Part shown: one piece after another, positions 1-64,000 of the stretch
How positions within the stretch are numbered: the first letter of the stretch is position 1
Layout of the letters: every line of letters starts with the position of its first letter
Assembly (NCBI GenBank): GCA_024653205.1
Contig: JANLFO010000007.1
Span: 1 to 64,000 of the forward strand
Origin: Clostridia bacterium
GTDB lineage: Bacteria > Bacillota > DSM-521 > Neomoorellales > SLTJ01
DNA: 64,000 nucleotides
Reading direction: 5' to 3'
The notes under the pieces: generated by a model
The model's input: only the letters and a program-made list of their open reading frames with translations
Databases searched by the model: none
Told to the model about the DNA's origin: nothing
Made by a program: the position numbers and the translations under genes

Positions 1-480
1 GTCAAGGTAGGGGACGAAGTAGAGATAGTGGGGTTAATGGACAAGCCGCGCAAGACGGTAGTCACCGGGGTAGAGATGTTCCGCAAGACTCTGGACGTGG
101 CCGAAGCGGGGGACAACATAGGGTGTCTGTTGCGGGGAGTAGACCGCAAGGAAGTGGAGCGGGGCATGGTTTTGGCCAAGCCGGGGAGTATCAAGCCGCA
201 CACCAAGTTTAGTGCTCAGGTATACGTACTGACCAAGGAAGAAGGCGGGCGGCACACGCCGTTTTTCAGCGGTTACCGGCCGCAGTTTTACTTTAGGACC
301 ACGGACGTAACCGGGGTAATAAGGCTGCCCGAGGGAGTAGAGATGGTAATGCCTGGGGACAACCTGCATATGGAAATAGAGCTGATCACGCCTATAGCCA
401 TAGAAGAGGGACTGCGCTTTGCCATCCGCGAGGGCGGCCGTACCGTGGGCGCTGGCGTGGTCACCACCATTAAAGAATAG
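1..480 (+). CDS. tuf: Elongation factor Tu, C-terminal part (5' end outside window)
   Basis: EF-Tu is the GTPase that brings aminoacyl-tRNA to the ribosomal A site. The reading frame is open from base 1, so only the last 159 residues are present: the end of domain 2 and all of domain 3. Domain 3 is recognised by [15 protein letters not shown] and the ending [11 protein letters not shown], which matches the family terminus. The GTPase domain lies upstream of the window. rpsJ starts 15 bases after the stop with no terminator between, so tuf is probably co-transcribed with the S10 operon, as in many Firmicutes. Confidence 0.98.
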
Positions 481-495
481 CCGGGAGGGGGAAGC

Positions 496-804
496 GTGAC
501 GCACCAGAAGATCCGCATCCGCCTCCGGGCCTTCGACCACCGGGTACTGGACCAGTCCTCGCAGAAGATCGTAGAAACCGCCCGGCGTACCGGCGCGCTG
601 GTAGCCGGTCCCGTGCCGCTGCCGACCGAGCGCTCGGTGTATACGGTTATCCGGGCCCCGCATAAGTACAAGGACTCCCGGGAGCAATTCGAGCTGCGAA
701 CCCACAAGCGTCTGATCGATATTCTGGATCCTACGCCCAAGACGGTGGACGCGCTTATGCGGCTGGACCTGCCGGCGGGGGTGGATATCGAGATCAAGCT
801 CTAG
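496..804 (+). CDS. rpsJ: 30S ribosomal protein S10
   Basis: S10 is a small-subunit head protein and also the NusE partner in transcription antitermination. The 102-residue product has the family length and the motifs [16 protein letters not shown] and GPVPLPT. The GTG start at 496 follows a strong GGGAGGGGG ribosome binding site. It is the first gene of the S10 cluster that runs unbroken to secY. Confidence 0.98.
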
Positions 805-820
805 GCGGGAGAGATGGACT

Positions 821-1459
821 TTGGGCAAAGCAATTATCGGTCGCAAACTGGGCATGACCCAGGTCTTTACCGAAGACGGGCGTTGCCTGCCGGTCACGGT
901 CATTCAGGCCGGACCCTGCGTGGTAGTGCAGAAGAGGGTGCCGGAAACCGACGGTTACCCGGCCATCCAGGTTGGCTTTGAACCCGTGCCGGAGCACCGG
1001 GTTAACCGGCCCCTGCGCGGGCATTTTGCCCGGGCCAAGGCGGGTCCTTTCCGGTATCTGCGGGAATTCCGGGTGGATAATGCCGACGACTATCAGGTGG
1101 GCCAGGAACTGCGGGTAGAGATGTTCAAGCCCGGAGAGGCCGTGGACGTAACCGGGGTCAGCCGGGGTCACGGGTTTGCCGGCGGTATCAAGCGCCACGG
1201 CTTCCAACGCGGTCCCATGTCCCACGGCTCTAAATACCACCGGCGCCCTGGTTCCCTGGCCGCCAAGGGGCCGGCCCGGGTGTTCAAGGGACGCAGGCTT
1301 CCGGGCCGAATGGGCCAGGAGAGGGTTACGGTTCAGAACCTGGAGGTTGTCAGGGTGGATCCGGAGCGTAATCTTCTGCTGGTAAAGGGCTCCGTGCCGG
1401 GTATTCGCCGCAGCCTGGTGATGGTAAGAGCTTCGGTTAAGGCCAAAGCTAAAGCGTGA
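821..1459 (+). CDS. rplC: 50S ribosomal protein L3
   Basis: L3 binds near the 3' end of 23S rRNA, helps start large-subunit assembly and reaches toward the peptidyl-transferase centre. The 212-residue product begins [14 protein letters not shown] after a TTG start and carries the [12 protein letters not shown] signature of the central extension. Length is normal. It lies between rpsJ and rplD in canonical order, with gaps of only a few bases. Confidence 0.98.
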
Positions 1460-1463
1460 GGCG

Positions 1464-2102
1464 GTGGGAAACTTGATCAGCGTAGCGGTGGTGAATACCG
1501 AAGGCCGGCCGGTCGGGGAAGTGCAGTTGCGGGACGATGTCTTCGGGCTGGTCCCCACGGAGCACGGAGCTACGGTCCACCGGACGGTGGTGAGGATACT
1601 GGCAGATCGGCGGCGGGGCACGGCGTCTACAAAGAGGCGGGGTGAAGTGGCCGGAGGGGGCCGCAAGCCGTGGCGCCAGAAAGGAACCGGCCGGGCCCGG
1701 GCCGGCAGCATTCGTTCGCCCTTATGGAGGGGCGGCGGGGCGGTATTCGGCCCCAGGCCGCGGGACTACTCCTTTGTCTTACCGCGAAAGCTGCGACGCC
1801 TGGCCCTACGGGCGGTCTTATCTGCCAAGCTGGCGCAGGGCAAGCTGATCGTAGTAGAGTCGTTGCCGCCGGTCCCGCCCAAGACCAAAGCAGCCTCGGC
1901 CTTTTTGCGGGCGGTGGGCGCCTGGCCCCAGGCTCTGCTGGTAGCGGACAATCCGCCGGCAGAGTTGAAGAGGGCGGTGCGCAACCTGCCGGGCGTAAGG
2001 CTTACCACGGTAGACAGCCTCAACCCTTACGACCTCCTGGCGCACGAGAAGGTAGTGCTCAGCCGCGAGGCGGTCGGCAGGTTGGAGGAGGTGTTAGCGT
2101 AG
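1464..2102 (+). CDS. rplD: 50S ribosomal protein L4
   Basis: L4 lines the nascent-peptide exit tunnel with its extended loop, and in some bacteria it represses its own operon. The loop signature GTGRARAGSIRSPLWRGGG is intact around residues 72-90. Total length is 212 residues from a GTG start. Its stop codon directly abuts the ATG of rplW, implying translational coupling. Confidence 0.98.
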   Translation: MGNLISVAVVNTEGRPVGEVQLRDDVFGLVPTEHGATVHRTVVRILADRRRGTASTKRRGEVAGGGRKPWRQKGTGRARAGSIRSPLWRGGGAVFGPRPRDYSFVLPRKLRRLALRAVLSAKLAQGKLIVVESLPPVPPKTKAASAFLRAVGAWPQALLVADNPPAELKRAVRNLPGVRLTTVDSLNPYDLLAHEKVVLSREAVGRLEEVLA

Positions 2103-2390
2103 ATGCTGGTGCCTCAGGACGTCATCATCCGGCCGGTAGTTACCGAGAAATCCACCCGGTTGATGGGCGAAAACAAGTACACCTTCCTGGTCCATCCCCG
2201 GGCCACCAAGGTGGACATCCGGCGGGCGGTGGAGGAACTCTTTCATGTCACCGTGGTTAAGGTCAATACCCTTAAAGTTCGGGGCAAGCGGAGACGCCTG
2301 GGAAGAACGGTCGGACGCACACCGGATCGAAAGAAGGCCGTCGTGACCCTCAAACCGGGCGACAAGATCGAGATTATCGAAGGGCTGTAA
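2103..2390 (+). CDS. rplW: 50S ribosomal protein L23
   Basis: L23 sits at the tunnel exit, where trigger factor and SRP dock. The 95-residue product contains the family motifs [10 protein letters not shown] near the N-terminus and [10 protein letters not shown] in the rRNA-binding hairpin. The ATG start follows the rplD stop with no spacer, and the ribosome binding site lies inside the end of rplD (GGAGGAGG). Confidence 0.98.
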
Positions 2391-2404
2391 AGCGGGGTGA
2401 TAGA

Positions 2405-3229
2405 GTGCCGGTCAAAGCCTATAAGCCCACTTCGCCGGGAATTCGTCAGAAGACGGTGGTAGACTACGGGGAGCTGACGCGTAAGGAACCGGAGAAGCAA
2501 CTGGTCAGGCCCCTGAAGAAGCACGCCGGCCGAAACTTCCAGGGCCGGATTACGGTACGGCACCGGGGCGGGGGGACCAAGCGCTTCTATCGCCTGATCG
2601 ACTTCCGGCGGGATAAGGACGGAGTTCCCGGACGGGTGGCGGCACTGGAGTACGATCCCAACCGCTCGGCGCATATCGCCCTGATCCACTACGTCGACGG
2701 CGAGAAGCGCTACATCCTTGCTCCTCATGGTTTGGTAGTAGGAGATCGGATCGAGTCGGGGGAGAAGGCCGACATCCGCGTGGGCAATGCCCTTCCCCTG
2801 AGGAACATCCCGGTCGGTACGGTTATTCACAACATAGAGCTCAAACCGGGTAAGGGCGGCCAGTTGGCGCGCTCGGCCGGGTCTTCGGCCCAGTTGATGG
2901 CCAAGGAGGGCGATTACGCCCACATACGTTTGCCTTCCGGGGAGGTGCGCCTGGTTCACCTCGACTGTAAGGCCACCATCGGCCAGGTGGGCAACGTGGA
3001 TCACGAGAACGTGGTCATCGGTAAGGCGGGGCGGAAACGCTGGCTCGGCATCCGGCCGACCGTACGCGGGGTAGTGATGAACCCGGTAGATCATCCGCAC
3101 GGAGGCGGCGAGGGTAAAGCGCCTATCGGCCGGCACCCGGTAACGCCCTGGGGCAAGCCGGCGTTGGGCGTCAAGACCCGAAAGAAAAATAAGCCTTCCG
3201 ACAAGATGATCGTCAAGCGTCGTAAGTAG
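2405..3229 (+). CDS. rplB: 50S ribosomal protein L2
   Basis: L2 is required for subunit association and for the peptidyl-transferase centre. The 274-residue length is typical. The C-terminal signature [14 protein letters not shown], with its conserved histidines, is intact. It uses a GTG start and lies between rplW and rpsS in standard order. Confidence 0.99.
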
Positions 3230-3253
3230 CCGAAGGGGGATAGGAGAGGCGAT

Positions 3254-3538
3254 ATGGGCCGTTCCAAGAAAAAGGGGCCTTATTGTGACAGCCACCTGCT
3301 GAAAAAGATTGAGGCCCTGAACGAGAAGGGCGAAAAGAGGGTAATCAAGACCTGGTCCCGGCGGTCTACCATCTTTCCGCAGATGGTGGGGCACACCATT
3401 GCCGTGCACGACGGGCGGCGGCACGTGCCCGTCTACATTACCGAGGATATGGTCGGCCACAAGCTGGGAGAGTTTGCGCCTACACGGTTGTTCCGTGGCC
3501 ACGGCGCCCATACGGAAAGATCCACAGCCTTGAAATAA
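3254..3538 (+). CDS. rpsS: 30S ribosomal protein S19
   Basis: S19 is a small-subunit head protein that contacts S13 and the A-site finger. The 94-residue product starts [12 protein letters not shown] and contains the core [17 protein letters not shown] and the ending [13 protein letters not shown], all typical. The ATG start lies about 10 bases after a GGAGAGG site. Confidence 0.98.
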
Positions 3539-3548
3539 GAAGGGGTAG

Positions 3549-3893
3549 GTGGGCATGGAGGTACGCGCTACCGCCAGATACGTGCGGCTGTCGCCGAAGA
3601 AGGCCCAGGGAGTGGTCAGTCTGATCCGGGGAAAGGGCGTGGACGAAGCCATGGCCATTCTCCGGTTTACTCCCCAGAAGGCTGGCCGGATTATTGCCAA
3701 GGTGCTTCAGTCGGCGGTGGCCAACGCCGAGCACAACCATGACCTTGACCGGGACCGACTCTACGTGGCCCGGGCCTACGTGGATCAGGGCCCGAGTCTC
3801 AAGCGGTATATGCCCCGGGCCTTCGGTCGGGCCAATCTTATGCGGCACCGCACCAGCCACGTTACCGTGGTAGTAGCCCATAAGGAGGGGTGA
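3549..3893 (+). CDS. rplV: 50S ribosomal protein L22
   Basis: L22 lines the exit tunnel opposite L4 and binds several 23S domains. The 114-residue product has the motifs ARYVRLSPKKAQGV and the C-terminal FGRANLMRHRTSHVTVVV. The GTG at 3549 fits the upstream AGAAGGGG site. An in-frame ATG at 3555 is an alternative that would remove two residues. Confidence 0.97.
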   Translation: MGMEVRATARYVRLSPKKAQGVVSLIRGKGVDEAMAILRFTPQKAGRIIAKVLQSAVANAEHNHDLDRDRLYVARAYVDQGPSLKRYMPRAFGRANLMRHRTSHVTVVVAHKEG

Positions 3894-3896
3894 TGC

Positions 3897-4556
3897 GTGG
3901 GGCAGAAAGTGCATCCAGAAGGACTGCGCCTGGGGATTATTCGTGATTGGAATGCCCGCTGGTACGCGGCCAAGGATTACGCCAGACTCCTGCACGAGGA
4001 CCTGGAGCTGCGGCGTTATCTGAAGTCCAGGCTCTACGTGGCGGGAGTGTCGGATATAGAAATCGAGCGGGCGGCCAACCGGCTGAAGATCACCATTCAC
4101 GCCGCCAAGCCCGGCCTGGTCATCGGCCGGGGAGGACAGGAGGTGGAACGCCTGCGCCAGGAGCTGGAGAAGCGTACCGGGCGGCAGGTGAACCTTAATA
4201 TCGTGGAAATCAAGCGGCCGGAACTGGAGGCCCAGCTGGTGGCCGAAGGAGTGGCGGCGCAACTCGAAAAGAGGGTATCATTTCGGCGCGCCATGAAGCA
4301 GGCCGTCTCCCGGGCCATGCGCATGGGGGCCCAGGGCATAAGGATCGCCTGCTCGGGACGCCTGGCCGGGGCGGAGATCGCCCGAACTGAATGGTACAGC
4401 GAAGGCAAGGTGCCGCTCCAGACCCTGCGGGCGGACATCGACTACGGCTTTGCCGAGGCCAACACTACCTACGGGAAGATCGGCATCAAGGTCTGGATTT
4501 ATCGCGGCGACGTTCTGCCGGAGGCTGCCAGGGCCGCAGGTAAAGGGGGAGAGTAG
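3897..4556 (+). CDS. rpsC: 30S ribosomal protein S3
   Basis: S3 is part of the mRNA entry channel and has helicase activity together with S4 and S5. The 219-residue product shows the N-terminal [23 protein letters not shown], read here in two pieces: [13 protein letters not shown], then DWNARWYA. The KH domain motif [12 protein letters not shown] lies near residue 80. It starts with GTG three bases after rplV ends. Confidence 0.98.
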
Positions 4557-4558
4557 CC

Positions 4559-4993
4559 GTGCTGGCTCCCAAACGGGTTAAATACCGTAAGGAACAGCGG
4601 GGTGGCTTGGCGGGAAGGGCTAAGGGCGGCACCGGACTGGCCTACGGCGATTACGGCCTGGTGGCCCTGGAGGCGGCCTGGATTACCGCCCGCCAGATCG
4701 AGGCCGCACGGGTGGCCATCACCCGGTGCATCAAGCGCGGGGGAAAACTGTGGATCAAGATCTTTCCCCACAAGCCGATAACCGCCAAGCCGGCGGAAAC
4801 CCGCATGGGTAGCGGCAAGGGCAGCCCGGAGTACTGGGTGGCGGTAGTCAAGCCCGGTCGGGTCTTGTTTGAGCTGGCGGGCGTACCGGAGGACATGGCC
4901 CGGGAGGCCATGCGTCTGGCCAGCAACAAGCTGCCCATCAAGACCAAGTTTATCAAGCGAGAAGGCCTAGGTGGTGAAGCCGGTGAGGGCTAG
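4559..4993 (+). CDS. rplP: 50S ribosomal protein L16
   Basis: L16 organises the A-site tRNA corridor of the 50S subunit. The 144-residue product opens [15 protein letters not shown] and carries [18 protein letters not shown] and [13 protein letters not shown]. It uses a GTG start two bases after rpsC stops. Its 3' end overlaps the start region of rpmC, suggesting coupled translation. Confidence 0.98.
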
Positions 4994-5192
4994 TGAAATC
5001 CGGGACCTGACCAGCGAGGAAATAAAGCAGAAGCTGGTGGACTGGAAGCAGGAGCTGTTCAATCTGCGCTTCCAGGCGGCCACCGGACAGCTGGATAATC
5101 CCATGCGTATTCGGGATGTCAAGCGTAGCATTGCCCGGGCCAAGACGGTGCTGCGGGAGCGCGAGCTCGGGCGGGAAAGGAAGGAGGCCTAG
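4971..5192 (+). CDS. rpmC: 50S ribosomal protein L29
   Basis: L29 is a small two-helix protein at the tunnel exit beside L23. The motifs are [14 protein letters not shown] and [16 protein letters not shown]. Three in-frame GTG codons at 4971, 4974 and 4983 are possible starts. The first gives 73 residues and overlaps rplP by 23 bases. The third gives the family-like beginning (M)RASEIRDLT and lies at good distance from an AGGTGG site, so it may be the true start. Confidence 0.95.
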
Positions 5193-5198
5193 CCGGTC

Positions 5199-5492
5199 AT
5201 GGCGGGCGAGGAGCGCGGAAACCGTAAGGTGCGGGTGGGCACGGTGGTGAGCGATAAGATGAACAAGACCGTGGTAGTGGAGGTAGAAACCACGGTTCGT
5301 CACTCCCTTTACGGCAAGACCATACGGCGGACCAGGCGCCTGAAGGCCCATGACGAGGAAAACCGGTGCCGGGTGGGCGACGTGGTACGCATCATGGAAA
5401 CCCGGCCCCTCAGCAAGGAGAAGCGCTGGAGGGTAGTGGAAATACTGGAGCGCCGTACGGTATTGCCGGAAGATAAGGTGGTGGAAGTATGA
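5199..5492 (+). CDS. rpsQ: 30S ribosomal protein S17
   Basis: S17 is an OB-fold protein that binds 16S helices 7 and 11 early in assembly. The 97-residue product contains the family stretches [15 protein letters not shown] and [20 protein letters not shown]. The ATG start follows an AAGGAGG site. The stop overlaps the rplN ATG by four bases (ATGA). Confidence 0.98.
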
Positions 5493-5857
5493 TCCAGCAG
5501 GAATCCGTACTCAAAGTCGGAGACAACACCGGTGCCAAGCGCCTTTTGTGTATTCGCGTTCTCGGAGGATCCGAGCGGCGTTACGCCTCGGTGGGTGACG
5601 TGATCATCGCCTCGGTCAAGGAGGCCACTCCCGGAGGCGTGGTGAAGAAAGGCGACGTGGTTCGGGCGGTGGTGGTACGCACCCGGAGACCGGTGCGCCG
5701 CCCTGACGGCTCCTACATCCGCTTTGACGAGAACGCGGCGGTAATCATTAACGAGCAGGGGAACCCCCGGGGAACGCGCATATTCGGCCCGGTGGCCCGC
5801 GAGCTGAGGGAGAAGGATTTCATGAAGATCATCTCCCTGGCTCCGGAAGTGCTCTGA
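5489..5857 (+). CDS. rplN: 50S ribosomal protein L14
   Basis: L14 is at the subunit interface and forms an intersubunit bridge. The 122-residue length is exact for the family. Motifs are [16 protein letters not shown] and the C-terminal [12 protein letters not shown]. The start overlaps the rpsQ stop (ATGA), so the two genes are translationally coupled. Confidence 0.99.
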
Positions 5858-5873
5858 AGGCGGGTGACGGGTC

Positions 5874-6185
5874 ATGCACGTGAAGAAAGGCGATACCGTG
5901 GTGGTTATTACCGGTAAGGAGAAAGGCAAGCGGGGGAAGGTGCTGGCCGTTGACCGCCGGAGAAACCGGGTGACCGTGGAAGGCGTGAATCTGGTGAAGC
6001 GCCACCTGCGGCCCACGCGCCAACTCCCCCAGGGAGGGATTGTGGAAAAAGAGGCCTCCGTCCACGCCTCTAACGTCCTGCTCTGGTGCGCCCGGTGCGA
6101 GGCTCCCAGTCGGGTCGGTCGCAGCCTTCTGGAGGACGGCAAGAAGGTGCGGGTGTGCCGGCGGTGCGGGGAACACCTAGACTAA
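5874..6185 (+). CDS. rplX: 50S ribosomal protein L24, zinc-ribbon form
   Basis: L24 is an assembly initiator with a KOW motif, seen here as KKGDTVVVITGKEKGKRGKV at the N-terminus. The C-terminal third carries two CxxC pairs (CARC about residue 70 and CRRC about residue 95), which should bind zinc. This is the Cys-containing form of the protein. Total length is 103 residues. Confidence 0.97.
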   Translation: MHVKKGDTVVVITGKEKGKRGKVLAVDRRRNRVTVEGVNLVKRHLRPTRQLPQGGIVEKEASVHASNVLLWCARCEAPSRVGRSLLEDGKKVRVCRRCGEHLD

Positions 6186-6207
6186 GGCGCAGTGATAAGG
6201 AGGGTCG

Positions 6208-6774
6208 GTGTTGGAGGCGGCAGTCGAAAGAGAAATGCCCAATCTCAAGAGGCGCTACCTGGAGGAAGTTCGGCCGCAGCTCATGCGCCGTTTCGGCTAC
6301 AAGAACGTAATGCAGGCTCCCCGGCTGGAAAAGATAGTGCTCAACATTGCCGTGGGGGAGGCCGCCCAGAATCCCAAAGCCCTGGATGCGGCGGTGCAAG
6401 ACCTGACCGCCATCAGCGGCCAGCGCCCGGCCATTCGACGGGCCAAACGCTCCATTGCTGCCTTCAAGTTGCGCAAGGGAATGGCCATAGCCTGTATGGT
6501 TACCCTGCGGGGCGACCGCATGTACGAGTTCCTGGATCGACTGATTAACGTAGCTCTGCCGAGGGTGCGCGACTTTCGCGGGGTTCCGCCCGAGGGGTTC
6601 GACGGTCGGGGCAACTACAACCTGGGGCTGCGGGAGCAGTTGATCTTTCCGGAGATAGAGTACGACAAAGTGGATCGGGTACGGGGAATGAACATCAGCA
6701 TTATTACTACCGCCCGCACCGACGAGGAAGGCCGGGAGTTGTTGCGGCTGTTGGGCATGCCGTTCCGATCCTAG
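6208..6774 (+). CDS. rplE: 50S ribosomal protein L5
   Basis: L5 binds 5S rRNA and touches the P-site tRNA. Motifs are [20 protein letters not shown] and [20 protein letters not shown]. The TTG start at 6208 gives 188 residues and follows an AAGGAGG site at about seven bases. An ATG at 6235 would give the more usual 179 residues but has no good ribosome binding site. Confidence 0.97.
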
Positions 6775-6789
6775 AGGAGGGAGACCTGG

Positions 6790-6975
6790 GTGGCCAGGAA
6801 GTCTCTGATCATCAAGCAGAAGCGGCCTCCGAAGTTTAAGGTCCGTGCCTATAATCGCTGCTACCTGTGCGGTCGGCCCCGGGCGTACCTGCGCAAGTTC
6901 GGGCTGTGCCGGATATGCTTCCGGACCTTGGCCCACCGGGGGGAAATCCCGGGCGTTCGCAAGGCTAGTTGGTAA
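6790..6975 (+). CDS. rpsN: 30S ribosomal protein S14, type Z
   Basis: This is the short zinc-binding form of S14, 61 residues long, with paired motifs CYLC and CRIC that hold a zinc ion. It lies in the small-subunit head. The beginning [20 protein letters not shown] and the end GVRKASW are typical. The GTG start follows GAGGAGGG. Confidence 0.98.
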
Positions 6976-6991
6976 GGAGGCCGGTGAGCCA

Positions 6992-7384
6992 ATGACCGAT
7001 CCCATTGCCGATTTCTTGACCCGTATACGCAATGCCACCACCATCCGGAAGGATACGGTGGAAGTGCCGGCTTCGAAAATGAAGCGGGCTCTGGCGGACA
7101 TCCTGAAGCGCGAAGGCTTTATCCGGGACTACGAGTACATTGAGGACGGCAGGCAAGGGGTGCTCCGCCTGTACCTCAAGTACGGACCCAACAAGGAAAA
7201 GATCATAACCGGTCTGAAGCGCATTTCTCGGCCCGGCCTGCGGGTGTACGCGCGCAAGGATCAGCTTCCCCGGGTGCTGGGCGGGCTGGGAATCGCCGTC
7301 ATTTCCACCTCGCGGGGCGTCATGACCGATAAGGAAGCACGCAAGCGCGGGCTGGGCGGCGAAGTAATCTGCTATATCTGGTAA
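6992..7384 (+). CDS. rpsH: 30S ribosomal protein S8
   Basis: S8 is a primary 16S rRNA binder and, in enteric bacteria, the repressor of the spc operon. The start at ATG 6992 gives 130 residues beginning [17 protein letters not shown]. The C-terminal [20 protein letters not shown] is the family signature. The frame is open further upstream through rpsN, but that extension is not family-like, and AAGGAGG lies before 6992. Confidence 0.98.
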
Positions 7385-7397
7385 GGGGGGACGGGAT

Positions 7398-7946
7398 TTG
7401 TCCCGTATCGGGAGAATGCCGGTGGAGATCCCGGCCGGTGTGGAGGTGAGTGTAGAGGGCAACCTGGTTCGGGTCAAGGGGCCCAAAGGGGAACTGGCCC
7501 GAAGCCTGCCCCCGGCCATCTCGGTAAAGCTGGAAGCGGGCCGGATCCTGGTGGAACGGCCCTCAGACGCCAATCAGCACCGGGCCCTACACGGCCTGTG
7601 CCGCACCTTAATCAAGAACATGGTGGAAGGAGTAAGTCAGGGCTTTCAGCGGGTGCTGGAGCTAAGCGGAGTGGGCTACCGGGCAAGCAAGCAAGGCGAA
7701 AAGCTGGTCCTCCAGGTGGGCTATTCCCATCCGGTGGAGATAGAACCCGGGCCGGGGCTGAGCATAGAGGTGCCGGCGCCCAACCGGATCGTGGTGAGGG
7801 GCATAGATAAGGAGGCGGTCGGCAACCTGGCGGCCCGCATCCGGAGCATAAGACCCCCGGAGCCCTACAAGGGCAAGGGTATTCGGTACGAGGGCGAACG
7901 CATCCGGCATAAGGTGGGTAAGGCCGGCACCGGTAAGAAGAGGTAG
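7398..7946 (+). CDS. rplF: 50S ribosomal protein L6
   Basis: L6 lies near the factor-binding site by the sarcin-ricin loop. The 182-residue product starts [16 protein letters not shown] after a TTG codon and ends with the conserved [16 protein letters not shown] region. Both repeats of the L6 fold are present. It sits between rpsH and rplR as expected. Confidence 0.98.
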
Positions 7947-7959
7947 GGGGCGGTACAGG

Positions 7960-8331
7960 GTGATCAAGAGGGAAGATCGGAAGAAGCTGCGGGCCAAGAG
8001 ACACCTGCGCCTTCGCAAACGCATAACGGGCACCAGTTCCCGACCGCGGCTTTGCGTATACCGCAGCAACGCCCACATCTATGCCCAAATCATCGATGAT
8101 AGCCGCGGCCATACCCTGGTAGCCGCCTCTACGTTGGACCCGGAGATTCGGGCGCAGCTGGAAGGAAAGGGCAAGAACATCCGGGCGGCCCGGCTGGTAG
8201 GGGAGAGACTGGCCGCCAAGGCGAAAGCCTTGGGGATCACCAAGGTGGTATTCGACCGGGGAGGCAATCTCTATCACGGCCGGGTGGCCGCCCTGGCCGA
8301 AGGGGCGCGGGCCGGCGGCCTCGACTTCTAG
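7960..8331 (+). CDS. rplR: 50S ribosomal protein L18
   Basis: L18 helps attach 5S rRNA to the large subunit. The 123-residue product has the basic N-terminal tail, [19 protein letters not shown] and the ending [20 protein letters not shown]. The start is GTG at 7960. Confidence 0.98.
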
Positions 8332-8362
8332 CTGAGAGGGCGATTAGGAAGGAGGCGGCAAC

Positions 8363-8866
8363 TTGCCGAAGCGCATAGATCTTTCGCAAACCGAACTCAG
8401 CGAAAGAGTGGTGAGCATAAACCGCGTGGCCAAAGTGGTCAAGGGCGGCCGGCGGTTCAGCTTCAGCGTAATGGTAGTGGTGGGCGACGGGAACGGTCAC
8501 GTGGGTGCAGGCCTGGGCAAGGCGGGAGAGGTGCCCGAAGCCATCCGCAAGGGAGTAGAGGTGGCCAAGAAGAACCTGATCGAGGTGCCGCTGGTGGGCA
8601 CCACCATACCCCACGAGGTAGTCGGCGAGTTCGGGGCGGCCAAGGTGCTCATGAAGCCGGCCAGCCCCGGTACGGGGGTCATTGCTGGCGGCCCGGTGCG
8701 GGCGGTTATGGAGTCGGCCGGGATAAAGGACGTTCTGACCAAATCGCTCGGTTCCAATAACGCCATAAACGTGGTCTATGCCACCGTTGAAGGTCTGAAG
8801 CAGTTGCGACGACCGGAAGAGGTAGCCCGCCTGCGGGGTAAGACCGCCGCCGAGTTGTTGGCCTAA
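8363..8866 (+). CDS. rpsE: 30S ribosomal protein S5
   Basis: S5 controls decoding accuracy and forms part of the mRNA entry site. The 167-residue product has the S5 double-stranded RNA-binding stretch [20 protein letters not shown] and the C-terminal motif [23 protein letters not shown] start follows a strong AGGAGG site. Confidence 0.98.
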
Positions 8867-8879
8867 GGGGGCGCCGGAG

Positions 8880-9068
8880 ATGAAAAGACTGCGCATTACC
8901 TTGATAAGAAGCCTTATCGGCCGGCCGGAGAAGCAGCGGCGCACGGTACGGGCCTTGGGTTTGGGCAAGCTCAACAGCCAGGTTGTGCATGCGGATACGC
9001 CCTCCATAAGAGGCATGATTCGTCAAGTAGAGCACCTGGTGCGCGTAGAAGAAGTAGTCGAGGGTTAG
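8880..9068 (+). CDS. rpmD: 50S ribosomal protein L30
   Basis: L30 is a small large-subunit protein. The 62-residue product has [19 protein letters not shown] and [16 protein letters not shown], both typical. The ATG start lies 13 bases after rpsE. Its place between rpsE and rplO is canonical. Confidence 0.97.
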
Positions 9069-9079
9069 GGGGGAAAACG

Positions 9080-9517
9080 GTGGAACTGCACGAACTAAGC
9101 CCGGCACCGGGTTCCCGACGTTCCCGCTTTCGGGTGGGCCGGGGCATAGCCAGCGGTGCCGGCAAGACCGCGGGCAAGGGCCATAAGGGTCAGAAGGCCC
9201 GTTCCGGAGGCGGCGTGCGGCGAGGCTTCGAAGGAGGGCAGATGCCCCTGGTGCGCCGCATTCCCAAGCGGGGCTTTACCAGCGACCGCCCGCGCATGGC
9301 GGTAATCAACGTGGGCGAACTCAACCGTTTTGGCGAAGGCGAAGTGGTTACTCCCGAGCTCTTGGCCGAGAAGGGATTGGTAAAGAAGCTCTCATGGGGC
9401 GTAAGAGTCCTGGGCGAAGGAGAGTTGACCAAGGCGCTAACGGTGCGGGCGCACGGCTTTAGCCAGGCGGCCCGGCGCAAGATAGAAGCCGCCGGCGGCC
9501 GGGTCGAGGTGGTATAG
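9080..9517 (+). CDS. rplO: 50S ribosomal protein L15
   Basis: L15 is a late-assembling 23S binder. It shows the glycine-rich N-terminal region [19 protein letters not shown] and the [18 protein letters not shown] signature in 145 residues. The stop directly abuts the secY start codon, suggesting coupled translation. Confidence 0.98.
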
Positions 9518-10786
9518 GTGCTGGGAACACTGGCAAGTGCCTGGAGGCTGCCGGATCTCCGGCGGCGAATCGTGTTCACCTTGCTGATGCTGGTGGTATT
9601 CCGGGTGGGGGCGCACGTTCCCGTCCCGGGCATAGATAAGGCTGCGCTGGCCCAGGTCATGGAGGCCGGCCTCCTTTTCGGCTTCCTGGATATCGTTTCC
9701 GGCGGGGCCTTCAAGAGTTTCACCGTTTTTGCCATGGGCATCATGCCCTACATCAACGCCTCGATCATCATGCAGCTGTTGACCGTGGTTATACCCCGGC
9801 TGGAGCAATTGGCCAAGGAAGGGGAAGAAGGGCGGCGCAAGATCGTACAGTACACCCGATACGGTACGGTAGTGTTGGGCTTCATTCAGGCAATCGGTAT
9901 GGCCGTGTTCCTGGGGCGCTCGCAGCCGCCGGCTCTGATGCACCCGGGGATACCCGCGTACCTGATGGTAGCTCTTACCTTAACCGCTGGTACCGTCTTC
10001 CTGATGTGGATGGGCGAACTCATAACCGAGAGGGGTATCGGGAACGGGATTTCTCTACTGATTTTCGCCGGCATCGTGGCCCGACTGCCGCGTGAGTTCT
10101 ACAGCATATACGAGTTCCTGCGCACCGGCACAGTGGGCGTAATAAGCGTGGTAGGCTTTGTAATTATAGCCGTGCTGGTAATTGCCGCCATCGTGGCCAT
10201 GAACGAGGGGCAGAGGAGGATACCGGTCCAGTATGCCAAGCGGGTGGTGGGCCGGCGGGTATACGGGGGTCAGAGCACCCACATACCCCTCCGGGTGAAC
10301 CAGGCAGGCGTAATCCCGGTCATCTTTGCCATGTCCATTTTGCTGTTTCCCAATACCCTGGCCTCCTGGTTTCCCCAAAACGACTTTGCCCAGGCAGTGG
10401 TTAACTTCTTCGATTTCCGGACCATTCCGTACATGATACTGTACGCGGTGTTGATCATCTTCTTCACCTACTTTTACACGGCCATCACCTTCAATCCGGT
10501 GGACGTGGCGGACAACATCAAGAAGTACGGGGGGTTTATCCCGGGCCTGAGGCCGGGCAGGCCGACGGCGGAGTATATCGAACGGATTCTTACCCGGGTA
10601 ACTTTTGCCGGGGCGGTGTTCCTGGCCTTTGTTGCCGTGCTGCCCAACATCGTTACCGCCGTTACCGGCCTTAACGTCTATTTCGGCGGCACCTCGCTGC
10701 TTATCGTGGTAGGCGTGGCTCTGGATACCATGAAACAACTGGAAGCGCACCTGCTGATGCGCCATTACGAAGGCTTTATCAAGTAA
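9518..10786 (+). CDS. secY: Preprotein translocase subunit SecY
   Basis: SecY forms the membrane channel of the Sec translocon. The 422-residue product has about ten hydrophobic segments. Family motifs include FRVGAHVPVPGID near the first helix, YTRYGTVVLGFIQA, and the cytoplasmic loop containing RRIPVQYAKR. The GTG start directly follows the rplO stop. A short GC-rich stem-loop lies in the gap before adk. Confidence 0.99.
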   Translation: MLGTLASAWRLPDLRRRIVFTLLMLVVFRVGAHVPVPGIDKAALAQVMEAGLLFGFLDIVSGGAFKSFTVFAMGIMPYINASIIMQLLTVVIPRLEQLAKEGEEGRRKIVQYTRYGTVVLGFIQAIGMAVFLGRSQPPALMHPGIPAYLMVALTLTAGTVFLMWMGELITERGIGNGISLLIFAGIVARLPREFYSIYEFLRTGTVGVISVVGFVIIAVLVIAAIVAMNEGQRRIPVQYAKRVVGRRVYGGQSTHIPLRVNQAGVIPVIFAMSILLFPNTLASWFPQNDFAQAVVNFFDFRTIPYMILYAVLIIFFTYFYTAITFNPVDVADNIKKYGGFIPGLRPGRPTAEYIERILTRVTFAGAVFLAFVAVLPNIVTAVTGLNVYFGGTSLLIVVGVALDTMKQLEAHLLMRHYEGFIK

Positions 10787-11482
<696 letters not shown>

Positions 11483-11496
11483 GGGTTTGACCCGAG

Positions 11497-12243
11497 TTGA
11501 TCATTCTTAAGTCCGACCGCGAACTGGAGTTGATGCGCCAAGCGGGTCGAGTTGTGGCCGAGACCTTGGTCCTGCTGGAGAGAATGGTCGTGCCGGGGGT
11601 GTCCACCCAGGAGCTGAATGAGGCGGCCGAAAGCTACATCCTTAAGCAGGGGGCGTACCCTTCCTTCAAGGGCTACCGGGGTTTCCCGGCCAGCATCTGC
11701 GCCTCGGTTAACGAGGAAGTGGTGCACGGCCTGCCGGGTTTAAGGAGACTGGTGGAGGGAGATATTATTAGTATCGACATCGGCGCGGAACTAGAAGGCT
11801 ACCACGGAGACGCCGCCATTACCGTGCCCGTGGGCCGGGTTAAGCCCGAGGTAGAGCGCCTGCTGCGGGTTACGCAGGAGGCTTTGTGGCTGGGTATTGA
11901 GCAGGCGCGACCGGGTCGTCGTCTTAGCGACATTTCCCATGCCATCCAGATGCACGTGGAGAAGAACGGTTTCAGCGTCGTGCGCGAGTTCGTGGGCCAC
12001 GGCATCGGGCGCACCATGCACGAAGAGCCTCAGGTGCCCAACTACGGGCGCCCCGGTCGGGGGCCCCGGTTGACTCCGGGTATGACCCTGGCCATCGAGC
12101 CTATGGTCAACCTGGGCGGGCCGGAGGTTTTGGTTCTGGCCGATGGGTGGACGGTGGTGACCCGGGACGGGAGTTATTCTGCCCACTTCGAGCACACCGT
12201 GGCCGTGACCACCGAAGGGCCCCGGGTGCTCACGCTTCCCTGA
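11497..12243 (+). CDS. map: Methionine aminopeptidase, type I
   Basis: Map removes the initiator methionine from nascent proteins using two metal ions. Metal ligands are visible in [15 protein letters not shown] (two Asp), [12 protein letters not shown] (His), IEPMVN (Glu) and FEHTVAVT (Glu). The 248-residue length is that of the short bacterial type. The TTG start begins [17 protein letters not shown]. It belongs to the secY-adk-map run. Confidence 0.98.
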
Positions 12244-12258
12244 GGGGGTGGGTGAGTC

Positions 12259-12582
12259 TTGGCGGCGCACCCACCGGTCCTGAGGATAGGGCAGCTGGTC
12301 TTCTCCAAGGCCGGCCGCGATCGCGGGCGACCGTTTCTGGTGTATAGGGTATCCGACGAGGGGTTTGTCTATGTGGTGGACGGGGACCTGCGGCGGGTAG
12401 CCAGACCTAAGCGCAAAAACGTAAGACATCTGCAGCCAACCCAAAAGGTGGCCTTGGAACTGGCGACCAAGATAGAGTCCGGGAAGCCTCCCACCGATGC
12501 GGAGGTCAGGAGAGCGCTGGCTGCTTTGACTAACGTCCCCGGTGGAGAGGAGGAAGGGGATGGCGAAAAAGGAGGTTATTGA
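12259..12582 (+). CDS. KOW-domain RNA-binding protein (L14e-like)
   Basis: This 107-residue protein starts at TTG and shows a KOW-like N-terminal half ([20 protein letters not shown], then a basic [13 protein letters not shown] stretch), similar to archaeal and eukaryotic L14e. Genes of this kind are common between map and infA in clostridia and bacilli. Their role is not established; ribosome or RNA binding is inferred from the domain and place. The C-terminus is acidic and overlaps infA by 23 bases. Confidence 0.85.
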
Positions 12583-12778
12583 GGTTCAGGGTACGGTAGT
12601 GGAGCCGCTCCCCAACGGGATGTTCCGCGTAGAGCTGGACAACGGTCACCGGGTGCTCGCCCACGTGTCGGGTAAAATCCGAATGAACTTCATTAGGATC
12701 CTGCCTGGGGATCGGGTTACCGTGGAGTTATCCCCTTATGACCTTAGCCGGGGAAGGATCACCTATCGCTACAAGTAG
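12560..12778 (+). CDS. infA: Translation initiation factor IF-1
   Basis: IF-1 is an S1/OB-fold protein that occupies the A site during initiation. The ATG at 12560 gives exactly 72 residues, [20 protein letters not shown] onward, and follows GGAGAGGAGG. A GTG at 12542 would add six residues but would remove the ribosome binding site. It ends with [13 protein letters not shown], typical of the family. Confidence 0.98.
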
Positions 12779-12801
12779 CTACGGAAGCGGAGGGGAAAAC
12801 C

Positions 12802-12915
12802 TTGAAGGTAAGGCCTTCGGTAAAGCCTATTTGTGAAAAGTGTAAGGTCATCAAGCGTCACGGCAGGGTAATGGTCATCTGTGAGAACCCCAAGCACAAG
12901 CAAAAGCAAGGCTAA
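12802..12915 (+). CDS. rpmJ: 50S ribosomal protein L36, zinc form
   Basis: L36 is the smallest 50S protein. The 37-residue product [16 protein letters not shown] continues to a [18 protein letters not shown] end. It has the CxxC...C...H zinc ligands of the Cys-containing type. The TTG start follows GGAGGGG. It is too short for many gene finders, but its place between infA and rpsM is canonical. Confidence 0.97.
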
Positions 12916-12933
12916 GGAGAAGGAGGTGAAAAG

Positions 12934-13305
12934 GTGGCACGTATAGCCGGCGTAGATCTGCCACGGGACAAACGGGTGGAGATCGCCCTGACCTATATAT
13001 ACGGAATCGGGCGTTCCCTTTCGCGCCGGATACTTCAGGCCACCGGGGTCAACCCCGATACCCGGGTTAGGGACCTTACCGAAGATGAGGTAAGCCGCCT
13101 GCGGGAGTATATCGACCGGAATTGTACGGTAGAGGGCGACCTCCGGCGGGACGTAGCCATGAACATCAAGCGGCTTATAGATATCGGTTGCTATCGGGGG
13201 CTGCGGCACCGGAGGGGGCTGCCGGTTCGGGGGCAGAGAACCCGAACCAACGCCAGGACCCGCAAGGGACCGCGCAAGACGGTTGGCGTGCGGCGCAAGA
13301 AGTAG
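12934..13305 (+). CDS. rpsM: 30S ribosomal protein S13
   Basis: S13 is a head protein that contacts the P-site tRNA and the 50S subunit. The 123-residue product begins [20 protein letters not shown] and ends with the basic tail around [15 protein letters not shown]. The GTG start follows GAAGGAGGTG, an excellent site. Confidence 0.98.
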
Positions 13306-13339
13306 AACAATCGAGGCAAGGGGGTAGGAAGAGGAGGCT

Positions 13340-13729
13340 ATGGGTAGGAGAGCTACCAGGGCGCGTCGTAAGGAAAAGCGTCATGTGGAAAGCGGCATTG
13401 CGCACATCAAATCGACCTTCAATAATACCATCGTTACCATTACCGACAAGAGCGGTAATACCCTGTCCTGGGCCAGTGCCGGCACGGTAGGCTTCAAGGG
13501 TTCACGCAAGAGCACTCCTTATGCCGCCCAGATGGCGGCCGAGGCTGCGGCCAAGGAAGCCCTGGGCTACGGGATGAAAGAAGTGGAATGTCGGGTAAAG
13601 GGACCGGGTGCGGGCCGCGAGGCCGCCATCCGTTCGCTGCAGGCGGCGGGACTGGAGATAACGGTCATCAAAGACGTTACGCCCATACCGCACAACGGGT
13701 GTCGGCCGCCCAAGCGCCGTCGGGTCTAA
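13340..13729 (+). CDS. rpsK: 30S ribosomal protein S11
   Basis: S11 lies on the platform and interacts with mRNA near the E site. Motifs are [18 protein letters not shown] and the C-terminal [18 protein letters not shown]. Length is 129 residues. The ATG start follows GAGGAGG. Confidence 0.98.
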
Positions 13730-13744
13730 TCTGGGGGTGGAAGA

Positions 13745-14371
13745 GTGAGCAGATACACCGGACCGGTTTGTCGCCTTTGCCGGCGGGAAGGAATCAAGCT
13801 TTTCCTCAAGGCGGAGAGGTGCTACACGGATAGGTGCGCCATGGAGCGCCGGCCTTACCCGCCGGGTCTGCACGGGCACGGTCGCAAGAAGGTTACCGAG
13901 TACGGGATGCAGCTCAGGGAGAAGCAGAAGGCCAAGCGCGTTTACGGAGTGCTGGAAAGGCAGTTCCGCAACTACTTCGAGCGCGCGGAGAGGCAAAAAG
14001 GCGCCACCGGCGAGAACTTGCTGCGGCTCCTGGAACGCCGCCTGGACAATGTGGTCTTTCGGCTCGGCCTGGCCGGCTCCCGGCCGGAAGCCCGGCAACT
14101 GGTACGCCACGGCCATTTTGCCGTCAACGGCCGCAAGGTAGACATTCCCTCTTATCAGGTACGACCCGGGGATGAAATCGCGGTGCGGGAGGGCAGCCGG
14201 GATCTACCCAAGTTCAAGGCCCTGGCCGAAGCGCTGGCCCACCGTACGCCGCCGGCCTGGCTGGAGGTCGATAAGGAAAACCTGCGCGGCCGGGTACTTC
14301 GACTCCCGCAGCGAGACGAAATCGACGTACCCGTGGAGGAGCACCTGATCGTGGAACTCTACTCCCGGTAA
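13745..14371 (+). CDS. rpsD: 30S ribosomal protein S4, zinc form
   Basis: S4 is a primary 16S binder. It also acts in antitermination and as an autoregulator in some bacteria. The N-terminus has cysteines in CRLCRREG and CYTDRC, the zinc-binding variant. The S4 RNA-binding domain follows ([20 protein letters not shown], residues about 115-135). Length is 208 residues, start GTG. Confidence 0.98.
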
Positions 14372-14390
14372 CGGCGGAGGAGGGGGTAGC

Positions 14391-15338
14391 ATGCTGGAGA
14401 TTGAAAAGCCCCGCATAAGCTGCGTGGAGCTGAGCCCCAACCGGCGCTACGGCCGCTATGTGATCGAGCCGCTGGAGAGAGGCTACGGCATCACCCTGGG
14501 CAACGCCCTGCGGCGGGTGCTGTTGTCCTCCCTCCCCGGTGCGGCCATTACCCAGGTCAAGATCGAGGGGGTTCTGCATGAGTTCTCCACCCTCCCCGGC
14601 GTAATCGAGGATACCACGGATATCCTGCTCAACCTCAAGGGCGTATGTTTGAAGATGTACGGCGACGGTCCCAAGACGGTAAGGATCGAGGCCGAGGGCG
14701 AGGGAGAGGTAAAGGCGGAGGATATTATCTGCGACGCCGACGTGGAGGTGCTCAACCCGGACTGGCATATAGCCACCCTGGAAGAGGGCGGTCGCCTTTT
14801 CATGGAGATGACCGTGGAAAAGGGCCAAGGCTACAGGCCGGCAGAAAGGAATAAGCGGGAAGGAGAACCCATCGGGGTGATACCCGTGGATTCCATCTTT
14901 ACGCCGGTACCTCGCGTCAATTACCGGGTAGAGAACACGCGGGTCGGTCAGGTTACGGATTACGACAAGCTTATCCTGGAAGTCTGGACGAACGGAAGCC
15001 TGGAACCCGGGGAAGCGGTAGGCGCCGCTGCCCGCATCATGACCGACTACTTGAAGCTTTTCCTGGGCCTTACCGATATGGTTTCCGAGGAGATCAGTCC
15101 GGCGGATAAGGAGGACAATCGCCAGGACCGGATACTCAACATGAGTATAGAGGACCTCGACCTTTCCGTGCGTTCCTATAATTGCCTGAAACGGGCGGGC
15201 ATCAATACGGTGCAGGAACTGATCCAGCGAACCGAGGAAGACATGATGAAGGTCCGCAATCTGGGCAAAAAGTCCCTGGAGGAAGTACAGCAGAAGCTGG
15301 CCGAGTTGGGACTGTCCCTGCGGAAGGCGGAAGAGTAG
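14391..15338 (+). CDS. rpoA: RNA polymerase subunit alpha
   Basis: Alpha dimerises to nucleate RNA polymerase and contacts UP elements and activators. The N-terminal domain (to about residue 230) has [19 protein letters not shown]. The C-terminal domain has [15 protein letters not shown] and [13 protein letters not shown], the DNA-binding helices. At 315 residues it is full length. An ATG start follows GGAGGAGGGGG. It lies between rpsD and rplQ as usual. Confidence 0.99.
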
Positions 15339-15352
15339 GGGGTGACGGAGCA

Positions 15353-15691
15353 ATGAGTTACCGCAAGCTGGGGCGGCGCAGCGACCACCGCCGGGCCATG
15401 CTGCGCAACCTGGTTACCTCCTTTCTGCGGGAGGGACGGCTGGAGACTACGGAAACCAGGGCGAAAGAACTGCGCCGTCTGGCAGACAGAATGATAAGCT
15501 TGGGCAAGAGAGGGGACCTGCACGCCCGCCGGCAGGCGCTGGCCTTCCTTCTGGACGAGAGCGTGGTCAAACGGTTGTTCGACGAGCTGGGACCTCGGTA
15601 CAAGGAGCGTCAGGGAGGATATACCCGGGTAATCAAGGCCGGGGTGCGTCACGGAGACGGCGCTCCCATGGCGGTGGTGGAACTGGTCTAG
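15353..15691 (+). CDS. rplQ: 50S ribosomal protein L17
   Basis: L17 is a large-subunit protein near the tunnel exit. The ATG at 15353 gives 112 residues beginning [20 protein letters not shown], which is family-typical. The open frame extends upstream inside rpoA, but those residues are not L17-like. truA starts only six bases after the stop, with no ECF-transporter genes between. Confidence 0.98.
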
Positions 15692-15697
15692 CGTTCC

Positions 15698-16474
15698 ATG
15701 CGCTATCTGAAGCTGACCGTGGCCTACGACGGTACGGCCTACCACGGCTGGGCGGTGCAGCCTGCCGTCCGGGGCCCGACCGTCCAGGGCGTGATGCAGG
15801 AGAGACTCGGCGAGCTCACCGGGGAGTGTCTGAGCCTGGTGGCGGCCAGTCGTACCGATGCCGGAGTGCACGCCCGGGGACAGGTGGTGGTATTCTCCAC
15901 CCGGAGTCGCATCCCCTTAGATCGGTGGCCGTTGGCGGCCAACAGCGTTCTTCCCCCTGATATCGCCGTACTGAAGGCGGAAGAGGTGCCGCCCGGTTTC
16001 GACCCCCGCAAGCACGCACTCTATAAGACGTACAGCTACACCATCCACAACCACCCGCTTCCCGACGTGTTTCGACGCCGGTACGTCTTGGAGGTGCGCG
16101 CTCCGCTGGCGGTGGATGCCATGCAGGAGGCGGCCGGCTACCTGGTGGGCCGGCACGATTTCCGGGCTTTCTGTGCCTCGGGGGGAGCGGCCAGGACCAC
16201 GGTTCGCACGCTTTACCGGTGCCGGGTGAGGCGGTGGGGACCCAGGATACGGGTAGAGGCGACGGCGGACGGCTTCCTCTACCACATGGTCAGAATCATC
16301 GTGGGCACCCTGCTGGAGGTAGGACTGGGCCGGCTGGAACCGGAGCAGGTGGCCGCCATAATGGCCGAGGGCCGGCGGGAGGCCGCCGGGCCCACCGCGC
16401 CGGCACGGGGCCTGTGTCTGGAAAGGGTAGTTTTTCGGAACCCCGGCTTGACAGATGCTGCCGGCGGCAGCTAA
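15698..16474 (+). CDS. truA: tRNA pseudouridine(38-40) synthase
   Basis: TruA isomerises uridines 38-40 in the anticodon arm of tRNAs. The catalytic Asp is in [14 protein letters not shown], near residue 53. Further family motifs are [18 protein letters not shown] at the start (given here without the Met) and [17 protein letters not shown] near the C-terminus. Length is 258 residues. It sits between rplQ and rplM. Confidence 0.97.
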
Positions 16475-16511
16475 AATAAGAAACGCTGAGCGCAGGAGCG
16501 GGGTGAAAGTA

Positions 16512-16952
16512 ATGCAGAGCACTTACGCGGCTAAACCGGGAGAAGTAACGCGCCGCTGGTACATTCTCGACGCCACCGACCGGCCGCTGGGCCGCCTGGC
16601 CTCGGAGGCGGCGCGGATTCTGCGGGGCAAGCACAAACCCATCTACACGCCGCATGTGGACACCGGAGACCACGTAATAATCGTCAACGCCGCCAAGGTG
16701 AGGCTGACGGGAAAGAAAGCGGAGAACAAGTACTACGTTTACCATACCGGTTACCCCGGGGGCCTGAAAAGGATACAGTACAAGAAGCTCCTGGCCGAGA
16801 AGCCGGAGCTGGCGGTGGAAGAAGCGGTGCGGCGCATGCTGCCCCCGAACCGGCTGGGTAGGAAGATGCTGAAGAAGCTGCGGGTCTACCGGGGAAGCGA
16901 GCACCCGCACCAGGCCCAGAAGCCCGAACCCTGGCAAGGCTGGAGGGAGTGA
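16512..16952 (+). CDS. rplM: 50S ribosomal protein L13
   Basis: L13 is an early 23S binder. ATG 16512 gives 146 residues starting [17 protein letters not shown], the usual length and beginning, with GGGGTGA about six bases upstream. Motifs [19 protein letters not shown] and [18 protein letters not shown] are present. The stop overlaps the rpsI GTG by four bases. Confidence 0.98.
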
Positions 16953-17338
16953 ACGGGTTGTATTACGGTACCGGAAGGAGAAAAGAAGCCGTAGCACGGG
17001 TATGGATAAGACCGGGGCAGGGCCGGGTGATGGTAAACCGCCGGCTGCTCGAGGATTACTTTCCGATGGAGATGCTTCGGCAGAAGATCCTCGAACCTCT
17101 GCGTGCGGTCGGCCTGGAAGGGCGGTACGAGGTTATCGCCAACGTGCGGGGGGGCGGGGTTTCCGGTCAGGCCGGGGCGGTGCGCCTGGGTATAGCCCGG
17201 GCTCTGCTGCAGGCGGACTCCGGGCTGCGTCCCGCCCTGCGCCGGGGAGGGCTCCTGACCCGGGATCCGCGGATGAAAGAACGCCGTAAGTACGGGCTTA
17301 AGAAGGCCCGAAAGGCACCGCAGTACTCCAAGCGCTGA
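16949..17338 (+). CDS. rpsI: 30S ribosomal protein S9
   Basis: S9 places its C-terminal tail at the P-site tRNA. Motifs are [15 protein letters not shown] and the terminal [12 protein letters not shown]. Length is 129 residues, starting at a GTG that overlaps the rplM stop. It closes the ribosomal cluster and is followed by a probable terminator. Confidence 0.98.
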
Positions 17339-17363
17339 GCGGTTTGGCAAGAATCCATACGGC

Positions 17364-17398
17364 AAAAAGCAAAAGGGCGGGGGCAACCCTGCTTTTTT
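17364..17398 (+). terminator. Probable intrinsic terminator after rpsI
   Basis: AAAAAGC pairs with GCTTTTT, and the inner AGGG pairs with CCCT, around a nine-base loop with a small AAA bulge. The right arm ends in a run of six T. It lies 25 bases after the rpsI stop and would end the ribosomal transcript before cwlD. Confidence 0.55.
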
Positions 17399-17464
17399 GT
17401 GTTTGGGATGGAGGTTCTCCGTCTAATGGTCGGGGCATAAACTCTCCCCTGGGGGTCAAAAGCG

Positions 17465-18193
17465 GTGATTGTGATAGTTCGGGGCCGTCACCTGCGGATA
17501 GTGCTGGCGGTAATCCTGGTCCTGATCCTGCTGGGTGTGTGGAGGTGGGCGAGGAGGGAGGAGAGTTTCCCTGTCTTTTCCTGGCTTCTGGCCGGCCGCC
17601 GGGTGGTGGTGGATCCCGGCCACGGCGGGGTAGATCCCGGGGCGGTCGGGCCGGCAGGAACCAGGGAAAAGGACGTAACCCTGGCCATCAGCCTTCGTTT
17701 GCGGGACCTCTTGGCCCAGGCCGGAGCGGCGGTAGTGATGACCCGGGAGACGGATGTGGATCTGGGCAGCCCCGGGAAAAGCCTCGGTGCCCGAAAGCGG
17801 GAGGACCTGGACCGCCGCATCGCCATTGCCCGCGAGCATGAAGCGGAAATCTATCTGGGCATTCAGGCCAACGCCTTCGGTACGCGGTGGAGGGGTGCCC
17901 AGACCTTCTACCACCCTTCTTCGGAGGAGGGCCGTCTCCTGGCCGAAGCCATCCAGGCCGAACTCATCCGCATCCTGGGCAACACCAATCGTCGGGCCAA
18001 GTCACTGGAATTATACCTGCTCCGCAATCTCACCGTACCCGCGGCGGTAATCGTAGAAGTGGGCTTTTTGTCCAATCCGGAGGAGGAAAGACTGCTGAAC
18101 GATCCATACTATCAGCAGAAGGTAGCCCTGGCCGTGTACAGCGGAGTAATCCGGTATCTTGCCGGCCGGGTGCCGGAAGGTTCTAGCCCGTGA
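17465..18193 (+). CDS. cwlD: N-acetylmuramoyl-L-alanine amidase, CwlD-like
   Basis: This is an Amidase_3 zinc hydrolase that cleaves the amide bond between muramic acid and the stem peptide. CwlD makes muramic delta-lactam in spore cortex. One membrane anchor lies at residues 9-28. The catalytic core has VVVDPGHGGVDPGAVG (zinc His), TRETDVDL and EVGFLSNPEEE (catalytic Glu). At 242 residues it matches CwlD length. The rpsI-cwlD order is frequent in spore-forming Firmicutes, which supports this identity and suggests sporulation ability. Start GTG. Confidence 0.9.
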   Translation: MIVIVRGRHLRIVLAVILVLILLGVWRWARREESFPVFSWLLAGRRVVVDPGHGGVDPGAVGPAGTREKDVTLAISLRLRDLLAQAGAAVVMTRETDVDLGSPGKSLGARKREDLDRRIAIAREHEAEIYLGIQANAFGTRWRGAQTFYHPSSEEGRLLAEAIQAELIRILGNTNRRAKSLELYLLRNLTVPAAVIVEVGFLSNPEEERLLNDPYYQQKVALAVYSGVIRYLAGRVPEGSSP

Positions 18194-18216
18194 AATGCCG
18201 AATTATTTAGCCAGTC

Positions 18217-18747
18217 ATGCGCTACCTTACGGTACGAACGGCTTGGGGTTGGATCGCGCTGGCGGGAAGCGAAAAGGGGCTGGCGGCGCTGGTTCTCCCG
18301 CGGGGAGAAGAAGAAGCGGCTCTGGCCGCCTTACGGAACCGGATTAGGGCCTCTTCCTGGGAAGTGGACCCCAAAGGTTTTGGCGATCTTCCTGGGCGGC
18401 TGGAGGCCTACTTCACCGGGGAGCGCGTGGATTTCGCCGATTCCGCAAGCCTTGACTGGGGGTGTGTTACCGGGTTCCGCCGTCAGGTGTTATCGGCCGT
18501 CAGGCTCATACCTTATGGTCAGACCCGTTCGTATGGCTGGCTGGCGGAGCAGTCCGGTCGCCCCCGCGCCTGGCGGGCGGTGGGACAGGCCCTCAAGGCC
18601 AATCCTTGGCCCGTAATAGTGCCCTGCCACCGCGTGATAGGTAAGTCCGGGGATCTCGGCGGCTTCAGTGAGGGGCGGGAGACCAAGGCCCGCTTGCTGA
18701 TCCTGGAAGGGGCACGGGCAGTCAGGCCCCCGAAGCCGGGAGCGTAG
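18217..18747 (+). CDS. ogt: Methylated-DNA--protein-cysteine methyltransferase
   Basis: This suicide enzyme repairs O6-methylguanine by transferring the methyl group to its own cysteine. The active-site motif VPCHRVIG places the acceptor at about Cys137. It is preceded by the DNA-binding helix-turn-helix (IPYGQTRSYGWLAEQSGRP, about residues 96-114). The Arg finger is in the RAWRAVGQAL stretch. Length is 176 residues from an ATG start. The gap from cwlD is only 23 bases, so they may share a transcript. Confidence 0.94.
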   Translation: MRYLTVRTAWGWIALAGSEKGLAALVLPRGEEEAALAALRNRIRASSWEVDPKGFGDLPGRLEAYFTGERVDFADSASLDWGCVTGFRRQVLSAVRLIPYGQTRSYGWLAEQSGRPRAWRAVGQALKANPWPVIVPCHRVIGKSGDLGGFSEGRETKARLLILEGARAVRPPKPGA

Positions 18748-18807
18748 GGAAGCACCTGGATTATCCTCGCTTTTCCCTGTCAGTCCCGGTTTCACCGAGT
18801 ACCTGAA

Positions 18808-18990
18808 GTCTCACCGGGCACCGAACTCGGCGAGGGCGAGGGCAGAGGCGGGCCGAAGGCCACGGATGGCCGAAGCCGCGCCGGCGCCATGGACGGCGCC
18901 TAAGCGGTGCCTGCGGAACCCGGAAGCCGGAGCCGCAGTTCGGGCGGCGAAGCGAACGGTACGAGGGCGAACCGGGACTGCCGGGACAAA
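18808..18990 (+). repeat. Dispersed GC-rich repeat, copy A
   Basis: This copy lies in the 371-base gap between the methyltransferase gene and the AMMECR1-fusion gene. It aligns by eye with copy B at 20527-20715 over roughly 180 bases. Shared blocks include GGCGAGGGCGAGGG near the left end and GGCGAAGCGA toward the right end. The right third, with GGTACGAGGG and CGAACCGGGA, also resembles copy C at 45515-45620. No convincing gene is seen in the gap. Short open frames here are GC-driven and do not look like proteins. Confidence 0.65.
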
Positions 18991-19118
18991 GAGTGGGGAT
19001 CCGCAGGGGAAGCACTCGTTGCCCGAGCTACCGGCCTGGGGTGGACCGGGGCCGCCGGCGCGAGCGGGAAAGAATGGTCAGGAGACGGGGAATGCCTGAA
19101 CGGCGGAGGTGAAACGGA

Positions 19119-20507
19119 TTGAGCGGCAAGGGTGAGGTAACCGTTGCCTGTTTGGTGCCCCATCCGCCGGTAATGGTACCGGAGGTGGGAGGGAAAGATG
19201 CCAGGGGTGTGGAGAAGACGGTCCGGGCCATGGAGCAGGTGGCGGGCAGGCTCGCGGTCCTGGGCCCGGAGGTCCTGCTTTTCATTACCCCCCACGGTCC
19301 TCTGGCCCGGGATACGGTCTATGTGGCGGCAGAACGGGAGTTGGTGGGTGACCTGGCTGCCTTCGGGGCCCCGGAGGTGGGCTTTCGTTACGGCAACGAT
19401 CTGGAGCTGGCGACCGCCATTCGCGATCGGGCCCGGGCGGTCGGGCTGGCGGTAGAGATGAACCGGCGCTGGACGGGATGGCCCGGACTGGGAGCGGGAC
19501 TGGATCACGGAGTGACCGCCCCGCTTTACTACCTACGCCGCGGCCCGGCCTCCTTCCGTCTGGTAGTACTCACCTATGCCCTCTGGCCGCGGCCTCAACT
19601 GTATCGGCTGGGAGCCGTGATTCGTGAGGCGGTGCAGGCGAGCGGCCGAAGGGTGGCAGTGGTTGCCAGCGGGGACCTGTCGCACCGATTATTGCCCGGG
19701 GCTCCGGCCGGCTACGATCCGGAGGGTAAAGAGTTCGACCGCCGGCTACGCGAACTTCTGGAGCGAGGGCAGCTCTACGAGATAATCACTCTATCGGAAG
19801 AGTGGGCCGAAAGGGCCGGAGAGTGCGGGTGGCGCTCGCTGGTTGTTGCCCTGGGAGCCCTGGACGGCGTAAGGGTCAGGACCGAGGTGCTGTCCTACGA
19901 AGGCCCGTTTGGGGTGGGTTACCTGGTGGCCCTGATGGAGCCGGGAGAAGAAGACCCGGAGCGCTGTCTCCTGGGGCGCCTATCGGTTTCTGCAGAGGAG
20001 GGTTCCTGGCCGGTGCGCCTGGCGCGGCAGAGCCTGGAAGCCTACGTCCGGGAAGGCCGCCTTATCAAGCTCCCCCATCCCCTGCCGGCGGAGCTGGCGC
20101 GGCCGGCGGCGGCTTTTGTCTCCCTGAAGAAGCACGGGCAGTTACGGGGATGCATAGGTACCATTCGGCCTACGCGGCCGAGCCTGGCGGAGGAGATCAT
20201 CGTCAACGCCATAAGCGCCGGCACGCGGGATCCTCGCTTTGAACCCGTGCGGCCGGACGAGCTTTCCGAGCTAACCTACTCAGTCGATGTGTTGGGCAAA
20301 CCGGAGCCGGTAAAAGGACTCGAAGAACTCGATCCGAAGCGCTTCGGCGTAATAGTGCGCAAGGATTGGCGCACGGGGGTGTTACTGCCCGATCTGGAAG
20401 GTGTGGACACCGTGGAAGAGCAGCTTCGCATTGCCAAGCTGAAGGCGGGCATCGGGCCGGAGGAAGACTGCATCGTAGAGCGTTTTGAGGTAAAGAGGTA
20501 CTACTGA
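19119..20507 (+). CDS. amrA: Memo-like/AMMECR1 fusion (AmmeMemoRadiSam system protein A)
   Basis: Residues 1 to about 265 form a LigB/Memo-like class III dioxygenase-type domain (LVPHPPVMVPEVGG, TPHGPLARDTVY, LDHGVTAPLYYL, VVASGDLSHRL). Residues about 285-462 form an AMMECR1 domain with the signature KKHGQLRGCIGTIRPTRPSL and ISAGTRDPRF. The substrate is unknown. In many bacteria and archaea these two domains occur with a dedicated radical SAM enzyme, which is the next gene here. The TTG start follows a strong GGAGGTGA site at seven bases. Whether the Memo domain is catalytic cannot be told from the sequence. Confidence 0.9.
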   Translation: MSGKGEVTVACLVPHPPVMVPEVGGKDARGVEKTVRAMEQVAGRLAVLGPEVLLFITPHGPLARDTVYVAAERELVGDLAAFGAPEVGFRYGNDLELATAIRDRARAVGLAVEMNRRWTGWPGLGAGLDHGVTAPLYYLRRGPASFRLVVLTYALWPRPQLYRLGAVIREAVQASGRRVAVVASGDLSHRLLPGAPAGYDPEGKEFDRRLRELLERGQLYEIITLSEEWAERAGECGWRSLVVALGALDGVRVRTEVLSYEGPFGVGYLVALMEPGEEDPERCLLGRLSVSAEEGSWPVRLARQSLEAYVREGRLIKLPHPLPAELARPAAAFVSLKKHGQLRGCIGTIRPTRPSLAEEIIVNAISAGTRDPRFEPVRPDELSELTYSVDVLGKPEPVKGLEELDPKRFGVIVRKDWRTGVLLPDLEGVDTVEEQLRIAKLKAGIGPEEDCIVERFEVKRYY

Positions 20508-20526
20508 GATTTGGGCTGCGCCACTA

Positions 20527-20715
20527 AGGCTTCGCCGGGCACTGAGCTTGGCGAGGGCGAGGGTGGAGGGGGGCCGCTAGGCTTCTGAATGGCGAAGCTG
20601 CGCCGGTGCCGAGGACGGTTTCTTTCGCGGGGAGCGCGCCGGGAGCCCGAAGCGTAAGGCTGTTCGGTTGGCGAAGCGACCGGCGCGAGGGGGAATCCGG
20701 GTGCCGGGGAGCAAA
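20527..20715 (+). repeat. Dispersed GC-rich repeat, copy B
   Basis: This copy fills the 234-base space between the AMMECR1-fusion gene and the radical SAM gene. It aligns with copy A at 18808-18990 in the same orientation, with scattered substitutions and small gaps. The most similar parts are GGCGAGGGCGAGGG and GGCGAAGCGA. Its divergence from A suggests an old element. No open frame with protein character is seen in it. Confidence 0.65.
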
Positions 20716-20765
20716 CTGAGATAGCTCAGAAGGGACGGGACTTGATTTGGGGAGCGAGAGGCGTA

Positions 20766-21776
20766 ATGCAGGAAGCGGCCTTCTACGAAAAGCTGGATGA
20801 GGGCCGGGTGCGCTGCGGGCTCTGTCCCCACCGCTGTGTGCTTGCACCCGGCAAGAAGGGTATTTGCGGCGTGAGGGAGAATCACGGAGGCAGGCTTTAC
20901 ACCCTCAACTATGCCCGGGTATCCTCCTGGGGCTTTGACCCGGTGGAGAAAAAACCGCTGTATCATTTCTGTCCGGGCACGGTCGTTTTCTCCTTGGGAA
21001 CCGTGGGCTGCAATTTTCATTGCGAGTTCTGCCAAAACTGGGAGATCGCCCGCGGCGATGTAGGAGCAACTTTCGAGCTCGGCGTCGAGGCGCTGATAGA
21101 GGTGCTGACGCGCCAGGCTCCCCCTCACTGCGTGGGGGTGGCCTACACTTACTCCGAGCCCTCGGTGTGGTACGAGTACGTGCTGGCCGCCAGCCGCGGG
21201 GTGAGGGAGAAGGGCTACCGGAACGTCCTGGTGACCAACGGTTTTATCAATCCCGAGCCTTTGGCGCAGTTGTTGCCCTACGTGGATGCTCTGAACATAG
21301 ACGTTAAGAGTTTCACCGACAGCTTCTACCGCCGGGTAGTACACGGCGAACGGGAGCCGGTACTGCGCACGGCAATCCAGGCCAAGGAAGCCGGGTGTCA
21401 TGTAGAAATTACCACCTTGCTGGTCCCGGGTCTAAACGATGGCCGGGAGGAACTGGAACAACTGGTTGACTGGATAGCCACGCATCTGGGATCGGATACC
21501 CCTCTTCACTTCTCCCGCTACTTTCCGCATTACCGGCTCCGCCTGCCGCCTACGCCCGTCGAAACCCTGCGGCGGGCCCGGGAACTGGCCCGCCGCAAGC
21601 TCTCCTTCGTATATCTGGGAAACGTGCCGGACGCCGAAGCCTCCACCACCTATTGCCCGGGTTGCGGTCGGCCGGTAGTGGAGCGCCTGGGTTACCGGGT
21701 GAGCAGTTCGGGCCTGGCCGACGGGCGCTGTCGCTATTGCGGCCGGAGGCTCCCTTTTGTGCTTGAGCCGAACTAG
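20766..21776 (+). CDS. amrS: AmmeMemoRadiSam system radical SAM enzyme
   Basis: This radical SAM protein has the 4Fe-4S motif CNFHCEFC (C-x3-C-x2-C) near residue 80. Further cysteines lie in CGLCPHRC near residue 17, and a C-terminal zinc-ribbon-like part has CPGCGRP and CRYCGRR. The partner families AMMECR1 and Memo are in the preceding gene, so the module is complete in two genes. The reaction is not known. ATG 20766 gives the family-like start MQEAAFYEKL and 336 residues. A TTG at 20742 would add eight. The stop overlaps the stop of the convergent gene. Confidence 0.92.
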   Translation: MQEAAFYEKLDEGRVRCGLCPHRCVLAPGKKGICGVRENHGGRLYTLNYARVSSWGFDPVEKKPLYHFCPGTVVFSLGTVGCNFHCEFCQNWEIARGDVGATFELGVEALIEVLTRQAPPHCVGVAYTYSEPSVWYEYVLAASRGVREKGYRNVLVTNGFINPEPLAQLLPYVDALNIDVKSFTDSFYRRVVHGEREPVLRTAIQAKEAGCHVEITTLLVPGLNDGREELEQLVDWIATHLGSDTPLHFSRYFPHYRLRLPPTPVETLRRARELARRKLSFVYLGNVPDAEASTTYCPGCGRPVVERLGYRVSSSGLADGRCRYCGRRLPFVLEPN

Positions 21777-22861
21777 CAGGGAACCACCAGGGGTACTGCG
21801 GCCTCTTCTTTTCCTTCCTCCAGCCGACCGGCGGTCTCCACGGCCAACCGCGACAGCAGGTAGGCCAAGAGGGATTCCGCTCCCTGGTTGGGGTTCGGGC
21901 CGTGAGGGGTCAGACCGTCGCAGCAGCCTCCGGACTCGCAATCGTAGAGGGCAACTCCCAGTTCGTTCTGGCCCAGAAACCAGCCAAAGGACTTCTCGGC
22001 CAGGCGCAGGTATTCGCGCTCCCGGCTTACCCAGTAGGCCAGGGTATAGGCCAGAACCAGGCAGCCCGCATCCTCGGGCTGCTCGTCAAAAGGTGCCGGT
22101 CGGGAATCTCTGAAGTACCAGCCTTTATTCCCCACCAGCTTCAGGTGCCCGTTGGCCAGGTGAAGACCGGTCAGAAAATCGAGTGCCCGCACGGCGGTCT
22201 GCCAGTAGAGCCGGTGCCCGGTTATCCGGTAGGCCATCACCAGGGCGGCGGGCAGGATGGCGTTGGAGTAGGTTAGGTAGGGTTCAAACCATTGCCACTC
22301 CCGGGTCTGTTCCCGCTCCAGGGCAGCCGGGAACCAATCGGCCAGAAGGCAAATCAAGCCGCGGATTTGCTCCGAAGGGAACGCCGAATAATAATACCCC
22401 AGGCCCAGGAGGGCAAAAGCTTTGGCCCGGGGATAGGTCAGGCCGGCCGACCAGGGAAGGGCCCTATCCAGCATGTCCTTGGCCGCCCGCCCCAGGTAGT
22501 GCTCGGGGAGGGAGGCGGCCGCGTATCCCAGGGCCCAAAGCGCCCGGCCGAAAGCATCCTCCGAGCCCTCTTCGTCCAGGAAGCACCGGGTATAGTCTAC
22601 GAAGTTGTGCCACTTGCCGTCCGGCCTTTGCGCGTAGCGGAGAAAACCCAGGTAGCTTTCTGCCAGTTCCAGAGCCTCCGGCGCCTGGAGATGCTGATAG
22701 ACTTGAAGGGCGGCCAGCAGGGCCCGGGCGTTGTCGTCGGTGGTGTAGCCGGTCCGGTAGTCGGGCAGGGCGTAGACCGCGTGCTGAATTATGCCCGTCC
22801 TGTCGGTGAGGCGGCGCAAGTGGTTCAGGTTCAGATCGGGATAGACTCCGTTTCTCACCAT
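21773..22861 (-). CDS. Six-hairpin-glycosidase-like conserved protein paired with GT4
   Basis: This 362-residue protein is rich in helices with repeated aromatic patterns: YRTGYTTDDNARALLAALQV, SEDAFGRALWALGYA, FEPYLTYSNAILPAAL and a C-terminal YDCESGGCCDGLTPHG with NQGAESLLAYLLSRLA. It resembles the (alpha/alpha)6 proteins often fused or adjacent to family 4 glycosyltransferases. The exact activity is unknown, and glycan processing is inference. The ATG at 22861 lies after GGAGGTGGGC. It is 38 bases downstream of the GT4 gene and converges on amrS, sharing a CTAG at the stops. Confidence 0.8.
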   Translation of the reverse strand: MVRNGVYPDLNLNHLRRLTDRTGIIQHAVYALPDYRTGYTTDDNARALLAALQVYQHLQAPEALELAESYLGFLRYAQRPDGKWHNFVDYTRCFLDEEGSEDAFGRALWALGYAAASLPEHYLGRAAKDMLDRALPWSAGLTYPRAKAFALLGLGYYYSAFPSEQIRGLICLLADWFPAALEREQTREWQWFEPYLTYSNAILPAALVMAYRITGHRLYWQTAVRALDFLTGLHLANGHLKLVGNKGWYFRDSRPAPFDEQPEDAGCLVLAYTLAYWVSREREYLRLAEKSFGWFLGQNELGVALYDCESGGCCDGLTPHGPNPNQGAESLLAYLLSRLAVETAGRLEEGKEEAAVPLVVPC

Positions 22862-22899
22862 GCCCACCTCCCTAGCCTTGATGGTGGTCCTCAAGGCGT

Positions 22900-24090
22900 T
22901 CAGCTTGTGGCCTGACCTTCTAGCCCCGGCGCCGCCCGCTGGGCTGTGGCCACCACTTCGTGGAACAGGTCCATGTAGGCCTCGGCTACGCGGGGCCAGG
23001 TCATTTGCCGGCCGAATTCCCGGGCCGCGCGGCTCAGGGCCGCAGTCTTGGCGGGCTGAGACAAGACCTCTTCCAGGGCCAGGCCTAAAGCCTGGGCATC
23101 GGCGAAGGGAACCAGGATTCCCCGGCCGCCGGCCAGCATTTCCTGGGCGTAAATGTACGGCGTGGAGATGACGGTCTTGCCCAGGCATACGGCATAGGCC
23201 AGGGTGCCGCTGGAGATCTGCTGGGGCTCCAGGTAGGGTGTGAGATAAATGTCAGTCATATGCAGATAAGTCAAGAGTTCCTCCTGGCTCAGGTAGGAGT
23301 CTACGAAGTGCACATGATCCTCCAGGCCGAGCGCCATCACCAGATCCTTTAGCTTGCTCCTGTAGGTCTCGCCTTCCCGGCGCCGCACCTCGGGATGGGT
23401 CTGGCCCAGAACCAGGTAGAGCACCTCCGGGTGCTTGGCCACCACCGGCGGGAGGGCCTTCAGGGCGTATTCTATGCCCTTGCCCGGGTGCAGCAGCCCG
23501 AAAGTGCAGAGCAGTTTTCGGTCCTGCCAGCCGTAGCGCTTCCTTAGTTCGGAAGCGTCGGGCAGCTCCAATACCGGTACCCCGTGGTGGATTACGTGTA
23601 TCTTGGCCGGCGCGATCTTGTACACCTGGGTGAGTATTTCCTTACCCTTGTGGGCCAGCACTACCACGGCGGCGCTGTGGGCGGCGATCTCCTGCACCAG
23701 GGCTTTCCGGTGGGAATCCACGTTGGGGAGTACGGTATGGAAGGTGGTTACCACCGGCTTGCGCAGGTGGCTCAACAGGGAAAGCAGGTAGTGGCCGTTG
23801 GTTCCGCCGAAGATGCCGAATTCGTGCTGCACTACCACTACATCCACTCTGCTGCGGTTGAGGAAGTTGGCTGCTTGGACATACGAAGAACGCTCTTCCT
23901 GAACCAGAATCTGTTTCACCACCGGGGGATAGGTCAAGTCTTGCCCTCGGTGATTGACGGCCACTACCACCGAGGGCGCCAGTCGGCCCGAAGCGTCTAT
24001 GGCCGTGGTCAGATCCCAGGTAAACGTAGCCAACCCGCACTGACGAGGAGGAAAGGTGCTGACGTAGGCAACTTCCAGTCTGGTTGTCAA
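22900..24090 (-). CDS. Family 4 glycosyltransferase
   Basis: This is a retaining GT-B glycosyltransferase. The N-terminal domain has VAYVSTFPPRQCGLATFTWD and HEFGIFGGTNGHYLLSLL. The C-terminal nucleotide-sugar domain has FGLLHPGKGIEYALKALP and the acceptor-side stretch LTPYLEPQQISSGTLAYAV. The family and the GDP-mannose genes next door make mannosyl transfer likely, but this is inference. There is a GTG at 24099, but it overlaps the AGGAGGT ribosome binding site. TTG 24090 has correct spacing, so 396 residues is preferred. It is the first gene of the minus-strand operon. Confidence 0.88.
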   Translation of the reverse strand: MTTRLEVAYVSTFPPRQCGLATFTWDLTTAIDASGRLAPSVVVAVNHRGQDLTYPPVVKQILVQEERSSYVQAANFLNRSRVDVVVVQHEFGIFGGTNGHYLLSLLSHLRKPVVTTFHTVLPNVDSHRKALVQEIAAHSAAVVVLAHKGKEILTQVYKIAPAKIHVIHHGVPVLELPDASELRKRYGWQDRKLLCTFGLLHPGKGIEYALKALPPVVAKHPEVLYLVLGQTHPEVRRREGETYRSKLKDLVMALGLEDHVHFVDSYLSQEELLTYLHMTDIYLTPYLEPQQISSGTLAYAVCLGKTVISTPYIYAQEMLAGGRGILVPFADAQALGLALEEVLSQPAKTAALSRAAREFGRQMTWPRVAEAYMDLFHEVVATAQRAAPGLEGQATS

Positions 24091-24315
24091 CCGGGCCACC
24101 TCCTTACTTATTATTCGCCGGAAGACGGTAAACTAGTCCCAACGCCAGGCTAACCGGCAAGAGCGAGAACGAAGATAGGTCGGATAGGCAAAACTGTACT
24201 AGGATATGCTGATGGCGGAGATATTATGACCTCGTTCCCGCCGGCCGGCCTTGCGCTACGTGAGCACCCTTTCAGGCTAACCGGTACGGGTTTGGTACCC
24301 TCGGCTGCTAGCTCT
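24091..24315 (-). promoter_or_regulatory. Long, probably structured 5' leader of the GT4 operon
   Basis: From the predicted transcription start near 24315 to the GT4 start there are about 225 untranslated bases. They contain several possible stems, such as GGTAC/GTACC around a CAAACCC loop. Two copies of the 12-mer CAGGCTAACCGG (+ strand spelling) lie at 24146-24157 and 24273-24284. I could not match it to a known riboswitch. No open frame with protein character is seen. This makes up about half of the 430-base intergenic region. Confidence 0.5.
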
Positions 24316-24321
24316 GGAAAG

Positions 24322-24350
24322 ATTCTAGCATAGGGGAGCAAGGAAACCAA
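24322..24350 (-). promoter_or_regulatory. Predicted sigma-A promoter of the GT4 operon
   Basis: On the minus strand, TAGAAT (24327-24322) is preceded by TG one base upstream (extended -10). It is separated by 17 bases from TTGGTT (24350-24345). Transcription would begin near 24315. Confidence 0.6.
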
Positions 24351-24479
24351 CCAGCATTTACCGCCAGAGTTGACGATTTTACCTCGTTTTTCGGCTGTAC
24401 GAAGCCGGTTGGGCGGCAAATGGCTTTTGAATTATGTTAACAGCTGCCCGATCTCGTGGCCGGTAAGGCACCGGTCTGC

Positions 24480-24485
24480 TATAAT
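24480..24485 (+). promoter_or_regulatory. Extended -10 promoter for the GDP-mannose operon
   Basis: A perfect TATAAT with TG one base upstream lies 36 bases before the phosphomannomutase ATG. The -35 region is poor (TGGCCG at 17 bases), so the extended -10 would carry recognition. Expected start of transcription is near 24492. It is divergent from the GT4 promoter about 130 bases away. Confidence 0.6.
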
Positions 24486-24520
24486 ACTAGCAAAAACTCG
24501 GACAGGCGAGGGGGGCGGGT

Positions 24521-25957
24521 ATGGAGGAGATCAGGTTCGGCACCGACGGCTGGCGGCACGTTATCAGCGACGGCTTCACCTTTGCCAACGTGCGGCGAGT
24601 GGCCCAGGCTATAGCCGAGGATCTTCTGGCCCGGGGCCATCAGGGCCGCAGGGTGGTAGTGGGCTACGACACCCGCTTCTTGTCGCCCCGCTACGCGCAG
24701 TTGGTGGCCGAGGTTTTGGCGGGCAACGGGCTAGAGGTGTTGCTCACCCGTGAGGCGGCCCCAACCCCTGCCGTCTCCTGGGCGGTTAGAGAGAAGGGGG
24801 CGGCGGGAGGGGTTATGGTCACCGCCAGCCACAACCCTCCGGAGTATAACGGTCTGAAGTTCAAGGGACCCTACGGCGGATCGGCGTTACCCGAGTTGAC
24901 CTCTGCCGTAGAGCGCCACCTGGCCGAGGAGACGCCCATCCGCTTCCTCCCTCTGGAGCAGGCGTTAGCCCAGGGCAGGGTGCGGCTTTTTGATCCCAAG
25001 CCCGGTTACTTCGCCCAGTTGCGGCGGCTGGTCGACCTTTCGGTTTTCACCGGTCTGAACTTTACCGTGGTAGCGGACCCCATGCACGGTGCCGGGCGGG
25101 GATACCTGAAAGAACTGTTGGCCCCGACCGGGCTAAAGGTAGTGGAGATTCGCGGGGAGCACAATCCCGGCTTCGGGGGGGTAAACCCGGAGCCCATAGA
25201 GAGGAATCTCACCCCTCTGTTCGAAGCCGTGGGAGGTCTCGGGGCGGCACTGGGCCTGGCCACCGACGGGGATGCCGACCGGGTGGGGGCGGTGGACGAG
25301 CAGGGCCATTTCGTGGATTCCCACCGCATCTTCGCCCTGCTGTTTCGCCATCTGGTCAATACCCGCGGCTGGGACGGCGCGGTGGTAAAGACCTTTTCTA
25401 CCACCCGGATGATCGACCTGTTGGCCCGGCGTTTGGGCAAGAAACTTCACGTAACCCCTATAGGGTTCAAGTACATCTGCCGGCTGATGCTGGAAGACGA
25501 CGTGCTAATCGGCGGCGAGGAAAGCGGAGGAATCGGGATCAAGTATCACCTGCCCGAACGCGACGGCATCCTCTCCGGTCTCCTCCTGCTGGAAATAATG
25601 GCCCTGTCCGGCAGGAAGATGTCCGAACTGGTAGCCGACCTGCTGCAGGAGGTCGGTCCCCATTACTACCGGCGGGTGGATCTGGAGATCAGGGAGGCTC
25701 AAACCCTGATGCGGAGGCTGGCGGAGCGGCCGCCCAAGGAGATCGCCGGGCGCCGCGTCCGGGGTCAGGACGGACTGGACGGGCAGAAGTTCCTGCTGGA
25801 GGACGAATCCTGGATCCTCTTCCGGGCTTCGGGTACCGAACCGGTGGTGCGCATTTACGCCGAAGCCGCCTCACCCCAGGCGGCAGAACACCTGCTGGCA
25901 GCCGGCGCCCGCTACCTGGCCGAAGGGGAGGTAGGTAGAGTTGCGGGTGGTGGATAA
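24521..25957 (+). CDS. Phosphomannomutase/phosphoglucomutase
   Basis: This alpha-D-phosphohexomutase interconverts hexose 6- and 1-phosphates. The phosphoserine loop TASHNPPEYNGLKFKG is near residues 100-115, the metal loop is DGDADRVGAVDEQG, the sugar-specificity loop is GGEESGG, and the C-terminal phosphate-binding loop is RASGTEPVVRIYAEA. Length is 478 residues from ATG. Downstream genes for a mannose-6-phosphate isomerase-like cupin and a GDP-mannose pyrophosphorylase point to mannose 1-phosphate as the product. The specificity itself cannot be read directly. Confidence 0.93.
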   Translation: MEEIRFGTDGWRHVISDGFTFANVRRVAQAIAEDLLARGHQGRRVVVGYDTRFLSPRYAQLVAEVLAGNGLEVLLTREAAPTPAVSWAVREKGAAGGVMVTASHNPPEYNGLKFKGPYGGSALPELTSAVERHLAEETPIRFLPLEQALAQGRVRLFDPKPGYFAQLRRLVDLSVFTGLNFTVVADPMHGAGRGYLKELLAPTGLKVVEIRGEHNPGFGGVNPEPIERNLTPLFEAVGGLGAALGLATDGDADRVGAVDEQGHFVDSHRIFALLFRHLVNTRGWDGAVVKTFSTTRMIDLLARRLGKKLHVTPIGFKYICRLMLEDDVLIGGEESGGIGIKYHLPERDGILSGLLLLEIMALSGRKMSELVADLLQEVGPHYYRRVDLEIREAQTLMRRLAERPPKEIAGRRVRGQDGLDGQKFLLEDESWILFRASGTEPVVRIYAEAASPQAAEHLLAAGARYLAEGEVGRVAGGG

Positions 25958-26300
25958 GCCCTGGGGAAGGGAGATCTGGTGGGCCCATACCGATCGGTAC
26001 GTGGGCAAGATACTGGAAGTTAAGGCCGGACAGGCCCTGAGCCTCCAGTATCACCGCGAGAAGCTGGAGTCCATGTACTTCTGGCAGGGTGAGGGGGAGC
26101 TTCGCCTGGGTGAAGAAACCCGGGCCATCCGCCCGGGTCTGGCGGTGACGGTGCTGCCGGGAACTCCCCACCGCATTACCGCCTTTACCGACCTGATAAT
26201 CTTTGAGGTTTCTACCCCTCAGGTAGAAGACGTGGTAAGGCTGGAGGACCGGTACGGCCGGGCGGAGCCCACCCCGGCACCTCCGTCGGGAGGTGAGTGA
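25941..26300 (+). CDS. Cupin protein, mannose-6-phosphate isomerase type II-like
   Basis: This stand-alone 119-residue cupin resembles the C-terminal isomerase domain of bifunctional ManC/AlgA proteins. It has KPWGREIWWAHTDRYVGKIL, the metal-site region LQYHREKLESMYFWQGEGEL and LPGTPHRITAFTD. It probably supplies mannose 6-phosphate from fructose 6-phosphate. It starts at TTG 25941, overlapping the mutase gene by 17 bases, and lies six bases before manC. The last 15 residues are low-complexity. Confidence 0.85.
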   Translation: MRVVDKPWGREIWWAHTDRYVGKILEVKAGQALSLQYHREKLESMYFWQGEGELRLGEETRAIRPGLAVTVLPGTPHRITAFTDLIIFEVSTPQVEDVVRLEDRYGRAEPTPAPPSGGE

Positions 26301-26306
26301 AGGATC

Positions 26307-27410
26307 ATGTCCGAAGTGGCGGTAGTAATGGCCGGAGGGCGGGGAGAGAGGTTCTGGCCCCTGAGCCGGGAGAGCCGGCCCAAGCAGTTCTTGAGGCTGG
26401 GCGGAGACCGGAGCCTGCTCCAGGCTACGGTAGGCCGGATTGCCTCCCTGGTGCGGCCCGAGGATACGTACGTGGTGACCGGCAGACGTTACGCCGACCT
26501 GGTAGCCCGGGAGTTGCCGCATATCCCTGCGGGCAACATCCTGGCGGAGCCTGAGGGCCGGGATACGGCTCCCTGCATAGGGTTGGCCACGGTCTTCATC
26601 CGGCGTTCCCTGCCGGAGGCCGATCCGGTGATGCTGGTGCTCCCCGCCGACCACCTTATCACCGACGTGGCGGCCTTCACCTCCACCCTGCGGGTGGCGG
26701 TGGAGGTGGCCCGCCGAGAGGAGGTATTGGTGTGCCTGGGCATTCCGCCCACCCGCCCGGAGACCGGTTACGGGTACATCGAATGCGGCGAACAGCTCCG
26801 GGCCGACGAGGCCGCACCGGTATTTCGGGTGAGGAAGTTCCGGGAGAAGCCGGATCGGGCCACGGCCGAGGCTTTTCTCCGCCGGGGAGGATTCTTGTGG
26901 AATAGCGGCATGTTCGTGTGGAGACTAACGGTGATCGAGCGGGCCATTGCCCGCTGCCTCCCTGAGCTGGCCTCGGGTCTGGTCGAGTTGGCCCGCCGGA
27001 TAGAGAAGGGTCGTCCCTGGGAGGAGGTTTTCGGGCGCCTGCCCCGAATCTCCGTGGATTACGGGGTGATGGAAAAAGCCGATAACGTGGCGGTGGTCCA
27101 AGGCTCTTTCGGCTGGGACGACGTGGGAACCTGGTCGGCGCTAAGCCGCGTCTACCAACGGGACGCCTTTGGCAACGTGGTGGCTCCGGGTGGAGACGGC
27201 CGCGTGGAGGGAGGGGCCAGGCCCATCCTGTTGCATTCCCGGGATTGCGTAGTCTATAATGGGCAACGGCTGTTGGCTGCCGTGGGGGTGGAGGACCTGA
27301 TCATTGTAGATACGGAGGACGCGCTTCTGATCTGCAAGAAGCAGGAGGAGCAGCGTCTGAAGGAGCTTCTGAACCGGCTGAGGCAGGATGGCCTGGAGGG
27401 TTATCTCTAA
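26307..27410 (+). CDS. manC: Mannose-1-phosphate guanylyltransferase
   Basis: This enzyme makes GDP-mannose from GTP and mannose 1-phosphate. The nucleotidyl signature VVMAGGRGERFWPLSRESRP is at residues 6-25. Family stretches EGRDTAPCIGLA, PADHLI, GYGYIECG, FREKPD, GFLWNSGMFVWR and VDYGVMEKADNVAVVQ are also present. At 367 residues it is the single-domain type; the isomerase domain is encoded separately by the gene before it. It is the third gene of the GDP-mannose operon. Confidence 0.95.
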   Translation: MSEVAVVMAGGRGERFWPLSRESRPKQFLRLGGDRSLLQATVGRIASLVRPEDTYVVTGRRYADLVARELPHIPAGNILAEPEGRDTAPCIGLATVFIRRSLPEADPVMLVLPADHLITDVAAFTSTLRVAVEVARREEVLVCLGIPPTRPETGYGYIECGEQLRADEAAPVFRVRKFREKPDRATAEAFLRRGGFLWNSGMFVWRLTVIERAIARCLPELASGLVELARRIEKGRPWEEVFGRLPRISVDYGVMEKADNVAVVQGSFGWDDVGTWSALSRVYQRDAFGNVVAPGGDGRVEGGARPILLHSRDCVVYNGQRLLAAVGVEDLIIVDTEDALLICKKQEEQRLKELLNRLRQDGLEGYL

Positions 27411-27674
27411 CGCCATCCAAAGGCTGGAGTTGCTCGGAGAGGAAGGGCTCGAGGCCGAGAGGTCTGGGCCGGGGGGCGCAGATCTTGCCCGGACGGGTGG
27501 GGCTGCCGACCCCGGCTACCGTCCTTACTTCGCAGTATTGAGCGCCCCGGCATTCGGGCGCGGTACAATCGCACACCATCTCCGGCATGTTCCTTCGGCC
27601 TCCGGTAGACTTAACTCCATTATTTACCCGGGGCAACGGCAATATACGTACCGATCGGGGGAGGGCAAGTGGTA
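27411..27674 (+). other. 264-base intergenic stretch with two stem-loops
   Basis: No gene is supported here. GGACGG...CCGTCC with an inner GGGG...CCCC forms a hairpin at about 27491-27523. GCGCCC...GGGCGC forms another at about 27540-27559. Neither is followed by a T-run. An open frame that overlaps the manC end lacks protein character and was not accepted. Confidence 0.4.
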
Positions 27675-28313
27675 ATGAGCACCAGGCGGTGGCTGGCGGT
27701 AGTCTTGTCGGCAGGGGTGGTCCTGGGCGGTTTTTGGTGCTACGGCCGAGGACTGGCCCAGACTCCGGCGCCGGGAAGCGAGTCCGATCCTCTGATTAGC
27801 CGGAGCTACCTTGAAACCTACGTGGCCGAACGTTGCGGGTCGCTGGAGGCCCAGATTGCCCAGTTGACCGCCCGGGTGAGCCTCCTGGAGCAGCAGGTAA
27901 AGGCGCTCCGGGAGGGCTCGGGAGGCGGCGCGGCTACGGGGCAGACCCTGATCCTGCGGGTCGGGAGCCGGACGGCCCAACTGGGCGGCGAGACCCGCAC
28001 TCTGGAACAGGCTCCCTACCTGCAGGGCAATACGGTTATGGTGCCCTTCCGGTTTATCGGCGAGGCCCTGGGGGCCCGGGTCAGCTGGGAGGCGCAAAGC
28101 AAGAGAATCGTATATCAGTCGGGCGGCGTGAAGCTGGTGTTCCAGTTGGGGCAGCCCTGGGTGGAGGTTAACGGCCAGCGCCGGGAACTGGAGGTGGCGC
28201 CCCGCTTGGTAGGCACTACCACCATGGTTCCCCTGCGGGTAGTGGCGGAGTACCTGGGTGCCGAAGTGGTATGGAACCAGGAGCGCAAAGAAATAACCAT
28301 TTCTTTATCTTAG
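27675..28313 (+). CDS. Secreted stalk-domain (copper amine oxidase N-like) protein
   Basis: The protein has an N-terminal signal-like segment (residues about 5-28), then a predicted coiled coil with regular Leu spacing (LEAQIAQLTARVSLLEQQV). A C-terminal stalk domain is made of two repeats containing VMVPFRFIGEALGARVSW and MVPLRVVAEYLGAEVVW. Such domains are common on cell-envelope proteins of clostridia and are thought to bind wall or mediate assembly. The ATG at 27675 fits the GGGGGAGGG site; a GTG at 27669 is possible. It lies upstream of an LCP gene. No catalytic domain is seen. Confidence 0.87.
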   Translation: MSTRRWLAVVLSAGVVLGGFWCYGRGLAQTPAPGSESDPLISRSYLETYVAERCGSLEAQIAQLTARVSLLEQQVKALREGSGGGAATGQTLILRVGSRTAQLGGETRTLEQAPYLQGNTVMVPFRFIGEALGARVSWEAQSKRIVYQSGGVKLVFQLGQPWVEVNGQRRELEVAPRLVGTTTMVPLRVVAEYLGAEVVWNQERKEITISLS

Positions 28314-28350
28314 GGCCGGCCGGTAACCGACCCGCGTGGAGGCTTGGTCG

Positions 28351-29292
28351 ATGAGTACCGATACCGAACTGCTGACCCGCCCCGCCCCCAGGCGCCGGCG
28401 CCTGCGCATATGGCCCTTAATAGTGGTCATGGTACTGGTATTTCTGGTTTTTGGGGGGCTTGGGTACTATCTGGCCAGTCTGACCGTGGTTTCTCCTCTC
28501 GGTGTTCGTATTCCGGGAGTGGCAAGCCGGCCCCAGCCCATGAATCTTCTGGTGCTGGGCGTCGACCGGCGGGAGAACGAGCGCGGCCGGGCGGACACCT
28601 TGATGTTGGTGTTCCTCGATCCTGCGACCTCCCGGGTCGGGGTCCTTTCCTTACCTCGGGATACCTACGTGCAGGTGCCCGGCCGCGGTCGCACCAAGCT
28701 GGCTCACGCCCACGCCTACGGGGGGGCCGAGCTGGCGGCGGAAACGGTGGAAGGGCTTTTGGGCGTACCGGTAGATCACTATCTGGAAGTCGATTTTGCC
28801 GGGTTCGAGCGTCTGGTGGACCTGCTGGGAGGGGTGGAAATCGAAGTCCCCCAGCGCATGTATCGCCCCGAGGAGGGGATCGATCTAAGGCCGGGTAAGC
28901 AGCGCCTCGACGGTGAGGATGCCCTGGCCTTTGTGCGCTTCCGTGACTACCCGGAGGGGGACATCGAGCGCATCCGCATGCAGCAGCGCTTTCTGTTGGC
29001 CCTGGTGGACCAGGCGGTAAGTCTCAGGAATCTGCTGAGATCCCCGCAACTGCTGCAGCAGATTTACGCCCTGGTTGAGACCGATCTGCCCATGGGGGAT
29101 CTGCTTTCCTTGGCCAAGATCTTCTCCAATCTCGAGAACTATGACCTATCCCTGGCCCTCCTGCCTGGCAAGCCGAGCTACATCAACGGGGTAAGCTACT
29201 TCCTGCCGGACACGGAGCAGATTGGGCCGACCCTGGCCGAGCTGCAGAGCCCGCCGTCCGGCAACCAGGCTCAGGCCAAAGAACAGCTGTAA
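28351..29292 (+). CDS. LytR-CpsA-Psr (LCP) family protein
   Basis: LCP proteins attach anionic or other glycopolymers from lipid carriers to peptidoglycan. After a basic cytoplasmic head (PRRRRLR) comes one membrane segment (about residues 23-46). The LCP domain follows, with LLVLGVDRR, ADTLMLVFLDP, LSLPRDTYVQVPG, and a later ALAFVRFRDYPEGDIERIRM Arg-rich motif. ATG 28351 lies eight bases after GGAGG. The place between mannose activation genes and a WecG glycosyltransferase suggests it ligates a locally made polymer. Confidence 0.93.
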   Translation: MSTDTELLTRPAPRRRRLRIWPLIVVMVLVFLVFGGLGYYLASLTVVSPLGVRIPGVASRPQPMNLLVLGVDRRENERGRADTLMLVFLDPATSRVGVLSLPRDTYVQVPGRGRTKLAHAHAYGGAELAAETVEGLLGVPVDHYLEVDFAGFERLVDLLGGVEIEVPQRMYRPEEGIDLRPGKQRLDGEDALAFVRFRDYPEGDIERIRMQQRFLLALVDQAVSLRNLLRSPQLLQQIYALVETDLPMGDLLSLAKIFSNLENYDLSLALLPGKPSYINGVSYFLPDTEQIGPTLAELQSPPSGNQAQAKEQL

Positions 29293-29383
29293 TCCCGCTC
29301 CGGTGCGGTGGCGGGGGCCTTCGGGAGGCCCGGGGCTACGGCGCCACCGGCGGGAAATCCTACCCGGCCCGGGAGGGTGCGAC

Positions 29384-30148
29384 TTGCAGGCGGCAGACAT
29401 TCTGGGGGTGCGGGTAGACGCCTGCACCCTGGAGGAAGCGGTGGAGCGCATCGCCTCCATGGTTTCTTCGCCCGGGTATCACCAGGTGGTTACCGCCAAC
29501 GCGGAGATGCTCTGGCGGTCCTGGCACGAGCCGGAGTTTGCCCGTATACTGGCCGGGGCCGCCCTGGTAACCGCCGACGGCGTGGGGGTGCTATGGGCGG
29601 CAAGACGCCTGGGTCAGCCTCCACTTCACCAGGTAACGGGCATCGATTTGGTACCGGCGCTGGCCCGCCGCGGGGCGGAAGAGGGCTGGCGTTTCTTTCT
29701 TTACGGAGCCCAACCCGGCGTGGCCGAGGCGGCGGCCGAGCGGTTGGCCGGCGCCCATCCCGGACTGCAGGTGGTGGGGGTAGCTCACGGGTACCAGACG
29801 CCGGACGGAGAGGAAGGGGTAAGGCGGGCCATTCGGCTTGGCCGGCCTCACGTTCTCCTGGTGGCTCTGGGTTCACCCAGGCAGGAGTACTGGATTGCCC
29901 GTTACCTGGACCAACTGGGGGTTCCGGTGGCCGTGGGAGTGGGCGGTACCCTGGACGTGCTGGCCGGCAGGGCCCGGCGGGCGCCGCTGTGGGTGCGGCG
30001 CCGGGGGCTGGAATGGCTTTACCGTCTGCTGAGGGAGCCCGGACGCTGGCGTCGCCAGGCAGTGCTGCCGGCGTTCGCCTGGCGGGTTTTCTGGGCGGCC
30101 GCCCTGCAGGGCGGGAGGAGAACCACCGGTCGGAGGAGAACTCTATAA
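29384..30148 (+). CDS. WecG/TagA/CpsF family glycosyltransferase
   Basis: This GT26 enzyme usually adds ManNAc(A) to a lipid-linked GlcNAc in wall teichoic acid or similar polymers. Motifs are VVTANAEMLWRS, LVTADGVGVLWAARRLG, FFLYGAQPGVAEAAA, LVALGSPRQEYWIA and GVGGTLDVLAGRARRAP. The TTG at 29384 gives 254 residues and follows GGGAGGGTG. Upstream, GGGCCT/AGGCCC at 29315-29331 forms a small stem-loop between this gene and the LCP gene. wecB, which makes UDP-ManNAc, is far downstream at 55.9 kb. Confidence 0.93.
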   Translation: MQAADILGVRVDACTLEEAVERIASMVSSPGYHQVVTANAEMLWRSWHEPEFARILAGAALVTADGVGVLWAARRLGQPPLHQVTGIDLVPALARRGAEEGWRFFLYGAQPGVAEAAAERLAGAHPGLQVVGVAHGYQTPDGEEGVRRAIRLGRPHVLLVALGSPRQEYWIARYLDQLGVPVAVGVGGTLDVLAGRARRAPLWVRRRGLEWLYRLLREPGRWRRQAVLPAFAWRVFWAAALQGGRRTTGRRRTL

Positions 30149-30253
30149 CCGGGTTCGAGCCCCGGGTCCGGCGGTAAGGCGGCCTGCCGGAACTGCCCTC
30201 GGCGGCCAACCGGGGAGACCGGGCCACGACGGGAATCGGAAAGGGAGAGATAA

Positions 30254-30688
30254 GTGTACCGTCCGATTCTGGTAAGGGTTCGGGGGACGCAGGTGAAGGG
30301 GCCGGGAGAGGAGGACAACATCGAGCTGGTGACCGAAGGCCGGCTTTACCGGCGCGACTGCTCCTACTATATTCTTTACCAGGAAACCTGCCTGAGCGGT
30401 TTGGAAGGCACTCTTACTTCTCTAAAAATTGAACCTACACGCGTAGTATTGAACCGTATGGGTGGGACGGCCCAGCGTCAGAGTTTTGAAGAAGGGGTAT
30501 GGCATCAGAGCTACTACGTGACTCCTTACGGCGCCATTCGGGTGGGCGTGATACCTTCCCGGGTGGACGTTGACTTGACAGAGAGGGGGGGAAGCATTAA
30601 CCTAGAGTATGAATTGCAGATAGACCAAGAGAAGGTCAGCGATAATCGCCTGTCGATCACCGTCTGGGGCTTGGAGACCGGCACATGA
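30254..30688 (+). CDS. DUF1934 protein (YwiB-like)
   Basis: This 144-residue beta-rich protein of the DUF1934 (calycin-like) family has unknown function. Recognisable parts are YYILYQET near residue 36, a KIEPTRVVLNRMG strand and the SINLEYELQID end. Its stop overlaps the argS start (ATGA), as in many Firmicutes where ywiB precedes argS. GTG start after GGGAGAG. Confidence 0.85.
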   Translation: MYRPILVRVRGTQVKGPGEEDNIELVTEGRLYRRDCSYYILYQETCLSGLEGTLTSLKIEPTRVVLNRMGGTAQRQSFEEGVWHQSYYVTPYGAIRVGVIPSRVDVDLTERGGSINLEYELQIDQEKVSDNRLSITVWGLETGT

Positions 30689-32367
30689 ACTTGCTGGGGC
30701 AAATCGCCGCAGGAATCAAGACCGCCCTGGAGACGGCAGCCTTGGAGGCACGCCGACGGGGTGAACTGTCCTTCGAAAGCTTCCCGGAGTTCACCGTAGA
30801 GGTGCCTCGGGAAAGAGGGCACGGGGATCTGGCTACCAACCTGGCCTTAGTCCTGGCGCGGGCAGCGGGTCGGCCGCCAAGGGAAATCGGCGAGACTATT
30901 CTACGCCATCTGCGGCCTGCCGGCACCTGGATCCAGGCGGCGGAAATCGCCGGGCCGGGTTTTATTAATTTTAGGCTGGATCCGGGCTGGGTGTACCGGG
31001 TACCGGCACTGGTGGAGGCGCAGCAGGACCGGTGGGGAGATTGCGATCTCGGGGCAGGAGTAAAGGTGCAGGTGGAATTCGTCAGTGCCAATCCTACCGG
31101 GCTTCTGCACATGGGTAACGCCCGGGGCGCGGCCCTGGGTGATACTCTGGCCAATGTCCTGGCCGCGGCGGGTTACCAGGTGACCCGGGAGTACTATATC
31201 AACGATGCCGGCCATCAAATCGAGAACTTTGCCCTGTCTCTGGAGGCCCGGTACCTAGAACTCTTCGGACGGGAGGCGGTATTTCCGGAAGAGGGTTACC
31301 ACGGTGAGGATCTGGTGGATACGGTACGGGCATTTGCCGAGCGCTGCGGCGAACGCTACCTGGAGGTATCTCCGGAGGAACGGCGCCGGGCCCTGGTGGA
31401 TTTTGCCCTGGAGGAGAAGCTGACCGGGATCCGGCGTTCGCTGGAGCGTTTTGGAGTGCACTATGACGTGTGGTTTTCCGAGCAGAGCCTGCATTCCCGG
31501 GGACAGGTAAGGGAAACCTTGAGAGAATTGGAGCGCCGGGGATTCCTTTACGAGCAGGAGGGAGCGGTCTGGTTTCGGGCTTCGTCCTTGGCTAACGCCA
31601 AGGACGAGGTGGTGGTGCGCTCCTCAGGAGTGCCGACTTATTTTGCCGCAGACATCGCCTACCACGTAAATAAGTTCGCCCGCGGCTTTGAACGGGTGAT
31701 TAATATTTGGGGGGCCGATCACCACGGCCACGTTGCCCGGCTCAAGGCGGCCATGGCCGCCCTCGGCTACGATCCCGAGCGGGTGACGGTTATAATCATG
31801 CAACTGGTTCGCCTCTTTCAAGGCGGTGAGTTGCTGCGCATGTCCAAGCGCACCGGCCAGTACGTTACCCTGGATGAACTCCTGGACGAAGTGGGCAAGG
31901 ATGCCGCGCGGTACTTCTTCCTCTTGCGCAGCGCGGACAGCCATCTCGACTTCGACCTGGATCTGGCCAAGAGCCAATCCGAGGAGAATCCCGTCTACTA
32001 CGTGCAGTACGCACATGCCCGCATAGCCAGCATCCTGCGTCATGCCGAGGCCGAAGGTTACGAGGTTCCGGCTGCAGACGAAGTCGACGTCCGGCGGCTA
32101 ACCCACCCGGCGGAGATCGAGCTTCTGCGCAAGATTGCCGACTGGCCCGGGGTGGTGGAGGCGGCGGCCCGGGCGCTGGAGCCGCACCGGCTGCCTTACT
32201 ACGCCCACGAACTGGCCTCGACCTTCCATCGGTTTTATACTCAGTGCCGGGTATTGCATCCGGATCCCGGGCTGCGCGGCGCCCGGCTGCTGCTGGTCAA
32301 GATTACCCAGAGGACACTGGCCCGGGTTCTGAGTCTGATGGGAGTGAGCGCCCCGGAGAGCATGTGA
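30685..32367 (+). CDS. argS: Arginyl-tRNA synthetase
   Basis: This class I synthetase charges tRNA-Arg. It has an N-terminal Add-1 domain (about residues 1-105), the HIGH-like motif in SANPTGLLHMGNARGAAL, the KMSKS-like MSKRTGQYVTLDELLDEVG, and an all-helical anticodon-binding C-terminus. Length of 560 residues is standard. The ATG overlaps the preceding stop. No T-box leader is visible, and the 105-base gap before DUF1934 has no such structure. Confidence 0.98.
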   Translation: MNLLGQIAAGIKTALETAALEARRRGELSFESFPEFTVEVPRERGHGDLATNLALVLARAAGRPPREIGETILRHLRPAGTWIQAAEIAGPGFINFRLDPGWVYRVPALVEAQQDRWGDCDLGAGVKVQVEFVSANPTGLLHMGNARGAALGDTLANVLAAAGYQVTREYYINDAGHQIENFALSLEARYLELFGREAVFPEEGYHGEDLVDTVRAFAERCGERYLEVSPEERRRALVDFALEEKLTGIRRSLERFGVHYDVWFSEQSLHSRGQVRETLRELERRGFLYEQEGAVWFRASSLANAKDEVVVRSSGVPTYFAADIAYHVNKFARGFERVINIWGADHHGHVARLKAAMAALGYDPERVTVIIMQLVRLFQGGELLRMSKRTGQYVTLDELLDEVGKDAARYFFLLRSADSHLDFDLDLAKSQSEENPVYYVQYAHARIASILRHAEAEGYEVPAADEVDVRRLTHPAEIELLRKIADWPGVVEAAARALEPHRLPYYAHELASTFHRFYTQCRVLHPDPGLRGARLLLVKITQRTLARVLSLMGVSAPESM

Positions 32368-32381
32368 GGAGGTGAAGAGCG

Positions 32382-33029
32382 GTGGAAATCCGCTGGCTGG
32401 GGCACGCCTGCTTCGAGATAAAGAGTGCCCGCGGGCTCACCATCCTTACCGACCCTTTCGCCCGGGAGGTGGGCTATCCTCGAATCGAGTCCCGGGCGGA
32501 CGTGGTGACGGTGAGCCACCAGCACTTTGACCATAATGCCGTGGCCCTGGTACCGGGTAAGCCTAGGGTCGTGGAGGAGCCGGGGGTGCACCAGGTAGAA
32601 GGGGTAACCTTCAGGGGGATAAGCACCTTTCACGACTCTGCCGGTGGCAAGCAGAGGGGCAAGAACCTGGTATTCGTGTTCGCGGTAGACGGGGTCAATG
32701 TCTGTCACCTGGGTGATCTGGGACACGTGCTGGACGCCCGTCAGGTGGCGGAAATAGGACCGGTGGATGTCCTGATGGTACCGGTTGGCGGATACTATAC
32801 CATCGATGCCGCCGCGGCCAAGGAAGTAGTAGAGGCGCTGGGCCCGCGTATCGTTCTGCCCATGCATTACAAGACGCCGGTAATGCCCGAGGCCAGCTTC
32901 CCCATTGCGCCGGTCGGCGACTTTACCCGCTTCTTCGAGCGGGTGGTCGAAAAAGAGGTTCTGGAGGTAGACCGAGAGCATCTCCCGCCGGGACCGGAGG
33001 TAGTGGTGTTGAGCTATCCGCAGAAGTAG
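32382..33029 (+). CDS. UPF0173 family metal-dependent hydrolase
   Basis: This metallo-beta-lactamase-fold protein has the metal motif SHQHFDHNA near residue 45, a second metal loop in HLGDLGHVL and a third near LPMHYKTP. The family (YtkL-like) has no established substrate. Length is 215 residues from a GTG start following GAGGTGAAGAG. It lies 14 bases after argS. The transcript probably ends or attenuates at the strong hairpin just downstream. Confidence 0.92.
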   Translation: MEIRWLGHACFEIKSARGLTILTDPFAREVGYPRIESRADVVTVSHQHFDHNAVALVPGKPRVVEEPGVHQVEGVTFRGISTFHDSAGGKQRGKNLVFVFAVDGVNVCHLGDLGHVLDARQVAEIGPVDVLMVPVGGYYTIDAAAAKEVVEALGPRIVLPMHYKTPVMPEASFPIAPVGDFTRFFERVVEKEVLEVDREHLPPGPEVVVLSYPQK

Positions 33030-33035
33030 GAAGGC

Positions 33036-33070
33036 GGAGAGAGTGCCAGGGCACTCTCTCCCCTTATTTT
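33036..33070 (+). terminator. Strong hairpin with T-rich tail before pyrG
   Basis: GGAGAGAGTGCC (33036-33047) pairs perfectly with GGCACTCTCTCC (33050-33061), then CTTATTTT follows. It can end the argS-UPF0173 transcript. It lies directly upstream of the pyrG ribosome binding site, so it could equally serve as an attenuator for pyrG. Confidence 0.8.
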
Positions 33071-33083
33071 GGAGGAATCGAGG

Positions 33084-34718
33084 GTGAGCCAAACCAAATT
33101 CATCTTCATCACCGGGGGAGTGGTGTCTTCACTGGGCAAGGGCATAACCGCGGCCTCCATCGGCCGGCTTCTGAAGAGCCGCGGGCTAAGGGTGGCCATC
33201 CAGAAGTTCGACCCTTACATCAATGTAGATGCCGGCACCATGAACCCTTACCAGCACGGGGAGGTTTTCGTCACCGAAGACGGCGCCGAAACCGACCTGG
33301 ATCTGGGGCATTACGAGCGCTTTGTGGACATCAACCTCACCCGGAACAGCAACGTCACCGCCGGCAAGATCTACTGGTCGGTCATAACCAAGGAGCGCCG
33401 GGGGGACTATCTCGGGGGTACGGTGCAGGTCATTCCCCACGTGACCAACGAGATCAAGCAGGCCCTTTTGCAGGTGGCCCAGGAAGAGGAGCCGGAGGTG
33501 TTGATCGCCGAAATCGGGGGCACGGTGGGAGACATCGAGTCCCTGCCCTTCCTGGAGGCCATCCGGCAGCTCAAGAGCGACGTGGGCCGTCAGAACGTCA
33601 TGTACGTCCATGTGACCCTGGTCCCTTACCTGAGGGCGGCGGGAGAGGCCAAAACCAAGCCCACCCAGCACAGCGTCAAGGAACTACGGGGCATAGGTAT
33701 TCAGCCCGACGTTATCGTCTGCCGTTCCGAGCGTCCTCTGTCTAAGGCGGTGGCCGAGAAAATCGCCCTTTTCTGCGATATTGCCGAAGAGGCGGTAATT
33801 CAGGCGGTGGATGCCGAGTGCATCTACGAAGTGCCGCTCATTTTCGAGGCCCAGGGCCTGGACAAGATCATCGTGGAGGATCTGGGCCTTCCTGACGCCG
33901 GCCCGGATTTGGAGGAATGGCGGGCCCTGGTGGAGAGGATAAAACGGCCGAAGCGGGAAGTAACCATCGCCTTGGTGGGCAAGTACGTGGAGCTTCCGGA
34001 TGCCTACCTGAGCATAGCCGAGGCCCTGGGTCACGGGGGTATCGCCCACGAGGCCAGGGTAAACATCGTGCGGATCAACAGTTCCCTCCTGGAGAATGGT
34101 AATCCGGAGGAGTTGCTGCGGGGAGTACACGGGATCCTGGTGCCCGGCGGATTCGGCGACCGGGGCATAGAGGGCAAGATTACCGCCATCCGCTACGCCC
34201 GGGAGCACGGCCTGCCTTTTTTGGGTATCTGCCTGGGTATGCAGCTGGCGGTGGTAGAGTTCGCCCGGCACGTGTGCGGCCTGTCCGGCGCCCACAGCCA
34301 GGAATTCTTCCCCGATAGTCCGCACCCGGTAATCGCCCTGATGCCCGATCAGCGCGCGGTTCAGGCTAAAGGCGGCACCATGCGCCTGGGGGCCTATCCG
34401 TGTATCCTGGCCGGGTCCGGTATCGCGCGCCGGGCCTACGGCATCGACCGGGTCTACGAACGGCACCGCCACCGGTACGAGTTCAATAACGCCTACCTGG
34501 AGCGGCTGGCTCAGGCGGGATTGGTGGTAAGCGGGCTTTCTCCCGACGGCCGCCTGGTGGAGATGGTGGAGCTCAAAGAGCATCCCTGGTTCGTGGCCTC
34601 GCAGTTTCACCCGGAATTCAAATCCCGGCCGAATCGCCCGCATCCGCTTTTCCGCGACTTTGTCGGCGCCGCCCTGGCCTTCGCCCGGGATAACCGATCC
34701 GCCGGAGTGAGAAGCTAA
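33084..34718 (+). CDS. pyrG: CTP synthase
   Basis: This enzyme makes CTP from UTP, ATP and glutamine. The N-terminal synthase domain starts [18 protein letters not shown] and has the family-typical [20 protein letters not shown]. The C-terminal glutaminase domain has the oxyanion strand [12 protein letters not shown], the nucleophile Cys in [14 protein letters not shown] and the His/Glu pair in [14 protein letters not shown] 33084 gives 544 residues, eight bases after GGAGG. A TTG at 33069 would overlap that site. Confidence 0.98.
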
Positions 34719-34751
34719 GCCCGGAAAACGGGCAGCAAGGGAGGGGAGAAT

Positions 34752-35843
34752 TTGGCCTGGGAGGCCCGAACCATCGGCTCCGAGGAAGCGTCCCGTTACG
34801 ACGCCTTCCTGGCGGCCGCTCCCAAGGGGCACATCTTGCAGAGCTACGCCTGGGGCCAGGTTAAGGCCAGGACCGGGTGGCGGCCCATCTACCTGGTGGT
34901 GGAGGAAGAGGGCCGGATCCTGGCGGCGGCCCTCCTGTTGTTCCGGCCCCTGCCGGTTGGAGACCGCGGGATCCTCTATTCGCCCCGCGGCCCGGTCATG
35001 GACATGTCCGACCGCCGCCTTTTCGATTTCCTGCTGGAGCGGGTACGGGAACTGGGCCGTGCCCACGGGGCCATACTCTGGAAGATCGATCCCGACGTGC
35101 CCCTTCCGGCTCCGGAGCTGGTGGACTACCTGCGGAGTCGGGGCTTTGTGGCCGCGGCCGGTCGCTCGGGCTTTGAGGGAACCCAGCCGCGTTGCGTATT
35201 CCGCCTGGACCTCACTCCTTCGCTGGAGGAGTTGTTGGCTGCCTTTCACCCCAAGACCCGCTACAACCTTCGGCTCGCCCGGCGCCGGGGAGTGGTGGTA
35301 AAGTCGGACTGCCGGCGGGACGATCTGGCAGTATTCTACCGTTTGCTTACCGAGACCGCGCGCCGTGACGGCTTTCTGATCCGGGGTTTCTCTTACTTCG
35401 AGGCCCTCTGGGAGGAACTGGTGCTCCGGGATTACGCCCGTCTCTTCCTGGCTTACTATGAGGGCGAGCCCATTGCCGGGGCCCTGGCCTTTACCCTGGG
35501 AACCAAAGCCTGGTACATTTACGGCGCCTCGGCCAACCGGCACCGGGAGGTCATGCCCAACTACCTCCTGCAGTGGACCATGATTTGCTGGGCCAAGGAG
35601 CGCGGTTGCACCCTCTACGATTTTCGCGGCGTTCCCCCCACCTCCGACCCCTCCCATCCCCTGCACGGCCTTTATCGGTTTAAGAGGGGCTTCTCCGCCC
35701 AATTCACGGAGTTTATCGGTGAGTACGACTTGGTGCTGTCTCCGCTCTGGTATCGCCTCTGGCGCTGGGGAGAGCCCCGGTACCGCAGTCTGGTGCGGTA
35801 TCTCGGCCGGCGCGGCGGCGGCGAAAACGAGGCCTCAGTCTAG
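34752..35843 (+). CDS. FemAB/FemX-like peptidoglycan aminoacyltransferase
   Basis: This 363-residue protein belongs to the Fem family that adds amino acids from aminoacyl-tRNA to lipid II or the wall peptide. It has a double GNAT-type fold with ILQSYAWGQVKARTGWRP near residue 28, FHPKTRYNLRLARRRGV in the middle, and LYDFRGVPPTSDPSHPLHGL followed by YRFKRGFS near the C-terminus. It starts at TTG 34752 after GGGAGGGGAG. It precedes alr, fitting a cell-wall role. The amino acid donated cannot be told. A small hairpin GCCCG/CGGGC follows pyrG upstream. Confidence 0.9.
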   Translation: MAWEARTIGSEEASRYDAFLAAAPKGHILQSYAWGQVKARTGWRPIYLVVEEEGRILAAALLLFRPLPVGDRGILYSPRGPVMDMSDRRLFDFLLERVRELGRAHGAILWKIDPDVPLPAPELVDYLRSRGFVAAAGRSGFEGTQPRCVFRLDLTPSLEELLAAFHPKTRYNLRLARRRGVVVKSDCRRDDLAVFYRLLTETARRDGFLIRGFSYFEALWEELVLRDYARLFLAYYEGEPIAGALAFTLGTKAWYIYGASANRHREVMPNYLLQWTMICWAKERGCTLYDFRGVPPTSDPSHPLHGLYRFKRGFSAQFTEFIGEYDLVLSPLWYRLWRWGEPRYRSLVRYLGRRGGGENEASV

Positions 35844-35850
35844 GGGGAAG

Positions 35851-37051
35851 ATGGGCTACGGAAGAGCTAAGAGAGCAACTGGGCCCGCGCTGGATTGAGA
35901 TCGACAGCGATGCCCTGCGGCACAACATCCGCCAGGTGAAGGGCCTGCTGGATCCTTCCTGCCGTCTTCTGGCCGTGGTAAAAGCCGACGCCTACGGATT
36001 CGGGGCGGTGGAAGCGGCCCGGGTGGCGGTGGAAGCCGGGGCGGCCATGCTGGGAGTTACCCTGGTGGAGGAAGCCCTGGAGCTGAGGGCCCACGGTATT
36101 AGCACCCCGATCCTGGTATTTGCGCCGCCCCTTCCCCAGGAGGTGGGTGCGGTGGTGGCGGCAGAACTCACCCCTACGGTTACAGATCCGGCCACCGCTC
36201 GGGCCCTGGCCCGGGAGGTCCGGAACCTGGGGAAAAGGATTAGGGTGCACGTAAAAGTGGATTCCGGGCTGGGACGGCTGGGGGTACGACCGGAGAACCT
36301 GCGACCGCTTCTCCGGGAACTGGCCTTGCTGCCGGAACTGGAGGTGGAAGGGCTGTACTCGCACCTGGACCCCCATCCCCGCCGGGCTCGCGAACAGGTC
36401 CGGGCCTTTGTGCGGGCTCGGGAGGTGGCGGTTGAAGAGGGCTGGCAAATACCGCTTTACCACCTCTGTAGCAGTTCCGGCGTGCTGCGCTATCCCCACC
36501 TGCATCTGGATATGGTGCGGGTAGGCACCCTGCTGTACGGCCAGTGGCCGGCCGGCGTGCCGCGAAGACTCGACTTGCGTGACCCCTGGCAGTTGAGGGC
36601 TCGCCTGCTTCAGGTTAAGGAGGTTCCGCCGGGCAGTCGGGTGGGCTACGGTCGGGGAGGCGTGCTCAGGCGCCGGGCCCGCTTGGGGGTGGTGGCCCTG
36701 GGTTGGGCCGACGGGCTGGGAATGATGCCGGAGCGGGCTCCGGAAAACTGGTGGGAATTGGCGGTACAGGTCGGGCGCCTGCTGCTGGCCAGGGGCGGCG
36801 GCTACCGGGGCAACGTCGGGGCGGAGCTGGACGGTCGGCCTCTGCGCCTGGTGGGCAGGCCCAGCATGCAGCTGAGCGTCTTCGATCTCACAGCCGCCGA
36901 GGGCGCCCTTGCCGGGCAAGAGGTGAGGATCTCGGGTTTGCGGCGTACCGCCGCCGCATGGCGACTGCCCAGGCTCTATCTGTGCGGAGGCCGGGCCTAC
37001 CGGCTTCGTACCGCTACGGGTTGGGTGGAAATCGGGGAGGAGGAAAGGTGA
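35851..37051 (+). pseudogene. alr: Alanine racemase with apparent +1 frameshift at its start
   Basis: The body encodes a full PLP racemase: WIEIDSDALRHNIRQVKGLL, then the PLP-Lys motif VVKADAYGFGAVEAA, a C-terminal domain with VRVGTLLYGQWPAG, and the catalytic-Tyr region RVGYGRGG. The conserved N-terminal frame has no ATG, GTG or TTG between FemAB's end and GTG 35936. An ATG at 35851 lies one base out of frame. Removing one G from its ATGGG run would give MATEELREQLGPRWIEID, a normal start. It is therefore a sequencing error, a true frameshift, or a gene using the late GTG 35936, which would lose a conserved strand. Alr makes D-alanine for peptidoglycan. Confidence 0.75.
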
Positions 37052-37986
37052 GGCGTATGCGTAAGGGCTGGTTGGGCGGCCTGATCATTGTGGTCGCGGT
37101 AGTGGTGGTATGGTTGGCAACCTTATGGCTCTCACCCCGGGGAGAAGGGAGGGCGACCGGGGGTGAGGTGGGTTTGGTGCGTATTGAGGGCACCATTGTC
37201 GACGGTAGGGAGACCGGCGGTATCTTTGGCGCGATGTCCGGCGCCGAGACTATCAGCGAGCAGCTTCATGAGGCCCGCCGGGATCCGCGGATCAGGGCGG
37301 TGGTGCTGCGGATCAACAGTCCCGGGGGAAGTGCGGCCGCCTGTCACGAAATCGCGGCCGCCCTGGGAGCCCTTCGCGGCGACGGCAAGCCGGTGGTGGC
37401 CTTCTTGGGGGAGACTGCCGCCTCCGGTGCCTACTGGCTGGCTTCTCAGGCCGACCGCATAGTGGCCACTCCGGCCACTCTGACCGGCAGTATCGGCGTG
37501 ATAATGGAGCTGCAGAACCTCCGCGGCCTAATGGATAAGTTGGGTATACAGGTGGAGGTAATAAAGAGCGGGGCGCACAAGGACATGGGAGCCGGTTGGC
37601 GGGCGCTCACTTCTGAGGAGAGGCGGCTGTTGCAGGACATGGTAGACGATATTTACCGGCAGTTCGTTCAGGTGGTCAGCGAGGGTCGGGGTCTGCCTGA
37701 GGCCAAGGTATTGGAGCTGGCAGACGGTTCCTTGTTTACCGGCCGCCAGGCGCTGGAGAAAGGACTGGTGGATGAGCTGGGCGATTACGAACTCGCCTTG
37801 CGCCGGGCCCGGGAACTGGCTGGCCTTCCCGCCGGAGCGCCGGTGCGGGCTCTGGCCCGGCCGAGCCCTTGGGAGTGGCTGCGTTCGAGCCTGGATACCG
37901 CCTACTCTGACCGCTACCGCTTGTTTGCCCCCGGGCTGTGGCTAATAGCCCCGGCCCTGGTGCCCTGGGAGGGTGGTGGAGCGTGA
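37048..37986 (+). CDS. sppA: Signal peptide peptidase SppA
   Basis: This S49-family membrane serine protease degrades signal peptides. One N-terminal membrane segment lies at about residues 9-27. The domain has VLRINSPGGSAAACHEIAAA, the nucleophile Ser in TAASGAYWLASQADRIVA and the general-base Lys in IKSGAHKDMG. Length is 312 residues from GTG 37048, which overlaps the alr stop by three bases; ATG 37057 is an alternative. It is followed with a GTGA overlap by a Yip1-like gene. Confidence 0.95.
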   Translation: MRRMRKGWLGGLIIVVAVVVVWLATLWLSPRGEGRATGGEVGLVRIEGTIVDGRETGGIFGAMSGAETISEQLHEARRDPRIRAVVLRINSPGGSAAACHEIAAALGALRGDGKPVVAFLGETAASGAYWLASQADRIVATPATLTGSIGVIMELQNLRGLMDKLGIQVEVIKSGAHKDMGAGWRALTSEERRLLQDMVDDIYRQFVQVVSEGRGLPEAKVLELADGSLFTGRQALEKGLVDELGDYELALRRARELAGLPAGAPVRALARPSPWEWLRSSLDTAYSDRYRLFAPGLWLIAPALVPWEGGGA

Positions 37987-38597
37987 AGGAGCTACTGGAA
38001 CTCGTTTTTCTGATCTTTGCCCGGCCCAGAAGCGCCTTGCGGCGCATTAGGGAGGGCGTGCCCTGGTGGTGGCCGGTGGTGGTGTTTTGTCTGGTGCAGC
38101 TTTTTACCCAGAGCGTTGGCCTGGCGACCGGGATCGGGGACCTCTCGGGAGACCTGGGCGGGGCTTCTTCCCCGCTTGCCGAAACCGTGGCGCGGCAGGC
38201 GTGGGTGTTGGGCGTGCCTTTGGCCCTGACATACTGGTTTTCAAAGGCGGCGATATGGCATCTTCTGGCCGAGTTTCTGGGCGGAAGAGGAAGTGGGTCG
38301 GCACTTTTTTCCTGCTTAGGGTTTGCCAGCGTGCCGCTACTGGTCGGCTACGGGGTGGCGGGAGTGTTGGGAACGGCGGGAGCCGCGTTCGGAGCAGGGG
38401 CCTGGTTTTTCTGTTTGCTGGCCGGGATCTGGGTGCTCATACTGGAGGTCTTGGCCCTGCAAGAAGTGTACTCCCTGTCCGGGAGCCGGGCTTTGGCCGT
38501 GGTGGCCATACCTTTGGTCGTCCTGGTGGTGCTGGTACTCATCGGTGTGGCGCTGTTGGCGCCCGCCGTTCCGGAGCTGTTCGGCGAAATGCACTGA
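37983..38597 (+). CDS. Yip1-family membrane protein
   Basis: This 204-residue integral membrane protein has about five hydrophobic segments: WWWPVVVFCLVQLF, VLGVPLALTYWFSKAAIW, LGFASVPLLVGYGVAGVLG, AWFFCLLAGIWVLILEVLAL and a last AVVAIPLVVLVVLVLIGVA. The beginning (ELVFLIFARPRSALRRI) matches Yip1-domain proteins of Firmicutes, whose role is unknown. GTG 37983 overlaps the sppA stop, so the two are coupled. Confidence 0.78.
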   Translation: MKELLELVFLIFARPRSALRRIREGVPWWWPVVVFCLVQLFTQSVGLATGIGDLSGDLGGASSPLAETVARQAWVLGVPLALTYWFSKAAIWHLLAEFLGGRGSGSALFSCLGFASVPLLVGYGVAGVLGTAGAAFGAGAWFFCLLAGIWVLILEVLALQEVYSLSGSRALAVVAIPLVVLVVLVLIGVALLAPAVPELFGEMH

Positions 38598-38641
38598 GAG
38601 ACCGAGTAGCGGATCGGCAATTGAAACGTCTTCGGCGGCAT

Positions 38642-38670
38642 TTAAGACCCCCTTCCCGACATGTTAGACT
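38642..38670 (+). promoter_or_regulatory. Predicted promoter of the histidine kinase operon
   Basis: TTAAGA (38642-38647) is separated by 17 bases from TAGACT (38665-38670), with TG one base before the -10. Transcription would begin near 38677, about 18 bases before the first gene of the three-gene signalling operon. Confidence 0.5.
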
Positions 38671-38677
38671 CGGGAAG
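38652..38677 (+). promoter_or_regulatory. Inverted repeat overlapping the promoter, possible operator
   Basis: CTTCCCGA (38652-38659) and TCGGGAAG (38670-38677) form a perfect eight-base inverted repeat with ten bases between. It covers the -10 element and the start point. It could be a repressor or autoregulator site. As RNA it could also fold, but it has no T-run and is a poor terminator. Confidence 0.45.
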
Positions 38678-38694
38678 CAGGAATTGCGCAGGAC

Positions 38695-39207
38695 GTGCCG
38701 TATATAGAGGAGTGGGAATTGTTGGATCACATGCCCTTACCTGCGCTCTTTCTACAATCCATCCCCGAGGGCGTAGTATTGATCAGCCTCGGCCTGGTCC
38801 TGGTCGGCGTCCGGCCGCGGCCGGTGCCGGTAGCGGTGGTGGCCGCGGCCGAAAGCGTTGCTCTATATTTCATCCGAATCCTTCCCCTTCCCTTCGGGGT
38901 GCATACGGTTGTGGCCGTAGCCTTGATTGCGGTCGGCCTGAGGGCGGTGGCAGGGCTGGCATGGTGGCGGGCGCTGGCGGCGTCGGTGGCGGGCACCAGT
39001 CTTCTGGTGGTCACGGAAGGGCTGTGCCTGCCGGTAGTGACGCAGCTTTTCGGTGTGCGCGCGGAGACGGTCCTGGCTACACTCTGGCTACGGGTGGTCT
39101 TTCCCCTCCCCTACGAGGCGGTCCTGGCGCTGGTGGGGTGGTGGTGTTGGCGCCGCAGGTGGTCGCTGTTTCCCCGGGAGGAGGGCGGCAGCGGGGATCT
39201 AGTCTAG
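38695..39207 (+). CDS. Unrecognised multi-pass membrane protein
   Basis: I do not recognise this 170-residue protein. It has five to six hydrophobic segments, for example EGVVLISLGLVLVGV, VAVVAAAESVALYFI, HTVVAVALIAVGLRAVAGL, WRALAASVAGTSLLVV and YEAVLALVGWWCW, and a short charged C-terminal tail. GTG 38695 is the first start, and TTG 38719 and ATG 38731 are alternatives. It stands 12 bases before a histidine kinase gene and may be its membrane sensor partner or signal exporter. That role is inferred from context only. Confidence 0.65.
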   Translation: MPYIEEWELLDHMPLPALFLQSIPEGVVLISLGLVLVGVRPRPVPVAVVAAAESVALYFIRILPLPFGVHTVVAVALIAVGLRAVAGLAWWRALAASVAGTSLLVVTEGLCLPVVTQLFGVRAETVLATLWLRVVFPLPYEAVLALVGWWCWRRRWSLFPREEGGSGDLV

Positions 39208-39219
39208 GGGGAGGGACGA

Positions 39220-40179
39220 GTGGCAGGTCAGAAAGGGATTCCGACCGGACAGAAGACCGCGTTTTGGCTGGTAGGTTTGATCCTTTTGCAGGGCTTGTTC
39301 GTGGGGCTCAGCAATCTGGCGCAATACCTCAGGCCTCTGTTTCCAACCTTCGGCGGCGGTTGTTGGCAGATCATCCAGGCAGCCCTGGCGGCGGCGACGG
39401 TGGTATCGGCCCTGGTTGTAGCCCGGCGGCTGGCACAGGCCGCCTACCGGGAAGGAGAGGCGCAAACCCAGGCCGCGCAGATTGCCAGTCTTAGCGAACT
39501 GCTTCGGGCCCTGCGGGCACAGCGCCACGACTTTGTGAATCACGTGCAGGCACTTTACGGGTTGCTGGAGGAAGGGGAAGTAGAAGAAGCCCGCCGTTAC
39601 CTGCATTCCGTTTACGGTGAGGTGCGGCAGGCCAGCCAGATCCTGGCCCTGGGTGAGCCCGCGGTTATCGCCCTGGTACAGGCCAAAATCGGCCAAGCCG
39701 AGGCCAAAGGTATCCGGCTCACGGTACGGGCAGACCCGGAGTTCCGCTACCTGCCGGTGCCTACCAATGATCTGAACCGCATAATAGGCAATCTTCTAGA
39801 TAATGCCCTTGAGGCTGTAGAGGGTGAGGAGGAGCCCCGCCGGCGGTGGGCGGAGCTGGAGTTATCGGTAGAAACGACCGGCTTCTGTATATCCGTAACC
39901 AACGCCGGAGAGATTTCGGCCGAAGTGCTTCCCCACCTCTTTCGGCCGGGTTTCACCACCAAGGCCGGGGACCATCAGGGTCTGGGTCTGTTCACCGTGA
40001 AGAATCTGGCCGCCCGCTATGGGGGCGACCTGGAGATGGAGAGCGGCCGGGGCAAAACGGTTTTCAGAGTAACCTTCTCCACTGCATTGGTGCGAGGCCG
40101 GGCCGGGCGAGTTCCCCCGGCGGGAGGTGCGCCTTCGGCACCGGCGGGGAACGAGAGACGGCGAAAGTTCCTGATTTAA
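39220..40179 (+). CDS. Spo0B-type sensor histidine kinase
   Basis: Two N-terminal membrane segments (about residues 13-35 and 50-70) lead to a Spo0B-like dimerisation helix with the phospho-acceptor in RAQRHDFVNHVQALYGLLEE (His about 103). An ATPase domain follows, with DLNRIIGNLLDNALEAV (N box) and DHQGLGLFTVKNLAARYGG (G box). There is no large extracellular sensor. The last 30 residues are a GC-rich, Pro/Gly/Ala/Arg-rich tail beyond the usual end of the domain. It pairs with the LytTR regulator downstream. GTG start. Confidence 0.9.
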   Translation: MAGQKGIPTGQKTAFWLVGLILLQGLFVGLSNLAQYLRPLFPTFGGGCWQIIQAALAAATVVSALVVARRLAQAAYREGEAQTQAAQIASLSELLRALRAQRHDFVNHVQALYGLLEEGEVEEARRYLHSVYGEVRQASQILALGEPAVIALVQAKIGQAEAKGIRLTVRADPEFRYLPVPTNDLNRIIGNLLDNALEAVEGEEEPRRRWAELELSVETTGFCISVTNAGEISAEVLPHLFRPGFTTKAGDHQGLGLFTVKNLAARYGGDLEMESGRGKTVFRVTFSTALVRGRAGRVPPAGGAPSAPAGNERRRKFLI

Positions 40180-40338
40180 CCTAGGTGGTCTTCCTCTCCC
40201 TGGGTGGGGCGGCGGGACGCAGCGGGCGGCCTGCCGCCCGTTTTCCTCGAGAGCGGCCGGTTTTCGAGGCGGGCTCCAAAGCGAGACCCGGGCCGGTACC
40301 GGAAGGAGGCCGGGGTGGGGGAACGGGAGGGAAGGCGG

Positions 40339-41085
40339 TTGCCCCTACGCATCCTGATCGTGGACGACAATCCTGGGGCGAGGGCCCTTTTGCGCCGCTG
40401 TGCCCGCGAGGTGGAGGGTGTGGAGGTGGTAGGCGAGGCCGCCACCGGCGAAGAGGCCCTGCTCAGGGTCCGGGAGACCCGTCCGGATGTGCTTTTCCTG
40501 GATGTCGATATGCCGGATGTGGACGGTCTGGCCGTAGCCCGGCGGTTGGTGGAAGAATACAACGATCTCTATCTGGTATTTGTTACCGCTTACCCCGAAC
40601 ACGCTCTGGAAGCCTTCGAGGTGTACGCCTACGACTACATAGTAAAACCGATAGACGAGAGTCGGGTAAAAAGGACGCTCGGTCGCCTTCGGGAACACCT
40701 GCAACCTGCCAACGCCGAATTTGCCCTTGGTGAGTTGGTGGCCGCCTTCCGTCGCTCTAATCAATTGCTGGTAAGAAACGGCCGGGAGTTGGTGTTTATC
40801 GATCTGGATAGCATAATCTTTCTGGCGCGAGAGGGGCGCAAGACCGTAATCTATACTAAAGACGGTCGGTACGAGACCGGCGAATCCTTGAGCGAGATCG
40901 AGCAGAGATTGAACCCGCATATTTTCTTCCGGTCGCACAAGTCTTTCATAGTGAACCTTAACCTGATCGAAAGGCTGGTACCCTGGGCCAACGGATCTTA
41001 CCTGATTAAGTTTCGTTATACCAGCTACGACGCGGTGCTGTCCCGGCACCAGGCCCGGGCTCTCATCGAGCGGAGCCGGAGCTGA
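40339..41085 (+). CDS. LytTR-family response regulator
   Basis: A receiver domain (about residues 1-120) has the acidic pocket ILIVDDN, the phospho-acceptor in LFLDVDMPDVDG (Asp about 55) and the Lys of DYIVKPID. A C-terminal LytTR DNA-binding domain follows, with LVFIDLDSIIFLAREGRKTV and FFRSHKSFIVNLNLIERL. TTG 40339 lies eight bases after GGGAGG and gives 248 residues. The frame is open further upstream, but the earlier part is not receiver-like. LytTR regulators usually bind direct repeats upstream of envelope or peptide-signal genes. Confidence 0.92.
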   Translation: MPLRILIVDDNPGARALLRRCAREVEGVEVVGEAATGEEALLRVRETRPDVLFLDVDMPDVDGLAVARRLVEEYNDLYLVFVTAYPEHALEAFEVYAYDYIVKPIDESRVKRTLGRLREHLQPANAEFALGELVAAFRRSNQLLVRNGRELVFIDLDSIIFLAREGRKTVIYTKDGRYETGESLSEIEQRLNPHIFFRSHKSFIVNLNLIERLVPWANGSYLIKFRYTSYDAVLSRHQARALIERSRS

Positions 41086-41145
41086 AGACCGTATGCCGGG
41101 ACGGGGGTATCGGCGCTTTCCCCGGTGGCCCGGTACTGCCGAGTA

Positions 41146-41180
41146 CCAAGGCTTCGCGCAACAAAGCCTTGGGTTGTTTG
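41146..41180 (+). terminator. Stem-loop after the LytTR regulator gene
   Basis: CCAAGGCTT (41146-41154) pairs perfectly with AAGCCTTGG (41164-41172) around a nine-base loop, followed by GTTGTTTG. The T-tail is imperfect. It lies 60 bases after the LytTR stop. The remainder of the 266-base gap to the next gene holds a GGAGGGCC...GGGCC stretch and a small CGGGTC/GACCCG palindrome but no supported gene. Confidence 0.5.
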
Positions 41181-41354
41181 CCTGGGGGAGCGAACGGACG
41201 GTAGGAGGGGGGAGCAGACCGGACGCAAGGTAAACCGGAGGGCCTTTGGTGTCGGGCCTTTTGCGCCTGCCTTCACCAGCGGAGCGGAGCGGAGGGTCAG
41301 GAGACTCCAAGCGCACGGGTCGGGCATGACCCGCGCCGCCGAGGTGAGGGTTTG

Positions 41355-41774
41355 GTGATAGGGATACAGGTCAAGGCGGGGGCCGCCAAACCCGCCATTC
41401 TGGTAGTTGACGACCAGCCGGCAATTCGGCAACTGCTCTTTGAAGCCCTGCAGGATGACCGGTGGGAGGTGAGATTGGCCTCGGGCGCCTTCGAGGCGCT
41501 TCAGCAAGTGGCCTGCGACCCACCGACCCTGGCGATTATCGATTTGCGCCTGCCGGGTATGAGCGGCCTGGAACTCCTGCGAGAGATGAGGAAGCTGGAG
41601 TACCGGGGAGAGGTTCTAGTACTTTCGGCCTACAGCGATACCGACCTCCTGGCCGAAGCCAGAGCCCTGGGCGCAAGTTACTGGCTGACCAAGCCCTTTG
41701 ATCTGGACGATCTGCAGAGCCTGGTCGAAGAAGTAATGTTCGGCCGGCAAGAGAGGAGCGAACTTCTGTCCTAG
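41355..41774 (+). CDS. spo0F: Spo0F-like single-domain response regulator
   Basis: This is a 139-residue stand-alone receiver domain with ILVVDDQPAIRQLL, the phospho-acceptor in AIIDLRLPGMSGLELL (Asp about 63), the switch residues in VLVLSAYSD, and the Lys of YWLTKPFDLDDL. It has no output domain. In sporulating Firmicutes spo0F is next to fba and a transaldolase gene, as here, which supports Spo0F identity in the phosphorelay to Spo0A. GTG 41355 has better spacing than TTG 41352. An intrinsic terminator follows. Confidence 0.82.
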   Translation: MIGIQVKAGAAKPAILVVDDQPAIRQLLFEALQDDRWEVRLASGAFEALQQVACDPPTLAIIDLRLPGMSGLELLREMRKLEYRGEVLVLSAYSDTDLLAEARALGASYWLTKPFDLDDLQSLVEEVMFGRQERSELLS

Positions 41775-41800
41775 GTTCCACCGACGGTGGAACTTTTTTT
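41775..41800 (+). terminator. Intrinsic terminator after spo0F
   Basis: GTTCCACC (41775-41782) and GGTGGAAC (41786-41793) form a perfect eight-base stem with a GAC loop, followed by seven T. It begins right after the spo0F stop codon. Confidence 0.9.
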
Positions 41801-41864
41801 CCCACGGCAGGAATAGAGCCTGGGGCCAGCGAAAACATAGGTTCTTGGAGGGGGCTCCCGGGCG

Positions 41865-42536
41865 ATGATCATTCCTGTCGTTAGTTTTATGGCCATCAGG
41901 TGTCCTTCCTGCGGGCGTTTGCAGATAAGGCCGCTTTCCCTTCCGGCCTGCCGCCACGGCCAGGAGGTAACAATAGACTGTTGTTGCCAGGCACCTCTTT
42001 TTTCTTATGCTCTGGGCGAGGAACGCAGTTTTCGCATCCTGCTTCACTGCCTGCTTTGCGAGGGTATCCACTCGGTTTCCGTTTCTCTCAAGCAACTGGC
42101 CGATCACGCGGTGGTACCCATAACCTGTGAGGTCGCCGCCAGCGAGGTGGCGTATATAGGGCCCAAGGACCGGCTACGGAGCACAACCCGGGTACAGGAG
42201 CGGCGGCTGCGGGAGTTGATCCGCGACCTGGGTAAAGGTAATTACTTTAGTAATCCCGAAGTAATGTACCGGGTGTTACAGCATCTTCACCAGCTGGCCC
42301 TTTCCGGAAGACTTTACTGCCATTGCGGTAATAATGATATTGAGGTGGAGATTTTCCCGGACCATCTGGAGCTGCACTGTCCGGAATGCGAGGCCACCGG
42401 TTCGGTAATGGCGGAAAGCCGGGAAGACTTGACGGCGCTAAAGAAGATTCGGGAGATCGAGCTGGTGGGTCATGGCTTTCGTTGTCGCCGCGCCTCCAGA
42501 AACCCCGGCTCCCCGGGTCATTCCAGCAAGAAATAG
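41865..42536 (+). CDS. Unrecognised Cys-rich, probable zinc-ribbon protein
   Basis: I do not recognise this 223-residue soluble protein. The N-terminal half has CPSCGRL, DCCCQAP and HCLLCEGIH. The C-terminal half has YCHCGNN and HCPECEA. This suggests two zinc-ribbon modules joined by a helical segment (about residues 100-145, with RVQERRLRELIRDLGKGN). No catalytic motif is seen. It lies between spo0F and fba. Nucleic-acid or protein binding is a guess from the ribbons. ATG 41865 follows GGAGGGGG at ten bases; ATG 41889 is the alternative. Confidence 0.7.
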   Translation: MIIPVVSFMAIRCPSCGRLQIRPLSLPACRHGQEVTIDCCCQAPLFSYALGEERSFRILLHCLLCEGIHSVSVSLKQLADHAVVPITCEVAASEVAYIGPKDRLRSTTRVQERRLRELIRDLGKGNYFSNPEVMYRVLQHLHQLALSGRLYCHCGNNDIEVEIFPDHLELHCPECEATGSVMAESREDLTALKKIREIELVGHGFRCRRASRNPGSPGHSSKK

Positions 42537-42542
42537 GGGTAG

Positions 42543-43406
42543 GTGGACGGGTTGGCGCTGGCAGCCGCTGCCCCGCTTCTGATCGAGGCGCGGGAGCAAG
42601 GTTACGCGCTGGGAGCGTTCAACGCCTATAATCTGGAGACCGTTCAGGCCATTGTGTCCGCGGCCGAGGAAGAACGGGCCCCCGTGATCCTGCAGACCAG
42701 CCAGGGAGCGCTCAAGTACGCCGGCCTGTCTCAGCTGTGGTCTCTGGCCAATACGGCGGCGAAAGCCGCGCGCGTACCGGTAGCCGTGCACCTGGATCAC
42801 GGAACCGATCTCTCCGTGGTATGGCGCTGCCTGCGAGCCGGTTTCACCTCGGTGATGTTCGACGGCTCCCACCTCCCCATGCCGGAGAACGCCGCCCTCA
42901 CCCGGCGGGTGGTCGAGGTGGCCCGCGAGCTGCAGGTTTCGGTGGAAGCAGAACTGGGTCGCATTTCCGGTACCGAAGAAGAAATAAGCGTGGAAGATCG
43001 GGAGGCCTACTTTACCGATCCGGAAGAGGCCGCCTGGTTCGTCCGGGAGACCGCAGTAGACGCTCTGGCCGTAGCCGTGGGTACCGCCCACGGCCGTTAC
43101 CGTGGTGAGCCCCGGCTGGATTTTGCCCGCCTGGAGGAGATTGCCCGCAAGGTGAAGGTGCCTCTGGTGCTGCACGGTTCCTCCGGGCTCCCGGACGAGG
43201 CCGTGCGCCGGGCCATCGGCCTCGGCGTAGCCAAATTCAACATCGACACCGAACTCCGTGAGGCCTTCGTCGGGGCCCTGAGTGGCGCCCTGGCCGCTCA
43301 TCCTGGTGAGATAGACCCGCGCCGCCTTCTGGCTCCGGCGCGCGAAGCGGTAAAGGCCAAGGTACGGGAAAAGCTGCGGCTTTTCGGTTCCTCGGGAAAG
43401 GCTTGA
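42543..43406 (+). CDS. fba: Class II fructose-bisphosphate aldolase
   Basis: This zinc-dependent aldolase of glycolysis and gluconeogenesis has zinc-ligand and active-site motifs AVHLDHGTD, EAELGRISGTEEE, VGTAHGRYRG, LHGSSGLPDE and FNIDTELREAF. Length is 287 residues. GTG 42543 sits close to its ribosome binding site. TTG 42552 has better spacing from GGTAGGTGG and may be the true start. It precedes a transaldolase gene 12 bases away. Confidence 0.95.
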   Translation: MDGLALAAAAPLLIEAREQGYALGAFNAYNLETVQAIVSAAEEERAPVILQTSQGALKYAGLSQLWSLANTAAKAARVPVAVHLDHGTDLSVVWRCLRAGFTSVMFDGSHLPMPENAALTRRVVEVARELQVSVEAELGRISGTEEEISVEDREAYFTDPEEAAWFVRETAVDALAVAVGTAHGRYRGEPRLDFARLEEIARKVKVPLVLHGSSGLPDEAVRRAIGLGVAKFNIDTELREAFVGALSGALAAHPGEIDPRRLLAPAREAVKAKVREKLRLFGSSGKA

Positions 43407-43418
43407 GGCCAAGGAGGG

Positions 43419-44075
43419 ATGTCAGTGCGTTTGTTCCTGGATACGGCCAACGTGGAAGAAATCCGGGCCGCGGTCGAGCTGGGTGTGATCTCCGGGGTGA
43501 CGACCAACCCTACGCTGGTGGCGCGGGAAGGGCGGGACTTTCGCCGGGTACTGGTGGAAATATGCCAGCTCGTGGACGGCCCGGTGAGCGCCGAGGTGGT
43601 GAGTACCGAGGCCTCGCAAATGGTGCCCGAGGCCCGAGAGTTGGCCTCGGTTCACCCCAACGTGGTCATCAAGGTGCCCATGGGTGCGGAGGGCCTGAAG
43701 GCGGTTAAGGCCTTGAGCCGCGAAGGCATACGCACCAACATGACCCTGATTTTCTCCGCCAACCAGGCCCTTTTGGCCGCTCTGGCCGGAGCCACCTACG
43801 TGAGCCCTTTTGTAGGGCGGCTGGATGACGTGGGCCAGGAAGGTATGGAAGTAGTGCGCGATGTCGTAACCATCTTTGCGCAGTACGGTTTGGAAACGGA
43901 GGTGATAGCGGCCAGTATCCGTCACCCGCAGCACGTGCTGGCGGCGGCCCGCCTGGGTGCGGACATTGCCACCGTTCCCTACTCCGTGCTCCGGCAGATG
44001 CTCCAGCATCCCCTCACCGATTTGGGCATCCAGCGGTTCTTGCGCGACTGGGAGCAGCTTAAGACCCGAGCGTAG
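43419..44075 (+). CDS. fsa: Transaldolase / fructose-6-phosphate aldolase family
   Basis: This is a small TalC/FSA-type protein (218 residues). It starts [20 protein letters not shown] and has [16 protein letters not shown], the Schiff-base Lys in [15 protein letters not shown] and [12 protein letters not shown] Phe stands at the PF position where true fructose-6-phosphate aldolase of E. coli has Tyr. From the published Phe/Tyr exchange work on transaldolase this favours transaldolase activity. It is probably co-transcribed with fba. Confidence 0.92.
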
Positions 44076-44198
44076 GTTTATTTTTCCCTTCCCCAGGGAT
44101 AAACTAGATTAGGCAAAGCCTCTGCACTTACCCGAGTCGAGTTCTTGCTTCCCCGTTATCCCGATTAGTCTTTTCCGGAAAGGAGGCTTACGCTTTCC

Positions 44199-45509
44199 TT
44201 GCAGGCCAGCGAGCTGGAAGGCAAGACGGTGGCGGAGTTGTACCGCCTGGCCCGGGAGCTGAACATCCCGGGATACTATCGCCTGCGAAAAAAGGAGTTG
44301 ATCCAGGAGATTCTCAAACTTAACGCCGATAAGGCCGATAAGAACGGCGCGGGAAAAATACCCGCCGCGGAAAAGAACGGAGGCAACCTTTACGCCCAGG
44401 GGGTCTTGGAGATTCTCCCCGAAGGGTACGGGTTCTTGCGGCCGGTCAATTACCTTCCCAGCGAAGGAGACATCTACGTTTCGCCTTCCCAGATCCGGCG
44501 CCTGGACCTGCGCACCGGTGACATGGTAGGGGGGCAGATCCGTCCTCCCAAGGAAGGCGAGCGCTTCAGCGCCCTGCTGCGGGTGGAGAGAATCAACGGC
44601 CTGGCGCCAGAGCAGGTAATCCGCCGGCTTTCCTTTGACGCCCTGACTCCGATCTTCCCTACCGAGCGCCTCACCCTGGAAACGCCGGAGGCGGACGTCT
44701 CGTGCCGCATGATCGATCTCATCGCTCCCCTGGGCAAGGGACAGAGAGGCCTGATCGTGGCCCCTCCTAAGGCAGGCAAGACCATACTGCTGAAGAAGAT
44801 CGCCAACGCCGTCGCCCACAACTACCCCGAGGTCACCCTGATGATCCTGCTCATCGACGAGCGCCCGGAAGAGGTTACGGACATGGAGCGCTCGGTGCGG
44901 GCGGAGGTAATCAGCTCCACCTTCGACCAGCCGCCCGAGAATCACGTGCGGGTGGCGGACATGGTGCTGGAGCGGGCCAAGCGCCTGGTGGAGCAGAAGA
45001 AGGACGTGGTCATCCTCCTGGATAGCATCACCCGTCTGGCCCGGGCCCACAACCTGGTGGTGCCGCCCAGCGGCCGAACCCTCTCCGGCGGGGTGGATCC
45101 GGCCGCCCTGCACAAGCCCAAGAGGTTTTTCGGTGCCGCCCGGAACGTGGAAGAAGGCGGGAGCCTCACCATCGTGGCTACGGCACTGGTGGAAACGGGC
45201 AGCCGGATGGATGACGTAATCTTTGAAGAGTTTAAGGGCACGGGCAACATGGAGCTCATCCTGGACCGTCGCCTGGCCGAGCGCCGGATCTTTCCGGCCA
45301 TTGACGTGAAACGTTCCGGTACCAGACGGGAAGAAGCGCTTCTGAGCCCGGAGGAGCTGGAGCTGATGTGGCACTTCCGTCGGGAGACCAATGCCATGAG
45401 CACGGTGGAAGTCACCGAAATGCTCATCGATGCCCTGCGCAAGACCAGATCCAACCGGGACCTGTTGCGGGCGCTGCCGCATTTCTTCCCGGAGACCGCC
45501 CGTCTTTAG
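44199..45509 (+). CDS. rho: Transcription termination factor Rho
   Basis: Rho is a hexameric RNA-dependent helicase. The N-terminal RHO_N SAP-like domain ([18 protein letters not shown], then [18 protein letters not shown]) is followed by the cold-shock-like RNA-binding domain ([13 protein letters not shown]). The ATPase has Walker A in [15 protein letters not shown] and Walker B in [15 protein letters not shown]. Length is 436 residues. The start is TTG after GGAAAGGAGG. The 123-base gap before it shows no definite promoter. murA and glpX, which separate tal and rho in Bacillus, are absent here. Confidence 0.97.
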
Positions 45510-45514
45510 TCCGA

Positions 45515-45620
45515 TCCGCAGCTCGCTCAGGGCAAAGCGGTTCGGCCCACTTGCCGACCGGTACGAGGGGCAACCGGGGCTGCCGGACCGGAAAGCGGGG
45601 GGTGATCGGCAGGGCCCCTC
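45515..45620 (+). repeat. Dispersed GC-rich repeat, partial copy C
   Basis: Located between rho and rpmE, this piece resembles the right part of copy A (18808-18990, and the 30 bases after it). Shared elements are CGCAG...CG near the left, CGGTACGAGGG, CAACCGGGG/CGAACCGGG, CTGCCGG and a GGGG..GATC.GCAGGG end. About 95 bases align by eye with gaps. The left half present in A and B is missing. Confidence 0.5.
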
Positions 45621-45624
45621 TGGT

Positions 45625-45653
45625 TTGCGTTCCGGCCGGGCCTGTGCTATAAT
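45625..45653 (+). promoter_or_regulatory. Predicted promoter for rpmE
   Basis: TTGCGT (45625-45630) and TATAAT (45648-45653) are 17 bases apart, with TG one base before the -10. It lies just downstream of repeat copy C and about 50 bases before the rpmE start. Confidence 0.7.
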
Positions 45654-45701
45654 AGCTCGGCGGTAACAGAGTCGCGGCAAGACCGAACTGAGGTGAAGAG
45701 C

Positions 45702-45905
45702 ATGAAGAAGGACATTCATCCGCCTTATCAAAAGGCGCGCATAATCTGTGCCTGCGGCAACGTCCTCGAAACCCGGTCCACCAAGAAGGAAATGCGCGTA
45801 GAAGTGTGCTCGCGCTGTCATCCCTTTTACACCGGCTCCCGGCAGCACATTATAGTAGAACGGGGCGGTCAGGTGGAGAAGTTCCGCAAGAAGTATGGTG
45901 TGTAG
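45702..45905 (+). CDS. rpmE: 50S ribosomal protein L31, zinc form
   Basis: L31 joins the subunits at the central protuberance. ATG 45702 gives 67 residues, [19 protein letters not shown] onward, with the zinc ligands CAC and [10 protein letters not shown] of the Cys-containing A type. GAGGTGA lies six bases before it. An upstream GTG at 45693 would remove that site. The rho-rpmE order is typical of Firmicutes. Confidence 0.97.
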
Positions 45906-46866
45906 AAGCACCGGACGGCGGACCTGGCGGAGCGCGAGCTCTGCTTTTTTCTTTTGCCGGCCGCCTTCGGACACGTTCGCCTACGGCGGTCAGGCGGTAA
46001 TCGAGGGGGTAATGATGCGGGGCCCCGATGCCTTCGCCGTAGCCGTGCGCCGGGCGGACGGGAGCATCGCGGTTAACCGGCAGCCCCTGCCTTCCTGGGC
46101 CGTGCGCCGGGGTCCGGCGGGATGGCCCCTGGTCCGGGGAGTACTGGCCCTGCTGGAATCGCTGGTTCTGGGAGTGCAGGTGCTGACCTACTCCGCGGAA
46201 GTGGCGGCCGATGAAGAGGGCGAAACGCTGGGGCGAGAAGAGATAGCCCTGGCCCTGCTGCTGGCCGTCGGGCTGGCCGTGGGCTTGTTCGTGGTAATAC
46301 CCGCCTTCCTGGGTCACTGGAGCGCGACCCGTATGGGCCCCTGGGGACAAAACCTGCTGGAGGGCGTTTTAAGGCTGGTAATATTCCTGGGCTATTTGGG
46401 CGGGATTTCCCGCCTGGCCGAGGTGCGCACTCTATTTGCCTACCACGGGGCCGAGCACAAGGTCATCCATGCCTGGGAGTCGGGAGCGGGACTTGATCCG
46501 GCGGCGGCGGGCAGTTTCCCCCGTCTTCACCCGCGCTGCGGCACGAGTTTCGTCCTCCTGGTAATGCTCCTGGCGGTTCTGCTCTACTCCGTAGTGCCCG
46601 TTTCCGGCCTGGGCTCCAGAATAGCGGTACGGGTGGGGCTGATGCCGGCCCTGGCCGGCATCAGCTACGAGGTGCTCAGGTGGTCGGCGCGGGCCAAGAA
46701 CCGGTGGCCGGTGAGGCTGTTGATCGCCCCGGGCTTGGGACTGCAGAAGATGACCACCCGGGAACCCGACCGCGACCAGTTGCAGGTGGCGGCGGTTGCC
46801 CTGGAGGCGGTGCTGGCAAAGCAAGGGGAGAGTGCCGGTGAGGAGGTGAGCAGGAGTGTGGGCTAA
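45895..46866 (+). CDS. DUF1385 membrane protein
   Basis: DUF1385 proteins are multi-pass membrane proteins of unknown function, often near rpmE and prfA. The family signature [20 protein letters not shown] is at residues 31-50, and [15 protein letters not shown] and [17 protein letters not shown] follow. Several hydrophobic segments lie between them. The first 30 residues are unusual: the only available starts (ATG 45895, GTG 45898) overlap the end of rpmE, and the codons between encode an intrinsic terminator. Whether those residues are translated is uncertain. The 3' end overlaps prfA by 11 bases. Confidence 0.85.
45927..45955 (+). terminator. Intrinsic terminator of rpmE, inside the DUF1385 5' end
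   Basis: GCGGAGC (45927-45933) pairs with GCTCTGC (45938-45944) with one G-U pair and a GCGA tetraloop, followed by six T, C and four more T. It lies 21 bases after the rpmE stop and within the only frame that can encode the DUF1385 N-terminus. Confidence 0.75.
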
Positions 46867-47926
46867 ACTCGAGGAGCTGGAAAGCCGCTACGAAGCGTTG
46901 AGCCGGGAACTGGCCGATCCGAAAATAATCGCCGATCCCCAGGCCTACCAGAAGCGGGCTCGGGCTCATGCCGAGCTGGAGGAAGTGGTGGGCACCTTTC
47001 GGCGCTACCGGCGGGTTCGGCAAGAGCTGGCCGAGGCGCGGCAGATCCTCGAGGAGGACGGCGATCGCGAGCTTCGGGAACTGGCGGCCACCGAGCTGGT
47101 ACGGCTGGAAGTCGAGGAACAGGAGCTGGAGCGCCGCCTGCGGCTCCTGCTCCTGCCCAGAGATCCGAACGACGAGAAAAACGTAATCGTGGAGATCAGG
47201 GCGGGTACCGGGGGAGAGGAGGCGGCGCTTTTCGCCGCCGACCTTTATCGCATGTACAGCCGCTACGCCGAGGAAAAGGGGTGGCGGGTAGACTTGATAG
47301 ACGTGCACCCCACGGAGCTGGGCGGGTTTAAGGAAATCGTCTTTTCCGTAGACGGCCGGGGCGCCTACAGCCGGCTGAAGTACGAGAGCGGCGTACACCG
47401 CGTGCAGCGCATCCCGGTCACGGAGTCCGGAGGCCGCATCCACACCTCGACCGCCACCGTGGCCGTACTTCCCGAGGCCGAAGAGGTGGAAGTACAGATC
47501 GATCCGGATGACCTGCGCATCGACACCTTCTGCTCCAGCGGACCGGGCGGTCAGTCGGTGAACACCACCAAGTCGGCGGTGCGTATCACCCACCTGCCCA
47601 CGGGCCTGATCGTGACCTGCCAGGACGAGAAATCCCAGCACAAGAACAAGGAGAAGGCCCTGCGGGTGCTGCGGGCCCGGCTGCTGGCCCTGGAGCAGGA
47701 GAAGCAGCAGCACGAACTGGCCAGTGCCCGTCGCTCCCAGGTGGGTACCGGGGACCGCAGTGAGCGCATCCGCACCTACAACTTTCCGCAGGGACGGGTG
47801 ACCGATCACCGCATCGGTCTTACCCTGCACAAACTGGATCAGGTATTGGACGGCGAACTGGACGAAATAATCGAGGTCCTCATCACTACGGACCAGGCCG
47901 AGCGGCTTAAAGAGAGCGTGCGGTGA
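46856..47926 (+). CDS. prfA: Peptide chain release factor 1
   Basis: RF1 reads UAA and UAG. The tripeptide GGQ is in [20 protein letters not shown], the Gln methylated by PrmC. A helical N-terminal domain ([18 protein letters not shown]) and the decoding region with [20 protein letters not shown] are present. Length is 356 residues from a GTG start. The next gene, prmC, overlaps its stop by four bases and encodes its methyltransferase. Confidence 0.98.
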
Positions 47927-48981
47927 GGGTAGCTGACGTACTGCGTGAGGCAAGCCGGCGCCTGGTTCCGGTAGCCGGCGAGGCGGCTCGTTTGGAGGCC
48001 GAACTGCTCCTGGCGGAAATCCGCCGCCAGAACCGGGCCGGGTTGCTTTCCGAGCCGGGTCTTCCCGTTGAACCGGAGGAACTCTCCGCCCTGGAAGACC
48101 TGGTGGCCAGAAGGCTTTCCGGGGAGCCGGTAGCCTACCTGCTCGGTCGCAGGGAGTTCATGTCGCTGGAGTTCGCCGTAGGACCGGGGGTACTGGTGCC
48201 GCGGCCGGAAACGGAGCTTCTGGTAGAGCGGGCCCTGGAACTGCTGCGGCAGCGCTGGCAGGGCCGGCGGCGCCGGCCGGTAGTGGTGGACGTGGGTACG
48301 GGCTGCGGCAACATCGCCTTGAGCCTGGCCCATTACTTTCCTCGCGCCCGGGTCGCGGGCACGGACATTTCGCCGGCCGCCCTGCGCCTGGCGGGGCTTA
48401 ACGCCCGGCGCCTCGGTCTTCTCGGGCGGGTGCGCTTCTGCCGGGGCGACCTCCTGCGGCCGCTTCGGCGGCGCCGGTTTTGCGGATGGGGGCGGGTAGT
48501 CCCTTCCCGTCTTGCGGCTCCCGGTTCGGTGCCGAACGCGCGTGCCGCCATTCGCCCAAAGGGAGGTGAAGCGTTGGGGAAGAGGAGCCGGGCCGGAAGT
48601 ACTTGGGGGGGGAACCGGCCGACACCTTTGCGGGCCGATCTGGTAGTGGCCAACCTGCCCTACATTCCCACCGCCCTTCTTGAGCAACTCTCTCCGGAGG
48701 TCCAACACGAGCCCCGCCTGGCCTTGGACGGGGGACCGGACGGTCTCTTCGTCTACCGCCGGCTCTTCAGGCAGGTGGGCGGGTTCCTGCGTCCCGGAGG
48801 CTATCTGATCCTGGAGATGAGCCCCGAGCAGGAAAGCCCTCTGCGCACGCTGATGCTGGGCACCGGTTTTCGAGGGGTGGCGGGGCTGGCAGACGGGACG
48901 GGCCGGCTCCGCGTCCTGATCGGGAGGTTTTTCCCCGGGCAAAGGAGGGAACGCGGCCGGGTTTGTAGTAATAGCAGGTAA
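47923..48981 (+). CDS. prmC: Release factor glutamine methyltransferase with internal insertion
   Basis: PrmC methylates the GGQ glutamine of release factors. The helical N-terminal domain (to about residue 75) contains [20 protein letters not shown]. The SAM site [20 protein letters not shown] is near residue 125. The catalytic (N/D)PPY motif here reads ANLPYIPT. Between [14 protein letters not shown] and [11 protein letters not shown] lie about 50 extra residues (about 183-235), rich in Arg, Gly, Pro and Ala, that are not part of the family. Total length is 352 residues instead of about 285-300. The frame is kept through the insertion. Confidence 0.9.
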
Positions 48982-49159
48982 TAACCGATCGGCAGCGCCA
49001 GGACCGGAAGCAATTCCGGGTCGTCCCCGGCTTTCCTCGAGCGGGCTCGGTCTTAGCGAGGGAATCTGCGGGTAGTGCAGGGGCAAACCCGGTTGGGTGG
49101 CCGGAACGATCGGTCTTGGCAGCGGACGCTACAGCGGCGAGAGGAGGCTCTCGGCAACG

Positions 49160-50611
49160 GTGGAGGCAAGACGCGTGGGATCCTTGGGTCTGGCGGCTGC
49201 CCTGGTTTCCTTATTTCCGGCCGGTACATGCGCCTGGGCGAGTACGGGGACGGATCTGGGGCACCAGCTTCCCATCTGGAGCATCCTTCCTTTCGTAGGC
49301 ATGTTGCTCTCCATTGCCATTTGTCCTCTGGTAAACCCGCACTGGTGGGAGAAGAATATGGGCAAGGTAAGCGCCTTTTGGGCGCTGGTTTTTTTCTTGC
49401 CCTTTTTGGTGGCCTACGGCTCCGGGACCGCCATTACCCATGGGGTTGAGGTCATCCTGTTGGACTACGTGCCTTTTATTCTTTTGCTCTTTGGTCTGTT
49501 CGTGGTGTCCGGCGGCCTGATACTCCGGGGCACCCTGCGGGGAACACCGGTGGTAAACACGGTTCTCCTGCTCATCGGGACCCTTTTGGCCAGTTGGATA
49601 GGCACTACCGGCGCCAGCATGCTGCTTATCCGGCCGGTCATCCGGGCCAACGAATGGCGCCGTTATAAGGTTCACACGATAATCTTCTTCATCTTCCTCA
49701 TTGCCAATATCGGAGGTGCCCTTACCCCGGTAGGCGATCCTCCACTTTTTCTGGGCTTCCTGCGTGGAGTGCCGTTCTTCTGGACCATGAAGTTGATCCT
49801 GCCAATGGGCCTGAATGTGGTCATATTACTGTCCCTGTACTACCTGCTGGACAGTCACTTTTACCGTAAGGAGGCACCTGCGCCTGCCGACGGGGTCAAG
49901 GAGAAACTGCGGGTAGAAGGTCTCCACAATTTGGTCTATCTGGCCATGGTAGTGGGCTCGGTGATCTTAAGCGGAATGCTGGCCAAAACCCCGGCTTTTG
50001 CCGACCTGAGTACCGGTGAACTGCGCGGTATTACCGTGCTGGGGCACGGCGAAGAGTCTGTGGTTCTGCCCTACGTTGACCTGATCCGGGAGCCCATTAT
50101 GCTGTTGGCCGCTTTCCTTTCCTGGCGAACCACCCGGCCGGAGGTCCGGCGCGATAACCGCTTCACCTGGGCCCCCATTAAGGAAGTGGCCACCCTTTTT
50201 GCCGGCATCTTCGTAACCATGATTCCCGCCCTCGCCATCCTGCACGCCCGGGGACCGGAGCTGGGCCTAACCCACCCCGCCCAGTTTTTCTGGTGCACCG
50301 GGGCGCTTTCCAGTTTTCTCGATAACGCCCCCACCTACCTGGTCTTCATGACCACCGCCGCCAGCCTGGGGGCCGCCCAGGGTGTGCCCACCACGGTGGG
50401 GATAATAGATCCGAGGATGCTCTTGGCGGTTTCCTGCGGCGCGGTTTTCATGGGCGCCAATACTTACATAGGCAATGCGCCCAACTTCATGGTGCGGTCG
50501 ATCGCCGAGGAAAACCAAATCCGCATGCCCAGCTTCTTCGGCTATATGGCGTGGTCGGGAGGTATCTTGCTGCCGCTTTTCTTACTGGATACCTTGATTT
50601 TCTTCTTATGA
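49160..50611 (+). CDS. Sodium:proton antiporter, NhaD/CitMHS-like
   Basis: This ion-transporter-superfamily membrane protein has about 11-12 hydrophobic segments. A signal-like first segment (GLAAALVSLFPAGTCAWAS) is followed by LPIWSILPFVGMLLSIAICP. The conserved loops ANIGGALTPVGDPPLFLGFL and SSFLDNAPTYLVFMTTAA are typical. GTG 49160 gives a normal signal peptide start with GAGGAGG 12 bases away. GTG 49097 in the same frame gives 504 residues but lacks a good site. The 115-178 bases after prmC contain no other gene. Confidence 0.88.
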   Translation: MEARRVGSLGLAAALVSLFPAGTCAWASTGTDLGHQLPIWSILPFVGMLLSIAICPLVNPHWWEKNMGKVSAFWALVFFLPFLVAYGSGTAITHGVEVILLDYVPFILLLFGLFVVSGGLILRGTLRGTPVVNTVLLLIGTLLASWIGTTGASMLLIRPVIRANEWRRYKVHTIIFFIFLIANIGGALTPVGDPPLFLGFLRGVPFFWTMKLILPMGLNVVILLSLYYLLDSHFYRKEAPAPADGVKEKLRVEGLHNLVYLAMVVGSVILSGMLAKTPAFADLSTGELRGITVLGHGEESVVLPYVDLIREPIMLLAAFLSWRTTRPEVRRDNRFTWAPIKEVATLFAGIFVTMIPALAILHARGPELGLTHPAQFFWCTGALSSFLDNAPTYLVFMTTAASLGAAQGVPTTVGIIDPRMLLAVSCGAVFMGANTYIGNAPNFMVRSIAEENQIRMPSFFGYMAWSGGILLPLFLLDTLIFFL

Positions 50612-50657
50612 TCGCCTTTCCGGAGGCTATCCGGGAAGGCGGGGAAGGAGGCCGTCT

Positions 50658-51728
50658 ATGCGTCGGCCCACGCGTTACTGGCGGGTTAACCCGCGCCGGC
50701 CGGCGCCGGAAGCCATATCCCGGGCGGCCCGGATCCTGCGCCGGGGAGGCCTGGTGGCCTTCCCTACCGAAACGGTCTACGGCCTGGGGGCCAATGCCCT
50801 GTCGGAGCGGGCGGTACGCGCGGTTTTCGCCGCCAAGGGGCGGCCGGCGGATAATCCCTTGATAGTGCATCTGGGGTACGCCGGACAGGTGGCCGAGCTG
50901 GCGGCCTCGGTTCCGCCGGAGGCGGAAATGCTGACCCGGCGGTTCTGGCCCGGCCCTCTCACCCTGATCCTGCCCAGCAACGGCCGCGTGGCCCCGGCGG
51001 TTACCGCCGGTCTGGATACCGTGGCGCTGCGCATGCCCCGCCACCCCGTGACTCTGGCCCTGTTGCGCCGGGCCCGGGTGCCGGTGGCGGCTCCCAGTGC
51101 CAACCTCTCCGGCCGTCCCAGCCCCACCCTGGGCCGGCACGTGCTCCAGGACTTGCGGGGCCGTATCGACCTGATCCTGGAGGCGGGCCCTGCGGAGGTG
51201 GGAGTGGAATCCACGGTGCTGGACCTTACTGTGCGGCCTCCGGCGGTACTGCGCCCCGGCGGGGTAACGCTAGAGGAACTGGAGGCGGTGCTGGGCGAGG
51301 TCCGGGTGGATCCCGCGGCTGGCACCGCCGATAGGACGGAGGCCCCGCCGCGTTCCCCGGGAATGAAGTATCGGCATTATGCTCCCCGGGCTCCCATGTG
51401 TTTGGTGAGCGGCGAGCCGCAGGCGGTAGGCCAACGGATTGCGGAGTTGGTGGAAAGGGCGAGGTTGGAGGGAAAACGGGTGGCAGTCCTGGTGAGCGAG
51501 GAGACGGCGGCGGTGTGCCGGCAGGGAGTCTCGCCGGATGTTCTTGTCTGCCTCGGCCCTCGCGGTAATCCGGCCCTGGCGGCCGCGCGCCTCTATGCCG
51601 GCCTCAAAGCATGCGACCGGTACGCAGTAGACCATATCCTGGCCGAAGCCTGGCCGGAGGAAGGTTTGGGATTGGCCCTCACCAACCGCCTGCGCAAGGC
51701 GGCCGGGCACCAGGTGATCGAAGTATAG
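50658..51728 (+). CDS. L-threonylcarbamoyladenylate synthase (Sua5/YwlC)
   Basis: This enzyme makes threonylcarbamoyl-AMP for the t6A modification at position 37 of ANN-reading tRNAs. The N-terminal YrdC domain (about residues 10-205) has GGLVAFPTETVYGLGANA, KGRPADNPLIVHL, RFWPGPLTLILP, RMPRHPVTLALL and SANLSGRPSPT. The C-terminal Sua5 domain (about 240-356) begins after SPGMKYRHYAPRAP. At 356 residues it is the two-domain form. ATG follows AAGGAGG. Confidence 0.96.
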   Translation: MRRPTRYWRVNPRRPAPEAISRAARILRRGGLVAFPTETVYGLGANALSERAVRAVFAAKGRPADNPLIVHLGYAGQVAELAASVPPEAEMLTRRFWPGPLTLILPSNGRVAPAVTAGLDTVALRMPRHPVTLALLRRARVPVAAPSANLSGRPSPTLGRHVLQDLRGRIDLILEAGPAEVGVESTVLDLTVRPPAVLRPGGVTLEELEAVLGEVRVDPAAGTADRTEAPPRSPGMKYRHYAPRAPMCLVSGEPQAVGQRIAELVERARLEGKRVAVLVSEETAAVCRQGVSPDVLVCLGPRGNPALAAARLYAGLKACDRYAVDHILAEAWPEEGLGLALTNRLRKAAGHQVIEV

Positions 51729-51760
51729 GTTAGAACCCAAGGTTGAGGTGAAGACCGGGG

Positions 51761-52456
51761 GTGAGTGCGGGCCTCCTCAGTATTCTTGCCGGGCTGGCCA
51801 CCTGGGCCGGCGGTGCCCTGGTGGCGGGCCTGGGACGGCCTAATCGGTGGTTCTTGGGCTGGCTCCTGGGAGTGGCGGCCGGCGTCATGCTGGGGGTCAG
51901 TGCCGTGGACCTGCTGCCTGCCGCCCTCAGGCTCGGCGGGGTAAGGGCGCTGGGCTGGGGCGCGGGTCTGGTACTGGTGTTCCTGGCCCTGGTGTGTAGA
52001 TGGTTGGTCCCCGCCTACGGCCGGGAGTTTGACTACCGGCGCCTGGGCTACTTCGTGGGTACCGCCGTGGCCCTGCACGATCTCCCGGAAGGTATGGCCA
52101 TTGCCGTAGGGTATGCTGCCGGGCCGGCCCTGGGGCTAGGCCTGGCGGTGGCCATTGCCCTCCACAACCTGCCCGAGGGCATGGTGATGGCCGGGCCGCT
52201 CTTGGCCGGAGGCTTGAGCCGGAGGCGGGTGCTGGGGCTGATTGCGCTGGTAGCCGCGGTTACCCCCCTGGGAACTGGCGTCGGAGAGTTGGTGCTGATG
52301 GTGGTTCCGGGGGCCCTGGCCCCGCTCCTGGCGGCCGCCGCCGCGGTCATGCTCTTCGTGGTCCTGAAGGAGCTCCTTCCCGCGGCCAGACATCACCCGC
52401 TTTGGGCCGGAAGCACGGGCCTGGTCTTAGGTCTGGCCCTGAGCCTGGTAGTATAA
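51761..52456 (+). CDS. ZIP family metal transporter
   Basis: ZIP transporters move Zn, Fe or Mn into the cytoplasm. This 231-residue membrane protein has about eight hydrophobic segments. It carries the two metal-site motifs VALHDLPEGMAIA and IALHNLPEGMVMA in transmembrane helices IV and V. Substrate cannot be read. It starts at GTG 51761 and stands directly before mntP, a predicted Mn exporter. Confidence 0.92.
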   Translation: MSAGLLSILAGLATWAGGALVAGLGRPNRWFLGWLLGVAAGVMLGVSAVDLLPAALRLGGVRALGWGAGLVLVFLALVCRWLVPAYGREFDYRRLGYFVGTAVALHDLPEGMAIAVGYAAGPALGLGLAVAIALHNLPEGMVMAGPLLAGGLSRRRVLGLIALVAAVTPLGTGVGELVLMVVPGALAPLLAAAAAVMLFVVLKELLPAARHHPLWAGSTGLVLGLALSLVV

Positions 52457-52472
52457 ACGGGGGAATAGACGC

Positions 52473-53051
52473 ATGGGCTGGGCTGCGGTGCTGGGCGTGG
52501 CAGTGGCTCTGGGAACGGACGCCTTCTCTCTGGCGGTAGGCATGGGCCTGGCGGGAGTCCGGCAGCGGCAGGCCCGGGTCTTTGCCCTGACGGTGGCCGT
52601 CTTGCACGTGCTGCTGCCTTTGGCCGGCCTGCTTGCGGGCCAGCTCCTGGGCCGCCTTCTGGGTCAGGTGGCCGGGGTGGTGGGCGCCGTAGCCCTGATG
52701 GCCATCGGGGTACAACTGCTGTGGGAGGGATGGCGCGAAGCCGCGCCCCATTCCGCCGGACCCCGGGTGGCCCGCGCCGGGGAAGACCGTTTCCCCTCCA
52801 GGCCCTGGGGGGTGGTGGCGCTGGCGGGCAGCGTGAGCCTCGATGCCCTTACGGTAGGCTTCGGTTTGGGTGCTCTGCGCGTGGATCTATGGCTTACGGT
52901 GTTGACCATGGGGATCGTCGCCGGATGCATGACCTGGACCGGATTCATATGCGGGTGCCGCCTGGGGAAATGGATTGGTAGCCGCAGTCGAATTCTGGGT
53001 GGTGTACTCCTGCTTTTTATTGCCTGGCGGCTGCTGGGGGAGGTCTGGTAG
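52473..53051 (+). CDS. mntP: Manganese efflux pump MntP
   Basis: This is a six-TM protein made of two similar halves, each with an Asp-containing motif: GTDAFSLAVGMGLAG in the first half and SVSLDALTVGFGLGAL in the second. In E. coli such Asp residues are needed for Mn export. Length is 192 residues. ATG lies 16 bases after the ZIP gene, so there is no room for a yybP-ykoY manganese riboswitch directly before it. Confidence 0.93.
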   Translation: MGWAAVLGVAVALGTDAFSLAVGMGLAGVRQRQARVFALTVAVLHVLLPLAGLLAGQLLGRLLGQVAGVVGAVALMAIGVQLLWEGWREAAPHSAGPRVARAGEDRFPSRPWGVVALAGSVSLDALTVGFGLGALRVDLWLTVLTMGIVAGCMTWTGFICGCRLGKWIGSRSRILGGVLLLFIAWRLLGEVW

Positions 53052-53053
53052 GG

Positions 53054-53557
53054 GTGAAGCGAATACTGTTCGTATGCGTGGGCAACACCTGCCGCAGCCC
53101 CATGGCCGCGGCTTTGGCCGAGGCCTTTCTGCGTACCGAAGGCATAGAAGGTGTGGAGGTGCTTTCCGCGGGCGAGGCCGCCTGTGAGGGCATGGGGGCT
53201 GCTCCTGAGGCGGCGGAGGTCATGGGCGAGAAGGGGTTAGACCTCTCCGCGCACCGGGCCCGGTTCTTGCGGGAGGAAATGGTGGCCGGGGCGGATCTGG
53301 TGCTCACCATGACCTGGGCCCAGCGGGAGCGCCTGCGGGAGCTCTGGCCGCAGCACGCCGACCGGATATTCGTCCTCAAGGAGTATGCGGCCGGCGGCTG
53401 GGCGCTGAAAGACACGGGCCGGACCTATGATGTGGCCGATCCCTTGGGAGGCGGAGTGGAGGTATACCGCCGGTGTGCCCGGGAACTCGAAGATGCGGTG
53501 CAGGCCGCCCTCCTGCGGTTTCTGGCCGAGGATAAGGAGCCGGCAGGAAACGGGTAG
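53054..53557 (+). CDS. Low-molecular-weight phosphatase, probable protein-arginine phosphatase (YwlE-like)
   Basis: The P-loop FVCVGNTCRSPMAAALAE has nucleophile Cys8 and Arg14. The general acid Asp lies in YDVADPLGGGVEVYRRC. A Thr at position 12 (GNTCR), where tyrosine phosphatases have Ile, is the YwlE feature linked to phosphoarginine specificity. In Bacillus this enzyme reverses McsB arginine phosphorylation. It starts with GTG two bases after mntP. Length is 167 residues. Confidence 0.88.
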   Translation: MKRILFVCVGNTCRSPMAAALAEAFLRTEGIEGVEVLSAGEAACEGMGAAPEAAEVMGEKGLDLSAHRARFLREEMVAGADLVLTMTWAQRERLRELWPQHADRIFVLKEYAAGGWALKDTGRTYDVADPLGGGVEVYRRCARELEDAVQAALLRFLAEDKEPAGNG

Positions 53558-53597
53558 CGGCTGTCGAAGATATGGACAAGTTTGGGGGGAAGCGGGT

Positions 53598-54047
53598 TTG
53601 CGAGTGGCCCTGGGCAGTGATCACGCCGGCTTTGCCCTCAAGGAGGAGATCAAGGACTATCTCCGGGAGGCCGGGGTAGAGTATCACGACTTCGGCACCT
53701 TTGGGCCGGAAGCGGTAGACTACCCCGATTTTGCCCTGGCGGTCGCGGAGGCCGTGGCCCACGGCCGGTTCGAACGCGGCATTCTCTGCTGCGGGACCGG
53801 CGTGGGGGTGGCCATAGCGGCCAACAAGGTACCGGGCATCCGGGCGGCGCTGTGTCACGACACTTTCTCCGCGCGGGCCAGCCGCGAGCATAACGATGCC
53901 AACGTCCTGACCCTGGGAGCGAGGGTAATCGGGCCGGGCCTGGCGCGGGAGGTAGTGGCGGTTTGGCTGGCGGCCGAGTTCGCCGGCGGCCGCCACCGGC
54001 GTCGGGTGGACAAGATCCGGGCTATCGAAGAAAAGTACGGTTCTTAA
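53598..54047 (+). CDS. rpiB: Ribose-5-phosphate isomerase B
   Basis: This enzyme interconverts ribose 5-phosphate and ribulose 5-phosphate. TTG 53598 gives 149 residues starting [20 protein letters not shown]. The catalytic region [20 protein letters not shown] and [19 protein letters not shown] are intact. The start follows TGGGGGGA at eight bases. The frame is open upstream inside the phosphatase gene but is not RpiB-like there. The ywlE-rpiB-glyA order is that of other Firmicutes. Confidence 0.95.
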
Positions 54048-54088
54048 GGGGCGGTCGGAGTCAAGTTGCGGGCCGGGAGGAAACGGGA

Positions 54089-55426
54089 GTGCAGGATTGG
54101 GACATACTGGCAGCCGAAGACCCGGAGGTAGCCGCCGCCATCCTGGGCGAGGCCGAGCGACAGGCCAACCATCTCGAGCTTATTGCCTCGGAGAACTTCG
54201 CCAGCCGGGCGGTCATGGCCGCTCAGGGGTCAATCCTTACCAACAAGTACGCCGAGGGTTACCCCGGTCAACGGTACTACGGCGGTTGCGAGCACATGGA
54301 CGTGATCGAAGACCTGGCCCGGCGGCGGGCGTGCAGCCTTTTCGGCGCCGAGCACGCCAACGTACAACCCCATTCCGGAGCTCAGGCCAATATGGCGGTA
54401 TATTTTGCCGCCCTGAGGCCCGAGGATCGCATCCTCGGCATGGATCTGGCCCACGGCGGTCACCTCACGCACGGCAGCCAGGTCAACTTTTCCGGCCGGT
54501 GGTTTAGCGCGGTAAGTTACGGGGTGGACCCTGAAACCGAGCAGATCGACTACGATGCCGTGGCGGCCATCGCCGAACGGGAGCGCCCGAAGCTGATCGT
54601 CGCCGGAGCCAGCAGCTATCCCCGGCTGGTGGATTTTGCCCGCTTCCGGACCATTGCCGACAGCGTGGGCGCCTATCTGCTGGTGGACATGGCCCACATC
54701 GCCGGTTTGGTGGCCGCGGGTCTTCACCCCAACCCGGTGCCTCACGCCCATTACGTCAGCAGCACCACCCACAAGACCCTGCGCGGGCCGCGGGGAGGCT
54801 TCATTCTTTGCCCGCGGCAGTTCGCCACGGCAATCGATAAGGCCGTTTTTCCCGGGCTTCAAGGAGGCCCGCTGATGCACGTCATTGCCGCCAAGGCGGT
54901 GGCCTTCAAGGAGGCCGGCACTCCCGCTTTCCGGCACTACCAGCAGCAGGTGGTGGCCAACGCCCAGGCCTTGGCCCGGGCCCTCAAGGAACGGGGCTTC
55001 CGGCTGGTAGGAGGCGGAACCGATACCCACATGCTGCTGGTGGACCTGCGGGACAAGGGGCTGACGGGTCGCGAAGCCGAGGAAATCCTGGACTCGGTGG
55101 GGATAACGGTTAACAAGAACGCCATCCCCTTCGATCCGGAAAAACCCTCCGTGACCAGCGGCATCCGCGTGGGGACGCCGGCCGTGACCACCCGGGGCAT
55201 GGGTCCGGCGGAGATGGAGCAGATCGCCGAACTGATCGAGCAGGCCCTGAGCGCATCCGGTGACGAAGGGCGGCTGGCGCGGATACGGGCCAAGGTACGC
55301 GAGCTGTGCCGCGCCTTTCCGCTTTACCCGGGGTGGCCGGGCCGGCAGCCGGATACGGGGTCGGGAGGCGCCGATTCGGCTCCCCCTTCCGCCGACAGGG
55401 CAATTGAGGGATTGCAGGAGGACTAG
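54089..55426 (+). CDS. glyA: Serine hydroxymethyltransferase
   Basis: This PLP enzyme converts serine and tetrahydrofolate to glycine and methylene-THF. Motifs are [50 protein letters not shown] and the PLP lysine in [17 protein letters not shown] 54089 gives 445 residues, eight bases after GGGAGG. The usual family end (CRAFPLYPG) is followed by about 30 extra residues rich in Gly, Pro, Asp and Ser. Confidence 0.97.
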
Positions 55427-55428
55427 GG

Positions 55429-55878
55429 TTGCGGCCGGACTGGGACGAGTATTTTCTGCGCATCTGTAGGGTGGTGGCCCAGCGTTCCACCTGCCTGAGG
55501 AGACGGGTAGGCGCATTGCTAGTGCGCGAACGCCGCATACTGGCCACCGGATACAACGGGGCGCCGGCCGGCCTTCCTCACTGCGAGAAGGTTGGCTGCC
55601 TGCGCGAGCAGTTGGGGGTACCGCCCGGCGAACGTCACGAGTTATGTCGGGGACTGCACGCCGAGCAGAACGCCATCATCCAGGCCGCCCTCCACGGCGT
55701 AAGCACCGAAGGGGCGGTGCTTTACGTTACCCACCACCCCTGCACGGTTTGCGCCAAGATGCTGGTGAACGCGGGGGTCACCCGGGTAGTGGTAGAGGAG
55801 GGTTACCCCGACCCGCTCGCCGCGCAGATTCTTAAGGAAGCGGGTATTGAGGTGTTCCGCCTTGACAATGGCACCTGA
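55429..55878 (+). CDS. dCMP deaminase family protein (ComEB-like)
   Basis: This zinc cytidine/deoxycytidylate deaminase has the active-site pair [13 protein letters not shown] and [15 protein letters not shown]. It likely makes dUMP from dCMP for thymidylate synthesis, coupling with glyA-derived methylene-THF. Length is 149 residues from TTG 55429, two bases after glyA. The ending overlaps the wecB start by 11 bases. Confidence 0.93.
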
Positions 55879-57148
55879 AGGTAATGGCGAAGGAAGGCCG
55901 GACCCGAAGCGGGCAGAACCGGGGAAGGTGAGGGGCAAGGACCGGCGGCCGGTCATACTCTGCGTTTTCGGTACGCGGCCGGAGGCGATAAAGATGGCCC
56001 CGGTGGTACGCGAGCTTACCGGCGAGCACTCTCCCTTCGAGTGCCGGGTGGCGGTCAGCGCCCAGCACCGGGAAATGCTGGACCAGGTGCTGGAGCTGTT
56101 CGCCATCCGTCCGGACTTCGATCTGAACCTCATGGAAGAAGGTCAGACCCTCGCCGACATTACGGTAAGGGTATTGCAGGGCCTGATAGAGGTGTATGCT
56201 GCCGTCCGGCCCGACCTGGTGCTGGTGCACGGGGACACCACCACCACCTTCGCCGGGGCGCTGGCGGCCTTTTACTGCCAGGTCCCGGTGGGGCACGTGG
56301 AGGCGGGCCTGCGCACCTACCGGAAGTATGCCCCCTTTCCGGAGGAAATGAACCGTCATCTTACGGCCGTGCTCTCCGATCTTCATTTTGCACCCACCGC
56401 CACTGCGGCGGACAATCTCCGGCGGGAAGGAGTGCCGGAAGAACGCATTTTCGTAACCGGCAATACGGTGATCGATGCCCTGTTGAGCACGGTGCGGCCG
56501 GATTTTCGTTTTTCCGACCCGGCGTTGGCCGGGGTTGACTTCCGGCATCCGGTAATACTGCTCACCACCCACCGCCGGGAGAACTGGGGCCAGCCTATGC
56601 GCCGCATATTCCGGGCCCTCAAGGCGGTCCTGCAGCGTCATCCGGAAGCAACCGTAGTCTTTCCGGTGCACCGGAATCCGGAGATCCGGCGGCTGGTGAG
56701 CGAGGAGCTGGCGGGACAGCCCCGTATCGTCACCTGCGAGCCCCTGGACTATGCTGCCTTGGTCAACCTTATGGCCCGCGCCTACCTGGTGTTAACCGAC
56801 TCCGGCGGACTGCAGGAAGAAGCCCCTTCGCTGGGCAAGCCGGTGCTGGTCTTGCGTGAGGCTACCGAGCGGCCGGAAGCCCTGGCTGCGGGAACGGCGG
56901 TGCTGGTAGGCACGGACGAGGATCGGGTTGCCGCGGAACTTGCCCGGCTGCTGGAAGACTGGGCGGCTTACCGAAAGATGGCCAATGCGGTTAACCCCTA
57001 CGGCGACGGGCGGGCGGCGGTGCGGGTTCGCCAGGCCCTGGAGTTCTTCTTCGGACTGCGCCAACAACCTCCTTTGCCCTTTGTGGCCGGGGAGGGCCAG
57101 AAAAAAATCCGGAGGCTGGGAAGGATATTGCGGGTCGGCGAAGAATAA
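55868..57148 (+). CDS. wecB: UDP-N-acetylglucosamine 2-epimerase (non-hydrolysing)
   Basis: This enzyme makes UDP-ManNAc from UDP-GlcNAc. Motifs are [78 protein letters not shown] and [15 protein letters not shown]. Its product is the substrate of WecG/TagA enzymes such as the one at 29.4 kb. ATG 55868 gives 426 residues with a long basic head; GTG 55928 would give a start closer to the family. It lies just before the ATP synthase genes. Confidence 0.95.
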
Positions 57149-57199
57149 TAGGAGGGGTGTTTGACCGGGGACATCAAGGGCCCCGCACGCAGGTGAAGG

Positions 57200-57472
57200 A
57201 TGCAGGAGCGGCAGGACAAGAATCCGTGGGTCGCGTTCGGCAGGTACGCCAGTTTGGGCTTCTCGTTCGGCATAACCATGACCGTCACGGTCTTTTTGGG
57301 CTTCTTCGGCGGCCGGTGGCTTGACCGGCATGTGGGAACCGAGCCGGTGTTCATGATCGTAGGTATGCTGCTGGGGGCAGCCCTGGCGTTCAAGAACCTG
57401 ATCGACGAACTCAGCACCCTTGCGGCCAAAGAAGGCAAGAAGAAGAATGGAACCGACCAAAACCCCGGCTAG
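57200..57472 (+). CDS. atpZ: AtpZ/AtpI family protein
   Basis: This is a 90-residue protein with two membrane segments (about residues 14-38 and 46-68), containing FGGRWLDRHVGTEPVFMIVG and LGAALAFKNL. AtpZ-type proteins precede the ATP synthase genes in many bacteria and have been linked to Mg or Ca uptake and to assembly of the complex. ATG 57200. It overlaps atpI by 26 bases. Confidence 0.85.
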   Translation: MQERQDKNPWVAFGRYASLGFSFGITMTVTVFLGFFGGRWLDRHVGTEPVFMIVGMLLGAALAFKNLIDELSTLAAKEGKKKNGTDQNPG

Positions 57473-57860
57473 TTCGGAGCCGGTCTCGGAGAGCTGGCGG
57501 CGGTTGTTTTCCTGGAACAGGTTTGTGTGGATGCTGGTCATAGGTTTGGGCCTGGGGGTGGGGGCCTGGTTTTTGGGATACCGGGAGATCGGTTCCGGTA
57601 TCCTGTCGGGCTTGCCTCTGGGCCTGTTTAATTATTATCTGGCCTGCCGGGCGGTAGGCTATCTGGGTGCGGAAAAGGGAGCCCGGCGTTTCGGGGCCAT
57701 CATGCTGGTGCGCTGGGCGCTGGTCCTGATCGCCCTGGTCCTGGCCCTACGAGCCGGTGTGTGGTACTTGCTGGGAGTTGCCGTGGGAGTGGAGGTACAG
57801 ATGCTGGCACAGTTGGGGGAAGCAAGGGCACTCTTGTCGCGACCGCGGTGGCGGAGGTAA
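57447..57860 (+). CDS. atpI: ATP synthase subunit I
   Basis: AtpI is a small membrane protein thought to help c-ring assembly. The 137-residue product has four hydrophobic segments, such as FVWMLVIGLGLGVGAWFLG, GILSGLPLGLFNYYLACRAV, GAIMLVRWALVLIALVLAL and WYLLGVAVGVEVQML. ATG 57447 lies in the end of atpZ, so coupling is likely. The weak ribosome binding site is consistent with that. Confidence 0.85.
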   Translation: MEPTKTPASSEPVSESWRRLFSWNRFVWMLVIGLGLGVGAWFLGYREIGSGILSGLPLGLFNYYLACRAVGYLGAEKGARRFGAIMLVRWALVLIALVLALRAGVWYLLGVAVGVEVQMLAQLGEARALLSRPRWRR

Positions 57861-57885
57861 CATTCCTGCAGGGGGAGGTGATACC

Positions 57886-58578
57886 ATGGGCGGCAGAATG
57901 GAACAGCTGGCAACGATCATGGAGCACCTGAAACCACATGTGGTATTCTATCTGGGTCCGGTGCCGGTAACCACCACGGTGGTTACGACGTGGGTCATCA
58001 TGGTCCTGCTGGTGCTGATTGCCCTGCTTACCACCCGGAGGATGCAGCTGCTTCCCCGCGGGTGGCAGCACCTACCGGAGGTGGCCGTAGAGTTCATAAA
58101 CGGTTATCTGGAAAGCTTTATGGGAAGGCGGGGCCGCAAGTATCTACCCTTCGTAGGCACCCTCTTTATCCTGATCCTCTTCCTGAATCTCTCCTGGCTT
58201 ATTCCCGGGGTAAAGCCCCCCACCATGGATCTGAGCACCACGCTGGCCTTCGCGGTTACCACCATTATCGCCGTGCAGCTGCTGGGCATTAAGGAAATAG
58301 GGATCAGGCGCTACTTGCACACCTACGTATCCCACGGCATATTACTAGCCCCCTTAAACCTCCTCGAGGAACTGGTTAAGGTCATATCCCTGTCCTTGCG
58401 TCTTTTCGGCAATATGTTCGCCGAAGATACCATTGTGCTGATCCTGTTCATACTGGTGCCGCTGGTGGTGCCGGCGGTAATGCAACTCCTGGGTGTGCTG
58501 TTCGGCTTTATCCAGGCCTTTATCTTTGCCGTTCTCACCATGAGTTACCTGGCCACCCGTACTTCTTCCGAGCACTAG
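57886..58578 (+). CDS. atpB: ATP synthase subunit a
   Basis: Subunit a forms the ion half-channels beside the c ring. The essential Arg is in ISLSLRLFGNMFAEDTI. Other motifs are NLSWLIPGVKPPTMDLSTTL and FIQAFIFAVLTMSYLA. ATG 57886 follows GGGGGAGGTG and gives 230 residues. The open frame further upstream overlaps atpI and is not family-like. Confidence 0.96.
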   Translation: MGGRMEQLATIMEHLKPHVVFYLGPVPVTTTVVTTWVIMVLLVLIALLTTRRMQLLPRGWQHLPEVAVEFINGYLESFMGRRGRKYLPFVGTLFILILFLNLSWLIPGVKPPTMDLSTTLAFAVTTIIAVQLLGIKEIGIRRYLHTYVSHGILLAPLNLLEELVKVISLSLRLFGNMFAEDTIVLILFILVPLVVPAVMQLLGVLFGFIQAFIFAVLTMSYLATRTSSEH

Positions 58579-58911
<333 letters not shown>

Positions 58912-58929
58912 GGTAAGTGCTTTCCGGGA

Positions 58930-58974
58930 GGCCGTCCACCGGCCCGGAGCCCAAGGGCAGGCCGGTGGACGGCC
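58930..58974 (+). other. Perfect 15-bp stem-loop between atpE and atpF
   Basis: GGCCGTCCACCGGCC (58930-58944) and GGCCGGTGGACGGCC (58960-58974) are perfect inverted repeats around a 15-base loop. There is no T-run, so full termination is unlikely. Such a stable stem could protect the 3' end of the atpE message and lower expression of the following genes. Confidence 0.85.
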
Positions 58975-59007
58975 ACGGGGGACGGGCTTTACCCAAAGGG
59001 GGTTCCA

Positions 59008-59513
59008 GTGGTGGAAGCCATCATGGGGGCGCTCAACTTTAGCCCCTGGACCTTCATGTTTCAGGTAATCAACCTCTTGCTGGTTATAGCCGTACTCTAC
59101 CTTATAGTCTATAAGCCGGTAACTAAGATGGTGGAGACCCGGGAGCAGCGCATCCAGAATGCCTTGGAGGGTGCGGCCAAGGCGCAGGCCGAAGCCGAGA
59201 CCACCCTGGCCGAGTACCGGGCCCAATTGGAGAGCGCGCGCCAGGAAGCTCAGGAAATGGTGAGCCGGGCGGCCAAGACGGCCGAGGAGATGCGCGAAGA
59301 AGCGGTACGCAACGCCCGGCTGGAGGCGGAGAAGATACTGACCCGGGCCAGGGAAGAGATACAGGCGGAAACCGCGCGGGCGGTGGCGGAGCTTCGCGAG
59401 CAGGCGGCCACCCTGGCGGTCCTGGCCGCCGGTCGGGTCCTGGAGCGGGAGCTCCGGCGGGAAGACCACGAGCGCCTGGTGCGTGAGTTCATTCAGGAAG
59501 TGGGAGAGCTGCA

Positions 59514-59517
<4 letters not shown>
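59008..59517 (+). CDS. atpF: ATP synthase subunit b
   Basis: Subunit b is the peripheral stalk. One N-terminal membrane segment (FQVINLLLVIAVLYLIVYKP, about residues 18-37) is followed by a long Ala/Glu/Arg-rich helix that dimerises. Length is 169 residues. GTG codons at 59008 and 59011 are both possible; either starts near VEAIMGALNFSPWTF. The stop overlaps atpH by four bases. Confidence 0.95.
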
Positions 59518-61600
<2,083 letters not shown>

Positions 61601-61621
61601 GGGCCCGGGGAGGTAGAGGCT

Positions 61622-63932
<2,311 letters not shown>

Positions 63933-63950
63933 GCCGGGGAGGCGGCGGCG

Positions 63951-64000
63951 GTGGACAAGCAGATACAATTAGAAATCATCACCCCCGAGCGGGTAGTCCT
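63951..64000 (+). CDS. atpC: ATP synthase subunit epsilon, 5' end only
   Basis: The window ends 50 bases into this gene. The start is GTG 63951, 18 bases after atpD, with a GGGGAGG site. The visible residues, DKQIQLEIITPERVV after the start Met, match the beginning of the epsilon beta-sandwich. Epsilon couples the shaft to the ring and can inhibit ATP hydrolysis. Confidence 0.9.
   Translation, partial: MDKQIQLEIITPERVV

Follow-up and report, generated by a model that had tools for sequence, protein, structure and literature searches.

The families AMMECR1, Memo and a dedicated radical SAM enzyme are grouped in NCBIfam as the AmmeMemoRadiSam system (TIGR04335, TIGR04336 and TIGR04337), and PMC7159879 refers to Burroughs et al. 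2019 for 'Memo-Ammecr1 systems'. The human relative MEMO1 binds metal through H49, H81 and C244, which occupy the His-His-Glu (HHE) positions of the extradiol dioxygenases, with C244 in the place of the Glu (PMC11081632). Within the 64,000-nucleotide stretch of clostridial DNA analysed here (the window), two adjacent genes encode an AMMECR1 component and a radical SAM enzyme, each above cut-off, as in the AmmeMemoRadiSam system; unlike in that system, the B component is of LigB/TK2203 type, is fused to AMMECR1 and falls under the Memo cut-off. An earlier note on this DNA had proposed the pair as an undescribed biochemical system, a description superseded by the family names and literature above; the module is real but an ordinary example of an enzyme set that is widespread among anaerobes.

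The same note had reported repeats before and between the two genes, which are real and part of a genome-wide family. Their only neighbour in Rfam is the TwoAYGGAY RNA of Clostridia (RF01731), a small RNA predicted to bind CsrA given its two GGA hairpins (PMC4333381). As in TwoAYGGAY RNA, the repeats present two hairpins with AYGGAY-type loops within a junction, but they are dispersed in at least 75 copies and carry long inverted ends. The locus is read, with a probability of roughly 0.6, as two unrelated things: a standard AmmeMemoRadiSam operon, and independent insertions of a multi-copy folded-RNA element.

The fusion protein and its radical SAM partner

Both open reading frames stand where they had first been placed. 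The fusion gene (19,119–20,507, + strand) encodes 462 residues from a TTG start, with GGAGG at 19,105–19,109, nine bases 5′ of it, and matches both PF02900 and PF01871 above cut-off. Residues 10–270 (19,146–19,928) form a LigB/TK2203-like domain (PF02900, 149.5 bits; cut-off 26.3), and residues 299–460 (20,013–20,498) an AMMECR1 domain (PF01871, 156.8 bits; TIGR04335, 140.4 bits against a cut-off of 99) that retains the invariant LRGCIG motif with C345. The protein had been described as a Memo/LigB-like domain joined to AMMECR1, of which the LigB and AMMECR1 parts hold and the Memo part does not: the N-terminal domain scores 19.9–20.9 bits with TIGR04336 (cut-off 26), no further match to that model occurs anywhere in this genome, and Pfam Memo (PF01875) does not match the window protein at E 0.001, its match to an unfused orthologue (L039) being weak (29.8 bits; cut-off 27). 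TIGR04336 is just passed in 32 of the 61 genomes, mostly by the same kind of fusion, so that the B domain is borderline for Memo. One genome (G043) carries a TIGR04336 match of 116 bits (C12:27721-28434) besides its LigB–AMMECR1 fusion (G043:C13).

Structural comparison places the domain likewise. The nearest solved sequence to the fusion protein, AMMECR1 entries aside, is TK2203, which is also the top structural match (5hee, TMt 0.88) of an AlphaFold (AF2) model of the fusion (pLDDT 88.9, pTM 0.65); 2-aminophenol 1,6-dioxygenase follows with TMt 0.70–0.80, and the second half of the model matches PH0010 (0.77). Human MEMO1 belongs to the same superfamily as the window LigB domain but reaches a TMt of only 0.55, and its third ligand position holds Cys where the window protein has Glu. 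The N-terminal domain is thus LigB-type, resembling TK2203 and the extradiol dioxygenases, and not a canonical Memo. With TK2203 and the class III extradiol dioxygenases (2-aminophenol 1,6-dioxygenase, LigAB, DesB) it shares fold, HHE ligands and catalytic His; it differs from them in its fusion to AMMECR1, its radical SAM partner and its occurrence in anaerobes. H15, H59, H130, D186, H189, C236 and E261 are invariant in all 63 LigB sequences, fused or separate, and motif and alignment make H15/H59/E261 a candidate 2-His-1-Glu metal site with H189 as candidate catalytic His. Loss of key cysteines or metal ligands upon alignment to the families had been named as grounds for doubting the module; all are kept.

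The radical SAM gene (20,766–21,776, + strand; 336 residues from ATG 20,766) scores 338 bits with TIGR04337 (cut-off 220), the only copy above cut-off in this genome, and bears the CNFHCEFC motif and extra cysteine clusters that had been noted in it. Translation probably starts at ATG 20,766 and not at TTG 20,742, since most homologues align from residue 9 onward and GGGGAG stands at 20,749–20,754, 11 bases before the ATG. The radical SAM motif CNFHCEFC (C90, C94, C97; 21,009–21,032) is present in 76 of 76 sequences. An N-terminal Cys4 set (C25, C28, C32, C42; 20,814–20,867), a probable auxiliary Fe–S or metal site, is kept in 75 of them, the lone exception being a sequence cut by a contig end. 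A zinc-ribbon-like C-terminal Cys4 set (C305, C308, C330, C333; 21,654–21,740) is variable, complete in 66, partial in 2 and absent from 8, and the ribbon is accordingly dispensable to the family. A second radical SAM enzyme in this genome (G000:C8:12502-13467; L002, L109) is related to TIGR04337 at 160 bits, below cut-off; it sits among Fe/B12-type ABC transporter genes and was rejected as part of the module.

Distribution, gene neighbourhood and proposed chemistry

The fusion protein was matched in 50 of 61 relatives, and in 52 of 53 loci the radical SAM gene lies directly downstream on the same strand, bearing out the co-occurrence of AMMECR1, Memo-like and radical SAM components that had been noted for this triad. 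A LigB-type B component fused to AMMECR1 is the usual state in these relatives, not a peculiarity of this genome. LigB and AMMECR1 are two adjacent ORFs in Sporomusa, Pelosinus, Halanaerobiales and spirochaetes; in the first three of these groups the chromosomal location is unchanged as well, and the continued adjacency of the two parts when split supports a joint function. Two loci from Halanaerobiales carry, ∼2 kb 3′ of the fusion, a phosphoglucomutase/phosphomannomutase-like gene (L042, 12,333–13,589; L044, 11,445–12,716).

Beyond the phylum, the radical SAM enzyme accompanies a canonical Memo in seven of the eight non-archaeal genomes tested and in the archaeal one, the genomes with both including Chloroflexi, Elusimicrobia and archaea. 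An elusimicrobial gene (L116:49-1497) fuses Memo (PF01875) to AMMECR1, the clostridial architecture with the other B domain. Given that the radical SAM enzyme co-occurs with canonical Memo and that Memo–AMMECR1 fusions exist, LigB-type and Memo-type domains seem, from co-occurrence, to occupy the same slot. That Memo and a LigB-type HHE metal domain can each take this slot suggests metal chemistry, rather than the specifics of MEMO1, as the shared function of this widespread anaerobe enzyme set.

In the 46 loci whose contigs reach far enough upstream, cwlD precedes the module in the same orientation in 37, often within 150 nt, while rpsI lies upstream in 25 of the 46, rplM in 23, truA in 21 and rpoA in 16; the conserved neighbourhood is rpoA-truA-rplM-rpsI-cwlD, with the module at the tail of the cluster. 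In the window, the conserved cwlD amidase gene (17,465–18,193, + strand) and ogt, encoding a methylguanine methyltransferase (18,217–18,747, + strand; PF01035), lie upstream, the latter an upstream neighbour in only 4 of the 46 loci. The frequency and closeness of cwlD could be taken to mean that the module has a role, together with cwlD, in sporulation or in the cortex; this is very unlikely, as rpsI directly precedes the module, without cwlD, in two Halanaerobiales loci (L042, L044), and the radical SAM–Memo pair extends to Chloroflexi, Elusimicrobia and archaea.

Downstream, the earlier note had placed the module beside a glycosyltransferase operon ending on the same CTAG. The shared CTAG (21,773–21,776) is real, joining the end of the radical SAM gene to a gene of the opposite strand, but genes that meet in this way are convergent and do not form one operon. 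The convergent neighbour, a six-hairpin-like ORF outside the module (21,773–23,188, − strand; weak PF07944, 18.4 bits), overlaps as listed the GT4 glycosyltransferase gene (22,900–24,099, − strand; PF00534), likewise outside it, and its true start is probably near 22,870. A role of the module in glycan synthesis alongside the GT4, six-hairpin and nucleotide-sugar genes, which had been suggested from position and for which comparison of neighbourhoods had been named as the check, is extremely improbable: the genes abut at the CTAG and recur in the same order, but only in L035, the contig closest to this one (Moorellales MAG-69), and they lie on opposite strands, while neither GT4 nor six-hairpin gene was found at any of 47 relative loci with at least 6 kb of downstream sequence, and both are missing at the module locus of a genome of the same family (G002).

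Built on directly observed domains, invariant residues, gene pairing and synteny, the most likely account of the module is an anaerobic modification system, the catalytic steps and substrate of which we infer. The radical SAM protein would generate a 5′-deoxyadenosyl radical at CNFHCEFC, and the fusion protein would offer a mononuclear metal site (H15/H59/E261) with H189 as general base and C345 of LRGCIG as a nucleophilic or substrate-binding cysteine, the two proteins acting on one substrate; the LigB fold would then serve non-oxidative metal chemistry. Proposals made for the Memo superfamily in a JBC paper of 2019 were reportedly nucleobase or isoprenoid modification. The full HHE triad and catalytic His, together with extradiol dioxygenases as the best-matching folds, would also suit an oxygen-using extradiol dioxygenase, for example one scavenging oxygen or aromatics. 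Such an activity, as predicted from motifs and folds, is nonetheless quite unlikely: AMMECR1 (PF01871) marks anaerobes (50.7%, versus 3.4% of aerobes; PMC13386939), which makes an oxygen-dependent reaction improbable, the partner belongs to the oxygen-sensitive class of radical SAM enzymes, and dioxygenase activity could not be detected in the relative MEMO1 (PMC11081632).

For the modification system favoured here, a substrate in or near translation, such as an RNA base or a translation protein, is the preferred, if doubtful, suggestion, to which the ribosomal-gene synteny at this locus and the deoxyhypusine synthase gene beside Memo in Thermoplasmatales point weakly; both adjacencies could be relics of gene order. 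The archaeal Memo gene adjoins that for deoxyhypusine synthase in Thermoplasmatales and their relatives (L112, L121, L123), with ORFs of comparable size at further loci, and an archaeal placement of Memo beside rpl13-rps9 was unsupported in Thermoplasmatales.

A dispersed repeat with two GGA-loop hairpins

The first repeat copy lies upstream of the fusion gene (18,781–18,982, + strand; R1, 70.1 bits; 88% to the consensus), with a core three-way junction at 18,844–18,919, loops ACGGAT and ATGGAC, and outer inverted arms at approximately 18,765–18,803 and 18,958–18,996. The second, diverged copy lies between the module genes (20,524–20,735, + strand; R1, 59.7 bits) and has decayed, its core (20,565–20,644) no longer forming the junction. 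This genome of 2.46 Mb holds at least 75 copies (from 77 scored candidates), and 19 of the 61 genomes screened carry the element, for example with 50 copies in G014, 43 in G009, 32 in G003 and at least 27 in G001. A blastn search of plasmids and an exact-pattern search of viral contigs yielded no copies. Both module gaps lack the repeat in the sister genome G001 and in G002, as does the fusion–radical SAM gap in G003; the window copies are thus lineage-specific and say nothing about the module. One further copy in this genome is directly abutted by a glmS ribozyme on the opposite strand (L165:1372-1519, G000:C23; 82.8 bits).

The consensus is a long near-palindrome of approximately 206 nt, up to 260 nt with outer arms, and folds at −135 kcal/mol (206 nt; z −8.1), with a core formed by a three-way junction bearing two ANGGAN-type hairpins. 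Over 89 distinct repeat cores, 97.1% of core pairs are kept, and both GGA loops form in 70 of the 89 cores folded, versus 4.5% of shuffles. The covariation score of the core is 0.319, against 0.095 ± 0.008 for shuffled alignments and at most 0.086 for slid controls, a comparison that leans in the structure's favour as the alignment was fitted to it. Whole sides of pairs are swapped (for example, C-G 47 to G-C 38), which is hard to explain without a conserved structure. A strong stem and an intergenic position, with the bias of orientation described below, could be accounted for by transcription terminators or attenuators; this is improbable, there being no evident U-run 3′ of the stem in the copies inspected and no need for two conserved GGA loops in termination.

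A DNA-level element of MITE or REP-like type, free of RNA function, would derive the hairpins and base-pair changes from palindrome maintenance or transposition. The long near-palindrome, the dispersed copies and the empty sites in relatives fit this account, as does a terminal inverted repeat, CTGAGTTATCCCC.../...GGGGATAACTCAG, that is common to copies from different genomes (L286, L153 and others), suggesting mobilisation by a transposase. Against a function confined to DNA, copies in gaps between same-direction genes are in sense orientation 48 times and antisense 19 times (p = 5e-4, three genomes, as counted with a home-made gene caller), although in this genome alone the bias (23:13) is not significant (p = 0.13). 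In the long repeat form G-U pairs outnumber A-C mismatches by 74 to 14, which favours an RNA on the sense strand, though the fold was picked on that same strand, and the GGA loops, in this genome mostly A(C/T)GGA(C/T/A), are conserved across genera while the stems vary. Purely DNA-level elements are, on this evidence, somewhat unlikely, and the repeats are best read as a dispersed RNA element, possibly CsrA-binding.

ANGGAN-type hairpin loops are the sequence bound by CsrA/RsmA, and CsrA is encoded in this genome. A csrA gene is present in 12 of 13 genomes with repeat copies versus 4 of 8 without (p = 0.047, kinship ignored); the exception, G001, has at least 27 copies and no csrA match in a fragmented assembly. 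Rfam yields nothing at gathering level in the window: RF01731 scores 26.4 bits against a gathering threshold of 43, so that by score the repeat is not a member, and in 18 other loci RF01731 matched nothing at E 0.5. The family is apparently an undescribed, many-copy, RNA-like one. That the repeats are transcribed and bind CsrA, a prediction from loops and orientation, is a possibility falling a little short of an even chance; copies transcribed within untranslated regions (UTRs) could recruit or titrate the protein.

More broadly, and tentatively, Clostridia of the Moorellales and their relatives may carry a self-dispersing, intergenic, twin-GGA three-way-junction RNA that would constitute a distributed CsrA-recruiting or -titrating network in UTRs. 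The repeats are the more novel part of the locus by comparison with the module: if this proposal is true, their tens of copies per genome would represent a mobile riboregulator outside Gammaproteobacteria, and confirmation of such a high-copy RNA family would tie the spread of a mobile element in Firmicutes to a global regulator of translation.
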